Source of the DNA: Trichococcus pasteurii
Lineage (GTDB): Bacteria > Bacillota > Bacilli > Lactobacillales > Aerococcaceae
Length of the DNA: 64,000 nt
Reading direction: 5' to 3'
NCBI RefSeq assembly: GCF_900112935.1
Contig: NZ_FONM01000002.1
Coordinates: forward strand, 124,001-188,000
In this document: piece after piece, positions 1 through 64,000 of the stretch
How positions within the stretch are numbered: position 1 is the first letter of the stretch
How the letters are laid out: each line of letters opens with the position of its first letter
The notes under the pieces: generated by a model
Seen by the model: only the letters and a program-made list of their open reading frames with translations
The model's database searches: none
What the model was told of the DNA's origin: nothing
Program-made: the position numbers and the translations under genes

Positions 1-1
1 G

Positions 2-1621
2 CGCATCCTGTCTCTGGAGACTGAAACAATGAGGGAGATGAATCGTTTCCTTTCGTTGATCAAAGATGAGTCTCAGCTTCACGATGGGACTCTCTCCATG
101 CCGATGATCAAAAGCATGACGCTTGAAAAAGAAATCAATGATCTGAACCCTGAAGTCGGCAGCCAAGATTTCCTTAATGAGTTGTATCATTTCATCAAGC
201 ACCCGAACGAGTTCCCGGCTGAACTGCCGAAAACGTTGCAGGCGGATTTGCGTCCGTACCAAGTCACCGGCTTCAAATGGCTGAAATTCCTTGCCAACTA
301 TGGCTTAGGCGGTATTTTGGCCGATGAAATGGGACTGGGCAAAACGCTGCAGCTGATCACCTTCCTGCTCAGCGAAGTTGAGGAAGGGAAGAATGAAGGC
401 AAACCCGCTTTGGTGATCGCGCCGGCTTCACTGATCTACAACTGGAAATACGAATTCCAAAAATTTGCGCCCTTGCTTGAGATAAGCGTCATCAGCGGCG
501 TGAAAAAGGAACGGGAAGAGCAACTGTCACAGCTGCCGGAGAATGGCATTGCGATCACCTCATATCAAAGTTTCCGTCAGGACATCGAATCTTATCAAAA
601 ATGTGATTTCTACGCGATGATTCTGGACGAATCCCAGTACGTCAACAACTATAATACGAAGACGTTCCGGGCGATAGCCAAAATGAATGCCCGGGTCAAT
701 ATCGCTTTGAGCGGAACACCAATCGAGAACAGCGTGACGGAATTTTGGGCGATTTTCCAATTGATTTTGCCTGGGTTGTTCCCGAAACTGCAGGAATTCA
801 AAAAAATGTCACTCGAAGACATTTCCAAAACAGCCAAACCCTTCATGTTGCGCAGGCTGAAGGCGGATGTGTTGGGCGACCTTCCCGAAAAATCGGAAGC
901 GGATATCTACAGCAGCCTCAACCGTGACCAAAAAATCATGTATTTGGCTTATCTGCAGCAACTGCAGGAAAAGGTTTCTGATTATGACAGTGAAGATTTC
1001 CAACGGAACCGCATGGAAATTTTGGCCGGGCTGACCCGTCTGCGTCAAATCTGCTGCGATCCCCGCTTAGTGGATGTGGCCTACGAGGGCGGATCGGGTA
1101 AATTGGAACAACTGGTCGAGATTTTGAAGAACGCTCAAGAAAACAACCAGCACGTTTTGGTTTTTTCACAGTTCACTTCCATGCTGAAATTGATCGAAGC
1201 AGAGTTGGCCAAGGAAAATTTAAGTCATCTGTACCTCAGCGGGAAAACCCCTCCTGCCGAAAGGATTACGCTTGTCAACCAGTTCAATGAAGGCCAGACT
1301 GATGTCTTTTTGATTTCCCTGAAAGCGGGCGGAACCGGGTTGAATCTGACCGGCGCAGATACGGTGATCCTTTTTGATCTATGGTGGAATCCGGCAGTCG
1401 AAGAGCAAGCCGCAGGCAGAGCGCATCGCATCGGCCAAAAGAAAAACGTGCAAGTGTATCGATTCATCGCAGAAGGAACCATCGAAGAGAAAATCAATCA
1501 ACTCCAGCAAGACAAAAAAATGCTCTTTGATCAATTGATCGTATCGGAAGGGGAAGAGGCGCTCAGCAGACAAAGGTTGACGAACGATGATATCAAGCAG
1601 ATTCTGGGGATCCAATCCTGA
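2..1621 (+). CDS. SNF2-family DEAD/DEAH helicase, 3' part (5' end outside window)
   Basis: C-terminal part of an SNF2/Rad54-like ATP-dependent DNA translocase. The frame is open to the left edge, so the gene is partial; the Met at base 29 is internal. Visible motifs are the Walker A region ADEMGLGKT, a DESQ box in the DEAH (Walker B) position, the SGTPIENS motif, and in the second RecA lobe SLKAGGTGLNL, DLWWNP and the motif VI-like QAAGRAHRIGQ. Bacterial members usually carry an N-terminal SWIM zinc finger plus a helicase-associated domain, which would lie outside the window. Its substrate in Firmicutes is not well defined; remodelling of DNA-bound proteins is the family expectation. It ends 47 bases before the rpsB promoter and is probably a separate transcription unit. 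Confidence 0.93.
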   Translation, partial: RILSLETETMREMNRFLSLIKDESQLHDGTLSMPMIKSMTLEKEINDLNPEVGSQDFLNELYHFIKHPNEFPAELPKTLQADLRPYQVTGFKWLKFLANYGLGGILADEMGLGKTLQLITFLLSEVEEGKNEGKPALVIAPASLIYNWKYEFQKFAPLLEISVISGVKKEREEQLSQLPENGIAITSYQSFRQDIESYQKCDFYAMILDESQYVNNYNTKTFRAIAKMNARVNIALSGTPIENSVTEFWAIFQLILPGLFPKLQEFKKMSLEDISKTAKPFMLRRLKADVLGDLPEKSEADIYSSLNRDQKIMYLAYLQQLQEKVSDYDSEDFQRNRMEILAGLTRLRQICCDPRLVDVAYEGGSGKLEQLVEILKNAQENNQHVLVFSQFTSMLKLIEAELAKENLSHLYLSGKTPPAERITLVNQFNEGQTDVFLISLKAGGTGLNLTGADTVILFDLWWNPAVEEQAAGRAHRIGQKKNVQVYRFIAEGTIEEKINQLQQDKKMLFDQLIVSEGEEALSRQRLTNDDIKQILGIQS

Positions 1622-1667
1622 AATATCCGGTGAGGATGCTGCCGCTATTCATTTTCTGAAAAAACAC

Positions 1668-1696
1668 TTGCTTCTTTCAGCGTAATTCGATATAAT
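1668..1696 (+). promoter_or_regulatory. sigma-A promoter of rpsB
   Basis: TTGCTT at 1668-1673 and a consensus TATAAT at 1691-1696, separated by 17 bp, about 127 bp before the rpsB start. The resulting leader of about 120 nt is long enough to hold a regulatory structure. I did not recognise a named ribosomal-protein leader in it. Confidence 0.8.
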
Positions 1697-1822
1697 TATC
1701 AACGGTGCAAAACCACATTTCACACCTTGATCGATACGGCGGACGTTGCTTATCGTAAGATGAGTTTCTGCTGTAGAAGAAATCAGGGGAGGAAAATAAA
1801 AACAAACTTGGAGGAAATAAAC

Positions 1823-2608
1823 ATGGCAGTAATTTCAATGAAACAATTATTGGAAGCAGGCGTACACTTCGGTCACCAGACTCGTCGTTGGAACCCAAAA
1901 ATGAAGAGATACATCTTCACAGAAAGAAACGGTATCTACATCATCGACTTGCAAAAAACTGTGAAATTAGTCGACGAAGCATACAAATATATGCTTAACG
2001 TTGCTGAAGAAGGCGGCGTAGCTTTATTCGTAGGGACTAAAAAACAAGCGCAAGATTCAATCAAAGACGAAGCTATCCGTTCAGGTCAGTTCTTCGTAAA
2101 TCACCGTTGGTTAGGTGGTACTTTGACTAACTGGGATACTATCCAAAAACGTATCAAACGTTTGAAATCAATCGAAGCTATGTCTGAAGACGGCACTTTC
2201 GAACTACTTCCTAAAAAAGAAGTTTCAATCTTGAAAAAAGAACAAGAACGTTTGGAAAAATTCTTGGGCGGTATCAAAGATATGCCTAGAATCCCGGATG
2301 TAATGTTCATCGTTGACCCAAGAAAAGAAAGAATCGCTGTTCAAGAAGCGCACAAATTGAACATTCCTATCGTCGCTATGGTTGACACTAACTGTGATCC
2401 AGATGAAATCGACGTAGTAATCCCTTCAAATGATGATGCTATCCGTGCAGTTAAATTGATCACTGCTAAAATGGCTGATGCTTTCATCGAAGGCAACCAA
2501 GGAAATGATCAAGCTGAAATTTCTGTTGAAGAAACTTTTGCAGCTGAAGCTGATGAAGCAACTTCATTAGAAGAAATCGTTGAAGTCGTTGAAGGCGACA
2601 ACGAATAA
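1823..2608 (+). CDS. rpsB: 30S ribosomal protein S2
   Basis: Ribosomal protein S2 of the small subunit, 261 residues, the normal length for the family. The N-terminus [20 protein letters not shown] and the [22 protein letters not shown] region are diagnostic. The frame extends upstream to base 1727, but the ATG at 1823 is preceded by a GGAGG ribosome binding site (about 1810-1814) and gives the family N-terminus, so this start is chosen. The C-terminal tail after about residue 230 is strongly acidic (Glu/Asp/Ala). Codon use is biased toward AAA, GAA and TTG and differs from most other genes here, as expected for high expression. It is followed by tsf, the conserved rpsB-tsf pair. Confidence 0.98.
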
Positions 2609-2636
2609 TATTTCCTATTTAGTTTGAAGTAACGAG

Positions 2637-2712
2637 CTGTCTCAGAAAAGAAGAAAGATATAGCCAATTAGGTAGCCGACATCTTTTCTATCTCTTTGGG
2701 GCAGTTTTTTTT
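2637..2712 (+). terminator. imperfect hairpin with T-run between rpsB and tsf
   Basis: A long imperfect inverted repeat (CTGTCTCAGAAAAG... against ...CTTTGGGGCAG) is followed by eight T residues at 2705-2712. It probably acts as a partial terminator that reduces tsf transcription relative to rpsB. No separate strong promoter for tsf is evident after it, so read-through is expected. Confidence 0.6.
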
Positions 2713-2743
2713 ATGAAAAAGAATATTCAGGAGGAATCATAGA

Positions 2744-3625
2744 ATGGCACAAGTAACAGCAAAAATGGTTAAAGAATTACGCGACATGACAGGCGTAGGC
2801 ATGATGGATGCTAAAAGAGCTCTAGTAGAAGTCGATGGCGACATGGACAAAGCGGTTGACTACCTAAGAGAAAATGGTATGGCAAAAGCAGCTAAAAAAG
2901 CTGACCGTATCGCTGCTGAAGGACTTGCAAACGTATATGTTGACGGAAATACAGCTGTTATCGCTGAAATCAATGCAGAAACTGACTTTGTTGCGAAAAA
3001 CGACAAATTCCAAAACTTGGTAGCTGATATCACAGCAATCATCGCTAAAAACAAGCCAGAAACTTTGGAAGCTGCTTTAGCAATCGAAACTGCTGAGGGT
3101 TCATTGAACGATGTTATCTTGAACGCTACTACAGTAATCGGCGAAAAAATTACTTTGCGTCGTTTTACTATCGTTGAAAAAACGGATGCTGATGCTTTCG
3201 GCGCTTACCTGCACCAAGGCGGACGTATCGCTGTATTGACAGTATTGGAAGGATCTACTGATGCTGATGCTGCTAAGGACATCTCTATGCACATCGCTGC
3301 CATCAATCCTAAATATGTTTCTCGCGACGAAGTTTCTGCAGAAGAACTTGAGCATGAGAAGAAAGTTCTTACTGAACAAGCATTGAACGAAGGCAAACCA
3401 GCCAACATCGTTGAAAAAATGATCGTAGGCCGTTTGAACAAATTCTTGAGCGAAATTTCATTGAACGATCAACCTTTTGTTAAAGATCCAGATCAAACAG
3501 TTTCACAATATGCTGCATCTAAAGGCGGCTCTGTTAAATCATTCGTCCGCTACGCTGTAGGCGAAGGTATCGAAAAACGCTCTGTGGACTTCGCAGAAGA
3601 AGTTATGAGCCAAGTCAAAAAATAA
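2744..3625 (+). CDS. tsf: translation elongation factor Ts
   Basis: EF-Ts, the nucleotide exchange factor that reloads EF-Tu with GTP; 293 residues, typical length. The N-terminal UBA-like domain reads [19 protein letters not shown], and the core signature ETDFVAKND begins near residue 80. It is preceded by an AGGAGG ribosome binding site 8 bases before the ATG. It sits directly downstream of rpsB and shares the same high-expression codon bias. A compact GC-rich terminator follows, separating it from pyrH. Confidence 0.98.
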
Positions 3626-3628
3626 TGA

Positions 3629-4435
<807 letters not shown>

Positions 4436-4437
4436 TC

Positions 4438-4995
4438 ATGGTTAAAGCAATCCTGGATAATGCGCTCGAAAGAATGAAAAAGACGGAAGCTGCTCTGATC
4501 CGCGAACTCGGCTCGATTCGGGCTGGCCGCGCGAATGCGAGTTTATTGGACCGCATCGAAGTGGAATACTACGGAGCGAGCACGCCAGTGAATCAGTTGG
4601 CTTCCATCACGATTCCTGAAGGACGCATGTTGTTGGTAACACCTTACGATAAATCCAGTATCGGTGATATCGAACGCGCAATCTACCAGAGCGACTTGGG
4701 CATCAACCCAGCCAACGACGGAAACGTCATCCGTTTGGTGATTCCGCCATTAACTTCAGAAAGACGCAAAGAGTTGGCGAAAACCGTCGGCAAAGAAAAT
4801 GAAGCGGCTAAGATCTCTATCCGCAATATCCGCCGCGATGCCATCGAAGCGTTGAAAAAAGCAGAAAAGAACAAAGAAATCACAGAAGACGAGTTGCGCA
4901 CTTACGAAAAGAAGGTACAAGAGTTCACCGACAAATCTTCCAAAGAAATCGACAAAATAACAGCGGACAAAGAAAAAGAAATTTTGGACGTTTAA
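4438..4995 (+). CDS. frr: ribosome recycling factor
   Basis: RRF, which with EF-G splits the post-termination ribosome; 185 residues, exactly the family length. The sequence shows the two long helices ([21 protein letters not shown] near residue 25; [24 protein letters not shown] near 130). It lies directly behind pyrH with a two-base gap and is followed by a strong intrinsic terminator, closing the pyrH-frr unit. Confidence 0.98.
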
Positions 4996-5015
4996 AATTC
5001 CATCCGTTGGAAAGC

Positions 5016-5062
5016 AGCCAGGGCGCAAATCATTTCGAATGATTTGTGCCCTGGCTCTTTTT
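5016..5062 (+). terminator. intrinsic terminator after frr
   Basis: A 19-bp nearly perfect stem (AGCCAGGGCGCAAATCATT against AATGATTTGTGCCCTGGCT) with a three-base loop, followed by CTTTTT. Confidence 0.95.
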
Positions 5063-5150
5063 AAAAATTATATAATTTCCTGTTAATCATAGGAATTCGG
5101 GCGGGTTTTTGTTAAAATAAAAAGAGTTACGAAAAAGTGAGGGATAAAGC

Positions 5151-5912
5151 ATGGCTCTATTCAAGAGTGAGAATCCAAAAACAGATTTGCCGTTCGATGA
5201 GAACGGCATCGTTCCAGCCCATGTCGCCATCATCATGGACGGAAACGGCCGTTGGGCTAAGAATAAATTGATGCCGCGGGTCTACGGACATAAAGAGGGC
5301 ATGAATACCGTGAAAAGGATAGCCATAGAAGCAAGTCGCCTGAACATTAAGGTACTGACGCTATATGCCTTTTCAACAGAAAACTGGAAACGTCCGACTG
5401 ATGAAGTCAAGTTTTTGATGGGTTTGCCCATCGATTTTTTTGATGTATTCATGCCGGAATTGATGCAGAACAACATCAAAGTGACGACCATCGGCTGGAT
5501 AGATCAATTGCCCGAGAAGACGCTGAAGGTCGTGCAAAATGCGATCGAAAAAACGAAAGACAATACCGGTTTGATTTTGAATTTCGCTTTGAATTATGGT
5601 TCCAGGGCTGAAATCCTTCAAGCCACAAAAATGATTGCACGCGACGTTGAATCGGGCACACTCTCAGCAGACGCAATCACTGATGAAGTATTCGCTGGAT
5701 ATCTATTCACAAGCGGACTTGGTGAATGGCAGGATCCCGACTTGCTGATCCGCACCAGCGGAGAAATCCGGTTGAGCAACTTTTTGCTTTGGCAGGCTGC
5801 CTACAGCGAAATGTACTTCACGGAGGAATTTTGGCCTGATTTTTCAACAGCCAGCTTACAGGCTGCGTTAGCTGAATATCAGCATCGCAATCGTCGCTTC
5901 GGCGGCATATAG
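5151..5912 (+). CDS. uppS: undecaprenyl diphosphate synthase (isoprenyl transferase)
   Basis: cis-Prenyltransferase that condenses isopentenyl diphosphate units onto farnesyl diphosphate to make the C55 lipid carrier for peptidoglycan and wall polymers. The 253-residue length fits. The catalytic signature IIMDGNGRWAK starts near residue 25 (Asp as Mg ligand), TLYAFSTENWKRP follows near 72, and the C-terminal DLLIRTSGEIRLSNFLLWQAAYSE is the family signature. Its ATG follows a GTGAGGG ribosome binding site. cdsA starts 11 bases downstream, so uppS, cdsA and rseP form one envelope operon, as in Bacillus and Enterococcus. Confidence 0.97.
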   Translation: MALFKSENPKTDLPFDENGIVPAHVAIIMDGNGRWAKNKLMPRVYGHKEGMNTVKRIAIEASRLNIKVLTLYAFSTENWKRPTDEVKFLMGLPIDFFDVFMPELMQNNIKVTTIGWIDQLPEKTLKVVQNAIEKTKDNTGLILNFALNYGSRAEILQATKMIARDVESGTLSADAITDEVFAGYLFTSGLGEWQDPDLLIRTSGEIRLSNFLLWQAAYSEMYFTEEFWPDFSTASLQAALAEYQHRNRRFGGI

Positions 5913-5923
5913 GGAGGATACAT

Positions 5924-6718
5924 ATGAAGACAAGAGTCATCACAGGCGTATTGGCTGCTGCCGTTTTTATCCCATTCCTATGGTTTGGGGGACTGCCGTT
6001 GCAATTGCTCATGACAGCAATCGGCTTGATCGCAGTCCAAGAATTATTGAAAATGAAAAAAATGTCCATTTTCAGTGTGGAGGGTATCATAACTGCTTTG
6101 GCGACCGTCCTTTTGATGTTGCCGGAATCCTATCTGCACTTCATCCCTGACGGCATTGATGCCATGCTTTTGATATACTTGGAAGCGTTGATACTGTTCG
6201 TGTTTACAGTGTTCTCAAGAAATGATTTTTCATTTGACGATGCAGCTGCTTCCGTTCTGACTTCCCTTTATGTGGGGAGAGGATTTTATTATTTCATGCA
6301 GACAAGGGATATCGGCTTTTGGATGGTGCTTTTAGTGCTGTTCATCATCTGGGGGACGGATATCGGCGCTTACATGATCGGAAGAAAAATAGGCAAGAAC
6401 AAATTGGCACCGGCAATCAGCCCCAACAAAACAATCGAAGGCTCCGTCGGCGGATCGGTCGCTGCTGTGTTGATCGCTATCGTGTTTTTCCATTACTACA
6501 ATCCCCTGGGGTTATCGATGGGACTCCAGATCATGCTGGCTGTCCTGCTTTCGGTCTGCGGCCAGATGGGTGATCTGGTTGAATCGGCATTCAAACGCTA
6601 CTTCGGTGTCAAGGATGCCGGGAAGATATTGCCCGGACATGGCGGTATGCTTGATCGGTTCGACAGCACGCTTTTTGTGATGCCTGTGTTCCATATTTTT
6701 CTGCATTTCATATTTTAA
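5924..6718 (+). CDS. cdsA: phosphatidate cytidylyltransferase
   Basis: CDP-diacylglycerol synthase, which makes CDP-DAG from phosphatidic acid and CTP for phospholipid synthesis in the membrane; 264 residues. The protein is very hydrophobic with about seven or eight predicted membrane segments. The family signature is near the C-terminus (CGQMGDLVESAFKRYFGVKD followed by LPGHGGMLDRFDS), carrying the metal-binding acidic residues. The ribosome binding site GGAGG lies just before the ATG, 11 bases after uppS. Confidence 0.96.
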   Translation: MKTRVITGVLAAAVFIPFLWFGGLPLQLLMTAIGLIAVQELLKMKKMSIFSVEGIITALATVLLMLPESYLHFIPDGIDAMLLIYLEALILFVFTVFSRNDFSFDDAAASVLTSLYVGRGFYYFMQTRDIGFWMVLLVLFIIWGTDIGAYMIGRKIGKNKLAPAISPNKTIEGSVGGSVAAVLIAIVFFHYYNPLGLSMGLQIMLAVLLSVCGQMGDLVESAFKRYFGVKDAGKILPGHGGMLDRFDSTLFVMPVFHIFLHFIF

Positions 6719-6754
6719 CAAAGCGAAGGCAAGATAAAGAAAGGGAGGGATTAC

Positions 6755-8029
6755 ATGTTTCAGACAATCATAACGTTCATTATCGTGTTCAGCATATTAG
6801 TGATCATCCATGAATTCGGCCATTTCTATTTTGCGAAAAAAGCTGGCATTTTGGTTCGTGAATTCGCAATCGGCATGGGACCGAAAATCTTCTCTCATCG
6901 CAATAACGGAACAACCTATACGATCCGGATGCTGCCCATCGGCGGTTATGTGCGGATGGCCGGCATCGGGGATGAGGACAACGAGTTGAAACCCGGTATG
7001 CCGCTTAACATATCCCTTGACGAAGCACAACAGGTCACTCAAATAGATTTAAGCAACAAACAGCATTTGCAGGCTGTTCCGATAGAATTACTGGAGGCTG
7101 ATCTGGAACACGCACTCTTCATAAAAGGGATCATTCCGGGAAGTTCGGAACCAGTTACCTATGCGGTCAAACGCGATGCGACAATCATCGAAACCGACGG
7201 AACGGAGGTTCAGATCGCTCCCATCGATGTGCAATACCAATCAGCTCCTTTGCTGAAACGGATGATGACGAACTTTGCGGGGCCGATGAATAATTTCATT
7301 TTGGGTATCGCCGTGTTCATTACGATTGCGTTCGTGCAAGGCGGAGTTACGGTCAACGATAACCGGCTAGGGGAAATCCAACCGGAAAGCCCGGCGCAGG
7401 CAGCCGGATTGCGGGTAGATGACGAAGTGCTGGCTGTGAATGGCGAGGAAATCGCCGATTGGACGGAACTGGTTGCGTCCATCCAAGCTAATCCGGGCAA
7501 CGAAATCACACTTACAGTCATGACAGGCGGCCAGGAAGCACGTGATGTCCTCGTCACGCCTGACACGAAAACCGATGAGCAAGGTAATGACTATGGCTTG
7601 ATCGGTGTCGCTCCCCCTATGGATCGCACCTTGATGGCTAAAATCAGTTACGGATTCGAAGAGTTCTGGGTGATCGCCACTTCCATTTTCGGTCTGGTCT
7701 TCGCCATGTTCAGGACCGGCTTCCAGGCTGATTCATTCGGCGGGCCTGTCGCCATCTATGCGGCTACCGAACAAGTCGTTGATTATGGCTTTCTTAGCGT
7801 GCTCAGTTTCCTGGCTTACTTGAGCATCAACCTTGGTGTCGTGAATCTGTTGCCGATTCCGGCTTTGGATGGCGGAAAACTGCTGCTGAACGTAGTGGAA
7901 GGAATCAGAGGCAAGCCACTGGATCCGGAGAAGGAAGGCATCATCACAGCTGTCGGAATGGGACTTCTGCTCTTGCTGATGGTCATCGTCACTTGGAATG
8001 ATATTCAAAGATTTTTCTTTGGCCAATGA
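6755..8029 (+). CDS. rseP: RIP metalloprotease RseP (site-2 protease)
   Basis: Intramembrane zinc protease (M50B) that cleaves anti-sigma factors and, in Gram-positives (RasP/Eep), leftover signal peptides and pheromone precursors. It has 424 residues. The zinc site HEFGH is at residues 19-23 in the first membrane helix, and the third ligand is in NLLPIPALDGG near residue 370. A PDZ domain occupies about residues 200-285 (GEIQPESPAQAAGLRVDDEVLAVNGE). Four membrane segments are expected. It follows cdsA in the envelope operon. In many Lactobacillales proS comes next; here 82 bp separate rseP from polC instead. Confidence 0.96.
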   Translation: MFQTIITFIIVFSILVIIHEFGHFYFAKKAGILVREFAIGMGPKIFSHRNNGTTYTIRMLPIGGYVRMAGIGDEDNELKPGMPLNISLDEAQQVTQIDLSNKQHLQAVPIELLEADLEHALFIKGIIPGSSEPVTYAVKRDATIIETDGTEVQIAPIDVQYQSAPLLKRMMTNFAGPMNNFILGIAVFITIAFVQGGVTVNDNRLGEIQPESPAQAAGLRVDDEVLAVNGEEIADWTELVASIQANPGNEITLTVMTGGQEARDVLVTPDTKTDEQGNDYGLIGVAPPMDRTLMAKISYGFEEFWVIATSIFGLVFAMFRTGFQADSFGGPVAIYAATEQVVDYGFLSVLSFLAYLSINLGVVNLLPIPALDGGKLLLNVVEGIRGKPLDPEKEGIITAVGMGLLLLLMVIVTWNDIQRFFFGQ

Positions 8030-8111
8030 TAGAAAGAAAATAGGAAGATTCAAAGAAAGGAAAGTTCATTCTTTGGATCTTTTTGTTCGTTAGTTGAGAA
8101 GGAGAGATCAA

Positions 8112-11100
8112 ATGGCATTATCGAAACATGAATTGTTCCAACAGATGCTGGAACAGATAAATCTGCATCACCAACCGGAGTATCTACCGTATTTTGAAAG
8201 CGGGGAAATCGAACGGGTCATCGTGCATAAAAAATCCAAATTATGGTCATTCCAGTTCGTTTTTGATAACGTCCTGCCTTTCGAAGTGTTCAATGCTTTG
8301 ATGAACCACATGAAAATAAAATTCCAATCCATCGCCACGATCGATTTTCAGATCAAAACAAGGAAACCGATTTTGACGAACGAGAGCATTCTGGATTATT
8401 GGGAAACGGTCGTCCAGCGCAGCAACATATCCTCTCCGCTGGTTCAGAGTCTGTTTGCCAAGCATACGCCAGTTGTCCTGGACAACAAAGTCGTGATCAA
8501 TGTTGAAAACGAGATCACCAAAAATCATTTGGCGGATAACTACTTATCCGTGATCCAACAGAACTACCTGGTCTTGGGATTTCCAAGTTTCCAAATCACG
8601 ATTGAAGTGGACGAGGCAGCCTCCGAAGCCAGAATGGCACAATATCTGGCAAGGAAACAAGAGCAGGATGAAATGCTGGTCAAACAAGCAGAAGAAGCCA
8701 TCAAACAAAACCAACAGGAAAGACAGCGCAGTGATGGGTCTCAATCTAAAGCAGGCAGCAACGGCCCTTTGTTGATCGGCAGACAAATTTCCGGCAAGGA
8801 AGAAATCAAGCAGATGGCTTCAATTACCGAAGAAGAGCGGTCCGTGGTCATCGAAGGCTATATTTTTGACAGCGAAATCCGTGAACTGCGCTCCGGCCGA
8901 AAACTGCTTGTATTCAAAATGACGGATTACACTTCCTCGTTTTCGGTTAAGCTGTTCTCTTCGAATGAAACAGATGAACAAAACTTCGAGCTGGTCAAAA
9001 AAGGCATCTGGGTGCGCGTACGCGGAAGTGTCCAAGAAGACACGTTCATGCGTGATTTGGTTGTGAATGCCCGGGACGTGAACGAGGTGGCTCATGCGGA
9101 ACGGAAAGATCGTGCGCCCGAAGACGAAAAAAGGGTGGAATTGCATCTGCATTCAAACATGAGTCAGATGGATGCCACCAACGGCATCGGTGATTTTGTC
9201 AAACAAGCAGCGAAATGGGGACACAAAGCCATTGCTCTGACTGACCATGCAGCTGCGCAAGGCTACCCCGATGCCCACGCAGCCGGAAAAGCGAACAATG
9301 TTAAAATACTGTACGGAATTGAAGCATACGTTGTCGATGATGGCGTTCCGATAGCCTATAATCCGGTCCATGAGGATCTCAGCGAAGCGACCTATGTCGT
9401 ATTCGACGTGGAAACGACTGGATTGTCGGCAGTGTACGACACGATCATCGAGCTGGCTGCCGTAAAGATGTACAAAGGCAATGTCATCGCGACATTCGAA
9501 GAATTCATCAATCCTGGCCATCCATTATCGCAGACTACCATCCAATTGACCGGAATAACCGATGACATGGTGCGCGATTCCAAACCGGAAAAAACGGTGC
9601 TCGAGGAATTCGCCGCATTCGCTGAGGGAACCATTCTCGTAGCCCACAATGCCAGTTTTGACATGGGCTTCCTGAACAACAGCTATGAACGCTACGGCAT
9701 GCCAGAAGCACCACAACCAGTGATCGATACTTTGGAGATGTCCCGTTTCTTGCATCCCCAATTGAAATCCCATCGTTTGAATACGTTGGCGAAACGCTAT
9801 GGTGTCGGCTTGGAACAGCATCACCGTGCCGTTTACGATTCCGAAACAACCGGGGCACTCTGCTGGATATTCCTTAAGGAAGCCCGCGATGAGCACAACA
9901 TCCTGTTTCATGATGAACTAAACAAATACATAGGCGGTGGCGATTCATACAAACGGGCCCGGCCTTTCCATGCAACGATTTTGGCAAAAAATCAGGATGG
10001 GCTGAAGGACCTGTTCAAAATCATTTCTGCTTCGAACATCGATTATTATTACCGGACACCGCGCCTTCCGCGCAGCGTCCTGCAAGCTAGCCGGGAAAAC
10101 TTATTGATCGGTTCTGCCTGCAGCGAAGGCGAGATATTTGAGGCGATGATGCAAAAAGGGGCGGAAGCAGCAAAAGCGAAAGCCAAGTTCTATGATTACA
10201 TCGAAGTCATGCCGAAAGAAGTCTACGCCCCGCTCATCACGAAGGAACTGGTCAAGAATGAAAGCGATCTGGAAGAGATCATCACCCAGATTGTCGCCAT
10301 TGGGGATGAACTGGGCAAAACGGTCGTCGCAACCGGGAATGTCCATTACCTGAACAAGGAGGACGCCATCTACCGGGAAATATTGATCGGATCTTTGAAG
10401 GTGAACCAAGGGAAAGTCCTGCACATGCCGGAAGCCCATTTCCGGACGACTGATGAGATGTTGGACTGTTTCTCCTTCCTCGGCAAAGAAAAAGCCAAGG
10501 AAATCGTCGTGTACAACACCCAAAAAATTGCCGACAGCATTGAAGTGATTGTCCCGATCAAGGACCAATTGTATACGCCGAACATGGAGGGGGCGAACGA
10601 GGAGGTCACGCGACTTTCTTATGATGAAGCAAAACGTCTCTATGGCGAAGAACTCCCTGAACTGGTCGAAAAAAGGCTGGAGAAAGAGCTCAACTCGATC
10701 ATCGGCAACGGCTTCTCGGTCATCTATCTGATTTCCCAAAAACTGGTGCTGAAAAGCAACCAGGACGGTTACCTGGTAGGGTCCCGGGGCTCGGTCGGCT
10801 CAAGTTTTGTAGCCACCATGACCGGGATAACGGAAGTCAATCCTTTGCCGCCGCATTACCGCTGCCCGGAATGCAAATATTCCTATTTCTATGAAGACGG
10901 ATCGATCGGTTCCGGGTACGATCTGGAGAAAAAGGATTGTCCGAAATGCGGAACAGACATGGACCGCGATGGGCACGACATACCTTTCGAAACTTTCCTT
11001 GGTTTCTACGGAGACAAAGTTCCCGATATCGACTTGAACTTCTCAGGGGAATACCAAGCACAGGCCCATGCCTACACGAAAGAGCTCTTCGGCGAGGAGT

Positions 11101-12449
11101 ATGTGTACCGGGCCGGAACGATCGGCACGGTTGCGGACAAGACAGCTTATGGGTATGTGAAAGCCTACGAGCGGGACCACAACTTCAGATTCTCATCGGC
11201 GGAAATCGACAGGTTGGCAAAAGGCTGCACGGGCGTGAAACGGACGACCGGACAGCATCCCGGCGGCATCATCGTCATTCCGGACTATATGGATGTCTAT
11301 GATTTCACACCGATCCAGTTCCCGGCCGATGCGCAGGACTCTGAGTGGAAAACGACCCACTTCGACTTCCACTCCATCCATGATAACGTGCTGAAATTGG
11401 ATATACTTGGACACGATGATCCGACCGTAATCCGGATGCTGCAGGATCTGTCCGGAATCGATCCGCAGACAATCCCGCCCAACGATCCGGATGTCATGAA
11501 GATTTTCGGCGGTACCGAAGTGTTGGGGATCACGCCGGAGCAGATATTCAGCAAAACCGGAACACTCGGAATACCTGAATTCGGGACGCGCTTTGTCCGT
11601 GGGATGCTGGAGCAGACGAGCCCGAACACCTTTGCGGAATTGCTGCAGATTTCGGGCCTTTCCCACGGTACGGACGTTTATCTGGGCAATGCCGAAACGC
11701 TCATCCGCGAGAACAACATCCCGTTGGCGGACGTTATCGGCTGTCGTGATGACATCATGGTCTATCTGATCCATCACGGTATGGATGACGGACTGGCCTT
11801 CAAAATCATGGAGAGTGTCCGTAAAGGGAAGGGGATCCCTGATGACTGGCAAGCGGAGATGCGGGCGAAGGAAATACCTGAATGGTATATCCAGTCGTGC
11901 CTGAAGATCAAATACATGTTCCCGAAAGCCCATGCGGCTGCGTACGTATTGATGGCTTTGCGTGTTGCTTATTTCAAAGTGCACCAGCCGATCCGTTATT
12001 ACTGCGCCTTCTTCTCCGTGCGCGCGCAGGATTTTGATTTGGTTGCGATGACGCAAGGGAAAGAAATGATCAAGACCCGCATGAAAGAAATCATGGACAA
12101 GGGTTTGGAAGCGTCGGTCAAGGAAAAAAGTTTGTTGACCGTCCTTGAATTGGCGAACGAGATGGTGGAGCGCGGCTTCAACTTCAAGATGGTCGATCTT
12201 GATAAATCGCACGCCAATAATTTCGTGATCGAGGGGGACGCACTGATTGCGCCGTTCCGGGCCATCCCAGGATTAGGCGGCAACGTGGCGAACCAGATCG
12301 TTCAAGCGAGGGAAGCCCAACCGTTCCTTTCCAAAGAGGATCTGGCGACGAGAGGGAAGGTTTCGAAAACGATCATCGATTACATGAATGAAAACGGAGT
12401 GTTGAAAAACTTACCCGATGAAAATCAACTTTCTTTATTTGATTTTTAG
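8112..12449 (+). CDS. polC: DNA polymerase III alpha subunit, PolC type
   Basis: Replicative DNA polymerase of low-GC Gram-positives, 1445 residues from this start. Domains in order: N-terminal region and OB fold (about 1-330), PHP domain starting at [15 protein letters not shown] near 344, an inserted DnaQ-type 3'-5' exonuclease beginning VFDVETTG near 430 with [10 protein letters not shown] near 515, a zinc-binding pair [10 protein letters not shown] and CPKCG near 918 and 944, and the polymerase palm with [11 protein letters not shown] near 970. The open frame begins at 8094, but the ATG at 8112 follows an AAGGAGA ribosome binding site and gives the family N-terminus. Long open frames on the opposite strand are codon shadows. 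Probably transcribed from upstream or from its own weak promoter; no consensus promoter was seen. Confidence 0.97.
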
Positions 12450-12486
12450 AGGAAGGCTATTCCAAAGCCTTTAGATTGGTAAGTCC

Positions 12487-12515
12487 TTGCATTTACTGAC
12501 ACAATGGTGTATGAT
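12487..12515 (+). promoter_or_regulatory. sigma-A promoter of the rimP-nusA-infB operon
   Basis: TTGCAT at 12487-12492 and TATGAT at 12510-12515 with a 17-bp spacer. The predicted start of transcription is near 12522, only about 18 bases before the hairpin terminator at 12540, so every transcript from this promoter must pass the terminator to reach rimP. Confidence 0.75.
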
Positions 12516-12539
12516 TATAAAAGAATAAGTCGTCGGATG

Positions 12540-12566
12540 GAGTGAGCGGAAACGCTCACTCTTTTT
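12540..12566 (+). terminator. perfect intrinsic terminator in the rimP leader (possible attenuator)
   Basis: GAGTGAGCG, GAAA tetraloop, CGCTCACTC, then TTTTT. The 9-bp stem is perfect and the loop is a stable GNRA-type tetraloop. It lies downstream of the promoter at 12487-12515 and upstream of the rimP start at 12620, so it is either the polC terminator placed after a new promoter, or an attenuator of the rimP-nusA operon. Confidence 0.85.
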
Positions 12567-12619
12567 ACGCAGTCAGCCAATGTAAGACAGTGGTGTAGGA
12601 TTGATAAAGGAGGATTTCT

Positions 12620-13093
12620 GTGAGTCGTGTAGTAGATGAAGTTCGAGTAGTGGTTCAACCAATAGTTGATGAACAGAATTTAGAATTAGTGGATATGGAG
12701 TTTTTGAAGGAAGGGAAAAACTGGTTTCTCAGAATCTATATAGACAAACCAGGCGGCATCGATATCGAAGAGTGCGCATTGATCAGCGAAAAAGTCAGTG
12801 AAGCATTGGATGCCATCGATCCGGATCCGATCCCTCAGGCGTATTTCCTGGAGGTGTCCTCGCCAGGCGCAGAGCGTCCATTAAAGACTGAAGCAGATAT
12901 GCAGAATGCCATCGGTAAATACGTGCATCTGTCCTTCTATCAGGCGATTGATGGTGAGAAATTCTACGAAGGAACGTTGAAGGAAGTAAACGATGACTCC
13001 GTCGTATTGACGATCAGAATCAAAACCAGAACAAAAGATATCGAAATCGAAAGAAAACAGATCGCAAACGCAAGATTGGCTATCCAATTTTAA
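12620..13093 (+). CDS. rimP: ribosome maturation factor RimP
   Basis: RimP assists maturation of the 30S subunit; 157 residues, typical. It starts at GTG after AAAGGAGG. The N-terminal domain includes VDMEFLKEGKNWFLRIYIDKPGGIDIEEC, and LEVSSPGAERPL near residue 78 is the hallmark motif. It is the first gene of the conserved rimP-nusA-rnpM-ylxQ-infB-rbfA operon; nusA follows after 31 bases. Confidence 0.96.
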   Translation: MSRVVDEVRVVVQPIVDEQNLELVDMEFLKEGKNWFLRIYIDKPGGIDIEECALISEKVSEALDAIDPDPIPQAYFLEVSSPGAERPLKTEADMQNAIGKYVHLSFYQAIDGEKFYEGTLKEVNDDSVVLTIRIKTRTKDIEIERKQIANARLAIQF

Positions 13094-13124
13094 TCATTTT
13101 TTGAGATAGGAGTGAACAAGTAAT

Positions 13125-14426
13125 ATGAGCAAAGAAATGTTAAGTGCTCTTGAAGTGTTGGAAAAAGACAAAGGTATTTCAAAAGAGATTGTCATCAGTG
13201 CGTTGGAAGCTGCGCTTGTGTCTGCATACAAACGCAATTACGGACAGGCCCAAAACGTCGAAGTGGAATTCGATACTAAAAAAGGGGACATCCATGTCTA
13301 CGCTGTTAAAGAAGTAGTGGATATGGTGTTCGATTCGACTTTGGAAGTCAGCCTGGAGGATGCTCTGCAGATCAACAAGGCATACGAATTAGGCGATAAG
13401 ATCCGTTTTGAGGTCACTCCTAAAGATTTTGGACGGATTGCAGCTCAGACAGCCAAACAAGTCATCATGCAACGTATCCGTGAAGCGGAGCGCAGCATCG
13501 TCTACAATCAATTCATCGCTTATGAGAATGATATTTTGACGGGCGTTGTCGAAAGAATGGACAGCCGCTATATTTATGTGAGCCTTGGGAAAATTGAGGC
13601 TGTTTTGTCCAAGCAGGAGCAGATTCCGAATGAAACGTTCCAGCCGCACGACCGCATCAAAGTGTACGTCACAAAAGTCGAAAACACATCAAAAGGGCCG
13701 CAAGTTTTTGTCAGCCGCAGTCATCCCGACTTGCTGAAGAGATTGTTTGAACAGGAAGTTCCTGAAATCTTCGATGGCGTAGTCGAAATCGTTTCGATCG
13801 CACGTGAAGCAGGGGACCGTTCCAAGGTTGCCGTGCGCTCCCGCGATAAGAACGTCGATCCTGTCGGAACTTGCGTAGGACCGAGAGGCCAACGTGTCCA
13901 AGCGATCGTCAACGAATTGCGCGGAGAAAATATGGATATCGTTGAATGGAATGAAGATCCGTCGATCTATATCGGAAATGCACTGAATCCGGCACAAGTC
14001 GTCAATGTCGATTTCCATCAAGCAGACGGCAGTTGCACAGTCATCGTTCCGGATTACCAACTATCATTGGCAATCGGTAAAAAAGGTCAAAATGCTCGCT
14101 TAGCGGCCAAATTGACAGGCTATAAAATCGATATCAAGTCCGAAACGGAGTATAATAAGCTATTGATGGAATCTGGTGCTCAAAAAGTTGCATCCGATGA
14201 AGAAGATGCTGATACGCTTCATTCTTTTGCAGGCTTGGATAAGATTTTCACGGCTGAAGAAGTCGCTGATGACATCACAGTCCCGGCGGAAGATACGGAT
14301 TATACGGAAGAATACGAAAACGATGAAAAAATCCTTGATCCTGAAGATGTAGAGCAACTGATCTCGGAAGTCGAGACAGATCCGGAACAAAGCTATGATG
14401 AATTAGCAGAGGACTATCAAGACTAA
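13125..14426 (+). CDS. nusA: transcription termination/antitermination protein NusA
   Basis: NusA binds RNA polymerase and nascent RNA and modulates pausing and intrinsic termination. The 433 residues comprise an N-terminal RNAP-binding domain (1-125), an S1 domain (about 130-200), and KH1/KH2 domains (about 200-345) with VGTCVGPRGQRVQAIVNELRGE and LSLAIGKKGQNARLAAKLTG as the two GXXG loops. The remaining roughly 85 residues form a strongly acidic tail, longer than in Bacillus subtilis NusA (371 aa), a common feature in Lactobacillales. The hairpin in the operon leader makes autoregulation through NusA-assisted termination plausible. Confidence 0.96.
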   Translation: MSKEMLSALEVLEKDKGISKEIVISALEAALVSAYKRNYGQAQNVEVEFDTKKGDIHVYAVKEVVDMVFDSTLEVSLEDALQINKAYELGDKIRFEVTPKDFGRIAAQTAKQVIMQRIREAERSIVYNQFIAYENDILTGVVERMDSRYIYVSLGKIEAVLSKQEQIPNETFQPHDRIKVYVTKVENTSKGPQVFVSRSHPDLLKRLFEQEVPEIFDGVVEIVSIAREAGDRSKVAVRSRDKNVDPVGTCVGPRGQRVQAIVNELRGENMDIVEWNEDPSIYIGNALNPAQVVNVDFHQADGSCTVIVPDYQLSLAIGKKGQNARLAAKLTGYKIDIKSETEYNKLLMESGAQKVASDEEDADTLHSFAGLDKIFTAEEVADDITVPAEDTDYTEEYENDEKILDPEDVEQLISEVETDPEQSYDELAEDYQD

Positions 14427-14444
14427 TCAGTGAGGTGAAGGTTT

Positions 14445-14729
14445 ATGAAGACAAGAAAAATTCCGATGAGGAAATGTATCGTCTCCAATGAGATGAAACC
14501 AAAAAAAGAATTGGTCCGCATCGTAAAAAATCAAGCAGGTGAAGTTGCCATTGACCCAACCGGCCGCATGAATGGCCGTGGAGCCTATGTCTCTCTGGAA
14601 CCTGCATTGGTGCAGAAGGCTTGGAAACAACACCTTTTGGACAAACACCTTGAGACCGCGATCAGTGATGCGTTCTATCAGGAGTTATTCGATTACGTTG
14701 AACACCAAAAAGCAAGGAGCTTATTATGA
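14445..14729 (+). CDS. rnpM: RNase P modulator RnpM (YlxR family)
   Basis: 94-residue YlxR-family protein; members bind RNA, and the B. subtilis protein was reported to modulate RNase P. The sequence has the family signature RKCIVSNEMKPKKELVRIV near residue 8 and DPTGRMNGRGAYVS near 38. It overlaps ylxQ by four bases (ATGA), indicating translational coupling. Position between nusA and ylxQ is the universal one in Firmicutes. Confidence 0.93.
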   Translation: MKTRKIPMRKCIVSNEMKPKKELVRIVKNQAGEVAIDPTGRMNGRGAYVSLEPALVQKAWKQHLLDKHLETAISDAFYQELFDYVEHQKARSLL

Positions 14730-15034
14730 CACCTGAAGACAAGATGTTGAATTTGCTGGGCTTGGCATTGCGCGCCGGCAAATTGATCACAGGTGAAGAA
14801 ATGACCATCAAGTCCATCCAAAAAAATGAAGCAGTCTTCGTCCTTTGTGCGACTGACTGCAGCGATAACACCAAAGAAAAATTAGAAAACAAATGCCGCT
14901 ATTATGAAGTCCCGTTCCTGGTGCATTTCACTTCGGAACAAATCAGTCAAGCAATAGGCAAGTCCCGTTCCATTTGCGCCTTGACCGATAGAGGATTCGC
15001 CAAAAGTTTCATGCGGCTGAAAGGAACAAAGTAA
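14726..15034 (+). CDS. ylxQ: L7Ae-family ribosomal/K-turn RNA-binding protein YlxQ
   Basis: 102-residue member of the L7Ae/L30e/S12e/Gadd45 family, whose members bind kink-turn RNA. The visible signature is LGLALRAGKLITGEEMTIKSIQ near residue 6, followed by a typical alternation of helices and strands (VFVLCATDCSDNTKEKLE). It starts inside the last codons of rnpM and is followed 21 bases later by infB. Its precise cellular target is unknown. Confidence 0.92.
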   Translation: MTPEDKMLNLLGLALRAGKLITGEEMTIKSIQKNEAVFVLCATDCSDNTKEKLENKCRYYEVPFLVHFTSEQISQAIGKSRSICALTDRGFAKSFMRLKGTK

Positions 15035-15055
15035 TGAGATAAGGAAGGTGATGAC

Positions 15056-17509
15056 ATGGAAAAAAAACGTGTCTACGAGTATGCAAAAGAACACAAGATA
15101 TCAAGCAAAACGGTGTTGGATAAAGCAAAACAATTGGGGATCGATTATCATAGCCATATGTCAACCATGGAAGACGGAGACATCAAAAAGTTGAACCAAT
15201 CCATCTCTTCCGCTGCTGGAAATCAGGTTGCCAAGCCAAGTGCACCGCAGTCCAATGCGACACAGAAAAAGCAACCAGCAGACAACAAAAAAGCACCTGC
15301 AACTGGAACACATAAACCTACTGATAAGAGTGAACTGAGGAAAAACACAGACATGAAAAATAAACCATCGAATCCTTCTCCGAATCAAAAAAACGGTTCC
15401 GAAAATAAAGGACAAGCAAGAAATGTTTCAGAAAAGAATACAAATCGGCCGGCGCAAGCCACAAGCCAAGCTGGACAAAATCGTCCAAATACTAAAATGA
15501 ATCGAGTTGACTCTGTTTCGCCAAACAAATCAAATGACAAACCAGTGCAGAAAACTGCAAACACTAATACTACTACCAATGCGCCAGCCAAATCAAACCG
15601 TCCATCATACGGCCAAAATTCAGGCGGTTCCAATCCGCGCAGCCAAGGAAATCAAGGGAGAGGCAACAATCCCTACAACAAAAACAAACGGTCGAAGTTC
15701 AAAAAAGGCACAACTAAGCAAGGACCTGCAGTGCCTCCACGCAAATTCCGCGAGTTACCGGAAACTTTCGTCTATACAGATGGCATGAATGTAATGGAAG
15801 TTGCCAAAAAGTTGCACCGTGAACCAGCTGAAATCATCAAGAAATTATTCCTGATGGGCATCATGGTCACACAAAACCAAGCATTAGGAAAAGATGCCTT
15901 GGAATTGTTGGCTGCCGATTATGGCATCGAAGCCGAAGAAAAAATCGTTCAGGATATTTCCGATTTGGACAGCTATTTCGAAATGGAAGAAAATCCGGAA
16001 GAATTAGTTTCAAGACCACCTGTTGTCACAATCATGGGGCACGTCGATCATGGTAAAACGACGCTTTTGGACTCATTGCGCAACACGAACGTAATCCAAA
16101 CCGAAGCAGGCGGAATCACGCAGCATATCGGAGCTTATCAGGTTAAAATCGACGGCAAACCGATCACGTTCTTGGATACTCCAGGACATGCTGCCTTCAC
16201 GACGATGCGTGCCCGCGGAGCGGATGTCACAGATATCACGATCATCGTTGTCGCAGCTGACGACGGTGTGATGCCGCAAACAATCGAAGCCATCAACCAT
16301 GCGAAAGCTGCTGATGTTCCTATCATTGTTGCCGTTAATAAAATCGATAAACCGACAGCAAATCCGGACCGCGTAATGCAGGAACTGTCCGATCAAGGGT
16401 TGGTTCCTGAAGCTTGGGGCGGCGAAACAATTTTCGTCAACATCTCGGCTAAGTTCGGACAAGGAATCGATGAATTGTTGGAAATGATCCTGTTGGTTGC
16501 TGAAGTACAGGAATTGAAAGCTAATCCGAATCGTTTAGCGATCGGTTCCGTCATCGAAGCCCGTTTGGATAAATCCAAAGGCCCGATCGCTACCGTCTTG
16601 GTGCAGTCAGGTACTTTGAAAATCGGCGATCCGATCGTAGTCGGTAATACGCATGGCCGTGTCCGTGTAATGACCAACGATCAAGGCAGACGCGTAAAAA
16701 CAGCTGGACCTGCAATGCCGGTCGAAATCACAGGTTTGAATGCAGCACCGCAAGCCGGCGATCACTTTGTCGTCTTTGAAGATGAGAAGACTGCGCGTCA
16801 AGCAGGTGAAGAACGTGCGAAACGTGCCCTTATGGAACAACGTTCAACACAAAACCGCGTAACCCTGGACAACTTGTTCTCCAGTTTGAAAGACGGAGAG
16901 CTGAAGGAAGTCAACGTCATCATCAAAGCTGACGTACAAGGTTCGGTTGAAGCATTGGCCGCAAGCTTGCAAAAAATCGAGGTTGAGGGTGTACGCGTCA
17001 AAATCGTCCACTCAGCAGCTGGAGCGATCAACGAAAGTGATGTTACTTTGGCTGCAGCCAGCAATGCGATCATGATCGGTTTCAACGTTCGCCCGACTCC
17101 TCAAGCGAAGATCCAAGCAGAAAGCGAAAATGTGGACATCCGTCTGCACCGCATCATCTACAACGCCATCGATGAAATCGAAACAGCGATGAAAGGGATG
17201 CTGGATCCTGAATTCGAAGAGCAAGTAACAGGCCAAGCGCTTATCCGTGAGACTTATAAAGTATCTAAAGTCGGCACAATCGGTGGAGCGTTCGTAACTG
17301 ATGGTTACATCGGCAGAAACAGCAGTATCCGTATCATCCGTGACAACATCGTCATCTTTGACGGCAAACTTGCCAGCTTGAAACGATTCAAGGATGATGC
17401 CAAAGAAGTTAAAAAAGGCTTCGAATGTGGTGTGATGATCGAAGATTACAACGATATCCGCATCGATGACGTCATCGAAGCGTACCATATGGTGGAAATC
17501 AAGAAATAA
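15056..17509 (+). CDS. infB: translation initiation factor IF-2
   Basis: IF-2, the GTPase that delivers initiator tRNA to the ribosome; 817 residues. An N-terminal IF2N domain ([25 protein letters not shown] without the first residues) is followed by a low-complexity Asn/Gln/Lys/Pro-rich linker (about 55-225) and a second IF2N domain near 240. The G domain begins about residue 325: GHVDHGKT (G1), DTPGHAAF (G3), NKID (G4). Domains II to IV follow, ending [12 protein letters not shown]. The linker is the part that varies most among species. It starts 21 bases after ylxQ. Confidence 0.97.
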
Positions 17510-17547
17510 AGCACTGCAGCAATCGACCTATTGAGAGGTGAACCGAA

Positions 17548-17904
17548 ATGGCTAATTTCAGAGCCGGAAGAATAAGACAAGAAATACAACGCGAAGTGAA
17601 TGATATTTTGGCTAAGCGTGTAAAGGACCCGCGGGTTGCGAATGTAAACATCACCGATGTGGAAATCACCGGAGATTTGCAGCAAGCAACCATCTATTAC
17701 AGCACATTGTCGGAACTTGCCAGCGATCGCGAAAAAACGCAACAAGGTTTGGATAAGGCGACTGGCCTTGTCCGCAAAGAACTTGGCACGCGTCTGTCAC
17801 TTTACAAGACACCGGAATTGATTTTTAAACGTGATGAATCGGTGGCTTATGGCAGCAAAATCGATGAATTGATCCGCAAGATGCACGAGGATGAAAAAAA
17901 ATAG
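17548..17904 (+). CDS. rbfA: ribosome-binding factor A
   Basis: RbfA, a KH-fold protein needed for maturation of the 16S rRNA 5' end and cold adaptation; 118 residues, normal. Motifs: [22 protein letters not shown] near residue 7 and [18 protein letters not shown] near 38. It closes the nusA-infB operon; truB and ribF, which commonly follow, are absent here and a strong terminator comes instead. Confidence 0.96.
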
Positions 17905-17922
17905 ATTCCATATCTGCGAATC

Positions 17923-17967
17923 AAAAGCCAGCCACAATGATCCATGCGATCGTTGTGGCTGGCTTTT
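17923..17967 (+). terminator. intrinsic terminator after rbfA
   Basis: A 15-bp stem (AAAAGCCAGCCACAA against TTGTGGCTGGCTTTT) with a 14-base loop; T-run on the + strand and A-run on the left flank, so it may also stop transcription of the converging peptidase gene. Confidence 0.92.
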
Positions 17968-18106
17968 TGCTGTATTGTCATGAAAAAGGCACTTATGTAC
18001 TATAAAAATGCCCAGGATTCGAATTTTCAAACACATTGACTCAGAGAGTTTCACCCTTCAGTAATTACCCTTTAGGGATTGATTTTCGCGCTGTGAGCGT
18101 TGAACC

Positions 18107-18874
18107 CTATTCTGTGGACTGCATTTTCGTCTGATCGGGCGTCCCGGCTGCGATATAGACGGCTTGTTTGCCCATCTGTTCCCATGCGAGGATGAAGTTT
18201 TGCCGGTCGATTTCCTGATCCTTTTGTCCATAAGGATTATTGATGTACAGACTCTCGGCGCTATACCCGACGACCACAACGCTGTGCATGATGTAGCTGA
18301 TGTTGACGGGACCTGTCGGCGTTTGCCAAACTTCCAATTCATCATCAGGCAGGAAGGTAGTCGTGGTGACGACCCAAACGGGATAGCCCCGGTCCAGGGC
18401 TGCGATAACAGAATCAAAATACTGTCCGCTGATATCCTCTACGCGAGCAGATGGGATGTATTCGGATGCCAATGCCGCGATGGGGCCATGGTAGACGCAA
18501 AAACCGTAATCCGAACCGGTGACATCGCCGACAAAGCCTTCGTTCGGGTTACCTTGCAGTCCGTTTTCATAGTAGATGGGCACCACTGGAAGCTTGTCTG
18601 CGAGTTCGTTTTTCGTGACCGTTATCCCGTTGTACTGCAGGATCATAGCCAGCGAGGTTACTTCGCAGCCGAGCAAAAGAGCCGGCGGATCCAGCTGATT
18701 CAGGAGCGGAACATCCAGTCGGACAGCAACCGAAGGAACGGGTCGCAGAATCAGGCCGGATTCTGCGATCGCTCCTTCAGTTTCGTCGGGACCCCTGCGA
18801 ATGAGACTTAGTGGCATCAGACTGAGTAAAATGCAAGAAAAAAGCGATATGTGGTCAAGCCTGCCCTTTTTCAT
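18107..18874 (-). CDS. C39-like (papain-fold) secreted peptidase family protein
   Basis: 255 residues with an N-terminal hydrophobic segment (about residues 9-25) fitting a signal peptide or anchor. The papain-like triad of the peptidase_C39_2 family can be placed: Cys70 in LGCEVTSLAM, His197 in YIMHSVVVVGY, and Asn/Asp-position Asn212-Asn213 in YINNPYGQ. The product is likely exported and may cleave peptides at the cell surface; the substrate is unknown, and there is no adjacent bacteriocin or ABC exporter gene. The start has a GGAG ribosome binding site at 18881-18885. It is transcribed toward rbfA and shares its terminator region. A catalytic role is inference from the motif. Confidence 0.8.
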   Translation of the reverse strand: MKKGRLDHISLFSCILLSLMPLSLIRRGPDETEGAIAESGLILRPVPSVAVRLDVPLLNQLDPPALLLGCEVTSLAMILQYNGITVTKNELADKLPVVPIYYENGLQGNPNEGFVGDVTGSDYGFCVYHGPIAALASEYIPSARVEDISGQYFDSVIAALDRGYPVWVVTTTTFLPDDELEVWQTPTGPVNISYIMHSVVVVGYSAESLYINNPYGQKDQEIDRQNFILAWEQMGKQAVYIAAGTPDQTKMQSTE

Positions 18875-19101
18875 TTCGAATCTCCTTATTCGGCATGTCT
18901 GGCTGTATTTCTTCTGTATGCTTCACGCTTACATTTTAGCATACTCCGCAATACAGGACGATTGAAACGTCCCGATGCAAAATGTGACGGCAAAAAAAAG
19001 GAGATTCGGTTGTTTAAAAGGATTGACCTACCATGATATTTTTGGACATAATGTAAAGAAGAATAAATGGACAGCACTAAAGCTGCTCGATGGAGGATAT
19101 T

Positions 19102-19671
19102 ATGATTTGGAGTAAAATGAAGCCGCAGTTGGAGAGCTTCCTCGCGCCTGCTTTGGTCGGCAGAGTGGGGTACCTATCCACCAGCTACCGCTACACACCC
19201 GATAAAAACGGCCAGTGCTGCATAGTAGTGGACAATAAAAAAATCTTCAACATGAAGGACGGAACGACAGGAATGAAGTGGTACCAGTCGGAACAGGATA
19301 TCAAGAATGATCCCGCAATCATGCTTCCGGTCAGTGATGACGAAATTGAACAAATCAGGCAAGAAACCGGCGGAAAGGTGCCGGAAGAACGGTTGGCCGT
19401 GATCGCGAGCGACCGCAAATTGTTGGCATATGCGAAGCAAACGATGGCCGCCCAAGCGGCGTTAAGCAAATCCGATTTTTACAAAACCGCGAATGTATTT
19501 TTGAGCCAACCCATCGAAGACAGCCTCGCGAGCACAGACATCCTGTTGAATTGCCTGGCCTTAATGGACCGGCGCGTCGGCAAAAAGCGGATCATCGACA
19601 TGGAAAAATCAGTGAAAATGAAGCATCCGATTGTGCAATACTTCTATGAATTGAGGCGCAGCGCTAAGTAG
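19102..19671 (+). CDS. SF0329 family protein of unknown function
   Basis: 189-residue soluble protein that I recognise as the SF0329 family: the start MIWSKMKPQLESFLAPALVGRV followed by a region with aromatic and basic residues (YHFI-like KWYQSEQDI). No catalytic motif is evident and the function of the family is not known. An ATG at 19090 is in frame, but the ATG at 19102 sits five bases after GGAGG and matches the family N-terminus. It is a single-gene unit ending at a strong bidirectional terminator. Confidence 0.75.
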   Translation: MIWSKMKPQLESFLAPALVGRVGYLSTSYRYTPDKNGQCCIVVDNKKIFNMKDGTTGMKWYQSEQDIKNDPAIMLPVSDDEIEQIRQETGGKVPEERLAVIASDRKLLAYAKQTMAAQAALSKSDFYKTANVFLSQPIEDSLASTDILLNCLALMDRRVGKKRIIDMEKSVKMKHPIVQYFYELRRSAK

Positions 19672-19684
19672 GAGCTTCCAGACG

Positions 19685-19734
19685 CAAAAAAGGAACCGCT
19701 CAGGTGATTCGGTCTGAGCGGTTCCTTTTTTTTT
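19685..19734. terminator. bidirectional terminator between SF0329 gene and APC permease
   Basis: Stem AGGAACCGCTCAG against CTGAGCGGTTCCT with a long T-run on the right and an A-run on the left; serves the two convergent genes. Confidence 0.93.
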
Positions 19735-19750
19735 CGTTTTAAAGTAAAAT

Positions 19751-21259
19751 TCAGAGATTATCTTCAAGTATCAATTGTGTTCGTTTCTTTTCGAATCTTT
19801 GATAGATGCTGCTGCCCAGCAGTCCGAACAGAATCGGTCCGATGATCAGCAACAAGGCTTGGACATATTCTCCGGTTTGGAACGGCTGATAGACTTGGAA
19901 GGTGATGGCGATTAAGGTAGCTGTGCAGACGCTCAGCGAGCAAAGGTAGCCTTGCCAATGCGAAGCAATCAGTGAATGCTTCAGCAACCCAGGGTTCTTG
20001 ATGCGATAGAACGGATAACTGGCCGCTACGACAAAATACGGAATCGCGCGGGCTACATTTGTCATATACGTTAATTGATTGAATAATGCCCCTAAAATGG
20101 TACTATTTAAAGATAAGCCGATGATGCATACAGAAACAACCGCAGCCTGGATCCAAAGTGCCGTTTGGGGCATTTGTTTTTGGTTGATTTTTGTCAGGAA
20201 TTGCGGCCAGATTTCCTTAGGTGTACCCTGAATCAAACTTTTTAATGGTGTATAAGTGATGGACGACAACAAGCCGATATAGGCTACAAACAAGGTGAAG
20301 GCAGTATAGCGTATGAACGCTTGATAAAGGAAACTCTGCGCGGATGCGGACAGACCAAAGGAAACGCTGATGTTATTGGCCAGACTGCCCATCAAACCGT
20401 ACATCAGATTGCCGAGGTGGAACTGATCCGTTTCCCGCAATACATTCAGGTTATTCGCGCCGCTCCAAAGCATAATGCCGCCGAAGTAAAGAACGACGAT
20501 GATCACAGCGCTGATGATCAATGCTTTCGGGAACTTCTTCCTTTGTTGGCCGGATTTGTCGACCAGGCTGGCGATTGTGTCCAATCCGCCGAATGCGGTG
20601 ATGGCGAAAATAAAGAAGGGCAGCTGCGAAAGGAACGAATCACTGGTCCCTTTGAAGAAACTCGGTGCGGCCAGGCTTTGCTGCATATTTTGCGCGATGA
20701 GCTGCGGGTTGTTCACCATCAACAACAGATTGCCGATTCCGGAAATGAGCAGCAGACCGACCATTGCATAGCTGCTCGTCTTCAAAAATGAAAAGACAGC
20801 TTGGTGTCCGCGATTGATTACCCAAGTCATGCAAAATACAGCCAAAAGCGAGAGAACCATGATCCAGTAGGTCGTGTCGATGCCGAACCATCGCTCGGCT
20901 GAAGTCAAGTCCTGACCAAAAAGCATGATGGTGAAAGGAATCAACAATTTCATGAAAAGGCTGATGATCCATGTGAAGTAGCTGCAATACCACAGGAAAG
21001 CGGTAATGAAAGCGATACGCGGCGAGAAAGCATCCTTCAGCCAATCGTAGATGCCGCCGGTACGATTTGAGTAGCTGCGCGTATATTCTGATACAATAAG
21101 GGCATAGGGGATAAAATAAAAAAACGCGCTGATCAAAAACCAAGGGAATGATTTCAGACCCATCATGAAAAAAGAGGATGACATACTTGAAAAAGAGTAT
21201 ACGGTCATGACGATGATCAGAATCAGATTGAAAAATGATAGACTTTTGATTTGTTTCAT
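19751..21259 (-). CDS. APC-family amino acid permease (glutamate:GABA antiporter-like, YjeM type)
   Basis: 502-residue integral membrane protein with about 12 to 13 predicted transmembrane segments. The N-terminal helix contains NLILIIVMTVYSFSSM, and the GGIYDWLKDAF stretch after helix 2 resembles the loop of the GadC/YjeM branch of the amino acid-polyamine-organocation superfamily. It is expected to exchange or import an amino acid across the cytoplasmic membrane; the substrate cannot be told from sequence. The frame extends upstream to 21331, but the ATG at 21259 has an AAGGAG ribosome binding site and gives the family N-terminus. It is divergent from nreA, so the two share a 120-bp promoter region. 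Confidence 0.85.
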   Translation of the reverse strand: MKQIKSLSFFNLILIIVMTVYSFSSMSSSFFMMGLKSFPWFLISAFFYFIPYALIVSEYTRSYSNRTGGIYDWLKDAFSPRIAFITAFLWYCSYFTWIISLFMKLLIPFTIMLFGQDLTSAERWFGIDTTYWIMVLSLLAVFCMTWVINRGHQAVFSFLKTSSYAMVGLLLISGIGNLLLMVNNPQLIAQNMQQSLAAPSFFKGTSDSFLSQLPFFIFAITAFGGLDTIASLVDKSGQQRKKFPKALIISAVIIVVLYFGGIMLWSGANNLNVLRETDQFHLGNLMYGLMGSLANNISVSFGLSASAQSFLYQAFIRYTAFTLFVAYIGLLSSITYTPLKSLIQGTPKEIWPQFLTKINQKQMPQTALWIQAAVVSVCIIGLSLNSTILGALFNQLTYMTNVARAIPYFVVAASYPFYRIKNPGLLKHSLIASHWQGYLCSLSVCTATLIAITFQVYQPFQTGEYVQALLLIIGPILFGLLGSSIYQRFEKKRTQLILEDNL

Positions 21260-21379
21260 ATTAAACTCCTTATTAAATAATTTGCTTCCAACAATTGGTA
21301 TCATCATAGTAACTTTTTGGATAAAGAGCAATAGAAATACAGGGAAATTGAAAAATATAGGGAATTGGAGTAGTGAACA

Positions 21380-21826
21380 ATGTCACAAGTAGATTTGTGG
21401 TTGGAGGAGAAAAGAAAGGAATGGCAGGCGGATTTTTTAGGCTTAGCTCAGGACATTGCCCCGCCCTGCCAGCAAACCGAACTGCGCTGGACGAATGTAG
21501 CCGGAAACACAAGCGATCGCTACAAAACTATCCGTTTGCGGATCGGCAAAGGCATAGCCGGCGAAGTCTGGCGCACCGGCCGGGAACAACGCGCCACTGA
21601 CATTCAATCGGACAGTCAAAATCTTTTGAAGTATCCTATCGCAAGGCTCGAGCAGCTCGATATGACAATCGGCATCCCGATAATGAAGAACGGCATCATC
21701 CGGGCGGTTTTGTTGCTGGGATACCGCAACCCAATCACTCCGAATGTGGCCGATGTGACTGCTGTCTACGCTTCTTTGACAGGCTTAGCATCCCTTTTGG
21801 AAGAGGGGGGCACCAAGGATGGCTGA
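21380..21826 (+). CDS. nreA: NreA, nitrate-sensing GAF-domain protein
   Basis: 148-residue single GAF domain protein. In Staphylococcus carnosus NreA binds nitrate and restrains the NreB kinase when nitrate is absent. The GAF features are RIGKGIAGEVWRTGREQRATDI (about 53-74) and IGIPIMKNGIIRAVLLLGY (about 95-113). It overlaps nreB by eight bases and is the first gene of nreABC, so the family identification rests on both sequence and context. No nitrate reductase or nitrate transporter is present in the window. Confidence 0.85.
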   Translation: MSQVDLWLEEKRKEWQADFLGLAQDIAPPCQQTELRWTNVAGNTSDRYKTIRLRIGKGIAGEVWRTGREQRATDIQSDSQNLLKYPIARLEQLDMTIGIPIMKNGIIRAVLLLGYRNPITPNVADVTAVYASLTGLASLLEEGGTKDG

Positions 21827-22811
21827 ATCAAATGAACCCATTGCCCAAATTTTTCCCCAGCCGACTTGGCTAATGGACGCCGACTATAATGTGATCGACA
21901 GGAATGCACAGGCAGAAAAGTTCGAGAAAAATTATGTCATTTCAATGGAATATGCGGTAGAGGTCGCGAAAGGCACTTGTTGCGCTTTCCATACGGATAA
22001 ACGGGCCTGCAAGAATTGCCCGCTCGAGAATAAATGGGCGGCTTCGGAAGGGTTCCCGATCACTTTTATGGGCCGGGACGGGATTTCTTATGAATTTTTC
22101 GGGAAACTTCTGAAAAATGAACAGAACTGGATGCTGGAAATCAGCTATATCGATAAACCGTTGGAATCAGTGGGGAAAAGCATGCTGACCTATTTGAACG
22201 AAGCACGCGAGAGTGAGCAGAAAAGGATTGCGCGTGAGCTCCATGATGGGATAGCGCAGAGTATCTACAGCTTGATGCTGGAAACAAGAGGGTTGAAGTG
22301 GACTCCGGTTGAGGACCATCAGCAGAAGCTTCAGGCGATCGATCGCCATTTCGCTGACGTACTTTTGGAAATCAAGAGTTTGGCAACCGAATTGCGCCCA
22401 AGCATCTTGGATGATGTCGGGCTTATCCCGGCTATAAATCAGTTTGTCGAACAGACGATGGAAATGACAGGATTCATCATCCATGTTATCGTTGAAGGGG
22501 AACGGAATGCTCTCAGCAGCCGAGGAAATGTCGTCATCTATCGCAGCATTCAGGAAGCGATTTCGAATGCTTTGAAATATTCAGGAGAGAATGAAGCGTC
22601 CATCACCGTTGATTTTGGCCAAAAAGAACTGCGTGTTACGATTGCGGACGAAGGGAAAGGGTTCATCTACGATCCTTACCATCTCGGATTCGGCCTGCTG
22701 AATTTGCGGGAACGAGCCCACTCTGTAGGTGGAAAAATGGAAGTCGATACAGGTATAAAAAAAGGGACACGCATCACAATGATCGTGCCATATAAGGAGG
22801 GGTCGGCATGA
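21819..22811 (+). CDS. nreB: NreB, oxygen-sensing cytoplasmic histidine kinase
   Basis: 330-residue soluble kinase with an N-terminal PAS-like sensor domain and C-terminal HisKA_3/HATPase. The sensor has four cysteines, Cys54, Cys55, Cys64 and Cys67 (GTCCAFHTDKRACKNCP), which fit an oxygen-labile [4Fe-4S] cluster as in staphylococcal NreB, although the spacing differs (see findings). The phosphoacceptor is His142 in ARELHDGIAQS; the ATP-binding N box is EAISNALKYS and the G box DEGKGF with GFGLLNLRERA. No transmembrane segment. It overlaps nreA by 8 and nreC by 4 bases, so the three genes are translationally coupled. Confidence 0.92.
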   Translation: MAESNEPIAQIFPQPTWLMDADYNVIDRNAQAEKFEKNYVISMEYAVEVAKGTCCAFHTDKRACKNCPLENKWAASEGFPITFMGRDGISYEFFGKLLKNEQNWMLEISYIDKPLESVGKSMLTYLNEARESEQKRIARELHDGIAQSIYSLMLETRGLKWTPVEDHQQKLQAIDRHFADVLLEIKSLATELRPSILDDVGLIPAINQFVEQTMEMTGFIIHVIVEGERNALSSRGNVVIYRSIQEAISNALKYSGENEASITVDFGQKELRVTIADEGKGFIYDPYHLGFGLLNLRERAHSVGGKMEVDTGIKKGTRITMIVPYKEGSA

Positions 22812-23440
22812 AAATCATTATTGCAGACGATCATGCATTGGTGCGCAATGCGCTGACCTTCATGCTGAATGCGCAGCCGGACATGGAGGTAGTCGGGGAT
22901 GCCGCTGACGGCAATGAAGTTTTCATGAAGCTGGAAAATACGCAGGCGGATCTTGTATTGATGGACATCAGTATGCCGCCAGGGGAAAACGGGTTGCATA
23001 CGACGCGCCGGATCAAGGAAACGCATCCCGGAATTAAAGTGATCGTCTTGACGATGCACGATGAGGAAAGCTACGTGAGGGAAGCATTGAATGCAGGAGC
23101 CGATGGTTTCATCCTCAAAAGCACAACCGACGACATCTTGCTTGACGGGATCCGGAAAGTACATGCCAACCAACGTTTCTACAGTGGTTACACAAGCGAC
23201 AAGCTGGATGAGATGGACACATTCCAAGGAGACAGTCTCTACGCCAGTCTTTCGAAACGGGAAAAAGAAGTCCTGCCGCTTGTCGCTTTGGGCTACAACA
23301 ACCGGGACATAGCCGAAAAATTATATATTTCCGTCAAAACGGTAGAAGTGCATAAAGCGAACATCAGAAAAAAACTGAAGGTCGACAGCTACGCCGATCT
23401 TTTGCGTTATAGTGTGAAAAATCATCTGGTCGATTTCTAG
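22808..23440 (+). CDS. nreC: NreC, NarL/LuxR-type response regulator
   Basis: 210-residue response regulator partner of NreB. The receiver domain carries the acidic pocket (DDH at 7-9), the phosphoacceptor Asp53 (LVLMDISMP) and Lys in ILKSTT. The C-terminal LuxR HTH is LSKREKEVLPLVALGYNNRDIAEKLYISVKTVEVHKANIRKKL without its ends, about residues 143-190. In staphylococci NreC binds T(A/G)GGG-N4-CCC(C/T)A palindromes before nar and nir operons; a one-mismatch version is at 24682-24695 before nirB. sirB begins 11 bases downstream, in the same operon. Confidence 0.93.
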   Translation: MKIIIADDHALVRNALTFMLNAQPDMEVVGDAADGNEVFMKLENTQADLVLMDISMPPGENGLHTTRRIKETHPGIKVIVLTMHDEESYVREALNAGADGFILKSTTDDILLDGIRKVHANQRFYSGYTSDKLDEMDTFQGDSLYASLSKREKEVLPLVALGYNNRDIAEKLYISVKTVEVHKANIRKKLKVDSYADLLRYSVKNHLVDF

Positions 23441-23450
23441 GAGGAATAAG

Positions 23451-24140
23451 ATGAATATCGGAATCATGTATGTGCTGCACGGCAGAAAGACCAGCATCCC
23501 GCAAAAACTGTCCAACATCGTCAAAGATTTCACTGACACATTGGCCCTGCCGCAAGCGATCGGTATGCTGGAAGGGCAACAACAGACATTGGAGGATGCG
23601 GTCAAAGCGCTCGAAGAACGGCCGGTGGACAAAATTATCGTCGTACCGGTGCTGCTTTTCCCGGCAACGCATGCCCGGGAAGATATCCCGCAGCGCATGA
23701 AAGCCAGCGCATCGGTTCCGTTCGAAATCTGCGAGACACTCGGGACGACGCGCGCTGTGTACGACTGGTTGAAAAGTCGATTGCAGGAAGCGACCGAGCG
23801 CCATCCAAAGTTTCCGGTCATGCTGGTTGCGCACGGCACGACCCATTATCCTGAACCTGCCGAACAACTGGGAAGGATCGCTGTTGCCTTGAGCTCAGAT
23901 TTGGGTCGCGAAGTCTTCGCAACGAATCATCTAGGTGAGCCGCATTATCAAGCAATATCCGGGGAACATCCCTATATTGTGCAGCGGTTGTTTTTTACCG
24001 ATGGCTACTTGGCTAAAAAAATAGGCATCTGGTTCGAAAAAAACCGGCCCCAAGATGTGCTGCTGGAACAGTTGCTCGACGCAGAGGCCGTCCATACGGC
24101 TCTTAAGGAACGATTGGAGGATGCCGGATGTATCCGATGA
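23451..24140 (+). CDS. sirB: sirohydrochlorin chelatase (SirB/CbiX family)
   Basis: 229 residues; a two-domain class II chelatase that inserts Fe2+ (or Co2+) into sirohydrochlorin, the last step of siroheme synthesis. The N-terminal half has YVLHGRKTSIPQ with the metal-binding His near residue 10 and VVPVLLFPATHAREDIPQ near 65; the second domain begins with MLVAHGTTHYPEPAEQLG near 124. In this cluster with nirB, siroheme is the obvious product. It overlaps sirC by 13 bases. Confidence 0.88.
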   Translation: MNIGIMYVLHGRKTSIPQKLSNIVKDFTDTLALPQAIGMLEGQQQTLEDAVKALEERPVDKIIVVPVLLFPATHAREDIPQRMKASASVPFEICETLGTTRAVYDWLKSRLQEATERHPKFPVMLVAHGTTHYPEPAEQLGRIAVALSSDLGREVFATNHLGEPHYQAISGEHPYIVQRLFFTDGYLAKKIGIWFEKNRPQDVLLEQLLDAEAVHTALKERLEDAGCIR

Positions 24141-24577
24141 TGGTCGACATCAGCAAACGGAAAGTAGTGGTGGTCGGAGGCGGTAAGATCGCTACGCGGA
24201 AACTGCAGGAGTTGATGCGTTGCGGCGCTCAGCCGACCATCATCGCTCCTGTCGTGAGTCCGGAAATCCTGGAGTGGGCAAAAAACGGCGAAGTAGTATT
24301 GTTCAAGCGGACATTCCGATCAGGCGATCTTGAAGGGGCAACATTCATCTTCAGCTGCACGGATGATCAGGCAACCAACCAAGCGGTTAGGTCGGAGATT
24401 GGACCGGATCAGTTCCTGAACGACACAACCGACCGCACCAACAGTGACTTCATCAATCTTGCTACGCTACGCCGGGAAGACTATCTGTTGGCTGTCTCCA
24501 CGTTCGGGAATGACCCGAGGAAAGCCAAACGTTTGCTTCACGAGATTGCCGAAAAAATAAACCCGACTCAAGCCTAG
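24128..24577 (+). CDS. sirC: precorrin-2 dehydrogenase (SirC/CysG N-terminal type)
   Basis: 149 residues; NAD-dependent oxidation of precorrin-2 to sirohydrochlorin. The Rossmann start KVVVVGGGKIATRKLQELMRCG without its last residues covers about 10-30, followed by APVVSPEI and the FSCTDDQATNQAV and NDTTDR motifs. At 149 residues it lacks most of the C-terminal dimerisation domain of longer homologues (about 200 residues), a common short form. The stop codon lies inside the stem-loop of the terminator, so the operon nreABC-sirBC ends here. Confidence 0.88.
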   Translation: MYPMMVDISKRKVVVVGGGKIATRKLQELMRCGAQPTIIAPVVSPEILEWAKNGEVVLFKRTFRSGDLEGATFIFSCTDDQATNQAVRSEIGPDQFLNDTTDRTNSDFINLATLRREDYLLAVSTFGNDPRKAKRLLHEIAEKINPTQA

Positions 24578-24592
24578 TGCTTGAGTTTTTTT
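24566..24592 (+). terminator. intrinsic terminator overlapping the sirC stop
   Basis: ACTCAAGC, five-base loop, GCTTGAGT, then seven T residues. The sirC TAG stop codon is in the loop. Confidence 0.88.
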
Positions 24593-24680
24593 GTTGGAGC
24601 GGCGCTGCAGACCGGAGCCAGATTCTCCATTGCCTATTCGCCAACCAATTTTTTGTCCAAAATATGGCGTTCCGGAAAAC

Positions 24681-24696
24681 TTAGGCGTTTCCCTAA
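24681..24696. promoter_or_regulatory. putative NreC binding site upstream of nirB
   Basis: TTAGGC-GTTT-CCCTAA, a palindrome that differs by one base from the staphylococcal NreC consensus T(A/G)GGG-N4-CCC(C/T)A. Its centre lies about 56 bp before the predicted nirB transcription start, a usual position for an activator. Confidence 0.65.
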
Positions 24697-24705
24697 TATT
24701 AAATC

Positions 24706-24737
24706 ATTCACAAAACCTTTATTGTGAATTTTATAAC
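24706..24737 (+). promoter_or_regulatory. nirB promoter region with perfect 8-bp inverted repeat
   Basis: ATTCACAA at 24706-24713 and TTGTGAAT at 24722-24729 with an 8-base spacer; a -10 like TATAAC is at 24732-24737. The -35 region (TTCACA, 19 bp from the -10) is poor, which fits an activator-dependent promoter. The repeat overlaps the -35 and could bind a redox or carbon regulator; the factor is unknown. Confidence 0.5.
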
Positions 24738-24760
24738 AACGAATAGAAGAGGGTGCGCGA

Positions 24761-27184
24761 ATGAGAGAACATTTGGTCTTGATCGGAAACGGTATGGCAG
24801 GGGTTCGTTTGGTTGAAGAAATTCTGGAAAGGGATCCGGAACGTTATGATATCACAATCATCGGGAAGGAATGCTATCCGAATTACAATCGTATCATGCT
24901 ATCCAATGTGCTGCAGAATAAAATGACGGTGGATGAAATCATCACCAATCCATATACATGGTACGAAGAGAACAAAATCACGCTGATCAACGAAGATCCG
25001 GCGGTCGGCGTCGATACAGCGAACAAAATCGTAACAAGCGAAAAAGGGCTGAAGATCCCTTACGATAAATTGGTTTTTGCCACAGGTTCCCATCCTTTCA
25101 TTTTGCCGATACCCGGTTCGCAGAAAGACGGAGTAGTCGCTTTCCGCACTATCGATGATACGGCCGAAATGATGGAAGCTGCCGGCAAGCACAAGCAAGC
25201 TGTCGTCATCGGCGGCGGTTTGCTTGGGTTGGAAGCCGCGAAAGGCCTTCAGCTGCAGGGAATGGACGTCACCGTAGTCCATTTGGCCAAATGGTTGATG
25301 GAAACGCAGCTGGATGAAAGAGCCGGCAAATTGTTGCAGGGGGATTTGGAGGCACAGGGTCTGAAATTCCTGCTGGAACACGCCACAACCGAAATATTGG
25401 GTGACGAGCGCGTCACCGGCCTGCGCTTCAAGGACGGAAGCACGATCGATACCGAACTTGTCGTCATGTCGATCGGCATCCGACCTGCAGCTGAATTGGC
25501 GCGGGAAGCCGGGCTGGAAGTAAACCGCGGGATCGTCGTCAACGACTTCATGGAAACCAATCTGCCGGCGATCTACGCAATCGGTGAATGTGTCGAGCAT
25601 GACGGAAAAACCTATGGCTTGGTGGCCCCTCTCTTTGAACAAGGGAAAGTGCTGGCCGATGTGCTGAACGGCATTGAGGCCAAACCATACCAAGGGTCCA
25701 AGACCTTCACTTCCTTGAAAGTTTCCGGATGCGATCTGTATTCGGCCGGGAACATCATGGACACTGAAGGGATGCAGAGCATCGAAGCCTTCGATGGCGT
25801 CAACAGGAACTACAAAAAGGTGTTCATCAAGGACAACCGCATCGAAGGGATCGTCCTTTACGGCGAAACAGCGGACGGAAACCGTTACTACAACATGATG
25901 AAAAAAGGCCAGGAAATCGCTGATCTGCAATCCATCGCAATCCTGCAAGCTGCCGGCGAAGAGGCAGGCAGCGACGATGTCGTTGCTTGGGATGATGATG
26001 AGACCGTCTGCGGCTGCAACGGCGTCACGAAAGGCGACATCATCAGGGGCATCCGCGACAAAGGCTTGACAAACGTAGCTGAAGTCGGAAAAGTCACCAA
26101 AGCCGGAACCAGTTGCGGAAAATGCAAACCGCAAGTCCAGACTTTGTTGGAACACGAACTGGGTGAGGGCGTCACAGCTTCAACAGGCATCTGTTCCTGC
26201 ACTGATTTGAACAGAGACCAAGTCATGACTCAGATTTATGCAAAGCATCTGACGACCAGCACGGATGTATTCAAAGAACTGCATTTTTCAAATCCTGAGG
26301 GCTGCGCGAAATGCCGACCGGCAGTCAATTTCTATTTGAATGTTGCCTTCCCGACTGAACACAAAGATGAGCGCCAATCGCGCTATGTGAACGAGCGCAT
26401 GCACGCCAATATCCAAAAAGACGGAACGTTCTCGGTCATTCCGAGAATGAGGGGCGGCCAGACGAATCCGCAGCAACTGCTGCAGATCGCCAAAGTAGCC
26501 GAAAAATATAATGTGCCTTTGGTAAAAGTCACCGGCAGCCAACGGATCGGCCTTTACGGCGTCAAGAAGCAGGACCTTCCCGCCATCTGGAAAGAATTGG
26601 ACATGGTATCTGCACAGGCTTATGCGAAGGCATTCCGCTCGGTAAAAACCTGCGTCGGGAAAAACTTCTGCAGATTCGGCACCCAGGATTCGATGGGGCT
26701 TGGCATCAAGTTGGAAGAACGCTTTGAGTTCATCGACACACCGCACAAATTCAAAGTCGGCGTATCGGCTTGTCCGCGCAGCTGCGTAGAATCCGGCGTT
26801 AAGGATTTCGGCATCATCTGTGTCGAGAACGGCTATCAGATCTACATCGGCGGCAACGGCGGGACTGAAGTCAAGGAAGCACAGTTACTTATGACCGTGG
26901 AAACGGAAGAAGAAGTCATTGAATATTGCGGTGCTTTGCTGCAATATTATCGCGAAACGGGCATTTATGGCGAAAGGACTGCTCCATGGGTTGAACGTCT
27001 AGGATTTGATGCCGTCAAACATATCCTGAGCGATGCTGCCAAACGCAAGGACTTGATCGAAGCTTTGGATGTGGCAACCGCAGTAAAACGGAAAGATCCA
27101 TGGCACGAAGTAGTCGGCGATCGCGACATCCAGGAAAAATTATATTCGATCGACAGAAGAGAACTTGTAACGGTGGGTGATTAA
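24761..27184 (+). CDS. nirB: nitrite reductase (NADH) large subunit
   Basis: 807-residue siroheme enzyme that reduces nitrite to ammonium with NADH in the cytoplasm. Domains in order: FAD/NAD(P)H oxidoreductase (1-about 400; GNGMAGVRLVEEIL at 8, VVIGGGLLGLEAAKGLQLQG near 147), two BFD-like [2Fe-2S] domains (CGCNGVTKGDI from 417 and GTSCGKC near 450; then CSCTDLNRDQV and GCAKCRP), and the sulfite/nitrite reductase half-domains. The coupled [4Fe-4S]-siroheme ligands are Cys631, Cys637, Cys671 and Cys675 (TCVGKNFC, ACPRSC). It is the first gene of the nirBD-cobA-nirC operon behind an NreC-like site. Length is typical. Confidence 0.96.
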   Translation: MREHLVLIGNGMAGVRLVEEILERDPERYDITIIGKECYPNYNRIMLSNVLQNKMTVDEIITNPYTWYEENKITLINEDPAVGVDTANKIVTSEKGLKIPYDKLVFATGSHPFILPIPGSQKDGVVAFRTIDDTAEMMEAAGKHKQAVVIGGGLLGLEAAKGLQLQGMDVTVVHLAKWLMETQLDERAGKLLQGDLEAQGLKFLLEHATTEILGDERVTGLRFKDGSTIDTELVVMSIGIRPAAELAREAGLEVNRGIVVNDFMETNLPAIYAIGECVEHDGKTYGLVAPLFEQGKVLADVLNGIEAKPYQGSKTFTSLKVSGCDLYSAGNIMDTEGMQSIEAFDGVNRNYKKVFIKDNRIEGIVLYGETADGNRYYNMMKKGQEIADLQSIAILQAAGEEAGSDDVVAWDDDETVCGCNGVTKGDIIRGIRDKGLTNVAEVGKVTKAGTSCGKCKPQVQTLLEHELGEGVTASTGICSCTDLNRDQVMTQIYAKHLTTSTDVFKELHFSNPEGCAKCRPAVNFYLNVAFPTEHKDERQSRYVNERMHANIQKDGTFSVIPRMRGGQTNPQQLLQIAKVAEKYNVPLVKVTGSQRIGLYGVKKQDLPAIWKELDMVSAQAYAKAFRSVKTCVGKNFCRFGTQDSMGLGIKLEERFEFIDTPHKFKVGVSACPRSCVESGVKDFGIICVENGYQIYIGGNGGTEVKEAQLLMTVETEEEVIEYCGALLQYYRETGIYGERTAPWVERLGFDAVKHILSDAAKRKDLIEALDVATAVKRKDPWHEVVGDRDIQEKLYSIDRRELVTVGD

Positions 27185-27185
27185 G

Positions 27186-27503
27186 ATGACAGAAAAAACA
27201 TTTTTGACAACAACAGATGCCTTGCTGCCTCAGGTCGGGCGCTCTGTTTCAATCGGAGACAAAAAGATTGCCCTCTTCCAACTTTCCGACGGCCGCATCA
27301 CAGCTATCGAAGATTTTTGTCCAATGACAAACGGACCTGTGCTGGAAGGGATTGTATCAGGGGAATACCTTTATGAACCGTTGCGGGATTATAAAATATC
27401 CTTGATCGATGGACGCATCCAGGAACCTGATGAAGGCCAACTAAAGGTTTATGAGTTGCTGATTGAAGACAGGAACATTTATCTGAAAGGCGCTTCGCTA
27501 TGA
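27186..27503 (+). CDS. nirD: nitrite reductase (NADH) small subunit
   Basis: 105 residues with a Rieske-like beta fold; partner of NirB. A GTG at 27177 inside nirB is in frame, but the ATG at 27186, two bases after the nirB stop, gives the better N-terminus. The Rieske cluster sites are not intact: the first motif is DFCPMTNGPV (Cys without His) and the second LYEPLRDYKIS (no Cys or His). It therefore cannot hold a [2Fe-2S] cluster, as is known for Escherichia coli NirD. It overlaps cobA by four bases. Confidence 0.9.
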   Translation: MTEKTFLTTTDALLPQVGRSVSIGDKKIALFQLSDGRITAIEDFCPMTNGPVLEGIVSGEYLYEPLRDYKISLIDGRIQEPDEGQLKVYELLIEDRNIYLKGASL

Positions 27504-28471
27504 TCCATTTCGTAGGGGCGGGCCCGGGAGATCCGGAATTGATGACAGCAAAAGGTGTACGGCTGTTGCAGCACGCCGATGCGGTCATCTACGATCGGCT
27601 GGTCAATCCATTGCTGCTCTTTCATTGCAAGCAGGATTGCCGTTTCATCTATGTCGGCAAGACACCTGATCGGCCCTCGATCAAACAAGCAGAAATCAAT
27701 GCGAAACTGATCGAAACAGCCGCATCCCATGATTCTGTCGTCCGCCTGAAAGGCGGCGATCCGGTCATTTTCGGCCGTCTGACCGAAGAATTGCAGGCTT
27801 GCCAGGAGGCCGGACTCCATTACGACATCACACCCGGGATCACTGCCGCCAGCGGCACAGCCAGCTACAGCGGAATTTCGCTGACGCAAAGAGGAGTGGC
27901 CACTTCAGTGACTTTCACGACAGGCAGACTGATCGATAACGAAAAAAACACTTTCCAGCAATTATTGAATGGCCAGACCGTCTGCCTTTACATGGGTGTG
28001 GAGGCGCTCGGACGCTTTGTGGAGGCGGCCCTGGCGCAAGGAATGAAAGCGGAAATGCCTATCCTGATAACCCAATGGGGAACATACGGCAGGCAGTCGA
28101 AGCTGCAAGGCACGCTAGGGGACATCAGGCAAAAAGTCAGCGATACCAAAATCGAAAATCCGGCCATGATCATCCTGGGTGAAGTTGTCCATGCCGGGGA
28201 GCGCTTCGACTGGTTTTCTGAATTGCCGGAAAAAGGCGAATCCAAGCTGTATGTCTCTACCCAGAAACCAGTTATGGATGCCCTGCTCGAACAGACGCAA
28301 AGAGGCGCAGATGTCTGGTGGCTGCAAGTAGGCGCCGGGCGGGACCGCCGCTTTGATGATGTAAACAAGCACTACTTGGCGGAACAGCATTTCGGTACTA
28401 TCATCTTTGATGATGCAGCAGCAAAAAATATATATGAAGCGGAAAAGGTGAAGCCATTATGGGAGCATTGA
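27500..28471 (+). CDS. cobA: uroporphyrinogen-III C-methyltransferase (SUMT)
   Basis: 323 residues; SAM-dependent methylation of uroporphyrinogen III at C2 and C7 to precorrin-2, the committed step of siroheme synthesis. Motifs: FVGAGPGDPELMTAKGVRLL near residue 4, VVRLKGGDPVIFGRLTEE near 79, and ITPGITAASGTASYSGI near 110. The methyltransferase ends near residue 240; about 80 further residues form an unassigned C-terminal extension. It overlaps nirD by 4 and nirC by 13 bases, so expression is tied to nitrite reductase. Confidence 0.93.
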   Translation: MIHFVGAGPGDPELMTAKGVRLLQHADAVIYDRLVNPLLLFHCKQDCRFIYVGKTPDRPSIKQAEINAKLIETAASHDSVVRLKGGDPVIFGRLTEELQACQEAGLHYDITPGITAASGTASYSGISLTQRGVATSVTFTTGRLIDNEKNTFQQLLNGQTVCLYMGVEALGRFVEAALAQGMKAEMPILITQWGTYGRQSKLQGTLGDIRQKVSDTKIENPAMIILGEVVHAGERFDWFSELPEKGESKLYVSTQKPVMDALLEQTQRGADVWWLQVGAGRDRRFDDVNKHYLAEQHFGTIIFDDAAAKNIYEAEKVKPLWEH

Positions 28472-29232
28472 GCCCGAAAGAATTACTGGAAGAAGCCATT
28501 CTAAGAGGCAAACATAAAGCCGACTACAGTTTCATGACGATGGCCACATTGGGTATCATGGCCGGCGTCTTCATCGGACTGGCGGGCGTTGCCATGATCC
28601 GCACAATGGGATCGATGCCGGCTGAGTGGGGCACGCTCGTCAACCTGTTGGGGGCGATGGTTTTCCCGGTCGGACTCATCTGTCTGCTGTTGGTGGGCGG
28701 TGAATTGGTGACAGGGAACATGTTGTCGGTGTCACTTGCGTTGTTCGCAAAAGAAATATCCGGAAAATCATGGCTGAAGAACATGATAGTCGTAACCCTG
28801 TTCAATTTGGTCGGGGCCCTGTTTGTAGCCTACTTCTTTGGCTACTTATCCGGCACCTTGCAAGGAGCGTTTTTGGACCGGACGATTGCGGTCGCCAGAG
28901 GCCGTATCGATGTGGCACCCGTTCAATTGTTCTTCTCTTCGGTTGCCTGCAACATCTTGGTCTGCACGGGCGTTTACATGAACTATGCAGCCAAGGATTT
29001 CATCGGGAAAATCTTCGGCACTTTTCTGCCGATCATGGCTTTTGTGATTGCTGGTTATCAGCATGTCGTCGCAAACATGTTCTTGATTCCGGCAGGGATT
29101 TTTGCCGGTGGGGCGACTTGGGCGGAATTTATGCTGAACATCAGCATCGTCTGGATCGGAAACCTGGTAGGAGGCGGTTTCTTCATGGGCGGGCTTTATT
29201 TCATGGCATACAGAATCGGTATGCAGAAGTAA
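28459..29232 (+). CDS. nirC: formate/nitrite transporter family protein (NirC-like)
   Basis: 257-residue pentameric channel of the FNT family with six predicted membrane segments. The first FNT signature is in MATLGIMAGVFIGLAGVAM (about 30-48), and the second half has GNLVGGGFFMGGLYFM near residue 233. Cotranscription with nirBD and overlap with cobA argue for nitrite import or export rather than formate. The ATG at 28459 lies inside cobA. Confidence 0.9.
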   Translation: MGALSPKELLEEAILRGKHKADYSFMTMATLGIMAGVFIGLAGVAMIRTMGSMPAEWGTLVNLLGAMVFPVGLICLLLVGGELVTGNMLSVSLALFAKEISGKSWLKNMIVVTLFNLVGALFVAYFFGYLSGTLQGAFLDRTIAVARGRIDVAPVQLFFSSVACNILVCTGVYMNYAAKDFIGKIFGTFLPIMAFVIAGYQHVVANMFLIPAGIFAGGATWAEFMLNISIVWIGNLVGGGFFMGGLYFMAYRIGMQK

Positions 29233-29242
29233 AGATATCCGT

Positions 29243-29270
29243 TTGATTACAAGCGAAAGTCCTCTATAAT
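29243..29270 (+). promoter_or_regulatory. sigma-A promoter of hemCD
   Basis: TTGATT at 29243-29248 and TATAAT at 29265-29270 with 16 bp between, just after the nirC stop. hemC and hemD may thus be expressed independently of the nitrite operon. Confidence 0.7.
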
Positions 29271-29293
29271 AGTGAAAGAAGGGAGGTCGCTGC

Positions 29294-30178
29294 ATGAAGA
29301 CACTAAGAGTAGGGACACGCAGCAGTGCGTTGGCCCTGAAACAAACCGAACTGGTCATTGAGGCTCTGAAAAGAGTGGATCCCGCGGTGAATGTCGAAGT
29401 GGTCGGCATCACCACAAAAGGGGACAGGCTGGTTCATGTGCCCTTGACGCAAATCGGCGGGAAAGGCGTATTCGTGAAGGAAGTTGAGGCCCAATTGTTG
29501 GACAAGACAATCGATTTTGCTGTGCACAGCCTCAAGGATGTGCCAGCCCGCTTACCGGAAGGATTGACGATCGTCGCGACACCCAAGCGGGCGAATCCGT
29601 TCGATTGCTTGATCTGGAACGACGACAAACCCTTTTCAGGGACAACAGCGCTTTTGGTGATAGGCACGAGCAGTGTGCGCCGAATCAACCAATTGAAGAC
29701 TGCATTTCCTAACATGTCGTTTGTGCCGATCCGCGGCAATATAGAGACTCGTCTTCGCAAGATGAAGGAAGAAGGCTTGGACGGCATCGTCCTGGCAGCA
29801 GCCGGGCTCGAAAGGATGGACTATCTGAATGGGCTGCATACGCTCATGCTTGAACCGGAAGTCTGTGTTCCAGCGATTGGACAAGGGATCATGGCTGTCC
29901 AATGCCGTGAGGAGGACAAGCAACTGATTGAGCTGCTTAGTGGCATCAATGATGAAGCTGCTTCATTGGCTTGTCTTACGGAGCGTTCCTTCCTGCATCG
30001 CGCAAATGGCAATTGCGACTTGCCGATAGGCGGCTATGCGCATCGATTGGACGATGGGAAATGGGAATTTTTGGCGTTCTTGGCTGGTTCCATCGACGAA
30101 CCTGGAGTCACGAAACGTTACATCGGAGAAGATCCGCTGAAACTGGCGGAAACGGCAGCTGACGAATTGTTGCCATGA
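29294..30178 (+). CDS. hemC: hydroxymethylbilane synthase (porphobilinogen deaminase)
   Basis: 294 residues; joins four porphobilinogens into hydroxymethylbilane on a dipyrromethane cofactor. Motifs: RVGTRSSALALKQTELV at the N-terminus, GGKGVFVKEVEAQLLD near 55, AVHSLKDVPARLPEGL near 76, and IGTSSVRRINQL near 122. The cofactor-anchoring cysteine is Cys241 in NGNCDLPIGGYA. It overlaps hemD by four bases. hemA, hemL and hemB are not nearby, so the porphobilinogen source must be encoded elsewhere or be external. Confidence 0.95.
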   Translation: MKTLRVGTRSSALALKQTELVIEALKRVDPAVNVEVVGITTKGDRLVHVPLTQIGGKGVFVKEVEAQLLDKTIDFAVHSLKDVPARLPEGLTIVATPKRANPFDCLIWNDDKPFSGTTALLVIGTSSVRRINQLKTAFPNMSFVPIRGNIETRLRKMKEEGLDGIVLAAAGLERMDYLNGLHTLMLEPEVCVPAIGQGIMAVQCREEDKQLIELLSGINDEAASLACLTERSFLHRANGNCDLPIGGYAHRLDDGKWEFLAFLAGSIDEPGVTKRYIGEDPLKLAETAADELLP

Positions 30179-30846
30179 CGAAAGCGATACTGTTGACAAG
30201 GCCGCTAGCCATGAATGGCGCAGATCAGATCCGGTTCCGGGCGCAAGGGTTCGGACGGTTTTACGAGATTCCCTTATGTGAAATCAAACAATTGCCTATA
30301 ACGGAAACCATCAAAAACAAGATCAACGCGGCCGAGTGGCTTTTCTTTACGAGTCAAGCGCCTGTAGCAAGTGTCTTGGCCGTCATCGAAAAGGGACAGC
30401 GCCCGTTGATTGCCGTAATCGGCAAAAAAACCGGCGAAATGGTCCGATCCTGCGGATTTGAAGTGGCTTTCGTCAGCCCGCAGGAAACAAAAAGACAGTT
30501 TGTTTCCGCTTGGCAGAAAAACTTTCCGACGGGAACATCGATTTTCTATCCGAAGAGCCAGCTCGCCGATGATGCCATCGAACAACTTCTGGGGATCGAA
30601 AACGATGTAACCGGTTCGGTCCTGTACCACAATGTCTTCCTGGAGGAACGCAAAGCGGAATTGACGGAGCTGCTCAAAATGGGCAAACTGTCCGCTGTTT
30701 ACTTCGCAAGCCCATCGGCATGGAAAAGATTCTTTTCGGTCTACGACCAAACCGAAAAAAAACCGCTCGTTTTTTATGCCATCGGTGATACGACAAAAAA
30801 AGCCATCAATGACAGCGGCTACGAGGCTGTTCTGTTTCAACGATAA
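30175..30846 (+). CDS. hemD: uroporphyrinogen-III synthase
   Basis: 223 residues; cyclises hydroxymethylbilane with D-ring inversion to uroporphyrinogen III, the substrate of CobA. HemD proteins are poorly conserved; the assignment rests on ILLTRPLAMNGADQIRFRAQGF at the start without its last residues, the FTSQAPVASVL and YFASPSAWKRFFSVY stretches, VFYAIGDTTKKAI near the end, and the position behind hemC with a four-base overlap. A strong terminator follows. Confidence 0.88.
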   Translation: MTKAILLTRPLAMNGADQIRFRAQGFGRFYEIPLCEIKQLPITETIKNKINAAEWLFFTSQAPVASVLAVIEKGQRPLIAVIGKKTGEMVRSCGFEVAFVSPQETKRQFVSAWQKNFPTGTSIFYPKSQLADDAIEQLLGIENDVTGSVLYHNVFLEERKAELTELLKMGKLSAVYFASPSAWKRFFSVYDQTEKKPLVFYAIGDTTKKAINDSGYEAVLFQR

Positions 30847-30851
30847 GCAAG

Positions 30852-30891
30852 CAGGCGCAAAGATCAACTCGATCTGAGCGCCTGTTTTTTT
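30852..30891 (+). terminator. intrinsic terminator after hemD
   Basis: CAGGCGC-AAGATC / GATCTGA-GCGCCTG hairpin followed by seven T residues; ends the nitrite/siroheme locus. Confidence 0.93.
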
Positions 30892-31031
30892 CATTGGAGC
30901 GTCCTTTTTCCGGATATCCAGCCTTTGGAAAGGACCTTCATGCTATACGGTGCGGTGAGGAAGTTGTAGAATGTATGTAAGAGGTAAGATGAGTACCCTA
31001 GAAAATACGTTCTGCAGAAGGGAGAATTGAG

Positions 31032-32180
31032 ATGGGGAATCTGTACAAGGACAAATTAAGCGGCAGCCGGATCGGCATCGTTTTCGGAGCGTTCGCGCCT
31101 TGCCATATCGGGCATCTGGAAGTCATCCTGAAGGCCAAGAAGGAGAATGACGGTTGCGTCGTGATCGTCTGCGGAGAAGATGGAGATTGCGGCGAGCCTT
31201 TCGGTCTGGATGTCTACAGGAGATTCCGTTACATGCGCGAATTGTTTGCGGATGATAACCAGATTTATGTAGTGATGGCGGCCGGCCAAGGCATTCCGCA
31301 GAAAGAAACCGAGTGGGAGTCTTGGTTGGAAATCATCAACCTCAAGATAGCTGATTCGCTGCAGCACAGCGATGCGCAAAAGATCTGGTATACCGGGAAA
31401 ACGATGCAGGCTGAGGCATTGGAAAAAAAATCCACCGACGAAGTCCATTTGGTGGACACCAGCCTCTACCCGGTCAGCGGTCTGAATATCCGCAACGATG
31501 CCTTACGCTATTTTAATGCCATCGCCTTGCCTTTCCGCCGGGCATTCACAAAAAAGGTACTAGTTTTGGGTGCTCCAAGCGGGGGGAAAACGACGCTGGT
31601 CAAGGATTTGGCGAAACTGTATTCCTGTCCTTACAGTTTCGAATATTCACGCCAGTATCAAGAGGAATCGAATGTGAATGATTTCGAATTAGATGGCATG
31701 GATTACCAACGGTTGGTCACCGGGCAGTTCCAGCTGAATCGGGATACAATCGCAGATCCCGCCAGCCAAGGGATGGCGATTTTGGACACGGATGTGATGG
31801 TCACAAAAGTTTACGCACGCCTTGGCGCCGAGGACGCGGACTATGCGATCACTCCGGAAGAATATGCGATAGTGGAACAGTCAGCCAACGCCTTCATTGC
31901 GCGCCAGTTGTGGGATTTGATTCTGGTTGTGCCACCGACTCTGAAATATGTCGATGACGGCTACCGCAACATGGAATTTTCAGAGGATGCCTTTTTGACG
32001 ACCATCCATGAGATGATGCTGGAGGAAATCGAAAGAAGCGGAAACCTGGATAAAGTCGTCATGCTGGATGCAAAAGGGATCGGTGAGAAGGACGAATTCA
32101 GTTATTATGCCCGTTACAAACAAGCAAAAGAAGCGATAGATGAACTGATGGGGCACAAACAATACAATAGCGATAATTGA
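31032..32180 (+). CDS. nadR: NadR-type NMN adenylyltransferase / ribosylnicotinamide kinase
   Basis: 382-residue bifunctional enzyme of NAD salvage: phosphorylates nicotinamide riboside, then adenylylates NMN. The nucleotidyltransferase half has GAFAPCHIGH (HxGH at 25-28) and the closing VSGLNIR near 150. The kinase half has Walker A GAPSGGKTT at about 180-188, DTDVMV near 260, and an LID-like C-terminus. No HTH domain is present, unlike the E. coli NadR repressor, as is usual for Lactobacillales. No pnuC gene is adjacent. It has a GGGAG ribosome binding site and no strong promoter was recognised. Confidence 0.92.
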   Translation: MGNLYKDKLSGSRIGIVFGAFAPCHIGHLEVILKAKKENDGCVVIVCGEDGDCGEPFGLDVYRRFRYMRELFADDNQIYVVMAAGQGIPQKETEWESWLEIINLKIADSLQHSDAQKIWYTGKTMQAEALEKKSTDEVHLVDTSLYPVSGLNIRNDALRYFNAIALPFRRAFTKKVLVLGAPSGGKTTLVKDLAKLYSCPYSFEYSRQYQEESNVNDFELDGMDYQRLVTGQFQLNRDTIADPASQGMAILDTDVMVTKVYARLGAEDADYAITPEEYAIVEQSANAFIARQLWDLILVVPPTLKYVDDGYRNMEFSEDAFLTTIHEMMLEEIERSGNLDKVVMLDAKGIGEKDEFSYYARYKQAKEAIDELMGHKQYNSDN

Positions 32181-32348
32181 ATCCAAAGGGTGTTCGGGAA
32201 AACCGATCACCCTTGTTCGTTTATGTCTGATTTTCACAGAGGTTTTCCCGTGTTATGCTTCCTTTATCATCCAATGTCAGAGAAGTCGCTTCATACTCAA
32301 ATTTTGGAGCACACATTCATAAATAACACACTTAATGGGGGTATCAGC

Positions 32349-33272
32349 ATGGTTAAAATCGTATCGTCAGTAGCAGAGTTGATCGGAGATACACCGATCA
32401 TCAAATTAAGCAAAGTCGTACCGGAAGGCTTCGCAGATGTCTATTTGAAGTTAGAGGCGTTCAATGTCGGCGGCAGCATCAAGGATCGCATCGCTTTGAA
32501 CATGATCGCGACAGCGGAAGAAGAGGGAATCTTGAAGCCGGGCGACACAATCGTTGAACCGACCAGCGGGAACACCGGCGTCGGTTTGGCTATGTTGGCG
32601 GCAGCGAAAGGCTATAAAGCCATCTTTGTGATGCCGGATACGATGAGCATCGAGAGGCGTCTGTTGCTTTCGGCTTATGGCGCCGAACTCGTGTTGACTC
32701 CCGGGGCTGAGGGGATGCCTACAGCTATCGCAAAAGCCAGAGAAATTGCAGCCCAACCTGGCCATTTTCTGCCTCTGCAGTTCGAAAACCCAGCCAATCC
32801 GGCTATCCATGAAACAACAACCGGTCCGGAAATCATTGAGGCATTCGACGGCGTCGGCCCCGATGCTTTCTTATCGGCTGTCGGAACAGGCGGTACGATC
32901 ACAGGGGTAGGGAGAGCCTTACGAAAAGCGAATCCGGATGTCGGCATTTATGCGCTTGAACCTTCCGAATCCGCAGTGTTGAGCGGTGGCCAAAAAGGAC
33001 CGCATAAGATTCAGGGAATCGGTACCGGCTTCATTCCGCAGGTATTGGACACAGCGGTATTCGATGGCGTGTTCCAGGTCTCAAGTGAAGAAGCTTTCGA
33101 AATGACGCGCAGACTTGCCAAAGAGGAAGGCATTCTTGTGGGCATCTCCAGCGGTGCGGCAGTGGCAGGAGCCATCGCCTTGGCCGGTCAACTTGGCGCA
33201 GGCAAGTCGGTTGTGACGATCGCTCCGGATAACGGCGAAAGATACCTTTCCACCCCAGTGTTTCAGAATTAA
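32349..33272 (+). CDS. cysK: cysteine synthase A (O-acetylserine sulfhydrylase)
   Basis: 307 residues; PLP enzyme that makes cysteine from O-acetylserine and sulfide. The PLP lysine is Lys45 in [13 protein letters not shown], the substrate loop is [13 protein letters not shown] near 69, and the phosphate-binding loop is [13 protein letters not shown] near 180. The frame runs upstream to 32190, but the ATG at 32349 gives the family N-terminus ([20 protein letters not shown]) and follows a G-rich ribosome binding site. Monocistronic; a strong terminator follows. No T-box or SAM riboswitch was recognised in the 168-bp upstream gap. Confidence 0.95.
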
Positions 33273-33292
33273 GCAATATACCGAATAATGAT

Positions 33293-33342
33293 AGTGCCCC
33301 AACCACAGCAGGAGCGGTTCCTGTGGTTGGGGCACTTTTTTT
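33293..33342 (+). terminator. intrinsic terminator after cysK
   Basis: A 16-bp stem (AGTGCCCCAACCACAG against CTGTGGTTGGGGCACT) followed by seven T residues. Confidence 0.95.
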
Positions 33343-33507
33343 GCTCCAAACTTGGTGAGGGCTTTTATTTGTGTATGTTTCGCTACTTTTTTTCCGCAAC
33401 TATTCGTATGGATTTCGAGGAATTCAGTGGGTGCGTTCTTTTAAAATGGAATCAGCACCAGAAAAGGAGGCACGGTTGGCCGGACTGAAAAATTAGGAGG
33501 CGTCAAT

Positions 33508-34566
33508 ATGAATCCAGTCGTAATCATTCCAGCTCTTAACCCTGACGAAAAGTTGATTTTATTGGTTGAAGAGCTACAGAAAAAGGATCTGCACACTATC
33601 GTGGTGGACGATGGCAGCGGTGCGGAATATGCAGCTATTTTCGAACTTTTGAAAAGCAAATACGCATGCGATGTCTGCACGCATCCCAGCAATTGCGGAA
33701 AAGGACGGGCCTTGAAGACGGGCATCAGATTTCTTTTGGACAAGTATCCGGACAGCACTGGTTTTGTGACGGCGGATGCAGATGGGCAACACGCGGTCGC
33801 AAACATCGGGGAAATCGCCGGCGGGCTGGGCGGAAATCCGCAGGCACTGGTGTTGGGCGTACGGAATTTCAAGGAGCAGGGCATTCCCTTCCGCAGCCGC
33901 TTCGGCAACAAAATGACTTCTTCGATTTTCCGCGCCGCAACAGGCATCCGTTGCCAAGATACCCAGACCGGACTGCGGGGCGTTCCGATGCAGTACGCTG
34001 ATCTGTGCCTCGGACTAACAGGGGAAAGATATGAATATGAGATGAATATGCTCATGACATTTGTGGAAAACAAAATCCCTTTTAGGCAAGTGCCGATAGA
34101 GACCATCTACATCGAGAATAACCGCGCCTCGCATTTCGACCCGATCAAGGACTCGGTCCGCATCTATTTGAATATTCTGAAATACAGTCTGTCTTCAGCG
34201 CTGTCAGCACTGGTAGACCTCTCTTTGTTCGGATTGTTCTGCACCTACCTGTTCCCATCCATGACAGCAAAAATAGGCCTTGCGACCCTGTTGGCCAGAT
34301 GCATCTCCGGAGCTGTGAATTTTATGCTGAATAAGCATTGGGTATTCCAAAATGAACGGTCATTGGGAAGCCAAGGAATCAAATATGGCGCTCTCTTCAT
34401 CACACAGTTGTTTTTGAGCGGACTGCTGGTGGAGCTTTTGAGCGGCTTGCCGATTCCGTTGTTGCTTGTAAAAGCATTCATTGATGCATCGCTCTTTTTT
34501 GCCAGTTACGTTATCCAAAAAAAATACGTATTCAATACGGTCAAGAAAGGACATACCATTTTATGA
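33508..34566 (+). CDS. fused family 2 glycosyltransferase and GtrA-like membrane domain
   Basis: 352 residues. The N-terminal GT2 domain (1-about 220) begins VVIIPALNPDEKL and has VVDDGSG near 35 and the metal-binding DADGQH near 90, typical of dolichol-phosphate-mannose-synthase-like enzymes. The C-terminal GtrA/DPMS domain (about 225-345) has four predicted membrane helices, with FMLNKHWVFQ near 275. Such fusions are thought to make and flip polyprenyl-linked sugars for wall glycosylation; sugar and acceptor are unknown. It overlaps the next gene by four bases (ATGA). Confidence 0.88.
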   Translation: MNPVVIIPALNPDEKLILLVEELQKKDLHTIVVDDGSGAEYAAIFELLKSKYACDVCTHPSNCGKGRALKTGIRFLLDKYPDSTGFVTADADGQHAVANIGEIAGGLGGNPQALVLGVRNFKEQGIPFRSRFGNKMTSSIFRAATGIRCQDTQTGLRGVPMQYADLCLGLTGERYEYEMNMLMTFVENKIPFRQVPIETIYIENNRASHFDPIKDSVRIYLNILKYSLSSALSALVDLSLFGLFCTYLFPSMTAKIGLATLLARCISGAVNFMLNKHWVFQNERSLGSQGIKYGALFITQLFLSGLLVELLSGLPIPLLLVKAFIDASLFFASYVIQKKYVFNTVKKGHTIL

Positions 34567-35510
34567 AACAATTTTTTTCGAAGCCTTATCGTTGGGCTCT
34601 CATCTACTCGAGCCTGTTGAGTGCAGCAACTGCATTCGTCTTATTGGATGCCTTTGTCATCCCAAAGTCTCTGTCTGCGGTATCCGCTACAGAGACAACG
34701 ACCAGCACAAGCAATGAGGAGACGGAGGCGGATGTATCCGAATCCGTAAGTGAACAAACGATCACCGAAGCCATCGTCACCGAATCTTCCTACGAAGATG
34801 AGAATATCCAAATTTCCATCGAAACAGGACGGAGCAACAATACAACCTATTATGCGGTGGATATCCAAGTTTCCGATGCTTCCTTTCTGAAAACCGCTTT
34901 GGCACAGGACACTTACGGCAGGAACATAAAAGCTGTCACTTCAAGCATAGCTGCCAGCCATGATGCGATTTTGGCGATCAACGGCGATTTTTATGGTTTC
35001 CGGGATGCGGGTTATGTCCTCAGGAACGGTACACTTTACCGTGATACGGCAAGGGAAACCGAAGATGCGGAGGCATTGGTCATCGATGACGAGGGTGACT
35101 TCTCGATCATTTCCGAAAATGAAACGAGTCTGTCTTCCCTGGACACATCAAGCATTGCACAAATCATTTCTTTCGGCCCCGCATTGATCGAAGATGGTGA
35201 AATCAGCGTGGATGCTTCAAGTGAAGTGTCCCAATCGATGACCAGCAATCCGCGGACCGCCATCGGCCAAATTTCGCCGTTGCACTACATCATCATCGTG
35301 TCGGATGGCCGGACCGATGAAAGCGAAGGCTTTTCTCTGCTGCAGTTGGCGGAAGAAATGCAAAACAGAGGGGCTGTCACGGCCTATAACTTGGATGGCG
35401 GCGGTTCGTCGACACTCTATTTCAACGGCGAAATCATCAATAATCCGACAAGCGGCAACAGCACAGGGGAAAGGGAAGTGAGCGACATTGTCTATATTGG
35501 ATATGAATAA
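34563..35510 (+). CDS. phosphodiester glycosidase (NAGPA-domain) family exoprotein
   Basis: 315 residues with an N-terminal membrane anchor or signal segment (about 11-35), a Ser/Thr/Glu-rich linker (about 43-85) and a C-terminal NAGPA domain. Signature stretches are AINGDFYGFRDAGYVLRNG near 138 and YNLDGGGSSTLYFNGEIINN near 278, with a NPRTAIGQ motif between them. The human member removes GlcNAc from a phosphodiester; bacterial members are thought to act on wall polymer or exopolysaccharide phosphodiesters. Coupling to the GT2-GtrA gene suggests the pair builds and trims one surface glycan. Confidence 0.85.
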   Translation: MKQFFSKPYRWALIYSSLLSAATAFVLLDAFVIPKSLSAVSATETTTSTSNEETEADVSESVSEQTITEAIVTESSYEDENIQISIETGRSNNTTYYAVDIQVSDASFLKTALAQDTYGRNIKAVTSSIAASHDAILAINGDFYGFRDAGYVLRNGTLYRDTARETEDAEALVIDDEGDFSIISENETSLSSLDTSSIAQIISFGPALIEDGEISVDASSEVSQSMTSNPRTAIGQISPLHYIIIVSDGRTDESEGFSLLQLAEEMQNRGAVTAYNLDGGGSSTLYFNGEIINNPTSGNSTGEREVSDIVYIGYE

Positions 35511-35910
35511 CAAGTCTTCTGTACCGCAAAAAACGGGCATCACCTATCTCATCGCGACCGTTGCGATTGTCATCCTCGAAAAGATTTACAGGTTGTTTGG
35601 GCACGGCGTCACATCGCCGGCAATGACTTGGATGTTCTTATTCCCATTGGCAGGAGGGCTGCTCATTTATCTCTTGAACCGCGCAAAGGTTGATATTGAA
35701 GATGCAGAGCGATTGCGCAGCTTTTCCAACCTCTACCATTCGGGGATCGCCACTCTCACGGTCGGCAGTTTCCTGAAGGGCGTTCTGGAAATAGCCGGCA
35801 CTGATTCAGTCTATCTCCTTTATTTTTATATCGTCGGATTCGGTATGGTCCTGTTGGGCATCGTGCCGCTGCTGTCGAGAGCATCAAAAGGACACTCCGA
35901 ACCAAACTGA
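35488..35910 (+). CDS. small membrane protein, four predicted helices
   Basis: 140-residue hydrophobic protein of unknown function. Predicted membrane segments are about residues 17-35, 45-63, 90-108 and 112-130; a charged loop NRAKVDIEDAERLR lies in the middle. The first candidate start is TTG at 35488 inside the preceding gene, with a purine-rich AAAGGGA upstream; the first ATG is at 35503 but has no ribosome binding site. It overlaps the NAGPA gene by 23 bases, so it is most likely the last gene of that operon. I do not recognise the family. Confidence 0.7.
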   Translation: MSILDMNNKSSVPQKTGITYLIATVAIVILEKIYRLFGHGVTSPAMTWMFLFPLAGGLLIYLLNRAKVDIEDAERLRSFSNLYHSGIATLTVGSFLKGVLEIAGTDSVYLLYFYIVGFGMVLLGIVPLLSRASKGHSEPN

Positions 35911-36032
35911 GTTGCAGAACCGGATAAAATATTTCAGTGCACTCCTTGTTCCTTAACACTCTAAATAGTGGCGCTTCCGGTCTTGGAGAACTATAATATA
36001 AGTAACGGATTCAGTGAGATGAGGTGAAGTGC

Positions 36033-36956
36033 ATGTTTACGGATAAACGGCTGACGGAAGCCTACGAAAAAGCTAGGGTCGAATACATCGACGAAACATC
36101 CAATTATGTTTTTTTGAGCGATTGTCACAGAGGCGATGGGAGCCTTTCGGATGAATTCGCACGGAACAAAAACATTTTTTTGTACGCGTTGGAATACTAT
36201 TACAAAAATGAGTTTATCTACGTTGAAAACGGGGACGGTGATGAACTGTGGGAACACAATGAATTCAAGCACATCAAAAATGCCCATCCGGAGGTATTCG
36301 CTATCCTGAAACGTTTTTATGACGAAAAACGTCTGATTATGATTTACGGGAACCACAATATCTATCTGAAAAGCCAATGGTATGTGGAACAAAATTATTT
36401 CCGGAACTACGATGAATATACCGAGTTCTTCTATGATTTCCTCCCTGGAATCCGACCGATCGAAGCGTTGGTTTTGAAGGACCGGACGACGAAACAGGAA
36501 ATATTCGTCGTCCACGGCATGCAGGGCGATATGCCTAACGATCAACTCTGGTATCCGACGATGCTTTCCCTGAAGTATTTTTGGAGGTTCCTGCACGCTT
36601 TCGGCGTCAAGAGCCCGACAAGTCCCGTGAAAAATATGAACAAACGGCATAAAATCGAAAAAAACTACGTGAAGTGGATCCAGAAGCATGAAAAAATGCT
36701 GATCTGCGGCCATACGCACCGCTTCAAATATCCGAAGACCAAAGATTTGCCTTACTTCAATTCGGGCTGCTGCATCTATCCGACAAGCATTACCGCCATC
36801 GAGATCACCGGTGGCCAAATCCAATTGGTCAGATGGAAAACGCGCGTGAATGAGGACGGCTTGCTCCAGATCAAAAGGGAAGTCATGCGCGGGCCGGATC
36901 CGATAGGGAAATTCGATATCCGGGCGAGTGTCAAAAATGGACCTGCCACTGAATAA
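36033..36956 (+). CDS. calcineurin-like metallophosphoesterase
   Basis: 307 residues. Metal-binding motifs of the calcineurin superfamily are present: FLSDCHRGDG near 28, VENGDGDELWEH near 66 (GDGDE in place of GDxxD), IYGNHNIYL near 105 (GNHN instead of GNHD), VVHGMQGDM near 158 and CGHTHRFKYP near 227. It is probably a soluble phosphatase or phosphodiesterase with two metals; the substrate is unknown. A GTG at 36024 is in frame but the ATG at 36033 has the GAGGTGA ribosome binding site. A consensus TATAAT at 35993-35998 suggests its own promoter, and a terminator follows. Confidence 0.85.
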   Translation: MFTDKRLTEAYEKARVEYIDETSNYVFLSDCHRGDGSLSDEFARNKNIFLYALEYYYKNEFIYVENGDGDELWEHNEFKHIKNAHPEVFAILKRFYDEKRLIMIYGNHNIYLKSQWYVEQNYFRNYDEYTEFFYDFLPGIRPIEALVLKDRTTKQEIFVVHGMQGDMPNDQLWYPTMLSLKYFWRFLHAFGVKSPTSPVKNMNKRHKIEKNYVKWIQKHEKMLICGHTHRFKYPKTKDLPYFNSGCCIYPTSITAIEITGGQIQLVRWKTRVNEDGLLQIKREVMRGPDPIGKFDIRASVKNGPATE

Positions 36957-36969
36957 TCTTGCCTTACCT

Positions 36970-37000
36970 ACTCTTCTTGTAATTTAAGAAGAGTTTTTTT
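36970..37000 (+). terminator. intrinsic terminator after the metallophosphoesterase
   Basis: ACTCTTCTT, seven-base loop, AAGAAGAGT, then a run of T residues. Confidence 0.9.
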
Positions 37001-37061
37001 GTTTCCAAAATAAAATCTGCTGTGCTGAAGGGAACTGGTTCGATTGTAAACGGAAATCTGT

Positions 37062-37090
37062 TTGCACTCCCAATGATTGACTGATAAAAT
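37062..37090 (+). promoter_or_regulatory. sigma-A promoter of the nuclease gene
   Basis: TTGCAC at 37062-37067, 17-bp spacer, TAAAAT at 37085-37090, 38 bp before the ATG. Confidence 0.65.
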
Positions 37091-37127
37091 GAAGGAATGC
37101 TTTCAATTATTAACAGTGGGGGAAGAA

Positions 37128-37826
37128 ATGGCAAAAAGAAAAACTTCAGGCAAGCACAAATTGTTGAGGCTGCTTTTGCTGTTTTCATGGTTTCTCATCC
37201 TTACCTGGATCGAGATACATGAGGGTGCCGATCCGACTTCAAATCAGGACGGCACTGCCGACACTTCAGTTGTCCTGTCCGCGGAAGATGCGCCTCAATA
37301 TACAGGTGCGGATACAATCGAAATAAACGGTGGGAAGAGCAACTTTGATTCTTCAGAATTGCACTTTGAAGGGGAAGGCTGGATCCGTTACGGCGATTTG
37401 GATGAGCTGAACCGCGTCACGACGATGGACGCAATGATCACGCCGGAAATGTACCAGACGGGGACCGATGCAGACAGCAGCATCCTGCCGACTGGCTGGT
37501 CGAAGAGCAATCAGAATGATTCGAATCCCAAACAGCTGAACCGCGGGCATCTGCTGGCGGATGTGCTCGGCGGAAGCGGCGAGGATTGGCGCAATCTGGT
37601 GACGCTTTACCGCAATGCAAACTACCCGGCCATGTATTTTGCCTCAGAGTTCATTGTCAGTGAAGCAATCCAGTCAGGCTCAACAGTCCGCTATCGGGTA
37701 ACACCCCTCTTCAAAGATGATGAGTTGATCTGTGAAGGGCTGCACATCATGGCAAAAAGCGTGAATGATGATTCGGTCGATCTGAATGTCTATGTCTTCA
37801 ATGAGCCAAAAGACGTTGTCGATTAG
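37128..37826 (+). CDS. membrane-anchored DNA/RNA non-specific endonuclease (EndA/NUC1-like)
   Basis: 232 residues with an N-terminal signal anchor (about 11-28) after a basic stretch (AKRKTSGKHK). The beta-beta-alpha metal nuclease motif is NRGHLLADVLGGSGEDWRN, with the general base His141; family members usually have DRGH, so Asn replaces Asp here, a known variant. The downstream Asn of the metal site is in YRNANYPAMYF. In streptococci EndA is the surface nuclease that degrades one strand during DNA uptake, but no competence genes are nearby. An upstream in-frame start at 37077 lies in the promoter region and is not used. Confidence 0.88.
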   Translation: MAKRKTSGKHKLLRLLLLFSWFLILTWIEIHEGADPTSNQDGTADTSVVLSAEDAPQYTGADTIEINGGKSNFDSSELHFEGEGWIRYGDLDELNRVTTMDAMITPEMYQTGTDADSSILPTGWSKSNQNDSNPKQLNRGHLLADVLGGSGEDWRNLVTLYRNANYPAMYFASEFIVSEAIQSGSTVRYRVTPLFKDDELICEGLHIMAKSVNDDSVDLNVYVFNEPKDVVD

Positions 37827-37856
37827 GTATGCGATAGAGAACTCTAATAATTCCAA

Positions 37857-37898
37857 AACAGTCAGCCGTCTTTTGGAGACCGCTGACTGTTTATTTTT
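37857..37898. terminator. bidirectional terminator between nuclease and VanZ genes
   Basis: AACAGTCAGC against GCTGACTGTT with a 15-base loop, T-rich on the right and A-rich on the left. It overlaps the 3' end of the VanZ gene. Confidence 0.85.
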
Positions 37899-38349
37899 TG
37901 CAGTAAATCGGATTTTGCCGCTCCATCAATCTCTGTTTCCATTCATACAGAATGATACCGGTCAAGCCTCCTGAGGTATCGATCAATACATCGGAAAAGG
38001 CTGGACCTCTTCCCGGAATGAAGGACTGATGGAACTCGTCTGAGGAGGCATACAGAAATACAAACAGCAAAGCACAGAAAGCTGATTTTCCGGCTGACCT
38101 TCTTTCTTTCCTATGGCGCAAAAACAGGATAGCCAAAATCAGATACTCTGTGAAATGGCCTGCCTTACGCACTAGGTAACTGAGCGCACCCTGAATGGAA
38201 CTGCCTGGCCCGATCCCCAGTAATTTCAGCAATTCCAATAGGATTCCGCTCGTTTCGGACGAATCCTGTCCATTTTGGTGCGACAGGAGAAAAATGACGC
38301 CCATCCAGAGGCATAAAGCTGTAAATTTGGTGTTAAAGGTAAAACGCAT
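37891..38349 (-). CDS. VanZ-family membrane protein
   Basis: 152 residues with four predicted membrane helices. Family hallmarks are FLLSHQNGQDSSETSG near residue 20, a RKAGHFTEYLILAILF stretch near 61, and SSDEFHQSFIPGRGPAFSDVLIDTSG near 101 without its ends; the conserved acidic and His residues are retained. VanZ of enterococci gives low-level teicoplanin resistance, but most members have no known role. There is no vanA-type cluster, so resistance should not be inferred. Confidence 0.9.
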   Translation of the reverse strand: MRFTFNTKFTALCLWMGVIFLLSHQNGQDSSETSGILLELLKLLGIGPGSSIQGALSYLVRKAGHFTEYLILAILFLRHRKERRSAGKSAFCALLFVFLYASSDEFHQSFIPGRGPAFSDVLIDTSGGLTGIILYEWKQRLMERQNPIYCKK

Positions 38350-38473
38350 GCGTGTGGATCCCTCCGTCCTATTGCATCAGTATAGCGCAGCAATCCATGA
38401 CTGAAAAGTGGATAATGATAATTTTTTGAGTAATAATGGCTCCTGATCATAATCGAATAAAAAATAGAAAAAA

Positions 38474-38503
38474 TTCCACATCTCAGCAAAATTGTTATAC
38501 AAT
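38474..38503 (+). promoter_or_regulatory. probable promoter of the Lon-family protease gene
   Basis: TTCCAC at 38474-38479 with TACAAT at 38498-38503 (18-bp spacer), or TATACA at 38496-38501 (16 bp). Confidence 0.5.
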
Positions 38504-38595
38504 AGAGTTGAAGCATGATAGCGCTTTCTCTGTGTGCCCGGAGATATCTTTACCCGGGACAACCAGCGCAATCCAACAGTAAAGGAGTCCTTTGC

Positions 38596-41043
38596 ATGTC
38601 GATTGAAGAAAAATACCGTATACCGGTCGAGAAGTTGCGCTGGAGTTATCTGCATACCGGCGAACTGAATTTTTGCGAATCATCCAGGGATGTCCCTCCC
38701 TTGCAGGGCATCATCGGTCAGGACCGGGCCGTAAAATCGATGAATTTCGGTTTAGGAATGGCGGTGCCCGGCTACAATATTTTCGTTTCCGGACCACCAG
38801 GAACAGGGAAGAGTACTTACGTCCAGACCATTGTATCCAGATTGGCAGAGAAAGGCAATACACCTGATGATTGGTGCTACATCTATAATTTTGCCGATCG
38901 GGATAAACCGATTGCTGTGTCTCTGCCTGCAGGACAAGGAAAAATATTCCGCAATGACATGACCGAGTTCATAGAGGATATGCGCAGCCTCATTCCGAAA
39001 ACGTTCGAGAGCAGTGATTATGACCAACAGAAAGGCACCATCATCCAAGTGGTCCAGGAAAAGGTGGATGCTGTTTTTCGGAGCATCGAACAGGAAGCGC
39101 TCAAAGCCGGGTTCGTCGTCCGGCAAGCACCCGGACGCGTGGCCTTGATACCAATCAGGGACGGCAAGCAGCTTTCCCCGGAAGAATATAAAGCCCTCTC
39201 GGCGGATGAACGTAAAATCATTGATGAAAATACCTACAAACTTGAAAAGAGGCTGGATGAAATCATCCGCGGTTCCCGTGCGCTCGAGAAAGAGGCCGAT
39301 AAACAACTCAAAGAATTGGACAGGCAGATCACCCGGTTTGCGACGGAGCCTGCCATCGCCAGATTAAAAGAAAAATACGCTTATTCGGAAAAAATCCAGG
39401 ATTATCTCGATAAAGTGCTGACTGACATTACCGAAAACAACCTCATCTTCCGGTTGGCTGATGCACCGCAAGCGCAAAATCCTTTTCAATTGCCTGAGAA
39501 CGACGGTGACCCGTTCATAAAATACAAAGTCAATCTCTTTGTGAACAATGAAAACAACAAAGGGGCCCCGGCGATCATCGAACCTTTCACTAATTATTAC
39601 AATATTTTCGGAAAAATCGAATACAAAAACCAATTCATGTTCACGACGACTGACTTCACCATGGTGAAAGGCGGCGCCATCCACCAAGCCAATGGCGGGT
39701 ATCTGGTGCTTCAGGCGAAAGATGTCCTGTTCGACCCCTTCATGTGGGATGCCCTAAAAAAAGTACTGAAGCACCAACAAGCCCTGATTGAGAACATCGG
39801 CGAGCAGTACCGCTATGTACCGACCTTGACGCTGAAACCGGAAACGATTCCCTTGAACGTCAAAATCATTTTGATCGGGAGCCCGATATTCTACAAAGTG
39901 CTAACCTACGATGAAGATTTCAGAAAACTGTTCAAAGTGAAGGTCGACTTCGATATCAGCATGGACCGCAATGAAGAGAACATACGGAAATATGTCTCAT
40001 TCATCAGCTCGATCTGCGAAGAATCGGCAATCCTGCATTTTGACCGCAGCGGTTTGGGAAAAGTAATCGAATACGGATCGCGGCTTGCGGGTAATCAGAC
40101 CAAATTGTCCACTCAATTCAACGAAATTACGGAGATTGTCCATGAATCCAGCGCCATCGCCAAATTCGAGGGGGCTCCTATCGTTTCCGATATGCACGTG
40201 AAACAAGCCCTTGCTGACAGGAAATACAGGGCCAACATGATTGAAGAAAAATTCCAGGAAATGTTATTGAAGGACAAAATCATGATTGATGTTCAGGATT
40301 CGGTCATCGGTCAAGTGAACGGCCTCTCGGTCATCCAGACCGAAGAGTATGCTTTTGGCCATCCGACGCGGATCACGGCGCGTACCTATATCGGTTCGAA
40401 CGGTGTGACAAACATCGAGCGCGAAACCAAAATGAGCGGCAGCAGCCATTCGAAAGGGGTATTGACGCTGGCTGGTTTCTTGGGCGGGCAGTTTGCGCAG
40501 GAAAAACCGCTGGCAGTGAGCGCCCAATTGACGTTTGAGCAAAATTACGGCGGTGTCGATGGCGACAGTGCCTCCAGTGCCGAACTTTATGCGCTCCTGT
40601 CCAGCCTTGCTGATGTGCCGCTGAAGCAGAATTTCGCAGTCACGGGTTCCATCAATCAGAAGGGTGAAATCCAACCGATCGGCGGCGCCACCGAGAAAAT
40701 CGAAAGCTTTTTCGATCTTTGTGAGGCTAAGGGCTTGAGTGGAGAACAGGGTGTCATTATTCCGGAACAGAATGTGGACGATCTCATGCTTAAGGAAGAA
40801 CTCATCGCGGCTGTGAAGGAAGCTAAATTCCATATCTATTCGGTCAAAACAGTTTCGGAAGGGATCGAGTTATTGACAGGCCTGAATTGCGGAAAACGAG
40901 AACCGGACGGAAATTTCACGGAAGGCAGTGTCTTCCGAAAAGTCCAGGAGAAGCTGGAAAGATACAACAAGAGCATCGAAGCTGCGCAAAATGCGAATGA
41001 TCTGCTCAACAATTACAGCGGTGACGAGTACGACTCAGAATGA
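38596..41043 (+). CDS. Lon-family ATP-dependent protease with AAA_32 domain
   Basis: 815 residues. The N-terminal AAA module has Walker A SGPPGTGKST at about 65-74, and a long helical insertion covers about 140-270; the C-terminal Lon protease domain has the Ser-Lys dyad Ser658 (DGDSASSAEL) and Lys701 (GGATEKIESFF), exactly 43 residues apart as in E. coli Lon. It belongs to the AAA_32/Lon_C group (B. subtilis has no close counterpart among LonA or LonB), with no LonA N-terminal domain. The start ATG at 38596 follows AAAGGAG. Probably a soluble quality-control or regulatory protease; substrates are unknown. Confidence 0.9.
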   Translation: MSIEEKYRIPVEKLRWSYLHTGELNFCESSRDVPPLQGIIGQDRAVKSMNFGLGMAVPGYNIFVSGPPGTGKSTYVQTIVSRLAEKGNTPDDWCYIYNFADRDKPIAVSLPAGQGKIFRNDMTEFIEDMRSLIPKTFESSDYDQQKGTIIQVVQEKVDAVFRSIEQEALKAGFVVRQAPGRVALIPIRDGKQLSPEEYKALSADERKIIDENTYKLEKRLDEIIRGSRALEKEADKQLKELDRQITRFATEPAIARLKEKYAYSEKIQDYLDKVLTDITENNLIFRLADAPQAQNPFQLPENDGDPFIKYKVNLFVNNENNKGAPAIIEPFTNYYNIFGKIEYKNQFMFTTTDFTMVKGGAIHQANGGYLVLQAKDVLFDPFMWDALKKVLKHQQALIENIGEQYRYVPTLTLKPETIPLNVKIILIGSPIFYKVLTYDEDFRKLFKVKVDFDISMDRNEENIRKYVSFISSICEESAILHFDRSGLGKVIEYGSRLAGNQTKLSTQFNEITEIVHESSAIAKFEGAPIVSDMHVKQALADRKYRANMIEEKFQEMLLKDKIMIDVQDSVIGQVNGLSVIQTEEYAFGHPTRITARTYIGSNGVTNIERETKMSGSSHSKGVLTLAGFLGGQFAQEKPLAVSAQLTFEQNYGGVDGDSASSAELYALLSSLADVPLKQNFAVTGSINQKGEIQPIGGATEKIESFFDLCEAKGLSGEQGVIIPEQNVDDLMLKEELIAAVKEAKFHIYSVKTVSEGIELLTGLNCGKREPDGNFTEGSVFRKVQEKLERYNKSIEAAQNANDLLNNYSGDEYDSE

Positions 41044-41080
41044 AGCTGGCCCACATCTATCTTGGCTGAAAGGAAGAGTT

Positions 41081-41113
41081 GAGCAGGGACCAAATCGGTC
41101 TCTGTTCGGCTCT
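41081..41113 (+). terminator. weak terminator-like hairpin after the Lon-family gene
   Basis: GAGCAGGGACC against GGTCTCTGTTC (with G-U pairs) and a short T-containing tail. Uncertain. Confidence 0.45.
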
Positions 41114-41169
41114 TTCTATATATCCGTCAGCCATTTTCCCAATAAATGGCAAGAAATAGATTGTAGATA

Positions 41170-41197
41170 TTGAAGATAAAAAATATATTGATATAAT
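41170..41197 (+). promoter_or_regulatory. sigma-A promoter of the L,D-transpeptidase gene
   Basis: TTGAAG at 41170-41175, 16-bp AT-rich spacer, consensus TATAAT at 41192-41197; leader of about 90 nt. Confidence 0.75.
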
Positions 41198-41292
41198 GAA
41201 AGTATGAAGTGGATTTCCGAATCGCCATCATCAAATTATTTTCGCAATGAATGAAAGCCTTTACAATATCGAACGGATTGGTGGGGTAAGTC

Positions 41293-43653
41293 ATGAAAAA
41301 AATGCGTAAAGTCAAAGCTCAGTGGTGTGTCATTACGGTTTGCGGTCTGTCCGCTGTCATGCTGTTGGCGGCACCGGCACACTCAGTTTTTGCGGAAACA
41401 ACTGCAGTGAACGAAAGCAGCAGCATCAAAGTCGAATCGACTACGGAGTCAGAACAGGATATAATTGAGCAATCATCCGTCCCCGTTGAGGAACCAAACA
41501 AAGCTGTTACTGATGTTCCGCTTGAAGAAACAGGGACCGAATCAGTGGATTCTTCCGGCACCGCGGCATTGGGTCTCACCGCGGAAAATCCTGAAGAAGA
41601 AGCGCCCGCAAGCACAGAGGGTGTTCCCCAGCAAAGCGATGCTGTAAAGATTGAATCTGCACCCGCAGAGGGAATAACTACGGCGGCAACATCATTAACC
41701 GAAGTGAAGGAAAGTTCTTCTGACCTAGCCGTTTTTTACACAGCTGTCATCGCTAAAGGGGACTTTACGCTCGACAGCCTGCCTTGGGGCTACTCCGGCT
41801 ATGCTTTCCGCTACATGACGAACGATTTTATAGGTCAAAAAATCGAAGTGATCAGGGAATCGCAGAACGGACTCTACGCTTTGGCAGTGCTGAATGGAGA
41901 AAAGTTGGGTTGGGTCGACAAGCGTGCCTTATCCGATATTGTCATCATCCCTAAGGTACAAGACCTTGCATCAGCGATTGCCGTGGATTACACTGCTCGC
42001 ATAAATGCTGCGAACTTTTCGATCGATAGTCTGCCTTGGGGCTACGCTGGCTACATGTATATGGGAACGAGCGCAGCGTATTTGGATCAAAAAATCCAGG
42101 CCGAAAAAGAAACCGCCAATGGGCAGTACGTGCTGATTTCCCTGAATGGCGAAAATTTAGGTTGGATCGACAAACGGGCTCTGGCGGACATCTACAGCCC
42201 ACCTAAAGTTCAGGATATCGCTTCCGCGCTGACAGTCGACTACGCCGCCCGAATCGGTGCAGCCGGTTTTTCCATCGACAGTTTGCCTTGGGGCTATGCC
42301 GGATTTGCCCAGATGGCAACAAGTTCGGCTTACTTGAATCATAGCGTACAAGCCGTCAAGGAAACAGCCAACGGTCTCTATGCGCTGATCGCACTGAACG
42401 GCAACAGATTGGGTTGGATCGATAAACGGGCACTGACGGATATCTATATCCAACCAAAAATACAGGAGTTGGCAACGGGGGTATCTGTAGATTATAAAGC
42501 AACTATAGCAGCCGGGTTTTCCATAGACAGCTTACCTTGGGGCTATGCCGGATACGGACAAATCGACACGACCAACAACCATATCGGGGAACGCATCCAA
42601 GCTGTCCAAGAGTCGCCGAACGGATTGTATGTTTTGATTTCGTCAAACGGGAACCGATTGGGTTGGGTTGATAAACGAGCACTGACCGATATCTCCATTC
42701 CCCCAAAACTCCAGGATGTAGCCTCTGCGGTCGTTGTTGCCTATACGGCAGCCGTCACTTCACCAGGCTATTCGATTGATAGTCTGCCCTGGGGTTACAC
42801 TGGATATCAACTGATGGCCACTTCAACCGATTACCTAGGGCAGCGGGTTGAGGCTGTGAAAGAGACAGCAAACGGAGCGTATGTACTGCTTTCGCTGAAC
42901 GGAAAAAAACTGGGTTGGGTCGATAAAAAGGCATTGGGGGATTTCAACAACCGACCGCAGGCACAGAATATTTCCGGTGGAACCATCGTGAGCTATTCAC
43001 CGACGATCGCGAAGGCCGGTTTTTCGGTCGACACTTTACCTTGGGGGTATGCCGGTTACCAGTGGCGGACAAGCACGGATAGCTATGTCGGGCAGAAGGT
43101 CGATGCGGTCAAGGAATCAGCGGATGGTCACTATGTGCTCATTTCCCTGAACGGCAGCTACATCGGTTGGGTGGACAAAGCGGCACTGTCGGGACTTCCA
43201 ACCTATGCCAAGGGTCCGGACTGGACAGTGATCAACGGGTATTTCCGCAGCAACTCCGGAGTCAATTACTACATCGGCAATAGCTACATCATCGTCAGCT
43301 TGAGTCAACAAAGCGTCTGGGCTTATAAAGGCGAAACGATGCTCGTTTCCGCTCCGGTCATCACCGGAAAGCCATCCGCCAACAACGCCACGCCGCGAGG
43401 GCTATTCTACATCCAGCCATACAAGCAGTCCCCCTCCGTTCTGATCGGGGAGGATTATGCTTCTCCAGTTAACTTCTGGATACCGTTTGTGGGCAATTCG
43501 GTCGGTTTGCACGATTCGCCTTGGCAGACGCACGGTTATGGCGGTGATGTCTACCTCTACTATGGATCGCACGGTTGCGTCAACACACCGTATGAAGCGG
43601 TCCGGACGTTGTATTACAGTTATCCAGTCGGCACTCCGGTTGTAGTCTATTAA
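41293..43653 (+). CDS. secreted L,D-transpeptidase with six GW-type repeats
   Basis: 786 residues. A signal peptide (about 1-35, cleavage near VFA-ET) is followed by a Ser/Thr/Glu-rich spacer to about 145, six tandem GW-type modules of about 84 residues, and a C-terminal YkuD domain from about 660. The YkuD active site is GSHGCVNTP with Cys762 and the upstream His in NSVGLHDSPW. GW modules in listerial and staphylococcal proteins bind lipoteichoic acid, so the enzyme should sit on the wall noncovalently; no LPxTG is present. YkuD enzymes make 3-3 cross-links in peptidoglycan or anchor proteins. Start has a GGTGGGG ribosome binding site. Confidence 0.92.
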   Translation: MKKMRKVKAQWCVITVCGLSAVMLLAAPAHSVFAETTAVNESSSIKVESTTESEQDIIEQSSVPVEEPNKAVTDVPLEETGTESVDSSGTAALGLTAENPEEEAPASTEGVPQQSDAVKIESAPAEGITTAATSLTEVKESSSDLAVFYTAVIAKGDFTLDSLPWGYSGYAFRYMTNDFIGQKIEVIRESQNGLYALAVLNGEKLGWVDKRALSDIVIIPKVQDLASAIAVDYTARINAANFSIDSLPWGYAGYMYMGTSAAYLDQKIQAEKETANGQYVLISLNGENLGWIDKRALADIYSPPKVQDIASALTVDYAARIGAAGFSIDSLPWGYAGFAQMATSSAYLNHSVQAVKETANGLYALIALNGNRLGWIDKRALTDIYIQPKIQELATGVSVDYKATIAAGFSIDSLPWGYAGYGQIDTTNNHIGERIQAVQESPNGLYVLISSNGNRLGWVDKRALTDISIPPKLQDVASAVVVAYTAAVTSPGYSIDSLPWGYTGYQLMATSTDYLGQRVEAVKETANGAYVLLSLNGKKLGWVDKKALGDFNNRPQAQNISGGTIVSYSPTIAKAGFSVDTLPWGYAGYQWRTSTDSYVGQKVDAVKESADGHYVLISLNGSYIGWVDKAALSGLPTYAKGPDWTVINGYFRSNSGVNYYIGNSYIIVSLSQQSVWAYKGETMLVSAPVITGKPSANNATPRGLFYIQPYKQSPSVLIGEDYASPVNFWIPFVGNSVGLHDSPWQTHGYGGDVYLYYGSHGCVNTPYEAVRTLYYSYPVGTPVVVY
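41734..43200 (+). repeat. six tandem GW-module coding repeats
   Basis: Six direct repeats within the transpeptidase gene. The LPWGY codons begin at 41779, 42031, 42283, 42532, 42784 and 43036, giving a period of 252 bp with one 249-bp unit. Each unit has the pattern DSLPWGYAGY ... NGLYVLISLNG ... LGWVDKRAL. The DNA copies have diverged at many synonymous sites, so the array is old rather than a recent expansion. Confidence 0.95.
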
Positions 43654-43658
43654 AATTG

Positions 43659-43697
43659 AAAAGCAGGGACGGCCACACATAGGCGTCCCTGCTTTTT
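43659..43697 (+). terminator. intrinsic terminator after the L,D-transpeptidase gene
   Basis: AAAAGCAGGGACG against CGTCCCTGCTTTTT with a 12-base loop. Confidence 0.92.
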
Positions 43698-43754
43698 GTG
43701 ACACTTCGTCAGTAAAACGTTATACTGATAAAAACAAACAGGAGGGTGATAGGG

Positions 43755-44549
43755 ATGAAAATAGCCTTGCTTCAGATGATGGTCACAGCGGATAAGGAAA
43801 AAAACCTAAAGCGTGCAGAAGAATTGGTCAACAAAGCAGCACAGGGTGGAGCGGATATGGCGGTGCTCCCGGAAATGTTCAATTGTCCTTATGATAACGC
43901 CTATTTCCCGGAATATGCGGAACCGAAGGGCGGGGAAACCTACCGGAGGCTCTCGGAGATGGCGAAAGAAAATGCCATCTATGTGGTCGGCGGATCGATT
44001 CCCCAGATCAAGGAAAATAAAATATACAACACAAGCTATACGTTCGATCGCCAAGGCAACGAGCTCCATGATTACAGCAAAACCCACTTATTTGATATCC
44101 AGGTTGATGGCGGGCAGGCATTCAAGGAATCCGATACGTTGACTCCCGGGAACGGAATGGGTGTATTCCAGACCGAATTCGGCCTTTTCGGCTTAGGCAT
44201 CTGCTTTGACGTCCGATTCCAAAGCGACTGGGAGATGCTCCAAAAACAAGGGGCGCTTGTCTGCATTGTGCCCGGCGCATTCAACATGACGACCGGACCG
44301 GCGCATTGGGAATTGCTGTTCCGGGCGCGCGCAGTCGACAATCAGCTCTTCATGGTAGGAGTCAGTCCTGCCCGCGACCTCGATTTCAGTTATCATGCAT
44401 ACGGCCATTCCCTTGTGGCGGATCCTTGGGGAAGCGTCCTGACCCAACTGGGTTTTGAGGAAGACATCGCAATCGTGTCGGTGGATCTCGAACGCGTTGC
44501 ATCCGTCAGAAGGCAAATACCCATCCTCAGTCCGCCTGTTATGGAATAA
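43755..44549 (+). CDS. carbon-nitrogen hydrolase (nitrilase superfamily, omega-amidase-like)
   Basis: 264 residues. The Glu-Lys-Cys triad is Glu40 (LPEMFNCPY), Lys109 (DYSKTHLFDI) and Cys150 (GLGICFDVRF). The sequence resembles Nit2/omega-amidase and related C-N hydrolases that deamidate short dicarboxylic amides such as alpha-ketoglutaramate, or that repair deaminated glutathione. Soluble. The frame opens at a GTG at 43746, but GGAGG at 43741-43745 is correctly spaced for the ATG at 43755. Single gene. Confidence 0.88.
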   Translation: MKIALLQMMVTADKEKNLKRAEELVNKAAQGGADMAVLPEMFNCPYDNAYFPEYAEPKGGETYRRLSEMAKENAIYVVGGSIPQIKENKIYNTSYTFDRQGNELHDYSKTHLFDIQVDGGQAFKESDTLTPGNGMGVFQTEFGLFGLGICFDVRFQSDWEMLQKQGALVCIVPGAFNMTTGPAHWELLFRARAVDNQLFMVGVSPARDLDFSYHAYGHSLVADPWGSVLTQLGFEEDIAIVSVDLERVASVRRQIPILSPPVME

Positions 44550-44659
44550 AAATACAGGAATTGGCAAAATGTACCTACAACATACTCACTCAGGGGGTTT
44601 CCGCGGTAAGGAAATCGTAAATAAACGCTTTTGTTTGTGTACCGGAGCACTTACTTTTT

Positions 44660-44668
44660 TGCTATAAT
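44660..44668 (+). promoter_or_regulatory. extended -10 promoter of the pyruvate:ferredoxin oxidoreductase gene
   Basis: TGCTATAAT, an extended -10 element, 111 bp before the start codon. No good -35 element at the normal distance (TTGTGT is 22 bp away). The 229-bp gap between genes contains nothing else that I recognise. Confidence 0.6.
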
Positions 44669-44778
44669 GAAATCACACGAATGCACCAGCCCGTCATTTT
44701 CTGCGACTCTTGGTCGAAAAATATCAGAAAAACAACCCGCTGAATGTGAACTATACGATTTGAGAGAAGGAATCCTTT

Positions 44779-47700
44779 ATGTCCAACGAAAAAATGTATA
44801 TGACTGTCGATGGCAATACTGCCGCAGCCTATACATCTTATGCTTTTACTGAACTTTCAGGGATCTATCCCATTACACCGTCTTCCCCGATGGCCGATGC
44901 TGTCGATCATTGGGCTCAGGAAGGCCGCAAGAATATTTTTGGCCAAACCGTGAAAGTAACCCAGATGCAATCTGAGGCTGGCGCGGCGGGAACTGTGCAC
45001 GGGGCGCTGCAAGCAGGCGCTTTGGCATGTTCCTATACTTCATCGCAAGGATTGTTGTTGATGATCCCCGACCTCTATAAAATGGCCGGGCAACTGTTGC
45101 CTTCCGTCATCCATGTTGCCGCTCGTGCAGTTGGGGGCCATGCGCTTTCCATCTTCGGTGACCATTCTGACGTGATGGCCTGCAGACAGACCGGCTATGC
45201 AATGTTAGCTTCCTCCAGCGTTCAGGAAACGACGGACTTGGCCGCGGTCGCCCATTTGGCTGCGATCAAAGGACGCGTGCCGTTCCTGCATTTCTTCGAC
45301 GGCTTCCGGACTTCGCACGAAATCCAAAAAATCGAGGTTCAATCGTATGACGACCTTGCGGAAATGCTCGATCAGGATGCTTTGAAGGCATTCCGGGACC
45401 GTAGCCTCAGCCCGAATCACCCGACCCTGCGGGGAACGGCTCAGAATCCCGACGTCTTTTTCCAGACCAAGGAAGCGGCAAACCGATATTATGATGCTGT
45501 TCCGGAAATTGTCGAAGGTTATATGGAAAAAATGAACCAGTTGACCGGAAGGGACTACCACTTGTTCAATTATCACGGTGCCATGGATGCGGAGCGGGTC
45601 ATCATCTGCATGGGCTCCGTGTTTGAAACTGCCTGCGAGACCGCGGATTACCTGAATCGCTTGGGAGAAAAAGTTGGTGTCCTGAATGTGCATCTTTACC
45701 GTCCATTCAGTGTCGGACACTTTTTGAAGGCTTTGCCGGACACCGTAAAACGGATTGCGGTACTCGACCGCACAAAAGAAGCCGGCTCCATCGGTGAACC
45801 GCTCTTTTTGGATGTCGTGGCTGCCTTCAACAGTCGACTTGACCGTCCGATGATCATCGGCGGCCGCTATGGATTGGGTTCGAAGGACACAACGCCGGAA
45901 CAAATTTTCGCAGTATACAAAAACCTGAAGAAAGAGCAACCGCAGCATCCCTTCACAATCGGCATCAACGATGACGTCACCCACCTGTCGCTTGCGATCG
46001 ATGAACAGATCGATGTCCGTCCGGAAGGCACTTTTGAAGCGCAGTTCTGGGGGTTCGGTTCTGACGGGACTGTCGGAGCCAACAAAAATTCGATCAAAAT
46101 CATCGGGGATCACACCGATATGCATGTCCAAGCCTATTTCTCCTACGATTCGAAAAAATCGGGCGGTGTCACCATTTCCGATCTGCGTTTCGGCAAGGAG
46201 CCTATCCATGAGCCGTACCTGATTGAAAGGGCTGATTTTGTGGCTTGCCATAACCATGCCTACGTCAAAAAATACGATATGCTGAAGAACCTGAAACCGG
46301 GCGGAGCTTTCCTTCTGAACACCAATTGGCGTGCTGAGGATCTCGAACAACGCTTGCCTGCCAAGATGAAACGGTACATCGCACAAAACAAGATTGATTT
46401 CTATACGATCGACGCCATCAATCTTGCCAAGGAAATCGGCTTGGGCGGACGGATCAATACAATCTGCCAAGCGGCCTTCTTCAAAATCCTGCCGGTCATA
46501 CCTGCTGAAGAGGCGATGCAGCACATGAAGGAGGCGGCCCGCAAATCATACGGACACAAAGGCGAAGCCATCATTTCCATGAATGAGAAAGCGATTGTTG
46601 CCGGCATGGAAGCTGTCCAAAAAATCAGCATTCCGGATAGCTGGAAGGATGCGCAGGATGAGCCGGAAGTAATAAGAGAAGAACCGGATTTTGTCCGCAA
46701 CATCGCCAGCATGATGGAGCGGATGGAAGGCAACCAATTGCCGGTCAGCGCCTTTTTGGACCGGGCTGACGGTACTTTCCCGCAGGGGACGACGCAATAT
46801 GAGAAACGCGAAATCGCCGTCCAGATTCCGATCTGGAATCCCGAAGAATGCATCCAGTGCAATCAATGCTCCTTCGTCTGCCCGCATGCCGCCATCCGAC
46901 CTTTCCTGGCCACCGAGGATGAGGCAGCCAAGGCCCCTGAAGGTGTGGAATTTCTGGATGGGATGCGCCCATACAAAGACTACAAATACCGGATCCAAGT
47001 GTCCGCTGCCGACTGTACGGGTTGCGGCATCTGCGTCTTGACCTGTCCTGCCCGCAAAAAAGCGATCGAGATGAAAAACCGTGAAGACCATCTTGAAGAA
47101 AATAATAACTGGGATTACATGATCCGTCTGCCGCACAAGGAAAATCCTGTCGCCATCAATACGGTGAAAGGCAGCCAATTCGAACAACCGTTGTTCGAAT
47201 TTTCAGGGGCCTGCGCTGGTTGTGGCGAAACGCCATACATCAAACTGGTCACCCAAGTGGTGGGCGATCGCATGCAGATCGCGAACGCGACAGGCTGTTC
47301 GTCAATCTATGGAGGCTCTGCTCCTTCCACGCCGTATACGACCAATGAAGCAGGCTGCGGACCGTCTTGGGCAAATTCCTTATTGGAGGATAATGCGGAA
47401 TTCGGCCTAGGGATGCACCATGCGACGAAACAACTGCGCCAACGAACATTGGAATTGACAGGAGAGCTCTTGACCCTGCAGATCGACGATTCGCTCAGAA
47501 CGGCAGCAACAGCCTGGACTGAAGGATTCAACGACAAGAATGGTGCCCGCAAATTAGCCGAAGCTTACATCCAAGCTTTGGAAACTGCGGACACAACGGA
47601 TCAGAAAATCCAACAATTGGTCAACGAACTAGTGGACTACAAGGACTATCTTATGAAGCGTTCCACTTGGATGATCGGCGGCGATGGCTGGGCCTATGAT

Positions 47701-48318
47701 ATCGGTTTTGGCGGTATCGACCATGTCCTCGCAAGCGGGGAAGATGTGAACATCCTCGTGTTGGATACGGAAGTCTATTCCAACACAGGCGGACAGGTTT
47801 CGAAATCTTCCAACCTGGGCGCAATCGCTGAGTTCGCTTCCGGCGGCAAACCGGTCCGCAAGAAAGACTTGGGCATGATGATGATGAACTACGGGTACGT
47901 TTATGTCGCCCAGATTGCGATGGGCGCGAATCCGCGGCATACCTTGAAAGTCATCTCCGAGGCGGAGGCCTACGATGGTCCTTCCATCGTTATCGCTTAT
48001 TCCCCATGCATCAGCCACGGCATCAAGTGCGGTTTGACCGTATCGCAGGAACACGAAAAAGATGCAGTGGACGTCGGTTATTGGCATCTATACCGCTTCC
48101 ACCCGGAAAACAAACTGAAAGGGAAAAACCCGTTCAAGTTGGATTCCAAGGAACCGCAGTTTGAACGTTTCCAGGATTTCCTGATGGAAGAAGTCCGCTA
48201 TTCTTCGCTGTACAACCAGTATGATGCTGAGCATGTACAGGCGATCTTCAACGAAAGCCTACAGGCCGCAAAAGACCGTTATCAGTCGTATGCACGCTTG
48301 GATTCCTATACTGACTAG
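44779..48318 (+). CDS. nifJ: pyruvate:ferredoxin (flavodoxin) oxidoreductase
   Basis: 1179 residues, single-chain PFOR, typical length; converts pyruvate and CoA to acetyl-CoA, CO2 and reduced ferredoxin or flavodoxin using TPP and three [4Fe-4S] clusters. Domain I begins TVDGNTAAAYTSYAFTELSG; the YPITPSSPMA motif contacts the substrate. Two ferredoxin-type clusters: Cys691-694-697-701 and Cys746-749-752-756. The proximal cluster cysteines lie in ACAGCGETPY, NATGCSSIYG and the late HGIKCG. The TPP motif is GGDGWAYDIGFGGIDH near 970. It is oxygen-sensitive in most organisms, pointing to anaerobic pyruvate metabolism. No ferredoxin gene is adjacent. Confidence 0.95.
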   Translation: MSNEKMYMTVDGNTAAAYTSYAFTELSGIYPITPSSPMADAVDHWAQEGRKNIFGQTVKVTQMQSEAGAAGTVHGALQAGALACSYTSSQGLLLMIPDLYKMAGQLLPSVIHVAARAVGGHALSIFGDHSDVMACRQTGYAMLASSSVQETTDLAAVAHLAAIKGRVPFLHFFDGFRTSHEIQKIEVQSYDDLAEMLDQDALKAFRDRSLSPNHPTLRGTAQNPDVFFQTKEAANRYYDAVPEIVEGYMEKMNQLTGRDYHLFNYHGAMDAERVIICMGSVFETACETADYLNRLGEKVGVLNVHLYRPFSVGHFLKALPDTVKRIAVLDRTKEAGSIGEPLFLDVVAAFNSRLDRPMIIGGRYGLGSKDTTPEQIFAVYKNLKKEQPQHPFTIGINDDVTHLSLAIDEQIDVRPEGTFEAQFWGFGSDGTVGANKNSIKIIGDHTDMHVQAYFSYDSKKSGGVTISDLRFGKEPIHEPYLIERADFVACHNHAYVKKYDMLKNLKPGGAFLLNTNWRAEDLEQRLPAKMKRYIAQNKIDFYTIDAINLAKEIGLGGRINTICQAAFFKILPVIPAEEAMQHMKEAARKSYGHKGEAIISMNEKAIVAGMEAVQKISIPDSWKDAQDEPEVIREEPDFVRNIASMMERMEGNQLPVSAFLDRADGTFPQGTTQYEKREIAVQIPIWNPEECIQCNQCSFVCPHAAIRPFLATEDEAAKAPEGVEFLDGMRPYKDYKYRIQVSAADCTGCGICVLTCPARKKAIEMKNREDHLEENNNWDYMIRLPHKENPVAINTVKGSQFEQPLFEFSGACAGCGETPYIKLVTQVVGDRMQIANATGCSSIYGGSAPSTPYTTNEAGCGPSWANSLLEDNAEFGLGMHHATKQLRQRTLELTGELLTLQIDDSLRTAATAWTEGFNDKNGARKLAEAYIQALETADTTDQKIQQLVNELVDYKDYLMKRSTWMIGGDGWAYDIGFGGIDHVLASGEDVNILVLDTEVYSNTGGQVSKSSNLGAIAEFASGGKPVRKKDLGMMMMNYGYVYVAQIAMGANPRHTLKVISEAEAYDGPSIVIAYSPCISHGIKCGLTVSQEHEKDAVDVGYWHLYRFHPENKLKGKNPFKLDSKEPQFERFQDFLMEEVRYSSLYNQYDAEHVQAIFNESLQAAKDRYQSYARLDSYTD

Positions 48319-48328
48319 CATCAATCCG

Positions 48329-48366
48329 GACCAGTCGCCACCTAATTGTGGCGACTGGTCTTTTTT
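48329..48366 (+). terminator. intrinsic terminator after nifJ
   Basis: GACCAGTCGCCA against TGGCGACTGGTC with an eight-base loop and six T residues. Confidence 0.95.
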
Positions 48367-48411
48367 GTTGCGTTCAGGCAGAATCCAAAGTTACGACGGC
48401 ATCCTAATGTT

Positions 48412-48439
48412 TTGAGAAAAGATATGGGAAGGCTATAAT
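48412..48439 (+). promoter_or_regulatory. sigma-A promoter of the proteasome-like gene
   Basis: TTGAGA at 48412-48417, 16-bp spacer, consensus TATAAT at 48434-48439; the gene has its own well-formed promoter. Confidence 0.75.
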
Positions 48440-48494
48440 GAAGTAAAGAAAGCGCTTTTGGAGAATAGGCTTGTAAAGAAAGCGAGGAACCATT

Positions 48495-49751
48495 ATGACG
48501 GCAGAAGTAGGGATATTGAACGCGAACGGAGTGGTGCTGGCTGCTGATTCCGCCCTGACGATGGGGAACAGCGAACAAATGAAAATATTCAATTCCGGAA
48601 ATAAGATTTTTTCGCTGGGGCCGAGCCATTCGGTTGCCATCATGATGTTCGGGAATGTACAATTCATGGGGATTCCATGGGAGATCATCGTTACAGGGTT
48701 CCATCAGAAAATAGGGGCCAGACCATTGGATACGGTCTCGGATTACTGCACCGAATTCTTCAATTATCTTGAGAGTGTGGATGAGATCTACTCCTCAATC
48801 TACTCCGAAGTGCTCATCATCGGCTATGCGGAGAATGTTTGCAATATTTTGGAGAATACGACTTACATACCGTCTCCCGGTGCTTTCACACTGGCGGATT
48901 ACCAAAAAGCTGTCGAGGAAAAGATTCCCGCTTTGCTGAAAGAAAGCGAAAAAATGAAGAGCATCACCAAAAAGGCGCCTATCAAAGTTTTCACCGATCG
49001 TTACGGGGAGAAGCTGGATGAGGTTTTTAAGGAGCTATTCGATACGGTGTTTTTGGGCTTAAACCTCTATGATAAATTTAAGCCGGATCTTTATAAGATC
49101 GTGCGGAATTATGTGTACAGCGACAGTTACTATCCCGACACCTATTCCGGCCTGGTGATCGCCGGCTTCGGCTTCGATGAGCTGTTCCCCAGCATCTATC
49201 AGTACGACATATCCGGTGTCGTCGATAGAGTGATCAAAAAACGGCTGACTGTGCGCCAAATCGTGATGAATGATTTTGCCGAAGACAGATGCTCTTCGGC
49301 CATAGTTCCATTTGCGCAACAGGATATGGTCCATACGGTCATAAACGGCATAGCGCCTGATCTGGAGGCCGATCTCGGGGAATTGCTCCGCGCCACACTC
49401 GAAAAACTAATTTCGGAACTTACTGAGAAAAAGTTGCTGAAGGAAAGTGATGCTCCGGAAATCAACAAACTGAAGGCGACGCTAGTCGAATCGGGCCTGA
49501 ATGCCTTCGACAACATGAAACAGGAGCGGCATCTGACCCCTGTATTGATGACGATCGATTCCATGCCGAAGGAGGAACTTGCTCTGATTGCTGAAACGTT
49601 GGTCAACATCACCTCCTTCAAAGGGAAAATATCCTTTTCGATGGAAACGGTAGGTGGGCCGATCGATGTGCTCCTGATCACGAAAGGGGACGGCCCGGTC
49701 TGGGTCAAACGGAAGAACTATTTCAATCCCGACATCAATCGGCTGCGTTGA
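48495..49751 (+). CDS. proteasome-like (Ntn hydrolase fold) protein with large central insertion
   Basis: 418-residue soluble protein of an uncharacterised family. The N-terminus MTAEVGILNANGVVLAADSA parallels a proteasome beta subunit: Thr2 falls where the catalytic Thr1 is after Met removal, Asp18 at the Asp17 position, and Lys37 (SGNKIFSL) near the Lys33 position with a three-residue insertion. A VAIMMFGN stretch (about 47-54) matches the VAIAG-type strand. A mostly helical insertion of about 130 residues follows. The second half (SGLVIAGFGFDELFPSIYQYD near 215 without its end; ETVGGPIDVLLITKGDG near 390) resembles the later strands of the beta fold. No ATPase partner is adjacent. Family resemblance is seen; peptidase activity is inference. 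Confidence 0.7.
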   Translation: MTAEVGILNANGVVLAADSALTMGNSEQMKIFNSGNKIFSLGPSHSVAIMMFGNVQFMGIPWEIIVTGFHQKIGARPLDTVSDYCTEFFNYLESVDEIYSSIYSEVLIIGYAENVCNILENTTYIPSPGAFTLADYQKAVEEKIPALLKESEKMKSITKKAPIKVFTDRYGEKLDEVFKELFDTVFLGLNLYDKFKPDLYKIVRNYVYSDSYYPDTYSGLVIAGFGFDELFPSIYQYDISGVVDRVIKKRLTVRQIVMNDFAEDRCSSAIVPFAQQDMVHTVINGIAPDLEADLGELLRATLEKLISELTEKKLLKESDAPEINKLKATLVESGLNAFDNMKQERHLTPVLMTIDSMPKEELALIAETLVNITSFKGKISFSMETVGGPIDVLLITKGDGPVWVKRKNYFNPDINRLR

Positions 49752-49871
49752 AAGAACTGCCGGCGAGAAGTGCACAGGTAACCCGGCGTTCTGTTGCGAA
49801 TAGAAAAACTTTCCCAAAGTTTCCGGACTTGGTGTAAAATGAATGAAATGAGCTTTGTGGAAGGTGTTATT

Positions 49872-50102
49872 ATGTATTTGAATATTCAAGAAACGGCCGA
49901 CTATCTGGAAGTGCCGGTCAGCGAAATCCATCGTTTGATCCGCGAGCGTCAAATCCGCACAATCAGTGTGGATGAGGAAATACTCCTGAACCGCGATCAA
50001 TTCAACCTTTTCATCGAACAAAGGGAAAAGTACAAACAAGAACTGGAGACTTACCTGAACACGCCTCTGCCGGAAGATCCCGACATCAAGGATGAGGATT
50101 GA
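49872..50102 (+). CDS. small HTH protein, excisionase/MerR-like (HTH_17)
   Basis: 76 residues: MYLNIQETADYLEVPVSEIHRLIRERQI is a winged-HTH excisionase-type DNA-binding domain, followed by an acidic helical tail (IEQREKYKQELETYLN). In-frame starts exist upstream to 49794, but the ATG at 49872 lies six bases after AAGGTG and gives the domain at its N-terminus. There is no integrase beside it, so it is more likely a small regulator than a phage excisionase. It lies 120 bp after the proteasome-like gene and ends at a terminator. Confidence 0.8.
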   Translation: MYLNIQETADYLEVPVSEIHRLIRERQIRTISVDEEILLNRDQFNLFIEQREKYKQELETYLNTPLPEDPDIKDED

Positions 50103-50148
50103 AAAAAGCAGCGAACCCTCAATCATAAGAGAGCTCGCTGCTTTTTTT
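50103..50148. terminator. bidirectional terminator
   Basis: AAAAAGCAGCGA against TCGCTGCTTTTT with a 20-base loop; A-run on the left and T-run on the right, serving both the HTH gene and the converging membrane protein gene. Confidence 0.9.
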
Positions 50149-50176
50149 CGTTTAGGATGCAACTTAATTGAAAGGT

Positions 50177-51157
50177 TTACAGGTTTTGTTTGCGCCTGTA
50201 TTCAGTCCGCGAGAGTCCGCTTGTTTCCGCATTTTCGACGGCTGGCTGTTCCGCTGTGAAGACAGCTGGCGTTTGTTTGGCAGATTTTGCAGCAAAACGC
50301 TTTTTCCCTTTGATTTTTCCTTTAAATTTGCCGGATTTGAACAGGTCCAGCGCCAGGAAACCTGCGGCTACGATAAAGAGACTGAACGAGATGGCTCCCA
50401 TCCAACCGGAAACACCCAACAGGTCATCCAAAGTTGTCCGGAGATGGATATACCTTAATAATGCGCCCAAACCTGCGCACAGGATCGCCCGTTTGGCGTT
50501 GCCGCTGGCTAGCTTCAAGCGCTTATTGCCCTCCATAAGCATACTGAAGACGGCAATCGCATAACTGACGAGTGCGGCGTACAGGAGCAAGTTGTTCAGG
50601 CCCGTGATGTTCGCCAAAAAATCGCCGGCCATCGTTTGCGTATCCAGGAAAAGGAATAATGTGCCGAACAGCGCACCGAGTACACCGTTTCTGAAATGAG
50701 TGCCTTGCTTCTTCAACAGCTTATTCAAATTTGCCGAAAAGGACAGGAACGCCAGTGCGTAACAACCGATGGCCAAATAGAGCGTCAAATCGGAAATGCC
50801 TGTTCTGGCAGTTATCAGTTGATCAGTGGCTGTTTGGGTGTGCAGATAGAGGAAGCCGGTTCCCAGGATCAAACCGGAAACGCCACTGCGGAATCGGGCA
50901 TTTGCTTCGCGTTTCTGCTTGCTTTTCCCAAACAGGACCTGCAGAGTGGCTAGTCCCAAAAATAAGAGTGAAAGGTAAAGGGCAAGGTCCGGAATGCCGA
51001 TCATGTTGCCGACAGCAGTGGCCTGATGCAGGTATCCGAAGAGCACGCCGAGAAACACTGACGTAAATGGAAATCTGGATTCCTTGCCGTTGTGTTTTCT
51101 CGTAATATGGATGAATGTCAGGATAAGAAGAACAATGATGATGATCGGGTAGGTCAT
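50177..51157 (-). CDS. membrane protein with fourfold internal repeat
   Basis: 326 residues. One N-terminal helix (about 4-18) is followed by four related units of about 66 residues starting near residues 28, 89, 155 and 221, each with two predicted membrane helices. Shared features are FR-G-LG-LFG at the unit start, YLHTQT or its relatives after the first helix, and a G-x-DL-LYLA-x-x-YALA second helix. The C-terminal about 50 residues are basic and cytoplasmic (KGKIKGKKRFAAKSAK). The frame extends to 51235, but the ATG at 51157 has an AAGGGGG ribosome binding site. I do not recognise the family; it may be a structural or transport protein. Confidence 0.8.
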   Translation of the reverse strand: MTYPIIIIVLLILTFIHITRKHNGKESRFPFTSVFLGVLFGYLHQATAVGNMIGIPDLALYLSLLFLGLATLQVLFGKSKQKREANARFRSGVSGLILGTGFLYLHTQTATDQLITARTGISDLTLYLAIGCYALAFLSFSANLNKLLKKQGTHFRNGVLGALFGTLFLFLDTQTMAGDFLANITGLNNLLLYAALVSYAIAVFSMLMEGNKRLKLASGNAKRAILCAGLGALLRYIHLRTTLDDLLGVSGWMGAISFSLFIVAAGFLALDLFKSGKFKGKIKGKKRFAAKSAKQTPAVFTAEQPAVENAETSGLSRTEYRRKQNL

Positions 51158-51375
51158 GCCTAATCCCCCTTGTATGTCTATTTGCTCTGAACAACTTGTG
51201 GAACGACACTGTTTTTGTAGTTCTGGAGCATTCAAAGGACATCATAACACAGATTTATGATGCATTTGTTTCGGAATGACGATTATTTTGTTAAGAAAGT
51301 ATGACCTGTTTCACCATATGACCAAAAACGTGAACCGAAGCAACAAACTGTGAGGATGTTATTTCAGGATGCATC

Positions 51376-51410
51376 AAAAAAGCATACCACTGCTAAATGA
51401 GCGGTATGCT
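51376..51410 (-). terminator. intrinsic terminator for the PRiA4_ORF3-family gene
   Basis: On the minus strand: AGCATACC, 14-base loop, GGTATGCT, then six T residues. Confidence 0.9.
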
Positions 51411-51429
51411 GTGCAGTTTGAAGGATGAA

Positions 51430-52149
51430 TCAGAAATTTGGCGGAGAATCTTCCGTCTCATCAGGCGGAACATCATCCCAGTTAGTATCGATCGCATACT
51501 CTGACCCAAAGTCTTCATATTCCGTGTCGAAAATATCCGAATCGCCCAACTGGGATAATGCGAAATTGATCAAACGGATCAAATCTTGTGTGTCCGTCAG
51601 TTTCAATTTATCCCGATTCTGCAGAATCGTGGGGCGGTCCTCCATTTCGTCGGGACTGGCGTTTTCCGCGGCTACACAAATCGGATAGCTGCAGTCTTCT
51701 TGGGGAGCAACCATTTCCGTGAGTTGGATATCCACTTCCAAGACGGCATCCGTGAAATAGATGTAGGTCGCCGCATCATCGATATCGGTGAAATATTTCA
51801 GCAGCTGCTGGTCCTCATTTTCCGCGCTGTCGTTTTCATCATAATAGTCGTATTCATTTTCTTCGATTTCATCCACATCTTCACGTTCTTCATTGGAATA
51901 TTCCCGGAAGTCGCTCTCGTCTGTGTAATCTTCCAAAGTGTCCAAAGGTGTCTCCTCAATGATGATAGGAAGGAGATCTGACCCGCCGGAACGCGTGATT
52001 TCAAAACGGTGTTCGAAAAATCCGCTCCAACTGAATGCTGCTTGGATGATGCTGTTGAAGTCGTAGAAAGTCTCATCGCTGTTCACCTGGATATCCCGCC
52101 AAATCGGCACGCCGATGTCTCGGACAGCAACTCTGAATTCATAAATCAT
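51430..52149 (-). CDS. PRiA4_ORF3/IS1096 passenger TnpR-family protein
   Basis: 239 residues. The N-terminal part MIYEFRVAVRDIGVPIWRDI and FNSIIQAAFSWSGFFEHRFEI fits the plasmid pRiA4b ORF-3 family, a small alpha-beta domain. The middle (about 75-115) is extremely acidic with Asp/Glu/Tyr runs, and the C-terminus is acidic too. Function is unknown; the historical name does not imply a mobile element, and no transposase or inverted ends are nearby. The ATG at 52149 is eight bases after GGAG; a GTG at 52158 abuts the ribosome binding site and is unlikely. Confidence 0.8.
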   Translation of the reverse strand: MIYEFRVAVRDIGVPIWRDIQVNSDETFYDFNSIIQAAFSWSGFFEHRFEITRSGGSDLLPIIIEETPLDTLEDYTDESDFREYSNEEREDVDEIEENEYDYYDENDSAENEDQQLLKYFTDIDDAATYIYFTDAVLEVDIQLTEMVAPQEDCSYPICVAAENASPDEMEDRPTILQNRDKLKLTDTQDLIRLINFALSQLGDSDIFDTEYEDFGSEYAIDTNWDDVPPDETEDSPPNF

Positions 52150-52252
52150 TCCGACCACTCCTATTCTCTTCTTTCCTCAAGTATAGCGCTTTAATGAGGT
52201 TGGGAGCAAAGAATAACACACAGATTATTCAATGAAAGTCCATGGTCAGGGA

Positions 52253-52290
52253 ATCAGTGTACCTTCTCCAACTGTGTATGGTACACTGAT
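52253..52290. repeat. 11-bp perfect inverted repeat upstream of the AEC transporter gene
   Basis: ATCAGTGTACC at 52253-52263 and GGTACACTGAT at 52280-52290, separated by 16 bases. Either an operator for an unknown regulator or an RNA hairpin in the leader. It is not followed by a T-run, so it is not a terminator. Confidence 0.75.
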
Positions 52291-52369
52291 AATATTGATT
52301 GATTCAGCCTTTCATTACTCAAGCAGGCTACGTAACAATATTTATACTTCCAGAAACGGAGAGGATCAG

Positions 52370-53308
52370 TTGGAGAATTTTCCCATTGCATTGAATGCGG
52401 TAATGCCTTTGTTGTTGTACATGTTGATTGGACAGGGGTTGTTGCGGGCCCGTCTGTTGGACGGCACGACCTATCAAAATTTGAATAACGCCATTTTTCG
52501 GTTCTTTTTGCCGATCAACCTCCTTATGAACGTTTACGAAGCGGACGTAAGAAGCACCTTCAGAGTGGATGTGCTCCTGTTCGCTGTCGGACTTACTTTA
52601 AGTATTTTCTTCCTTTTTGCCTTATTCATTCCGCGGATAGAAAAGGACAATGCCAAACGCGGGGTGATGCTGCAAGGCACATTCCGCTCCAATTTTGTCC
52701 TTTTCGGCTTGCCGATTGCCACTTCGTTGTTGTCGGAAAGCCAATTGGGGATGACATCGATACTGATCGCGGTCATCGTTCCCTTGAATAATGTTCTGTC
52801 GGTCGTGGCACTTTCCATTTTTTCGGATCATAAAATTCAACCCGGCAGGATTCTCCTGGATATCCTTAAGAATCCGATGTTCATCGGGACGATAATCGGG
52901 ATACTGATCAGCCTTTCCGGATTGAAATTCCCTCTGTTCCTCGACGATACACTGAGCGGCATCAAAGGTCTGGTCACACCTTTAGCGTTGATTGTTATGG
53001 GCGGCACTTTCCGCTTTGACGCTTTGAATAATGCGCGGATCCAACTGGCAATGACTGTATTCTTCAAGTTGGTTCTGATCCCAATAATCGGTCTGACGCT
53101 GGCTGTCCTCTACGGATTGACCAGAGAAAATCTGGTGCCGATGATGACGATGCTGGGAGGGCCGACAGCGGTATCCAGCTACACGATGGCGCAACAGATG
53201 GGCGGAGACCCGGATTTGGCGAGCCAAATCGTCGTTTTCACCACCATCTTTTCGATGTTCAGTTTGGTTGTGTTCATAACGGTCCTGAAATCATTATTCT
53301 TGATTTGA
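52370..53308 (+). CDS. AEC-family (auxin efflux carrier-like) transporter
   Basis: 312 residues with about ten predicted membrane segments in a 5+5 arrangement. Family features are NAVMPLLLYMLIGQGLLRA at the start without its ends, LQGTFRSNFVLFGLPIATSL near residue 100 and LVTPLALIVMGGTFRF near 205. Bacterial members export organic acids or related anions (for example malate in Oenococcus); the substrate here is unknown. The frame runs upstream to 52232, but the TTG at 52370 lies five bases after GAGAGG and gives the family N-terminus (reads MENFPIALNAVMPL). The 11-bp inverted repeat before it may be its control site. Confidence 0.85.
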   Translation: MENFPIALNAVMPLLLYMLIGQGLLRARLLDGTTYQNLNNAIFRFFLPINLLMNVYEADVRSTFRVDVLLFAVGLTLSIFFLFALFIPRIEKDNAKRGVMLQGTFRSNFVLFGLPIATSLLSESQLGMTSILIAVIVPLNNVLSVVALSIFSDHKIQPGRILLDILKNPMFIGTIIGILISLSGLKFPLFLDDTLSGIKGLVTPLALIVMGGTFRFDALNNARIQLAMTVFFKLVLIPIIGLTLAVLYGLTRENLVPMMTMLGGPTAVSSYTMAQQMGGDPDLASQIVVFTTIFSMFSLVVFITVLKSLFLI

Positions 53309-53317
53309 ATGCTAACT

Positions 53318-53363
53318 AGGGAAGCGGGAGTCTGCTCAGATGCAGATTCTTGTTTCCTTTTTT
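53318..53363 (+). terminator. intrinsic terminator after the AEC gene
   Basis: Interrupted stem GGGAA...AGTCTGC / GCAGATT...TTTCC followed by six T residues. Confidence 0.8.
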
Positions 53364-53451
53364 GTTCACTCTGGTTCGCCTATGGCCCGGTGAAAGCTTA
53401 TAATGGATGTAGAAGTGACACAACAATCCGTTAAGATAGGGGACGATAAAG

Positions 53452-54069
53452 ATGATCATCATCGGGATTACCGGAGGGTCGGGAGCCGGCAAAACAACCG
53501 TAGCAAAAACAATCGCGGAAAGACTGGGCAAGGGCAATGTCGTCTATGTATCGCAGGATTGGTACTACAAAGATCAGGCACATCTAAGCGCAGAAGAGCG
53601 TGAAAAGCTGAATCTCGATCATCCTAACGCTTTCGATAACGAACTTTTGATTTCTGATTTGGCCAAACTCCGTTCTGGACAAAACATCGAGGCACCAATC
53701 TACGATTTCGGTGATCAAGCGCGTTCGAAAAAGACGACTCCGATAGTTTCGAAGCCGGTCGTAATCCTGGAAGGAATTCTGATTTTGGCCATACCCAAAT
53801 TAGTTTCCATGATCGATATCAAAATATTTGTCGATGCTGAACCGGATATCCGCCTGATCAGAAGGATCGAGAGGGACATCAGGGAGCGGAACAGCACATA
53901 CGAAAGTACAATCGCCCGCTACCTGACGACGGTCAAACCGATGCATGATGCGTTCATAGAGCCATCCAAAATCAAAGCAGACATCATCGTACCGCGAGGG
54001 GGCCAGAACGACATAGCCACCGATATGCTCGGGGACTTGGTTGAGCATTACAGCCATCACCATGCATGA
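53452..54069 (+). CDS. udk: uridine kinase
   Basis: 205 residues; phosphorylates uridine and cytidine in pyrimidine salvage. Walker A is GGSGAGKTT at residues 8-16, the YVSQDWYYKD motif near 31, NLDHPNAFD near 53 and the RRIERDIRER arginine-rich lid near 141. Length and order fit Udk well. A TATAAT at 53399-53404 may be its promoter -10. No neighbouring pyrimidine gene. Confidence 0.93.
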   Translation: MIIIGITGGSGAGKTTVAKTIAERLGKGNVVYVSQDWYYKDQAHLSAEEREKLNLDHPNAFDNELLISDLAKLRSGQNIEAPIYDFGDQARSKKTTPIVSKPVVILEGILILAIPKLVSMIDIKIFVDAEPDIRLIRRIERDIRERNSTYESTIARYLTTVKPMHDAFIEPSKIKADIIVPRGGQNDIATDMLGDLVEHYSHHHA

Positions 54070-54225
54070 TGCAGAATGTCTCAGCATACAAATTCGAAAG
54101 AGAAATTTTTTGATGAAAAAAGCATTAGAAATAGACAAGAAAACAGAAATAGTATATAGTGTTCCTATGCAGTAATACTACTGTCAAAAAAGCAGAACAC
54201 GCATTGAAACGAGAGGATCTATTCA

Positions 54226-54930
54226 GTGGATAACACAGAATTGTTGACGCGATTTAATCTTACCAGGCACGAAGCGACCATCTACCTGACCTTGCTAGCG
54301 GACGGGGACCTGAACGGCTATGAGGTTTCGAAAATAACCGGTATTTCACGCTCGAATGCCTATGCCTCATTGGCTTCGTTGGTTGAAAAAGGAGCTGCCT
54401 TCATTATCGAAGGAGAGACAACCCGATACACACCAGTACCCGTGGAAGAATTCTGCGGGAACAAGATCCGGTCGCTTCAGGAATCCAAGCAGGAATTGAT
54501 CAAGAATATCCCGCAAAGAAGAGAAGATGCCGAAGGTTACATAACCATCACAGGCGAACACCGCATAATGGACAAAATGCGCAATATGATTTCCGAATCA
54601 AAGTCCCGCGTGTACTTGTCCGTGTCCGGGAACATCCTGCCGGCACTTTTGACGGAAATGCAGGCAGCCCATCAGCGCGGCATAAAAATGGTCGTCATAA
54701 CCGATATACCGTTCCCCCATGATGGGATGACGGTCCATCTTTTGGAGAAACCGAAGAAGCAAGTAAGGATCATCGTGGATTCCACGACCGTCCTTACTGG
54801 AGACATCGATGAGGGAGAGTTTTCCACTTGCCTATACTCCGGAAAGAAAAATGTAGTTGATTTATTGAAAGAATCGTTGCAGAACGAAATCAAAGTAGTC
54901 GAAATGATGAGAGGATTTGAAGCCAAATGA
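54226..54930 (+). CDS. TrmB-family transcriptional regulator
   Basis: 234 residues starting at GTG (ribosome binding site GAGAGG). The N-terminal winged HTH is TRHEATIYLTLLADGDLNGYEVSKITGIS without ends, about residues 12-40, continuing with RSNAYASLASLVEKG. The C-terminal effector part has a phospholipase-D-like fold stretch (ESKSRVYLSVSGNILPALLTEM). TrmB regulators are best known in archaea as sugar sensors and are less common in Lactobacillales. It overlaps the decarboxylase gene by four bases, so it probably controls that gene in an autoregulated operon. The ligand is unknown. Confidence 0.85.
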   Translation: MDNTELLTRFNLTRHEATIYLTLLADGDLNGYEVSKITGISRSNAYASLASLVEKGAAFIIEGETTRYTPVPVEEFCGNKIRSLQESKQELIKNIPQRREDAEGYITITGEHRIMDKMRNMISESKSRVYLSVSGNILPALLTEMQAAHQRGIKMVVITDIPFPHDGMTVHLLEKPKKQVRIIVDSTTVLTGDIDEGEFSTCLYSGKKNVVDLLKESLQNEIKVVEMMRGFEAK

Positions 54931-56192
54931 CAAAAAAAGTATTTGTTGAAAAAGAACAGTTGGAAGAAATCGTAAAACAGTATCCGACACCCTTCCATTT
55001 ATATGATGAAAAAGGCATCCGTGAGAATGCGCGCAAACTGAATGCGGCTTTCGCTTGGAACAAAGGCTTTAAGGAATACTTCGCCGTGAAGGCAACCCCT
55101 ACACCTGCCATTCTGCAGATTTTAAAAGAAGAAGGCTGTGGCGTCGATTGTTCAACCTATACAGAGTTGATGATGTCCGATGCGCTCGGCTTCAAAGGCG
55201 ATGAAATCATGTTTTCATCAAACGTGACGCCTAAGGAAGACTTCCAATTGGCCCGCAAACTGAATGCGACCATCAATCTGGATGATATTACCCACATCGA
55301 TTTCCTGGAAGAAACAGCCGGACTGCCGGAAACGGTCAGCTGCCGATTCAATCCCGGCGGCGAGTTCACGATCAATAACGAAATCATGGATAAACCCGAA
55401 GACGCAAAATACGGCTTCACACGTCCGCAATTGACTGAAGGCTTCAAAAAGCTGATGGCAAAAGGCGTGAAACACTTTGGCCTGCATTCTTTCTTGGCAA
55501 GCAACAACGTAGCGGATGAGTATTACCCGATCCTGGCAGGCATCCTTTTCCAGACGGCCGTTGAATTGAAGGAAGAAACTGGCGCGGATATCACTTTCAT
55601 CAACCTTTCAGGCGGAATCGGCATCCCTTACCTTCCGGAGCAAAAAGCTGCGGATGTGGCAAAAATCGGTGAAGGTGTCCGCAAAGCGTTCGAAGAAATC
55701 TTGGTCCCTGCCGGTTTGGGAGATGTTGCTATCTATACGGAGCTAGGCAGATACATGCTTGGGCCATACGGTTGTTTGGTGGCAACGGCCATCCACGAAA
55801 AGCACATCTACAAAGATTACATCGGTCTGGATGCCAGCGCGGTCAATTTGTTGCGTCCGGCGATGTACGGGGCTTATCACCACATCACTGTGATGGGTAA
55901 AGAAGATCAACCAGCGGATCACCTGTATGACGTGACAGGCGGATTGTGCGAAAACAACGACAAATTCGCCATCAACCGGATGCTGCCTAAAATCGACATC
56001 GGTGACTTGGTCGTGATCCATGACACAGGAGCGCACGGCTTCTCGATGGGTTACAACTACAACGGAAAATTGCGCTCGGCCGAAATCCTGTTGAAGGAAG
56101 ACGGCGGCACGGAAATGATCCGTCGCGCTGAAACGCCTGCGGATTACTTTGCAACGTTCGACTTTACGGGTCTTTTCAAAGACGTGAAATAA
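54927..56192 (+). CDS. PLP-dependent decarboxylase, diaminopimelate decarboxylase-like
   Basis: 421 residues, fold-type III (alanine racemase/ODC fold). The PLP lysine is Lys55 (YFAVKATPTP); LSGGIGIPYLPEQ near 223 and YTELGRYMLGPYG near 270 bind the phosphate; the inter-subunit active-site cysteine is Cys341 in GGLCENNDKFA. LysA proteins typically have CESGD at this place and ornithine decarboxylases CDGLD, so CENND may signal a different amino acid substrate. The lack of other lysine genes and the coupling to a TrmB regulator also argue for a separate role. It ends at a terminator. Confidence 0.85.
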   Translation: MTKKVFVEKEQLEEIVKQYPTPFHLYDEKGIRENARKLNAAFAWNKGFKEYFAVKATPTPAILQILKEEGCGVDCSTYTELMMSDALGFKGDEIMFSSNVTPKEDFQLARKLNATINLDDITHIDFLEETAGLPETVSCRFNPGGEFTINNEIMDKPEDAKYGFTRPQLTEGFKKLMAKGVKHFGLHSFLASNNVADEYYPILAGILFQTAVELKEETGADITFINLSGGIGIPYLPEQKAADVAKIGEGVRKAFEEILVPAGLGDVAIYTELGRYMLGPYGCLVATAIHEKHIYKDYIGLDASAVNLLRPAMYGAYHHITVMGKEDQPADHLYDVTGGLCENNDKFAINRMLPKIDIGDLVVIHDTGAHGFSMGYNYNGKLRSAEILLKEDGGTEMIRRAETPADYFATFDFTGLFKDVK

Positions 56193-56208
56193 AAATAGAT
56201 TAATTTAT

Positions 56209-56255
56209 AGACGGATCCTCGAGCAGTGTAACTGTTCGTCGGCCCGTCTTTTTTT
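56209..56255 (+). terminator. intrinsic terminator after the decarboxylase gene
   Basis: AGACGG...CCGTCT with internal pairing and seven T residues. Confidence 0.85.
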
Positions 56256-56327
56256 GCTTCACTTGAAAAATTTGATGGGAGTGCGTGCTATAATGGTTGC
56301 TGGATGAACAGAAGAGGAGTGAAGGAT

Positions 56328-56708
56328 ATGTTCCGAAAAGAAACGATCAGGGAAAGCGTATCGGCGCTTCCGTTGCAATCTGGGGACTATTGCGTCATCA
56401 CCGGGACAGCGTTGGTGATGCATGGCATAAAAGAGGAAACGAAAGATATCGACATCAGCTGCACAAAGGAAGCGTTCCGAGCGTTAACGGCTCAGGGATA
56501 CCCGATCAAACAAGGCGACTTCGCACGCAAAGTGATCTACAGCGATGACGTAGAAATTTTTGAAGATTGGCACGCAGGGGAAATAACCTTGATCGAGGGT
56601 GTTCCGGTCGCGAGCCTGGAGTCTGTCATTATGATGAAGAAGCAGCTGGGCCGGGAAAAAGATCTGACCGACATTGCCAAAATTGAAGCACATCTGGCTC
56701 AACAATAA
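56328..56708 (+). CDS. orphan nucleotidyltransferase-like protein (MNT/AbiEii-like)
   Basis: 126 residues. The stretch VITGTALVMHGIKEETKDIDISC near residue 23 without its ends fits the hG(G/T)-x-AL ... D-x-D pattern of Pol-beta-type nucleotidyltransferases such as MNT or AbiEii, and VPVASLESVIMMKKQLGREKDLTDI is the typical C-terminal motif of that group. No HEPN or AbiEi partner is nearby. An in-frame ATG at 56304 exists, but the ATG at 56328 has GGAG at the right distance. A TATAAT at 56289-56294 after TG (TGC-TATAAT) is the likely promoter. Substrate unknown. Confidence 0.7.
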   Translation: MFRKETIRESVSALPLQSGDYCVITGTALVMHGIKEETKDIDISCTKEAFRALTAQGYPIKQGDFARKVIYSDDVEIFEDWHAGEITLIEGVPVASLESVIMMKKQLGREKDLTDIAKIEAHLAQQ

Positions 56709-56716
56709 AATCAGCT

Positions 56717-56764
56717 AAAAAGCTGAAGAACCGACCTTTTGCAGGCGATTCTTCAGCTTTTTTT
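56717..56764. terminator. bidirectional terminator
   Basis: AAAAGCTGAAGAA against TTCTTCAGCTTTT with an 18-base loop; serves the nucleotidyltransferase-like gene and the converging M50 peptidase gene. Confidence 0.92.
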
Positions 56765-56776
56765 GACTATCTGATT

Positions 56777-57493
56777 TCAAATCAACAATAGATGCAGCCA
56801 AAAGGGGGCGAAATAGGCTCCGCCCATGGCAATGAGAAAGAAGACTTTCCAGATAAGGCTAGGGATATATGTTCTTGTCGCCAAGGCCGCCCCGTCCCAC
56901 TGGCTGTCACTTTTCAGAAGCAAAACGATGAAAAATTGATGCGCCAATCCAAGCATGTACCAGACGACGAAACCGATTGTGATGACATCCAACGATTGAT
57001 AAATCAGCAAAAGGAAACTGGAGTTATCACGGTAAATCAAAATCGAACTGCCGATCACAATCAGGATGATCAGATTCTGCCAAAAACTCTTCTCCTTCGC
57101 CAACAAATTGGTAAGCAAATAGAAAATTAAGAAAAGGGGAATGATCCACAGCAGCTGTCCATGCAGATACAAATAAGCCATCACCAGAAAGAACAATGCC
57201 TGCGATAAATAGCCGCCCAGCAGGCTAAAAAACATCCCCAATCCGCTGCGGTTTCCGATTTCGGCTACACCGAGGATGCCGCCGTTTTTGACAATGGAGG
57301 GAAGGATATTAAATTTTACCGATTGGATGCTTCCGCCCCATATGCGCGCCGTCAGAGCATGGCCGCATTCATGGATGATGACGTTGGGGAGGTCCAGATA
57401 AATGCCGAACGTATAAGCCAACATGCCGCGGCTGGAAAAGGTGAAATAGCCCATCGCCAAAAAAATGGCAATCAATACGGAAATGTCAAACAT
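56777..57493 (-). CDS. M50-family membrane metallopeptidase
   Basis: 238 residues, about six predicted membrane helices. The zinc motif is HECGH at residues 41-45 (VIIHECGHALTARIWGG). It lacks a PDZ domain and is far shorter than RseP, like the B. subtilis YwhC or peptidase M50B-like minimal group. The second zinc ligand, usually in a later NxxPxxxLDG motif, is not seen clearly, so activity is uncertain. The frame extends to 57586, but the ATG at 57493 follows GGAGG. Substrate unknown. Confidence 0.8.
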   Translation of the reverse strand: MFDISVLIAIFLAMGYFTFSSRGMLAYTFGIYLDLPNVIIHECGHALTARIWGGSIQSVKFNILPSIVKNGGILGVAEIGNRSGLGMFFSLLGGYLSQALFFLVMAYLYLHGQLLWIIPLFLIFYLLTNLLAKEKSFWQNLIILIVIGSSILIYRDNSSFLLLIYQSLDVITIGFVVWYMLGLAHQFFIVLLLKSDSQWDGAALATRTYIPSLIWKVFFLIAMGGAYFAPFWLHLLLI

Positions 57494-57621
57494 ACTATAT
57501 CCTCCTTTCGATACATACATAAATACTTTCCCAAGAGGATAACATGCAAATTTTATTTTATTGTGAAGATGGTAAGGAATTATCATGGTTTAGTCCAATT
57601 GCGTCCCTATATAGCGAGAAA

Positions 57622-57651
57622 CCTTCCTTTCGATAAAATCTGAAAGGAAGG
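57622..57651. terminator. hairpin downstream of the DUF1002 gene
   Basis: CCTTCCTTTC against GAAAGGAAGG, 10-base loop. It follows the DUF1002 gene on the minus strand with only three T residues, and is also a candidate + strand terminator with CTTCTTT. Confidence 0.6.
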
Positions 57652-57682
57652 CTTCTTTATCATTCAGCTTGTAAAGCTTCAA

Positions 57683-58651
57683 TTATTCGGTTTCAGTCGT
57701 TGTGCTGTCTTTCCCGCCGAAAAGGTTCGTGAAGAACTGGACGATGGATTCCCAAATGCCCATGCTGTCTTCTTTCAGTTGTTCCTGATCGACATTGCTC
57801 CAGGCTGTTTTTGCCTGTTCGAACAATTCTCCGCCAGTGGCTTGCAGTTCTTCACCGAAAGCGGCAATTTGCTCTTTTTGCTCAGGGGAAAGATTGATGT
57901 CTCCGAAATTGATCATCAGGTTCTGGATATTCGTGATATTGTCAGCGGACAGGATACTGTCAAGGTTGTAGTTCTTCAGCACATCCTCGACGATTTGGCG
58001 GATATCGTCAGCGCTGAGGGTGCCGTTGTTGGCATCCTTTGCTTCTTGGATGTCCTGTTTCATTTCCACGATCGCCGCATTCATCAATTCATCCGAATAG
58101 CCGCTGTTGGCTTGGTTTTCCTCGGTTACTGCAGAAGTGACGGCCAGTTCTTCCTGAGCGACTTCCACAGCGGCTGCATCCAGTGTGTTTCCAGAATCAG
58201 CGAAAGCTTTGTATACGCCTGCCAATGCCCCGGATCCGTCAACTGTGACGGCGGATGCCACCTTGATGTCCACATCCACAGCTCCGGCTGTGATGGCAGC
58301 ATTCTTGTATTGCGCCTCCGTGATGGCGGTGATGGTTTCAGGCGTCAGTATCTCCACCGATACAGCGCCATCGCTGTCGGCCGGTGTGATGTAGGTGCTG
58401 GAATAGACTTGGTTATAGGGATAATTATCCTGCAGCAGGGCGTTCAATTCGTTGACTGCCACAACTAATTCATTCGTTCCTTCAGCTACTCCGAGCGTTT
58501 CTCTTGTCTCCTCCAGTTGAGCGGCATTCAGACTCTCGCCGTATGTGAAAATCGGTTCGATCGCGACTTTATCGGCGAACGCTGCCGGAGCGGTAATTCC
58601 CAATAAGGTCAACGAAGCCAGACCTACTGTCACAAATTTTTTCAGTTTCAT
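57683..58651 (-). CDS. secreted DUF1002-family protein (YpuA-like)
   Basis: 322 residues with a clear signal peptide (KKFVTVGLASLTLLGITAPA, cleavage near AFA-DK). The mature part starts IEPIFTYGESLNAAQLEETRE without its last residues, typical of DUF1002, and contains repeated Asp/Ala/Gln-rich helices. The C-terminal about 60 residues (SMGIWESIVQFFTNLFGGKD) could form an amphipathic helix. Function unknown; B. subtilis YpuA is envelope-stress-induced. Start is well supported by signal peptide and an AAGG ribosome binding site. Confidence 0.85.
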   Translation of the reverse strand: MKLKKFVTVGLASLTLLGITAPAAFADKVAIEPIFTYGESLNAAQLEETRETLGVAEGTNELVVAVNELNALLQDNYPYNQVYSSTYITPADSDGAVSVEILTPETITAITEAQYKNAAITAGAVDVDIKVASAVTVDGSGALAGVYKAFADSGNTLDAAAVEVAQEELAVTSAVTEENQANSGYSDELMNAAIVEMKQDIQEAKDANNGTLSADDIRQIVEDVLKNYNLDSILSADNITNIQNLMINFGDINLSPEQKEQIAAFGEELQATGGELFEQAKTAWSNVDQEQLKEDSMGIWESIVQFFTNLFGGKDSTTTETE

Positions 58652-58764
58652 GCTTTAACCTTCTTTCTTTCGTAGCTTGCTAAAATTGTATCAAAGATGT
58701 CCTACGAAATGTATTATGATTTCATTAAATAAGTATGAAGCTTCCGCGACGTAAAGTCAAAGCA

Positions 58765-58833
58765 TTCCCAAAAAAGCCTGTTGTGCAGTTTCGTGCACAG
58801 TCGATCGCATCCAGGCTCGAAATCGTCTCAAAA
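58765..58833. repeat. left copy of a diverged direct repeat flanking the recombinase
   Basis: TTCCCAAAAAA (58765-58775), TTTCGTG (58789-58795), then 23 bases, then GAAATCGTCTCAAAA (58819-58833). The same blocks recur in the same order after the recombinase gene at 59568-59642, with TTTCGTG and GAAATCG exactly 30 bases apart in both copies. Confidence 0.7.
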
Positions 58834-58864
58834 GTCGTGTCTGCAGCCGACTAAATGATAGACA

Positions 58865-58905
58865 TTGCCACCAAATGAGGGAACACATGTATAATTGTGT
58901 TCCCT
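58865..58905 (+). promoter_or_regulatory. recombinase promoter embedded in a perfect 10-bp palindrome
   Basis: TTGCCA at 58865-58870 (-35, 19-bp spacer) and TATAAT at 58890-58895. The -10 lies exactly in the spacer of AGGGAACACA (58878-58887) and TGTGTTCCCT (58896-58905). A dimeric repressor bound here would block the promoter; a recombination site is the alternative reading. Confidence 0.6.
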
Positions 58906-59014
58906 GAGAAATGTTGATTTATCAACACCAAAATGGTATGCTTTTTTAAGCGAAATCAACCGAAAAACCCCGGATTTTGGAGGGGAAAAATAGAGGAAAC
59001 AAGAGGGCATTTAA

Positions 59015-59566
59015 GTGAATACCACCCACGCAATCAAAGACATCAGCCAAATCCAAACATTGATGGACGTTTATCCGCCTTATTCGAAAAATCGCCTGCT
59101 TTTGGAGTACGCAATCCGCACCGGCTTGCGCATAAGCGATATCCTGAACGTTAAGGTAGGGCAAGTACTGGGGAAAGAGTCGTACCAGATCGTGGAGATG
59201 AAAACGGGCAAGAAGAAAGAACTGGCCATCCACGACCGCTTGAAGCAATCCATCTCGGATTATGTGGAAAGGGAGGGACTGGCGGCAACTGATTACTTGT
59301 TCTATTCCAACGCCGACAAGAACAGTCACATCAAGCGCACGCAGGCGCATCGGATCATCGCGCATGCCGGGGATATGATCGGCATCACCTTGAGCGCCCA
59401 TTCGCTGCGGAAGAGCTTCGGCTACCATTCATATAAGCAGGGCGTAGATATTTCCTTGCTCCAAACAATCTTCCAGCACTCCTCACAAGCGGTCACGCTC
59501 CGCTATATCGACATCACCCAGGAGAACATCAACAACGTTTACAAACGCGTCGATTTCGGATTTTGA
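59015..59566 (+). CDS. solo tyrosine recombinase, catalytic domain only
   Basis: 183 residues starting at GTG. It lacks the N-terminal SAM-like core-binding domain of XerC/XerD (about 300 residues). The catalytic set looks complete: Arg39 (TGLRISDIL), a beta-hairpin Lys in KTGKKK (65-69), His129 and Arg132 (AHSLRKSFG), His155 (QHSSQAV) and Tyr164 (LRYIDI). In size it is close to FimB/FimE invertases. No phage, ICE or transposon genes are around it. Repeats flank the gene on both sides. It may act on those, on a remote site, or as a regulatory remnant. Confidence 0.85.
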   Translation: MNTTHAIKDISQIQTLMDVYPPYSKNRLLLEYAIRTGLRISDILNVKVGQVLGKESYQIVEMKTGKKKELAIHDRLKQSISDYVEREGLAATDYLFYSNADKNSHIKRTQAHRIIAHAGDMIGITLSAHSLRKSFGYHSYKQGVDISLLQTIFQHSSQAVTLRYIDITQENINNVYKRVDFGF

Positions 59567-59567
59567 C

Positions 59568-59645
59568 TTCCCAAAAAAATAAAGCATTTTGAGAGAATTT
59601 CGTGATGGTGGATGCGTCATCTAATTTGAAATCGTCTCAAAATGC
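59568..59645. repeat. right copy of the diverged direct repeat, with inverted partner
   Basis: TTCCCAAAAAA (59568-59578), TTTCGTG (59598-59604), GAAATCGTCTCAAAA (59628-59642). In addition GCATTTTGAGA (59584-59594) and TCTCAAAATGC (59635-59645) form an 11-bp perfect inverted repeat, so the GAAATC-N-TCTCAAAATGC element is present here in both orientations. Confidence 0.7.
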
Positions 59646-59662
59646 GTTTCCGCAAAAACAGC

Positions 59663-59706
59663 AAAAAGTGCACCTTGCCATCCAAAACGGCAGGGTGCAC
59701 TTTTTT
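59663..59706. terminator. bidirectional terminator between recombinase and pspA
   Basis: AAAAAGTGCACC-TTGCC against GGCAG-GGTGCACTTTTTT with a nine-base loop. Confidence 0.88.
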
Positions 59707-59720
59707 AATTTGACGGGGAT

Positions 59721-60398
59721 TTACAATCCCATATCTTTTTTCATTTTCTCAAGCTCATCTTCGACTGAGGCCGAGCCCTGGCTGGCGTATTTTTCTTCAA
59801 GAGCTTTGGCTTCATCGATCGGTGTCATGTTCAGCTCGGACATCGCATTTGCTTCATCCAACATTTTGTCGGCTTTTTCTTCCATACGTTCGAAGGAGCT
59901 CATGGCACCTTTCGTGCTCGCGATGGAATCCGTCGCTTTGTTCAGAGTTTCTTGGGTTTTGGCGACCGCCATCTTGGATTTGATCATTTCGCGGCGGGAT
60001 TTGAGCGTTTCGATGTCGGTTGCCAGTTTATCGTGCATCTGGCGCATCTTGACGGCATTCTCATGCGCCGAAGCGTATGAAGTAGCCAGTCCTGCACCGA
60101 CATTTTCCAATTCCTGCTTTTTGGTCAGGAAGATGCGGGCGTCGTTCTCATTGCCGGCTTCCAAGGCTTTTTTGGCATAATCGGTGTATTTGATGACTTC
60201 CGCTTGATTTTCATCGACCAAACGCTTGGTCCGGGTCTCCTCGGCCATGACGCCGGCTGTGCTTCTTTTGACTTCAGCCAAATCTTCCATCATGTCTCGC
60301 AGGTATTGATCGATCATTTTTGCCGGATTTTCCATTTTGTCGATCAAAGCGTTGATGTTCGCACTGATGATATCCGAGAATCTTTCTAATATTGCCAT
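59721..60398 (-). CDS. pspA: PspA/IM30 family protein
   Basis: 225 residues, almost entirely alpha-helical coiled coil, typical of the phage-shock-protein A/ESCRT-III-like membrane-stabilising family. N-terminal helix MAILERFSDIISANINALI is the amphipathic membrane-binding helix, followed by KMENPAKMIDQYLRDM. The frame extends to 60494, overlapping the upstream gene, but the ATG at 60398 with GGAGG gives the proper N-terminus. It lies 13 bases after the TPM-domain gene, so the two form an envelope-stress operon. Confidence 0.92.
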   Translation of the reverse strand: MAILERFSDIISANINALIDKMENPAKMIDQYLRDMMEDLAEVKRSTAGVMAEETRTKRLVDENQAEVIKYTDYAKKALEAGNENDARIFLTKKQELENVGAGLATSYASAHENAVKMRQMHDKLATDIETLKSRREMIKSKMAVAKTQETLNKATDSIASTKGAMSSFERMEEKADKMLDEANAMSELNMTPIDEAKALEEKYASQGSASVEDELEKMKKDMGL

Positions 60399-60411
60399 TT
60401 CAGTTTCCTCC

Positions 60412-61560
60412 TTATGGGTTCGTGTCTTCCTGGGTTTCGTCTTCTGCCTGCGGGGTAGGGCTGGTATCGACTTGCCGCGAGACATCGGCATCATATTTTT
60501 TCGTGAGTTCTTCCGCCTCTGTGTTGCCGAATGTATCCAACGGCGTCTTCAGGATGTCTTCGGTTTGCTGCGCTTCCAGATTCTTTTGTTTTTTTGCATG
60601 CCGCCACCAGAAGAACAGAAGGGCGAGCAGGATAATGACGCCGAACACAATCAGAACAGCGATCCACGGGGAACGCGTCACTTCCATGATGCGATCCGCG
60701 GAATCCCGGAAAGCGTCACTGAAGAATTCTTCATCCGTTTTGTTGTCGTCATAATAGTAGGAATCGATGTAATCAAGCAAGACATCGCCGGCCTCTGTAT
60801 CGATTACAGTGGCCGCCTGGGTACCGACCACATAATAATCCATGTACATGCTGGACTGATATTCGAAGAATACCAACAGCAGATGGGCCTCGTCCGCAAA
60901 TAGTTCGTCATATTTTTTGTTCGCGAAGTTTTCCAAATCCTCCATCGAGGGATTCGTCGAACCGTCGATGTCATCCGTCAAGTATAGATAGGGTTGCACG
61001 CCGGTTTTCTCGTAGAAATGCTTCAATCCCGAGGTCAATTCAGAACGGTTTCCGATCCAACCGATCGTGTCTGTGTAATAATCCGTTTCCGTAACGGAAC
61101 CCGTTGGAAGGGGCTCCCGTTCCACTGTAGAAAGGGTGATTTCGCTGTTCCCGCCTGAACCGGAAAGAGAAGATCCCGTATTGAAGGAGAAAATCAAACC
61201 GAAAACAATAGCCAGAATGATCACGACCAATGCGATCGTACCGCAGCCTAAACCGCAGCCCGGTGCACCTCTAGGGCTACCACCAGAATAATTGGGACCG
61301 CCGGAAGATGGGCCTCTGATAATGGGGCCACTCCTGAAAATCGGACCACTTGAACCGGAAGAACGGGGGATATTAAACCCACCGCCCCCAAACGATCCGC
61401 TACTTCCTTTGCTTCCACCACCACGACCACTTTTGCTGCTGCCGAAAGATCCGCCCCCAAAAGAACTGCCGCGACCACCGCTGCTACGGCCTCCGCCACC
61501 ACGGCTTCCACCGAAAGAACCACCACCTCCCCGTGATCCGCCACCGCCTCCTCTTGCCAT
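60412..61560 (-). CDS. TPM-domain membrane protein with Gly/Ser-rich N-terminus
   Basis: 382 residues. Residues 1-about 105 are a Gly/Ser/Arg low-complexity segment (repeats of RGGGG and SFGGG). A transmembrane helix follows at about 110-128 (TIALVVIILAIVFGLIFSF), then an extracellular TPM-like domain (about 165-290: LKHFYEKTGVQPYLYLTDDI, HLLLVFFEYQSS) and a second helix at about 300-325, ending in an acidic cytoplasmic tail. The ATG at 61560 follows an AAGGAGG ribosome binding site. TPM domains occur in photosystem repair and envelope proteins. Coupled to pspA. Confidence 0.8.
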   Translation of the reverse strand: MARGGGGGSRGGGGSFGGSRGGGGRSSGGRGSSFGGGSFGSSKSGRGGGSKGSSGSFGGGGFNIPRSSGSSGPIFRSGPIIRGPSSGGPNYSGGSPRGAPGCGLGCGTIALVVIILAIVFGLIFSFNTGSSLSGSGGNSEITLSTVEREPLPTGSVTETDYYTDTIGWIGNRSELTSGLKHFYEKTGVQPYLYLTDDIDGSTNPSMEDLENFANKKYDELFADEAHLLLVFFEYQSSMYMDYYVVGTQAATVIDTEAGDVLLDYIDSYYYDDNKTDEEFFSDAFRDSADRIMEVTRSPWIAVLIVFGVIILLALLFFWWRHAKKQKNLEAQQTEDILKTPLDTFGNTEAEELTKKYDADVSRQVDTSPTPQAEDETQEDTNP

Positions 61561-61600
61561 ACATACACCTCCTTGAGTACTTGTTTTCCTCATCAAAGTC

Positions 61601-61629
61601 AATCTATCACAGTGTGCAAGCGCTGTCAA
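61601..61629 (-). promoter_or_regulatory. sigma-A promoter of the TPM-pspA operon
   Basis: On the minus strand: consensus TTGACA-type -35 (TTGACA at 61629-61624), 17-bp spacer, TAGATT at 61606-61601, 41 bp before the start codon. Confidence 0.75.
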
Positions 61630-61681
61630 TTTAAAGCCATTGGATAAATATGACAACACTTACAGCCCTCAGAAAACGTAT

Positions 61682-61696
61682 GTCAGATTTTCTGAC
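61682..61696. repeat. palindrome in the divergent promoter region
   Basis: GTCAGA-TTT-TCTGAC, perfect 6-bp arms, between the TPM-pspA promoter and the peroxiredoxin-like gene; a candidate operator for either. Confidence 0.45.
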
Positions 61697-61836
61697 GAAT
61701 AATGTAACAATATCATCGACAAAATCAGAAAGAAACGGTAAGATATTCTTACATAGAATCAACAAATTGTGTTAATTGAACGGCAAACCGCATCAGGAAC
61801 ACCCTGTTGCGGGAAAATGCGGAAGGGGTGGGCCAA

Positions 61837-62391
61837 GTGAAGTTGACCGAAGGAACAGAAATAGACGATTTTTTATTTTTGACGAAGAATGGGAATTTTG
61901 AAAGTTTCCGACCTCAGCTGAAACGTGATTTCACTGCCGTGTTTTTCCTGAGACATCTGGGCTGCGGCATGAGTCAACTGGATATGCTGAAATACCGGGA
62001 TGCCTATCATTTCCTCCAAGATCAGGGGATCGAGATCCTGATGGTGATACAAGGGGCAGAAGCCGCTGTTTCCGAAAGAACAGCAAAAATGAAAATCCCA
62101 TATACCGTCATAGCAGACCCTGAGCAATCCTTATACGAACACTTTGATATCCCTTCATCGGATTCGATGCGCAATCTTGTTTACGGCGTTTCCGAAGAAA
62201 AACTGCTGGAATTCGAATACTATGGGATCGAATGTCAACGTTTTGAGGGAAATGAACTGCAACTGCAAGCGACAATCGTCGTCGACAGAAGAGGGCAAGT
62301 TGTTTTGAGCCATTACTCAGCAAATATAAGCGACGTGCCATCTCCATCAGAATTGTACCAAATGCTGCAGGCTATGCCTGTAAGAAGCTGA
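61837..62391 (+). CDS. AhpC/TSA-type peroxiredoxin-like protein
   Basis: 184 residues, thioredoxin fold. The peroxidatic cysteine position is Cys43 in FFLRHLGCGMSQLDM; a second resolving cysteine is not at the CxxC place (Ser46 instead), though Cys at about 135 (GIECQRF) exists. It matches the AhpC/TSA/redoxin-like family with the RHxGC motif. It probably reduces peroxides or acts as a thiol oxidoreductase. Start: GTG at 61837 with GGAAGGGGTGG ahead; a TTG at 61807 is in frame but has no ribosome binding site. Confidence 0.75.
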   Translation: MKLTEGTEIDDFLFLTKNGNFESFRPQLKRDFTAVFFLRHLGCGMSQLDMLKYRDAYHFLQDQGIEILMVIQGAEAAVSERTAKMKIPYTVIADPEQSLYEHFDIPSSDSMRNLVYGVSEEKLLEFEYYGIECQRFEGNELQLQATIVVDRRGQVVLSHYSANISDVPSPSELYQMLQAMPVRS

Positions 62392-62404
62392 AAATAAAAA
62401 ACAG

Positions 62405-62455
62405 AAGCGAATGCGACCATTTCCCTAGAGTAGGAAAGGGCGCATCCGCTTTTTT
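62405..62455 (+). terminator. intrinsic terminator after the peroxiredoxin-like gene
   Basis: AAGCG-ATGCG against CGCAT-CGCTT with inner pairing, then TTTTTT. Confidence 0.88.
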
Positions 62456-62563
62456 GTAGTCTTTCCTCCAAACGTTATCATTCGTCCAATCAGCTCCCAT
62501 GGTGTTAATATATAGGTGTAAACGACATTGGTAGCCTGTCTGGAGCAAGGAGTGAATGGTACT

Positions 62564-62947
62564 ATGAAAAACGTAACAGTCAACAGATTGAAATTGGAGC
62601 AGTTTTTGCTGGGTCTGAAAGAAAGGGTGGCTCCGGAACACAAGAGTCAAGCGGAACAAGATATCCTGACCTTCATGGAAGAAATCGTAATCGAACAAAG
62701 AAAAAACGTGAATTATGATGATTTGATCAGGAAGGTTCAGTCCTATTCAGGTTGTAATCGTGCTTATCTGGAATCTGAGCTCGACGTCCGTATGAACAAA
62801 TTTCCCCATGGTTCTTTAGCCGAACTGGTCGTCAACAGCGTGGATACTGATGATTATCTCACATTGCTGGAAATCGAAAATCCTACTGCATCAGATTTAG
62901 GATTTCTTGAGGAAGTCAAAGAAAAGCTTTTTGCGTATTTCGACTGA
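62564..62947 (+). CDS. small acidic protein of unknown function
   Basis: 127 residues, acidic, largely helical by eye (KLEQFLLGLKERVAPEHKSQ near the start). No motif or family recognised. Two cysteine-containing or basic stretches (RKVQSYSGCNRAYL) carry the only Cys. The frame opens at 62528, but the ATG at 62564 has AAGGAG upstream. It is a single gene with a hairpin downstream. Codon use is like its neighbours, so it is likely a true gene. Confidence 0.65.
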   Translation: MKNVTVNRLKLEQFLLGLKERVAPEHKSQAEQDILTFMEEIVIEQRKNVNYDDLIRKVQSYSGCNRAYLESELDVRMNKFPHGSLAELVVNSVDTDDYLTLLEIENPTASDLGFLEEVKEKLFAYFD

Positions 62948-62966
62948 CAACTATAATGTTTAATCA

Positions 62967-63012
62967 GGCTTATCTGTGTTTCGGGCAGGATTTTATCCAG
63001 CTCAGATAAGCC
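62967..63012 (+). terminator. hairpin after the small acidic protein gene
   Basis: GGCTTATCTG against CAGATAAGCC with a 26-base loop; no clear T-run follows, so termination is uncertain. Confidence 0.5.
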
Positions 63013-63226
63013 GATTTGTATTTCAGGACCATACTAGGCCTGTTTATATGAAAAATTTCGTTAGTCGCGTCAAATAACCCAAATACCAGTGCAAACCTTC
63101 CTGTCCCTTAAGTTTCCTCCAAAAGTGGCTCAATAACTTTAATCAGCTGGCCCTTCAGCAATAATTATCTGCAGCGACCTGATTATGTCCATCCATGTCA
63201 ATCTAATCCATAAATGCTTGTAATGG

Positions 63227-63262
63227 CTGGCAATCCAACTATTTATTTTGTTTGATTGCCAG
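63227..63262. repeat. 9-bp inverted repeat in the noncoding region
   Basis: CTGGCAATC at 63227-63235 and GATTGCCAG at 63254-63262 with an 18-base AT-rich loop. No T-run follows. Confidence 0.55.
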
Positions 63263-63520
63263 TATTTATGACTTGATTAACCCTGAAGCAACGAATCCAA
63301 CGGATGAATATGAAAAATAATGCCTTTGTTGCTAATAATTATCAATAGATAACCTGAGGCGTTTTTCGACCGAAAAAAACCTGGAAAACGGGGGATTATG
63401 GCCGTTTGGAATCTTATACAGAAAAATTCTATATTCAAGTTTACATAATATATATTATACTAAGTTATGTGTAAAAGTTATCAGAAACCGCAATAATCGA
63501 ATTCTACCTGACCGCACCAT

Positions 63521-63569
63521 ATAAAAATAGCAAAATTGCGAAATGATCACATTCTTCACAATTTTGCTA
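63521..63569 (-). terminator. intrinsic terminator of coaBC
   Basis: On the minus strand: TAGCAAAATTG, 20-base loop, CAATTTTGCTA, then TTTTTAT. Confidence 0.85.
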
Positions 63570-63597
63570 CATTATGTTATTTATTTGTCATTTTAAC

Positions 63598-64000
63598 TTA
63601 TTCCGTGCCCATTTCATCATGCATCGATTCGATGGCTGCATACAGAATTTCTTCAGCAATCAAATCTTTTGATCTCACCGAAATTTGGATCGGTTCTTTG
63701 TCAACTTGGTAAATGATTACTTCATTTGTATCTTTGTTGAAACCTGCATATTCTTTCGAAACGTCATTCGCTACGATCATATCCGCGTTTTTGCGATTCA
63801 GTTTGTCCATTGCATACCGTTCGACTTCGTGCGTTTCAGCCGCAAAACCGATCAAAAATTGGCCTGTTTTTCTTTTTCCGAGCTCAGCCAAGATATCCGT
63901 TGTTTTCTCCAAAACCAAATTCATATCCTCGTTTGTTTTCTTGATTTTGACTGTCGCTTGCGTTTTCGGTCTGTAGTCAGATACAGCCGCAGCCATGATG
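63598..64000 (-). CDS. coaBC: coaBC, phosphopantothenoylcysteine synthetase domain, 3' part
   Basis: The C-terminal 133 or so residues of the CoaB domain, which ligates cysteine to phosphopantothenate using CTP in coenzyme A synthesis. Signature stretches are MAAAVSDYRP at the window edge, LVLEKTTDILAELGKRK near it, IGFAAETHEVERYAMDKLNRK and MIVANDVS. The frame is open to the right edge, so the gene is partial. Whether it is a fused CoaBC or, as in streptococci, a separate CoaB cannot be seen from this part. Confidence 0.88.
   Translation of the reverse strand, partial: IMAAAVSDYRPKTQATVKIKKTNEDMNLVLEKTTDILAELGKRKTGQFLIGFAAETHEVERYAMDKLNRKNADMIVANDVSKEYAGFNKDTNEVIIYQVDKEPIQISVRSKDLIAEEILYAAIESMHDEMGTE

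Follow-up and report, generated by a model that had tools for sequence, protein, structure and literature searches.

A PMI-4-type proteasome-like hydrolase of Trichococcus and the small gene that adjoins most of its sampled relatives

The hydrolase gene and its surroundings

The window, that is the whole 64,000-nucleotide stretch of Trichococcus pasteurii DNA that was analysed, contains an intact open reading frame for a predicted N-terminal threonine hydrolase. A preliminary description, made from the letters alone, had given the span and sequence of this frame, and both were matched exactly. The features of the locus and of the encoded protein are listed below.

48328..48361, + strand: terminator-like hairpin of the upstream pyruvate:ferredoxin oxidoreductase-like (PFOR) gene; 14-pair stem followed by a T run
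48412..48439, + strand: sigma-70-type promoter-like site TTGAGA-16-TATAAT; 11 of 12 consensus bases
48448..48459, + strand: cre-like box GAAAGCGCTTTT, just 3' of the -10 box; mostly conserved in nine aligned Trichococcus upstream regions
48482..48489, + strand: ribosome-binding site GCGAGGAA; GCGAGGA in 9/9 aligned upstream regions
48495..49751, + strand: hydrolase gene (PMI-4-type, proteasome-like, predicted N-terminal threonine hydrolase); intact frame of 418 codons, 418 aa
48498..48500, + strand: Thr2, predicted nucleophile, equivalent to proteasome Thr1; present in 114/114 aligned sequences and paired with chain residue 1
48546..48548, + strand: Asp18, equivalent to proteasome Asp17; 114/114
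48603..48605, + strand: Lys37, equivalent to proteasome Lys33; 114/114
48795..49118, + strand: first helical insertion, after H1/H2; helices 101-123, 133-152, 163-184 and 192-208 (DSSP of the AF2 model)
49146..49316, + strand: core strands 218-274 (AF2 model); the family motif PFAQ here takes the place of the proteasomal GSG (register by eye)
49356..49562, + strand: helical hairpin inserted between H3 and H4; helices 288-311 and 317-356 (AF2 model)
49644..49670, + strand: signature ETVGGP[VI]DV and the beginning of the last core strands (motif patterns, AF2 model)
49752..49871, + strand: interval that holds the companion gene in relatives; in the window it holds no companion, just a TTG frame of 29 codons and the upstream part of the HTH-like frame
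49872..50102, + strand: neighbouring 76-aa ORF, outside the finding; helix-turn-helix/excisionase-like by sequence appearance, syntenic in 9/10 other Trichococcus loci

The upstream gene was named by eye as a probable PFOR gene, and the hairpin lies between it and the hydrolase gene, separating the two. Both promoter hexamers were kept in the window and in eight other Trichococcus loci when the upstream regions were aligned, in agreement with the earlier proposal that the hydrolase gene has its own promoter. The palindrome beside the conserved -10 box resembles a CcpA catabolite-repression (cre) box, which suggests catabolite control of the Trichococcus gene. By eye, no HslU-like gene was apparent among the ORFs of 43746-54930, as had been noted before.

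Relatives and their sampling

Searches of 84,980 species genomes confirmed 497 of 574 candidate stretches as relatives, among them archaeal and bacterial genomes of many phyla, and 163 of 187 candidates were confirmed on viral contigs. From these, 160 loci were kept, namely the best 80 of each collection, a selection that qualifies all conservation counts given here. Two loci with an incomplete start (L085 and L087) were left out, and removal of sequences at least 85% identical left 113 relatives and the window protein. As relatives were retrieved by C-terminal motif patterns, conservation of the active site was not directly selected for.

Predicted fold and active site

Sequence searches gave short matches to proteasome profiles. 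Pfam Proteasome (PF00227) matched residues 5-44 (E 1.7e-4) at 21.7 bits, or 16.1 bits in a genome-wide search, below the gathering cut-off of 22.4 bits; the archaeal proteasome beta model TIGR03634 matched residues 2-49 (E 1.1e-3). Profile searches of Pfam, NCBIfam and PADLOC returned no full-length match, PADLOC giving no confident model (best E 0.038), and PDB chains gave no sequence match at E up to 10. A full-length match was obtained to the phage family phrog_5990 of PHROG (E 7e-93), for which the library gives no function. At E ≤ 0.001, BFVD gave a single match, a 219-aa phage protein named 'Proteasome beta type-2 subunit'.

An AF2 model built on the 114-sequence alignment reached pLDDT 93.4 and pTM 0.91. 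The top VIA-align match was Anbu (5nyw_H, Z 17.5, rmsd 3.6, 199 aligned residues), with Anbu 5lox at Z 17.2 and proteasome beta chains tied with Anbu (Z about 17, beta5 chains up to 17.5). Whole-model Foldseek TM-scores on the query were low, 0.18-0.29 among the 50 matches listed, presumably because of the insertions. A proteasome beta/Anbu fold with two helical insertions is thus well supported as a prediction, and the structure prediction and fold search proposed in the preliminary description recovered the proteasome-type Ntn halves that it had recognised. The large insertion between those halves, put there at about 130 residues, spanned 107-141 residues (median 125) in the 114 sequences and was helical in the model. 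A second insertion, between H3 and H4, had been overlooked; it spanned 48-82 residues.

Thr2, Asp18, Ser19 and Lys37 were invariant in all 114 aligned sequences, so the homologues do conserve the three residues on which the original assignment depended. The distance from Asp to Lys is 19 residues, as against 16 in proteasomes, which corresponds to the three-residue insertion first proposed. In VIA-align, model residue 2 was the first aligned residue and was paired with chain residue 1 in many rows; the proposed register therefore stands. Thr2 was present in each of the 158 loci with a complete start, preceded by ATG (136), TTG (11) or GTG (11). An in-frame stop lay no more than 10 codons upstream of the start in 74/113 non-redundant loci, which makes a propeptide unlikely. 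For one E. coli protein (WP_231531568.1, 467 aa; L189:7786-9189) the annotated start is probably too far upstream, as MTAEIV, with Thr2, follows 33 codons later. Gly53, the likely oxyanion residue, was Gly in 96/114 sequences, the other 18 having no Gly there.

The preliminary description had left a choice between an active threonine hydrolase and a dead scaffold. Since Thr2, Asp18 and Lys37 are identical in 114/114 sequences, propeptide-free threonine chemistry appears likely and a dead scaffold unlikely, and the dN/dS of about 0.025-0.05 among Trichococcus copies also favours the active half of that choice. That the active-site residues are intact is well supported; from this we infer catalysis. 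The surroundings of the triad differ from those of proteasomes (PFAQ for GSG and ETVGG for DxxSGG, register by eye), and the chemistry may therefore not be proteolysis.

Proteasome beta subunits and HslV share the sheet core and the triad with the window protein. They are shorter, form rings and work with alpha subunits or with HslU; HslV has about 175 residues and an HslU partner gene. The window protein, by comparison, has 418 aa and is flanked by the PFOR-like gene and the HTH-like ORF. The genome contains one other PF00227 match above the cut-off, a 175-codon frame that is presumably HslV.

Membership of the PMI-4 family

The protein had been taken for a distinct, longer branch, with HslV, Anbu and BPH as the only bacterial relatives. 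Neither point survives: 22 further proteasome-like families have been described (Fuchs, Alva & Lupas 2021, PMC8665760), and among them PMI-4, the proteasome homolog with multiple insertions 4, of unknown function, fits the present protein. PMI-4 proteins have insertions after H1/H2 and between H3/H4, and Table 1 of that paper (PMC8665760) lists them from many bacterial phyla, cyanobacteria, Euryarchaeota and phages. The paper reports no informative genomic context for the new proteasome homologues and, in the text covered, no companion gene.

The window protein agreed with this account at each point compared. The core fold, the Thr1/Asp17/Lys33 set (114/114), both insertion sites and the lack of a propeptide are shared. 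The model contained the sheet core with flanking helices, the long H1/H2 insertion (helices within 101-208) and the two helices between H3 and H4, the helix naming being by eye. An S3/S4 insertion, the mark that separates PMI-5 and PMI-6 from PMI-4, was absent, as successive model strands from 21-24 through 47-54 are never more than 6 residues apart. The relatives, from the genome collection and from phages, likewise cover many bacterial phyla, Euryarchaeota and phages. The protein thus matches PMI-4 by insertion sites and distribution, rather than by comparison with the authors' sequences (e.g. HDY66466.1). Anbu, although the top solved-structure match together with proteasome beta, has a C-terminal helix H5 (PMC8665760) and lacks these insertions, whereas in the window model both insertions are present and the chain beyond residue 379 is free of helices.

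A companion gene adjoins most sampled relatives

A companion was scored as a same-strand ORF of 40-85 codons whose start lies no more than 40 bases ahead of, or 50 bases beyond, the hydrolase stop. Such an ORF was found in 101/108 testable non-redundant loci, compared with 282/1061 control genes, i.e. other called ORFs of at least 150 codons in the same loci (Fisher p 1.6e-44); as chance alone would give 27% positives, the 101 may include some spurious frames. Five loci with fewer than 260 bases downstream were uncounted (L104, L116, L128, L134 and L144) and were left with the companion-bearing majority when the tree was labelled. The companion frame often overlapped the end of the hydrolase gene. 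The seven loci lacking an ORF of 40-85 aa were L032, L034, L073, L084, L097, L120 and L180; two of these, L034 and L180, contain a frame of 35 codons, which in L180 is similar to the companions of Pantoea and E. coli. The candidate of L100 was judged spurious and scored as companion-less in the tree labelling, yet it is present in the 101/108 count.

Comparison with phmmer linked 43 of 105 candidates into one cluster that extends across archaea (ANME-1, Methanoperedenaceae and Altarchaeum) and bacteria. A further 30 fell into six small clusters, and 32 were unlinked, being either chance frames or fast-changing sequences. The aligned core reads [ST]xxE[FYW]xKx[YF][FL]P and is followed by a C-terminal helix; many Bacilli have a [FY]F[NK]xP version. 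Three helices were predicted (pLDDT 80.9, pTM 0.37), and a Pfam search with 36 members gave one marginal match (E 0.0099). Most close pairs had dN/dS values of 0-0.25, a mark of purifying selection, which indicates that the companion is a real gene where this could be tested; several more distant pairs gave 0.3-0.74. The two E. coli types have candidates of 49 and 34 codons, unannotated in the regions read. A hypothetical protein is annotated at the companion position in Javan468, a Providencia phage, a Porphyromonas phage and an E. faecium plasmid.

Larger conserved neighbours were also sought. When 1133 neighbour ORFs of 60 aa or more, taken from 113 loci, were clustered, no family occurred in more than six loci, the top family being the companion itself; a conserved larger partner such as an AAA+ unfoldase was rejected on this basis. 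The Mesorhizobium and Novosphingobium proteins (L022 and L100) are extended far at the C terminus, and their genes lack a convincing companion; the two genes upstream of the hydrolase in one locus match those in the other (66% and 60% identity).

Listings of open-access literature, and PMC8665760 itself in the text covered, gave no mention of the companion. As far as that literature was searched, the widespread companion and the mobile, often lysogeny-suited context are new.

The Trichococcus copy

All 13 genomes of the genus that were searched carried one hydrolase copy, and a search of 47 further genomes from the same family and order, representing 37 other genera, found none. The PFOR and HTH-like genes flanked the hydrolase in 9/10 other Trichococcus loci, PFOR being cut by a contig end in one; in T. 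palustris the gene lies near PFOR in a different gene order. Comparison of the window with eight close loci gave dN of 0.008-0.028 against dS of 0.32-0.82, and the Trichococcus hydrolase is under strong purifying selection. One record titled Sedimentibacter sp. SX930 (L024, MUZD01000002.1) contains the Trichococcus locus, 98% identical and fully syntenic, and its name looks wrong.

Companions were lacking in the window copy, in T. palustris and in Enterococcus alcedinis (E. alcedinis). In a quick ML tree with an arbitrary root, these three rows formed one clade (SH-aLRT 99). This clade joined eight other copies, of which seven came from viral contigs, in an 11-row set (SH-aLRT 98). The eight include versions likened to Javan85, Javan421 and the E. 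faecium plasmid. A 13-row companion profile, which makes for a weak test, found nothing elsewhere in the T. pasteurii genome at E up to 1. The simplest history would be capture from a streptococcal or enterococcal phage-type element, followed by companion loss and conservation. The preliminary description was incomplete in these respects: besides the H3/H4 insertion, it had missed that the gene is distributed on mobile elements and that, outside the clade of the window copy, most sampled relatives have a companion.

Mobile-element contexts

The hydrolase gene was present in 13 of 50,697 phage records, nine of them streptococcal phages or satellites, and in 10 of 72,556 plasmid records. Its placement varied. 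It lies near the element end in the Javan468 satellite, about 70% along the Javan421 satellite, ahead of a HAD hydrolase and a RelBE pair, and last in Javan85, after a peptidoglycan hydrolase. Providencia phage PSTRCR_117lys has it between a methylase and a holin, and a Stenotrophomonas phage has it antisense, beside a holin. The position between portal and neck genes in the Porphyromonas phage does not fit a lysogeny-only gene. On viral contigs of at least 20 kb, 14/35 non-redundant copies fell in the outer tenth at either end (7 expected, p 0.005), and 21/35 lay elsewhere.

In E. coli, 22 of 5426 genomes had the hydrolase, 9 and 13 of two types, and the one region read per type was a prophage in both cases. 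One type is antisense to late genes, between Q and a methyltransferase. The other lies immediately after a same-strand, repressor-like HTH gene, a position in keeping with expression in the lysogen.

The downstream flanking gene was on the opposite strand in 23/40 viral loci, compared with 96/364 control genes (p 1.6e-4). Opposite-strand genes on both flanks were not significantly enriched, either in viral loci (9/40 vs 44/364 controls, p 0.08) or in genome loci (13/60 vs 82/573, p 0.13). A general strand independence of the hydrolase gene was therefore unsupported, only the downstream flank in viral loci differing clearly.

Broken (interrupted) copies were seen in Rhizobium leguminosarum TpK pRL1 (L190) and Hyphomicrobiales UR115 (L213). 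A Methanoperedenaceae genome (L059) has a second, split partial copy of the family (G072:C1:608312-608937).

Defence and ubiquitin-type neighbours

For the 239 genes that lie no more than two positions from a chromosomal copy, PADLOC matches at E ≤ 1e-5 included type I and type IIG restriction, DISARM, Avs1a and Lamassu, as seen in the best 25 of 148 and the best 25 of 190 profiles. In a matched comparison within 20 genomes, 138 neighbours gave 90 profiles at E ≤ 1e-20 (the best 25 of 90 were inspected) and 131 control proteins gave 12; the contrast counts profiles, and that per protein may be much smaller. Controls were taken from the contigs that carry the hydrolase, at other positions picked arbitrarily, 9/140 being left out by size. 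One neighbour, a type I methyltransferase, alone matched 19 profiles, and one control profile was matched by four proteins. Since many profiles can stem from one protein, the contrast is suggestive of a defence neighbourhood around chromosomal copies, rather than proof of one.

In rhizobial and sphingomonad loci (L022, L100 and L190-L192) the hydrolase lies near multiubiquitin, ThiF and DUF6527 genes in two arrangements; L190-L192 also have a ClpP gene within a few genes of it, and the ThiF of L191 has a JAB-like HSHP motif, as judged by eye. This neighbourhood is possibly a ubiquitin-proteasome-like island of these alphaproteobacteria. A co-occurrence search centred on the L100 genome covered 385 alphaproteobacterial genomes, of which 17 had the hydrolase, 12 had a Multi_ubiq match and two had both. 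The genes were adjacent only in L100's own genome, and a general ubiquitin link of the hydrolase was rejected.

Discussion

The interpretation builds on the observed sequence conservation, predicted fold, companion gene, mobile contexts and purifying selection. We put at roughly 0.5 the probability that the two genes form a mobile phage-host conflict module in which the small protein is a regulator or partner of the PMI-4-type threonine hydrolase, the odds of a conflict role as such being about even. Methionine aminopeptidase would expose Thr2 directly, without a propeptide, and Thr2, Asp18 and Lys37 would cut an amide bond. Assembly into proteasome-like rings would be hindered by the two helical lobes around the sheet, which would probably restrict the enzyme to a particular substrate. 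On mobile elements, the hydrolase would be the first gene of a co-transcribed two-gene unit, and the companion protein may bind and regulate it as inhibitor, adaptor or obligatory partner. The module would be accessory cargo that a resident element retains for its action in conflicts between phage and host or between phages. A relative of the streptococcal/enterococcal phage-type copies would have become fixed near the PFOR gene in Trichococcus, losing its companion and keeping its active site. A fuller version, which we hold more tentatively, is that PMI-4 and a companion of about 60 residues constitute a widespread, undescribed conflict system: the companion would gate the enzyme, mobile elements and prophages would use the pair to defend the lysogen, and Trichococcus-like lineages would have domesticated the enzyme alone. 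Some observations count against the conflict module. The fixed orphan copy of Trichococcus fits a physiological role as well as defence, the portal/neck position in the Porphyromonas phage is unlike lysogeny cargo, and PADLOC has no confident model for the hydrolase.

One alternative is a physiological protease, which would clear or process an ordinary host protein, as suggested for the uncapped proteasome or BPH, with mobile elements merely spreading the gene. The single, strongly conserved copy in all 13 genus genomes, its own promoter with a cre-like box and the occurrence in archaeal and bacterial genomes of many phyla would all fit. Yet the gene is missing from all 47 other genomes searched in the family and order, occurs in just 17/385 alphaproteobacterial genomes, some of them fragments, and is placed in prophages, satellites and plasmids, so that we consider this reading rather unlikely. 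A toxin-antitoxin pair, in which the companion neutralises a toxic hydrolase and, being labile, is lost on infection to free it, is unlikely too. The partner is indeed small, diverse and adjoining, and the gene after the pair is on the opposite strand more often than in controls, but the hydrolase gene comes first, Trichococcus and E. alcedinis keep it without an adjoining companion, and the own genome gave no companion elsewhere in the weak profile test.

A threonine enzyme that joins or cuts a specific peptide, with the companion as its substrate, has a precedent in connectase, a proteasome relative that ligates (PMC8665760), and the altered surroundings of the triad are in keeping with it; the companions show no obvious conserved motif at their termini, and we regard such a ligase as improbable. 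The identity of Thr2, Asp18 and Lys37 in all aligned sequences leaves a catalytically dead scaffold with very little probability, although inactive proteasome relatives exist, proteasome alpha among them.

The function of the new proteasome homologues was left open by Fuchs et al. (PMC8665760), and a conserved small gene adjoining one of them in archaea, bacteria and phages offers a handle on it. Together with the mobile context, the companion turns an orphan protein into a testable two-gene module, and the E. coli prophage versions put a test of the conflict role within reach of laboratory strains. If the module does act in phage-host conflict, the enzymatic repertoire of prokaryotic immunity would come to include proteolysis of the proteasome type.
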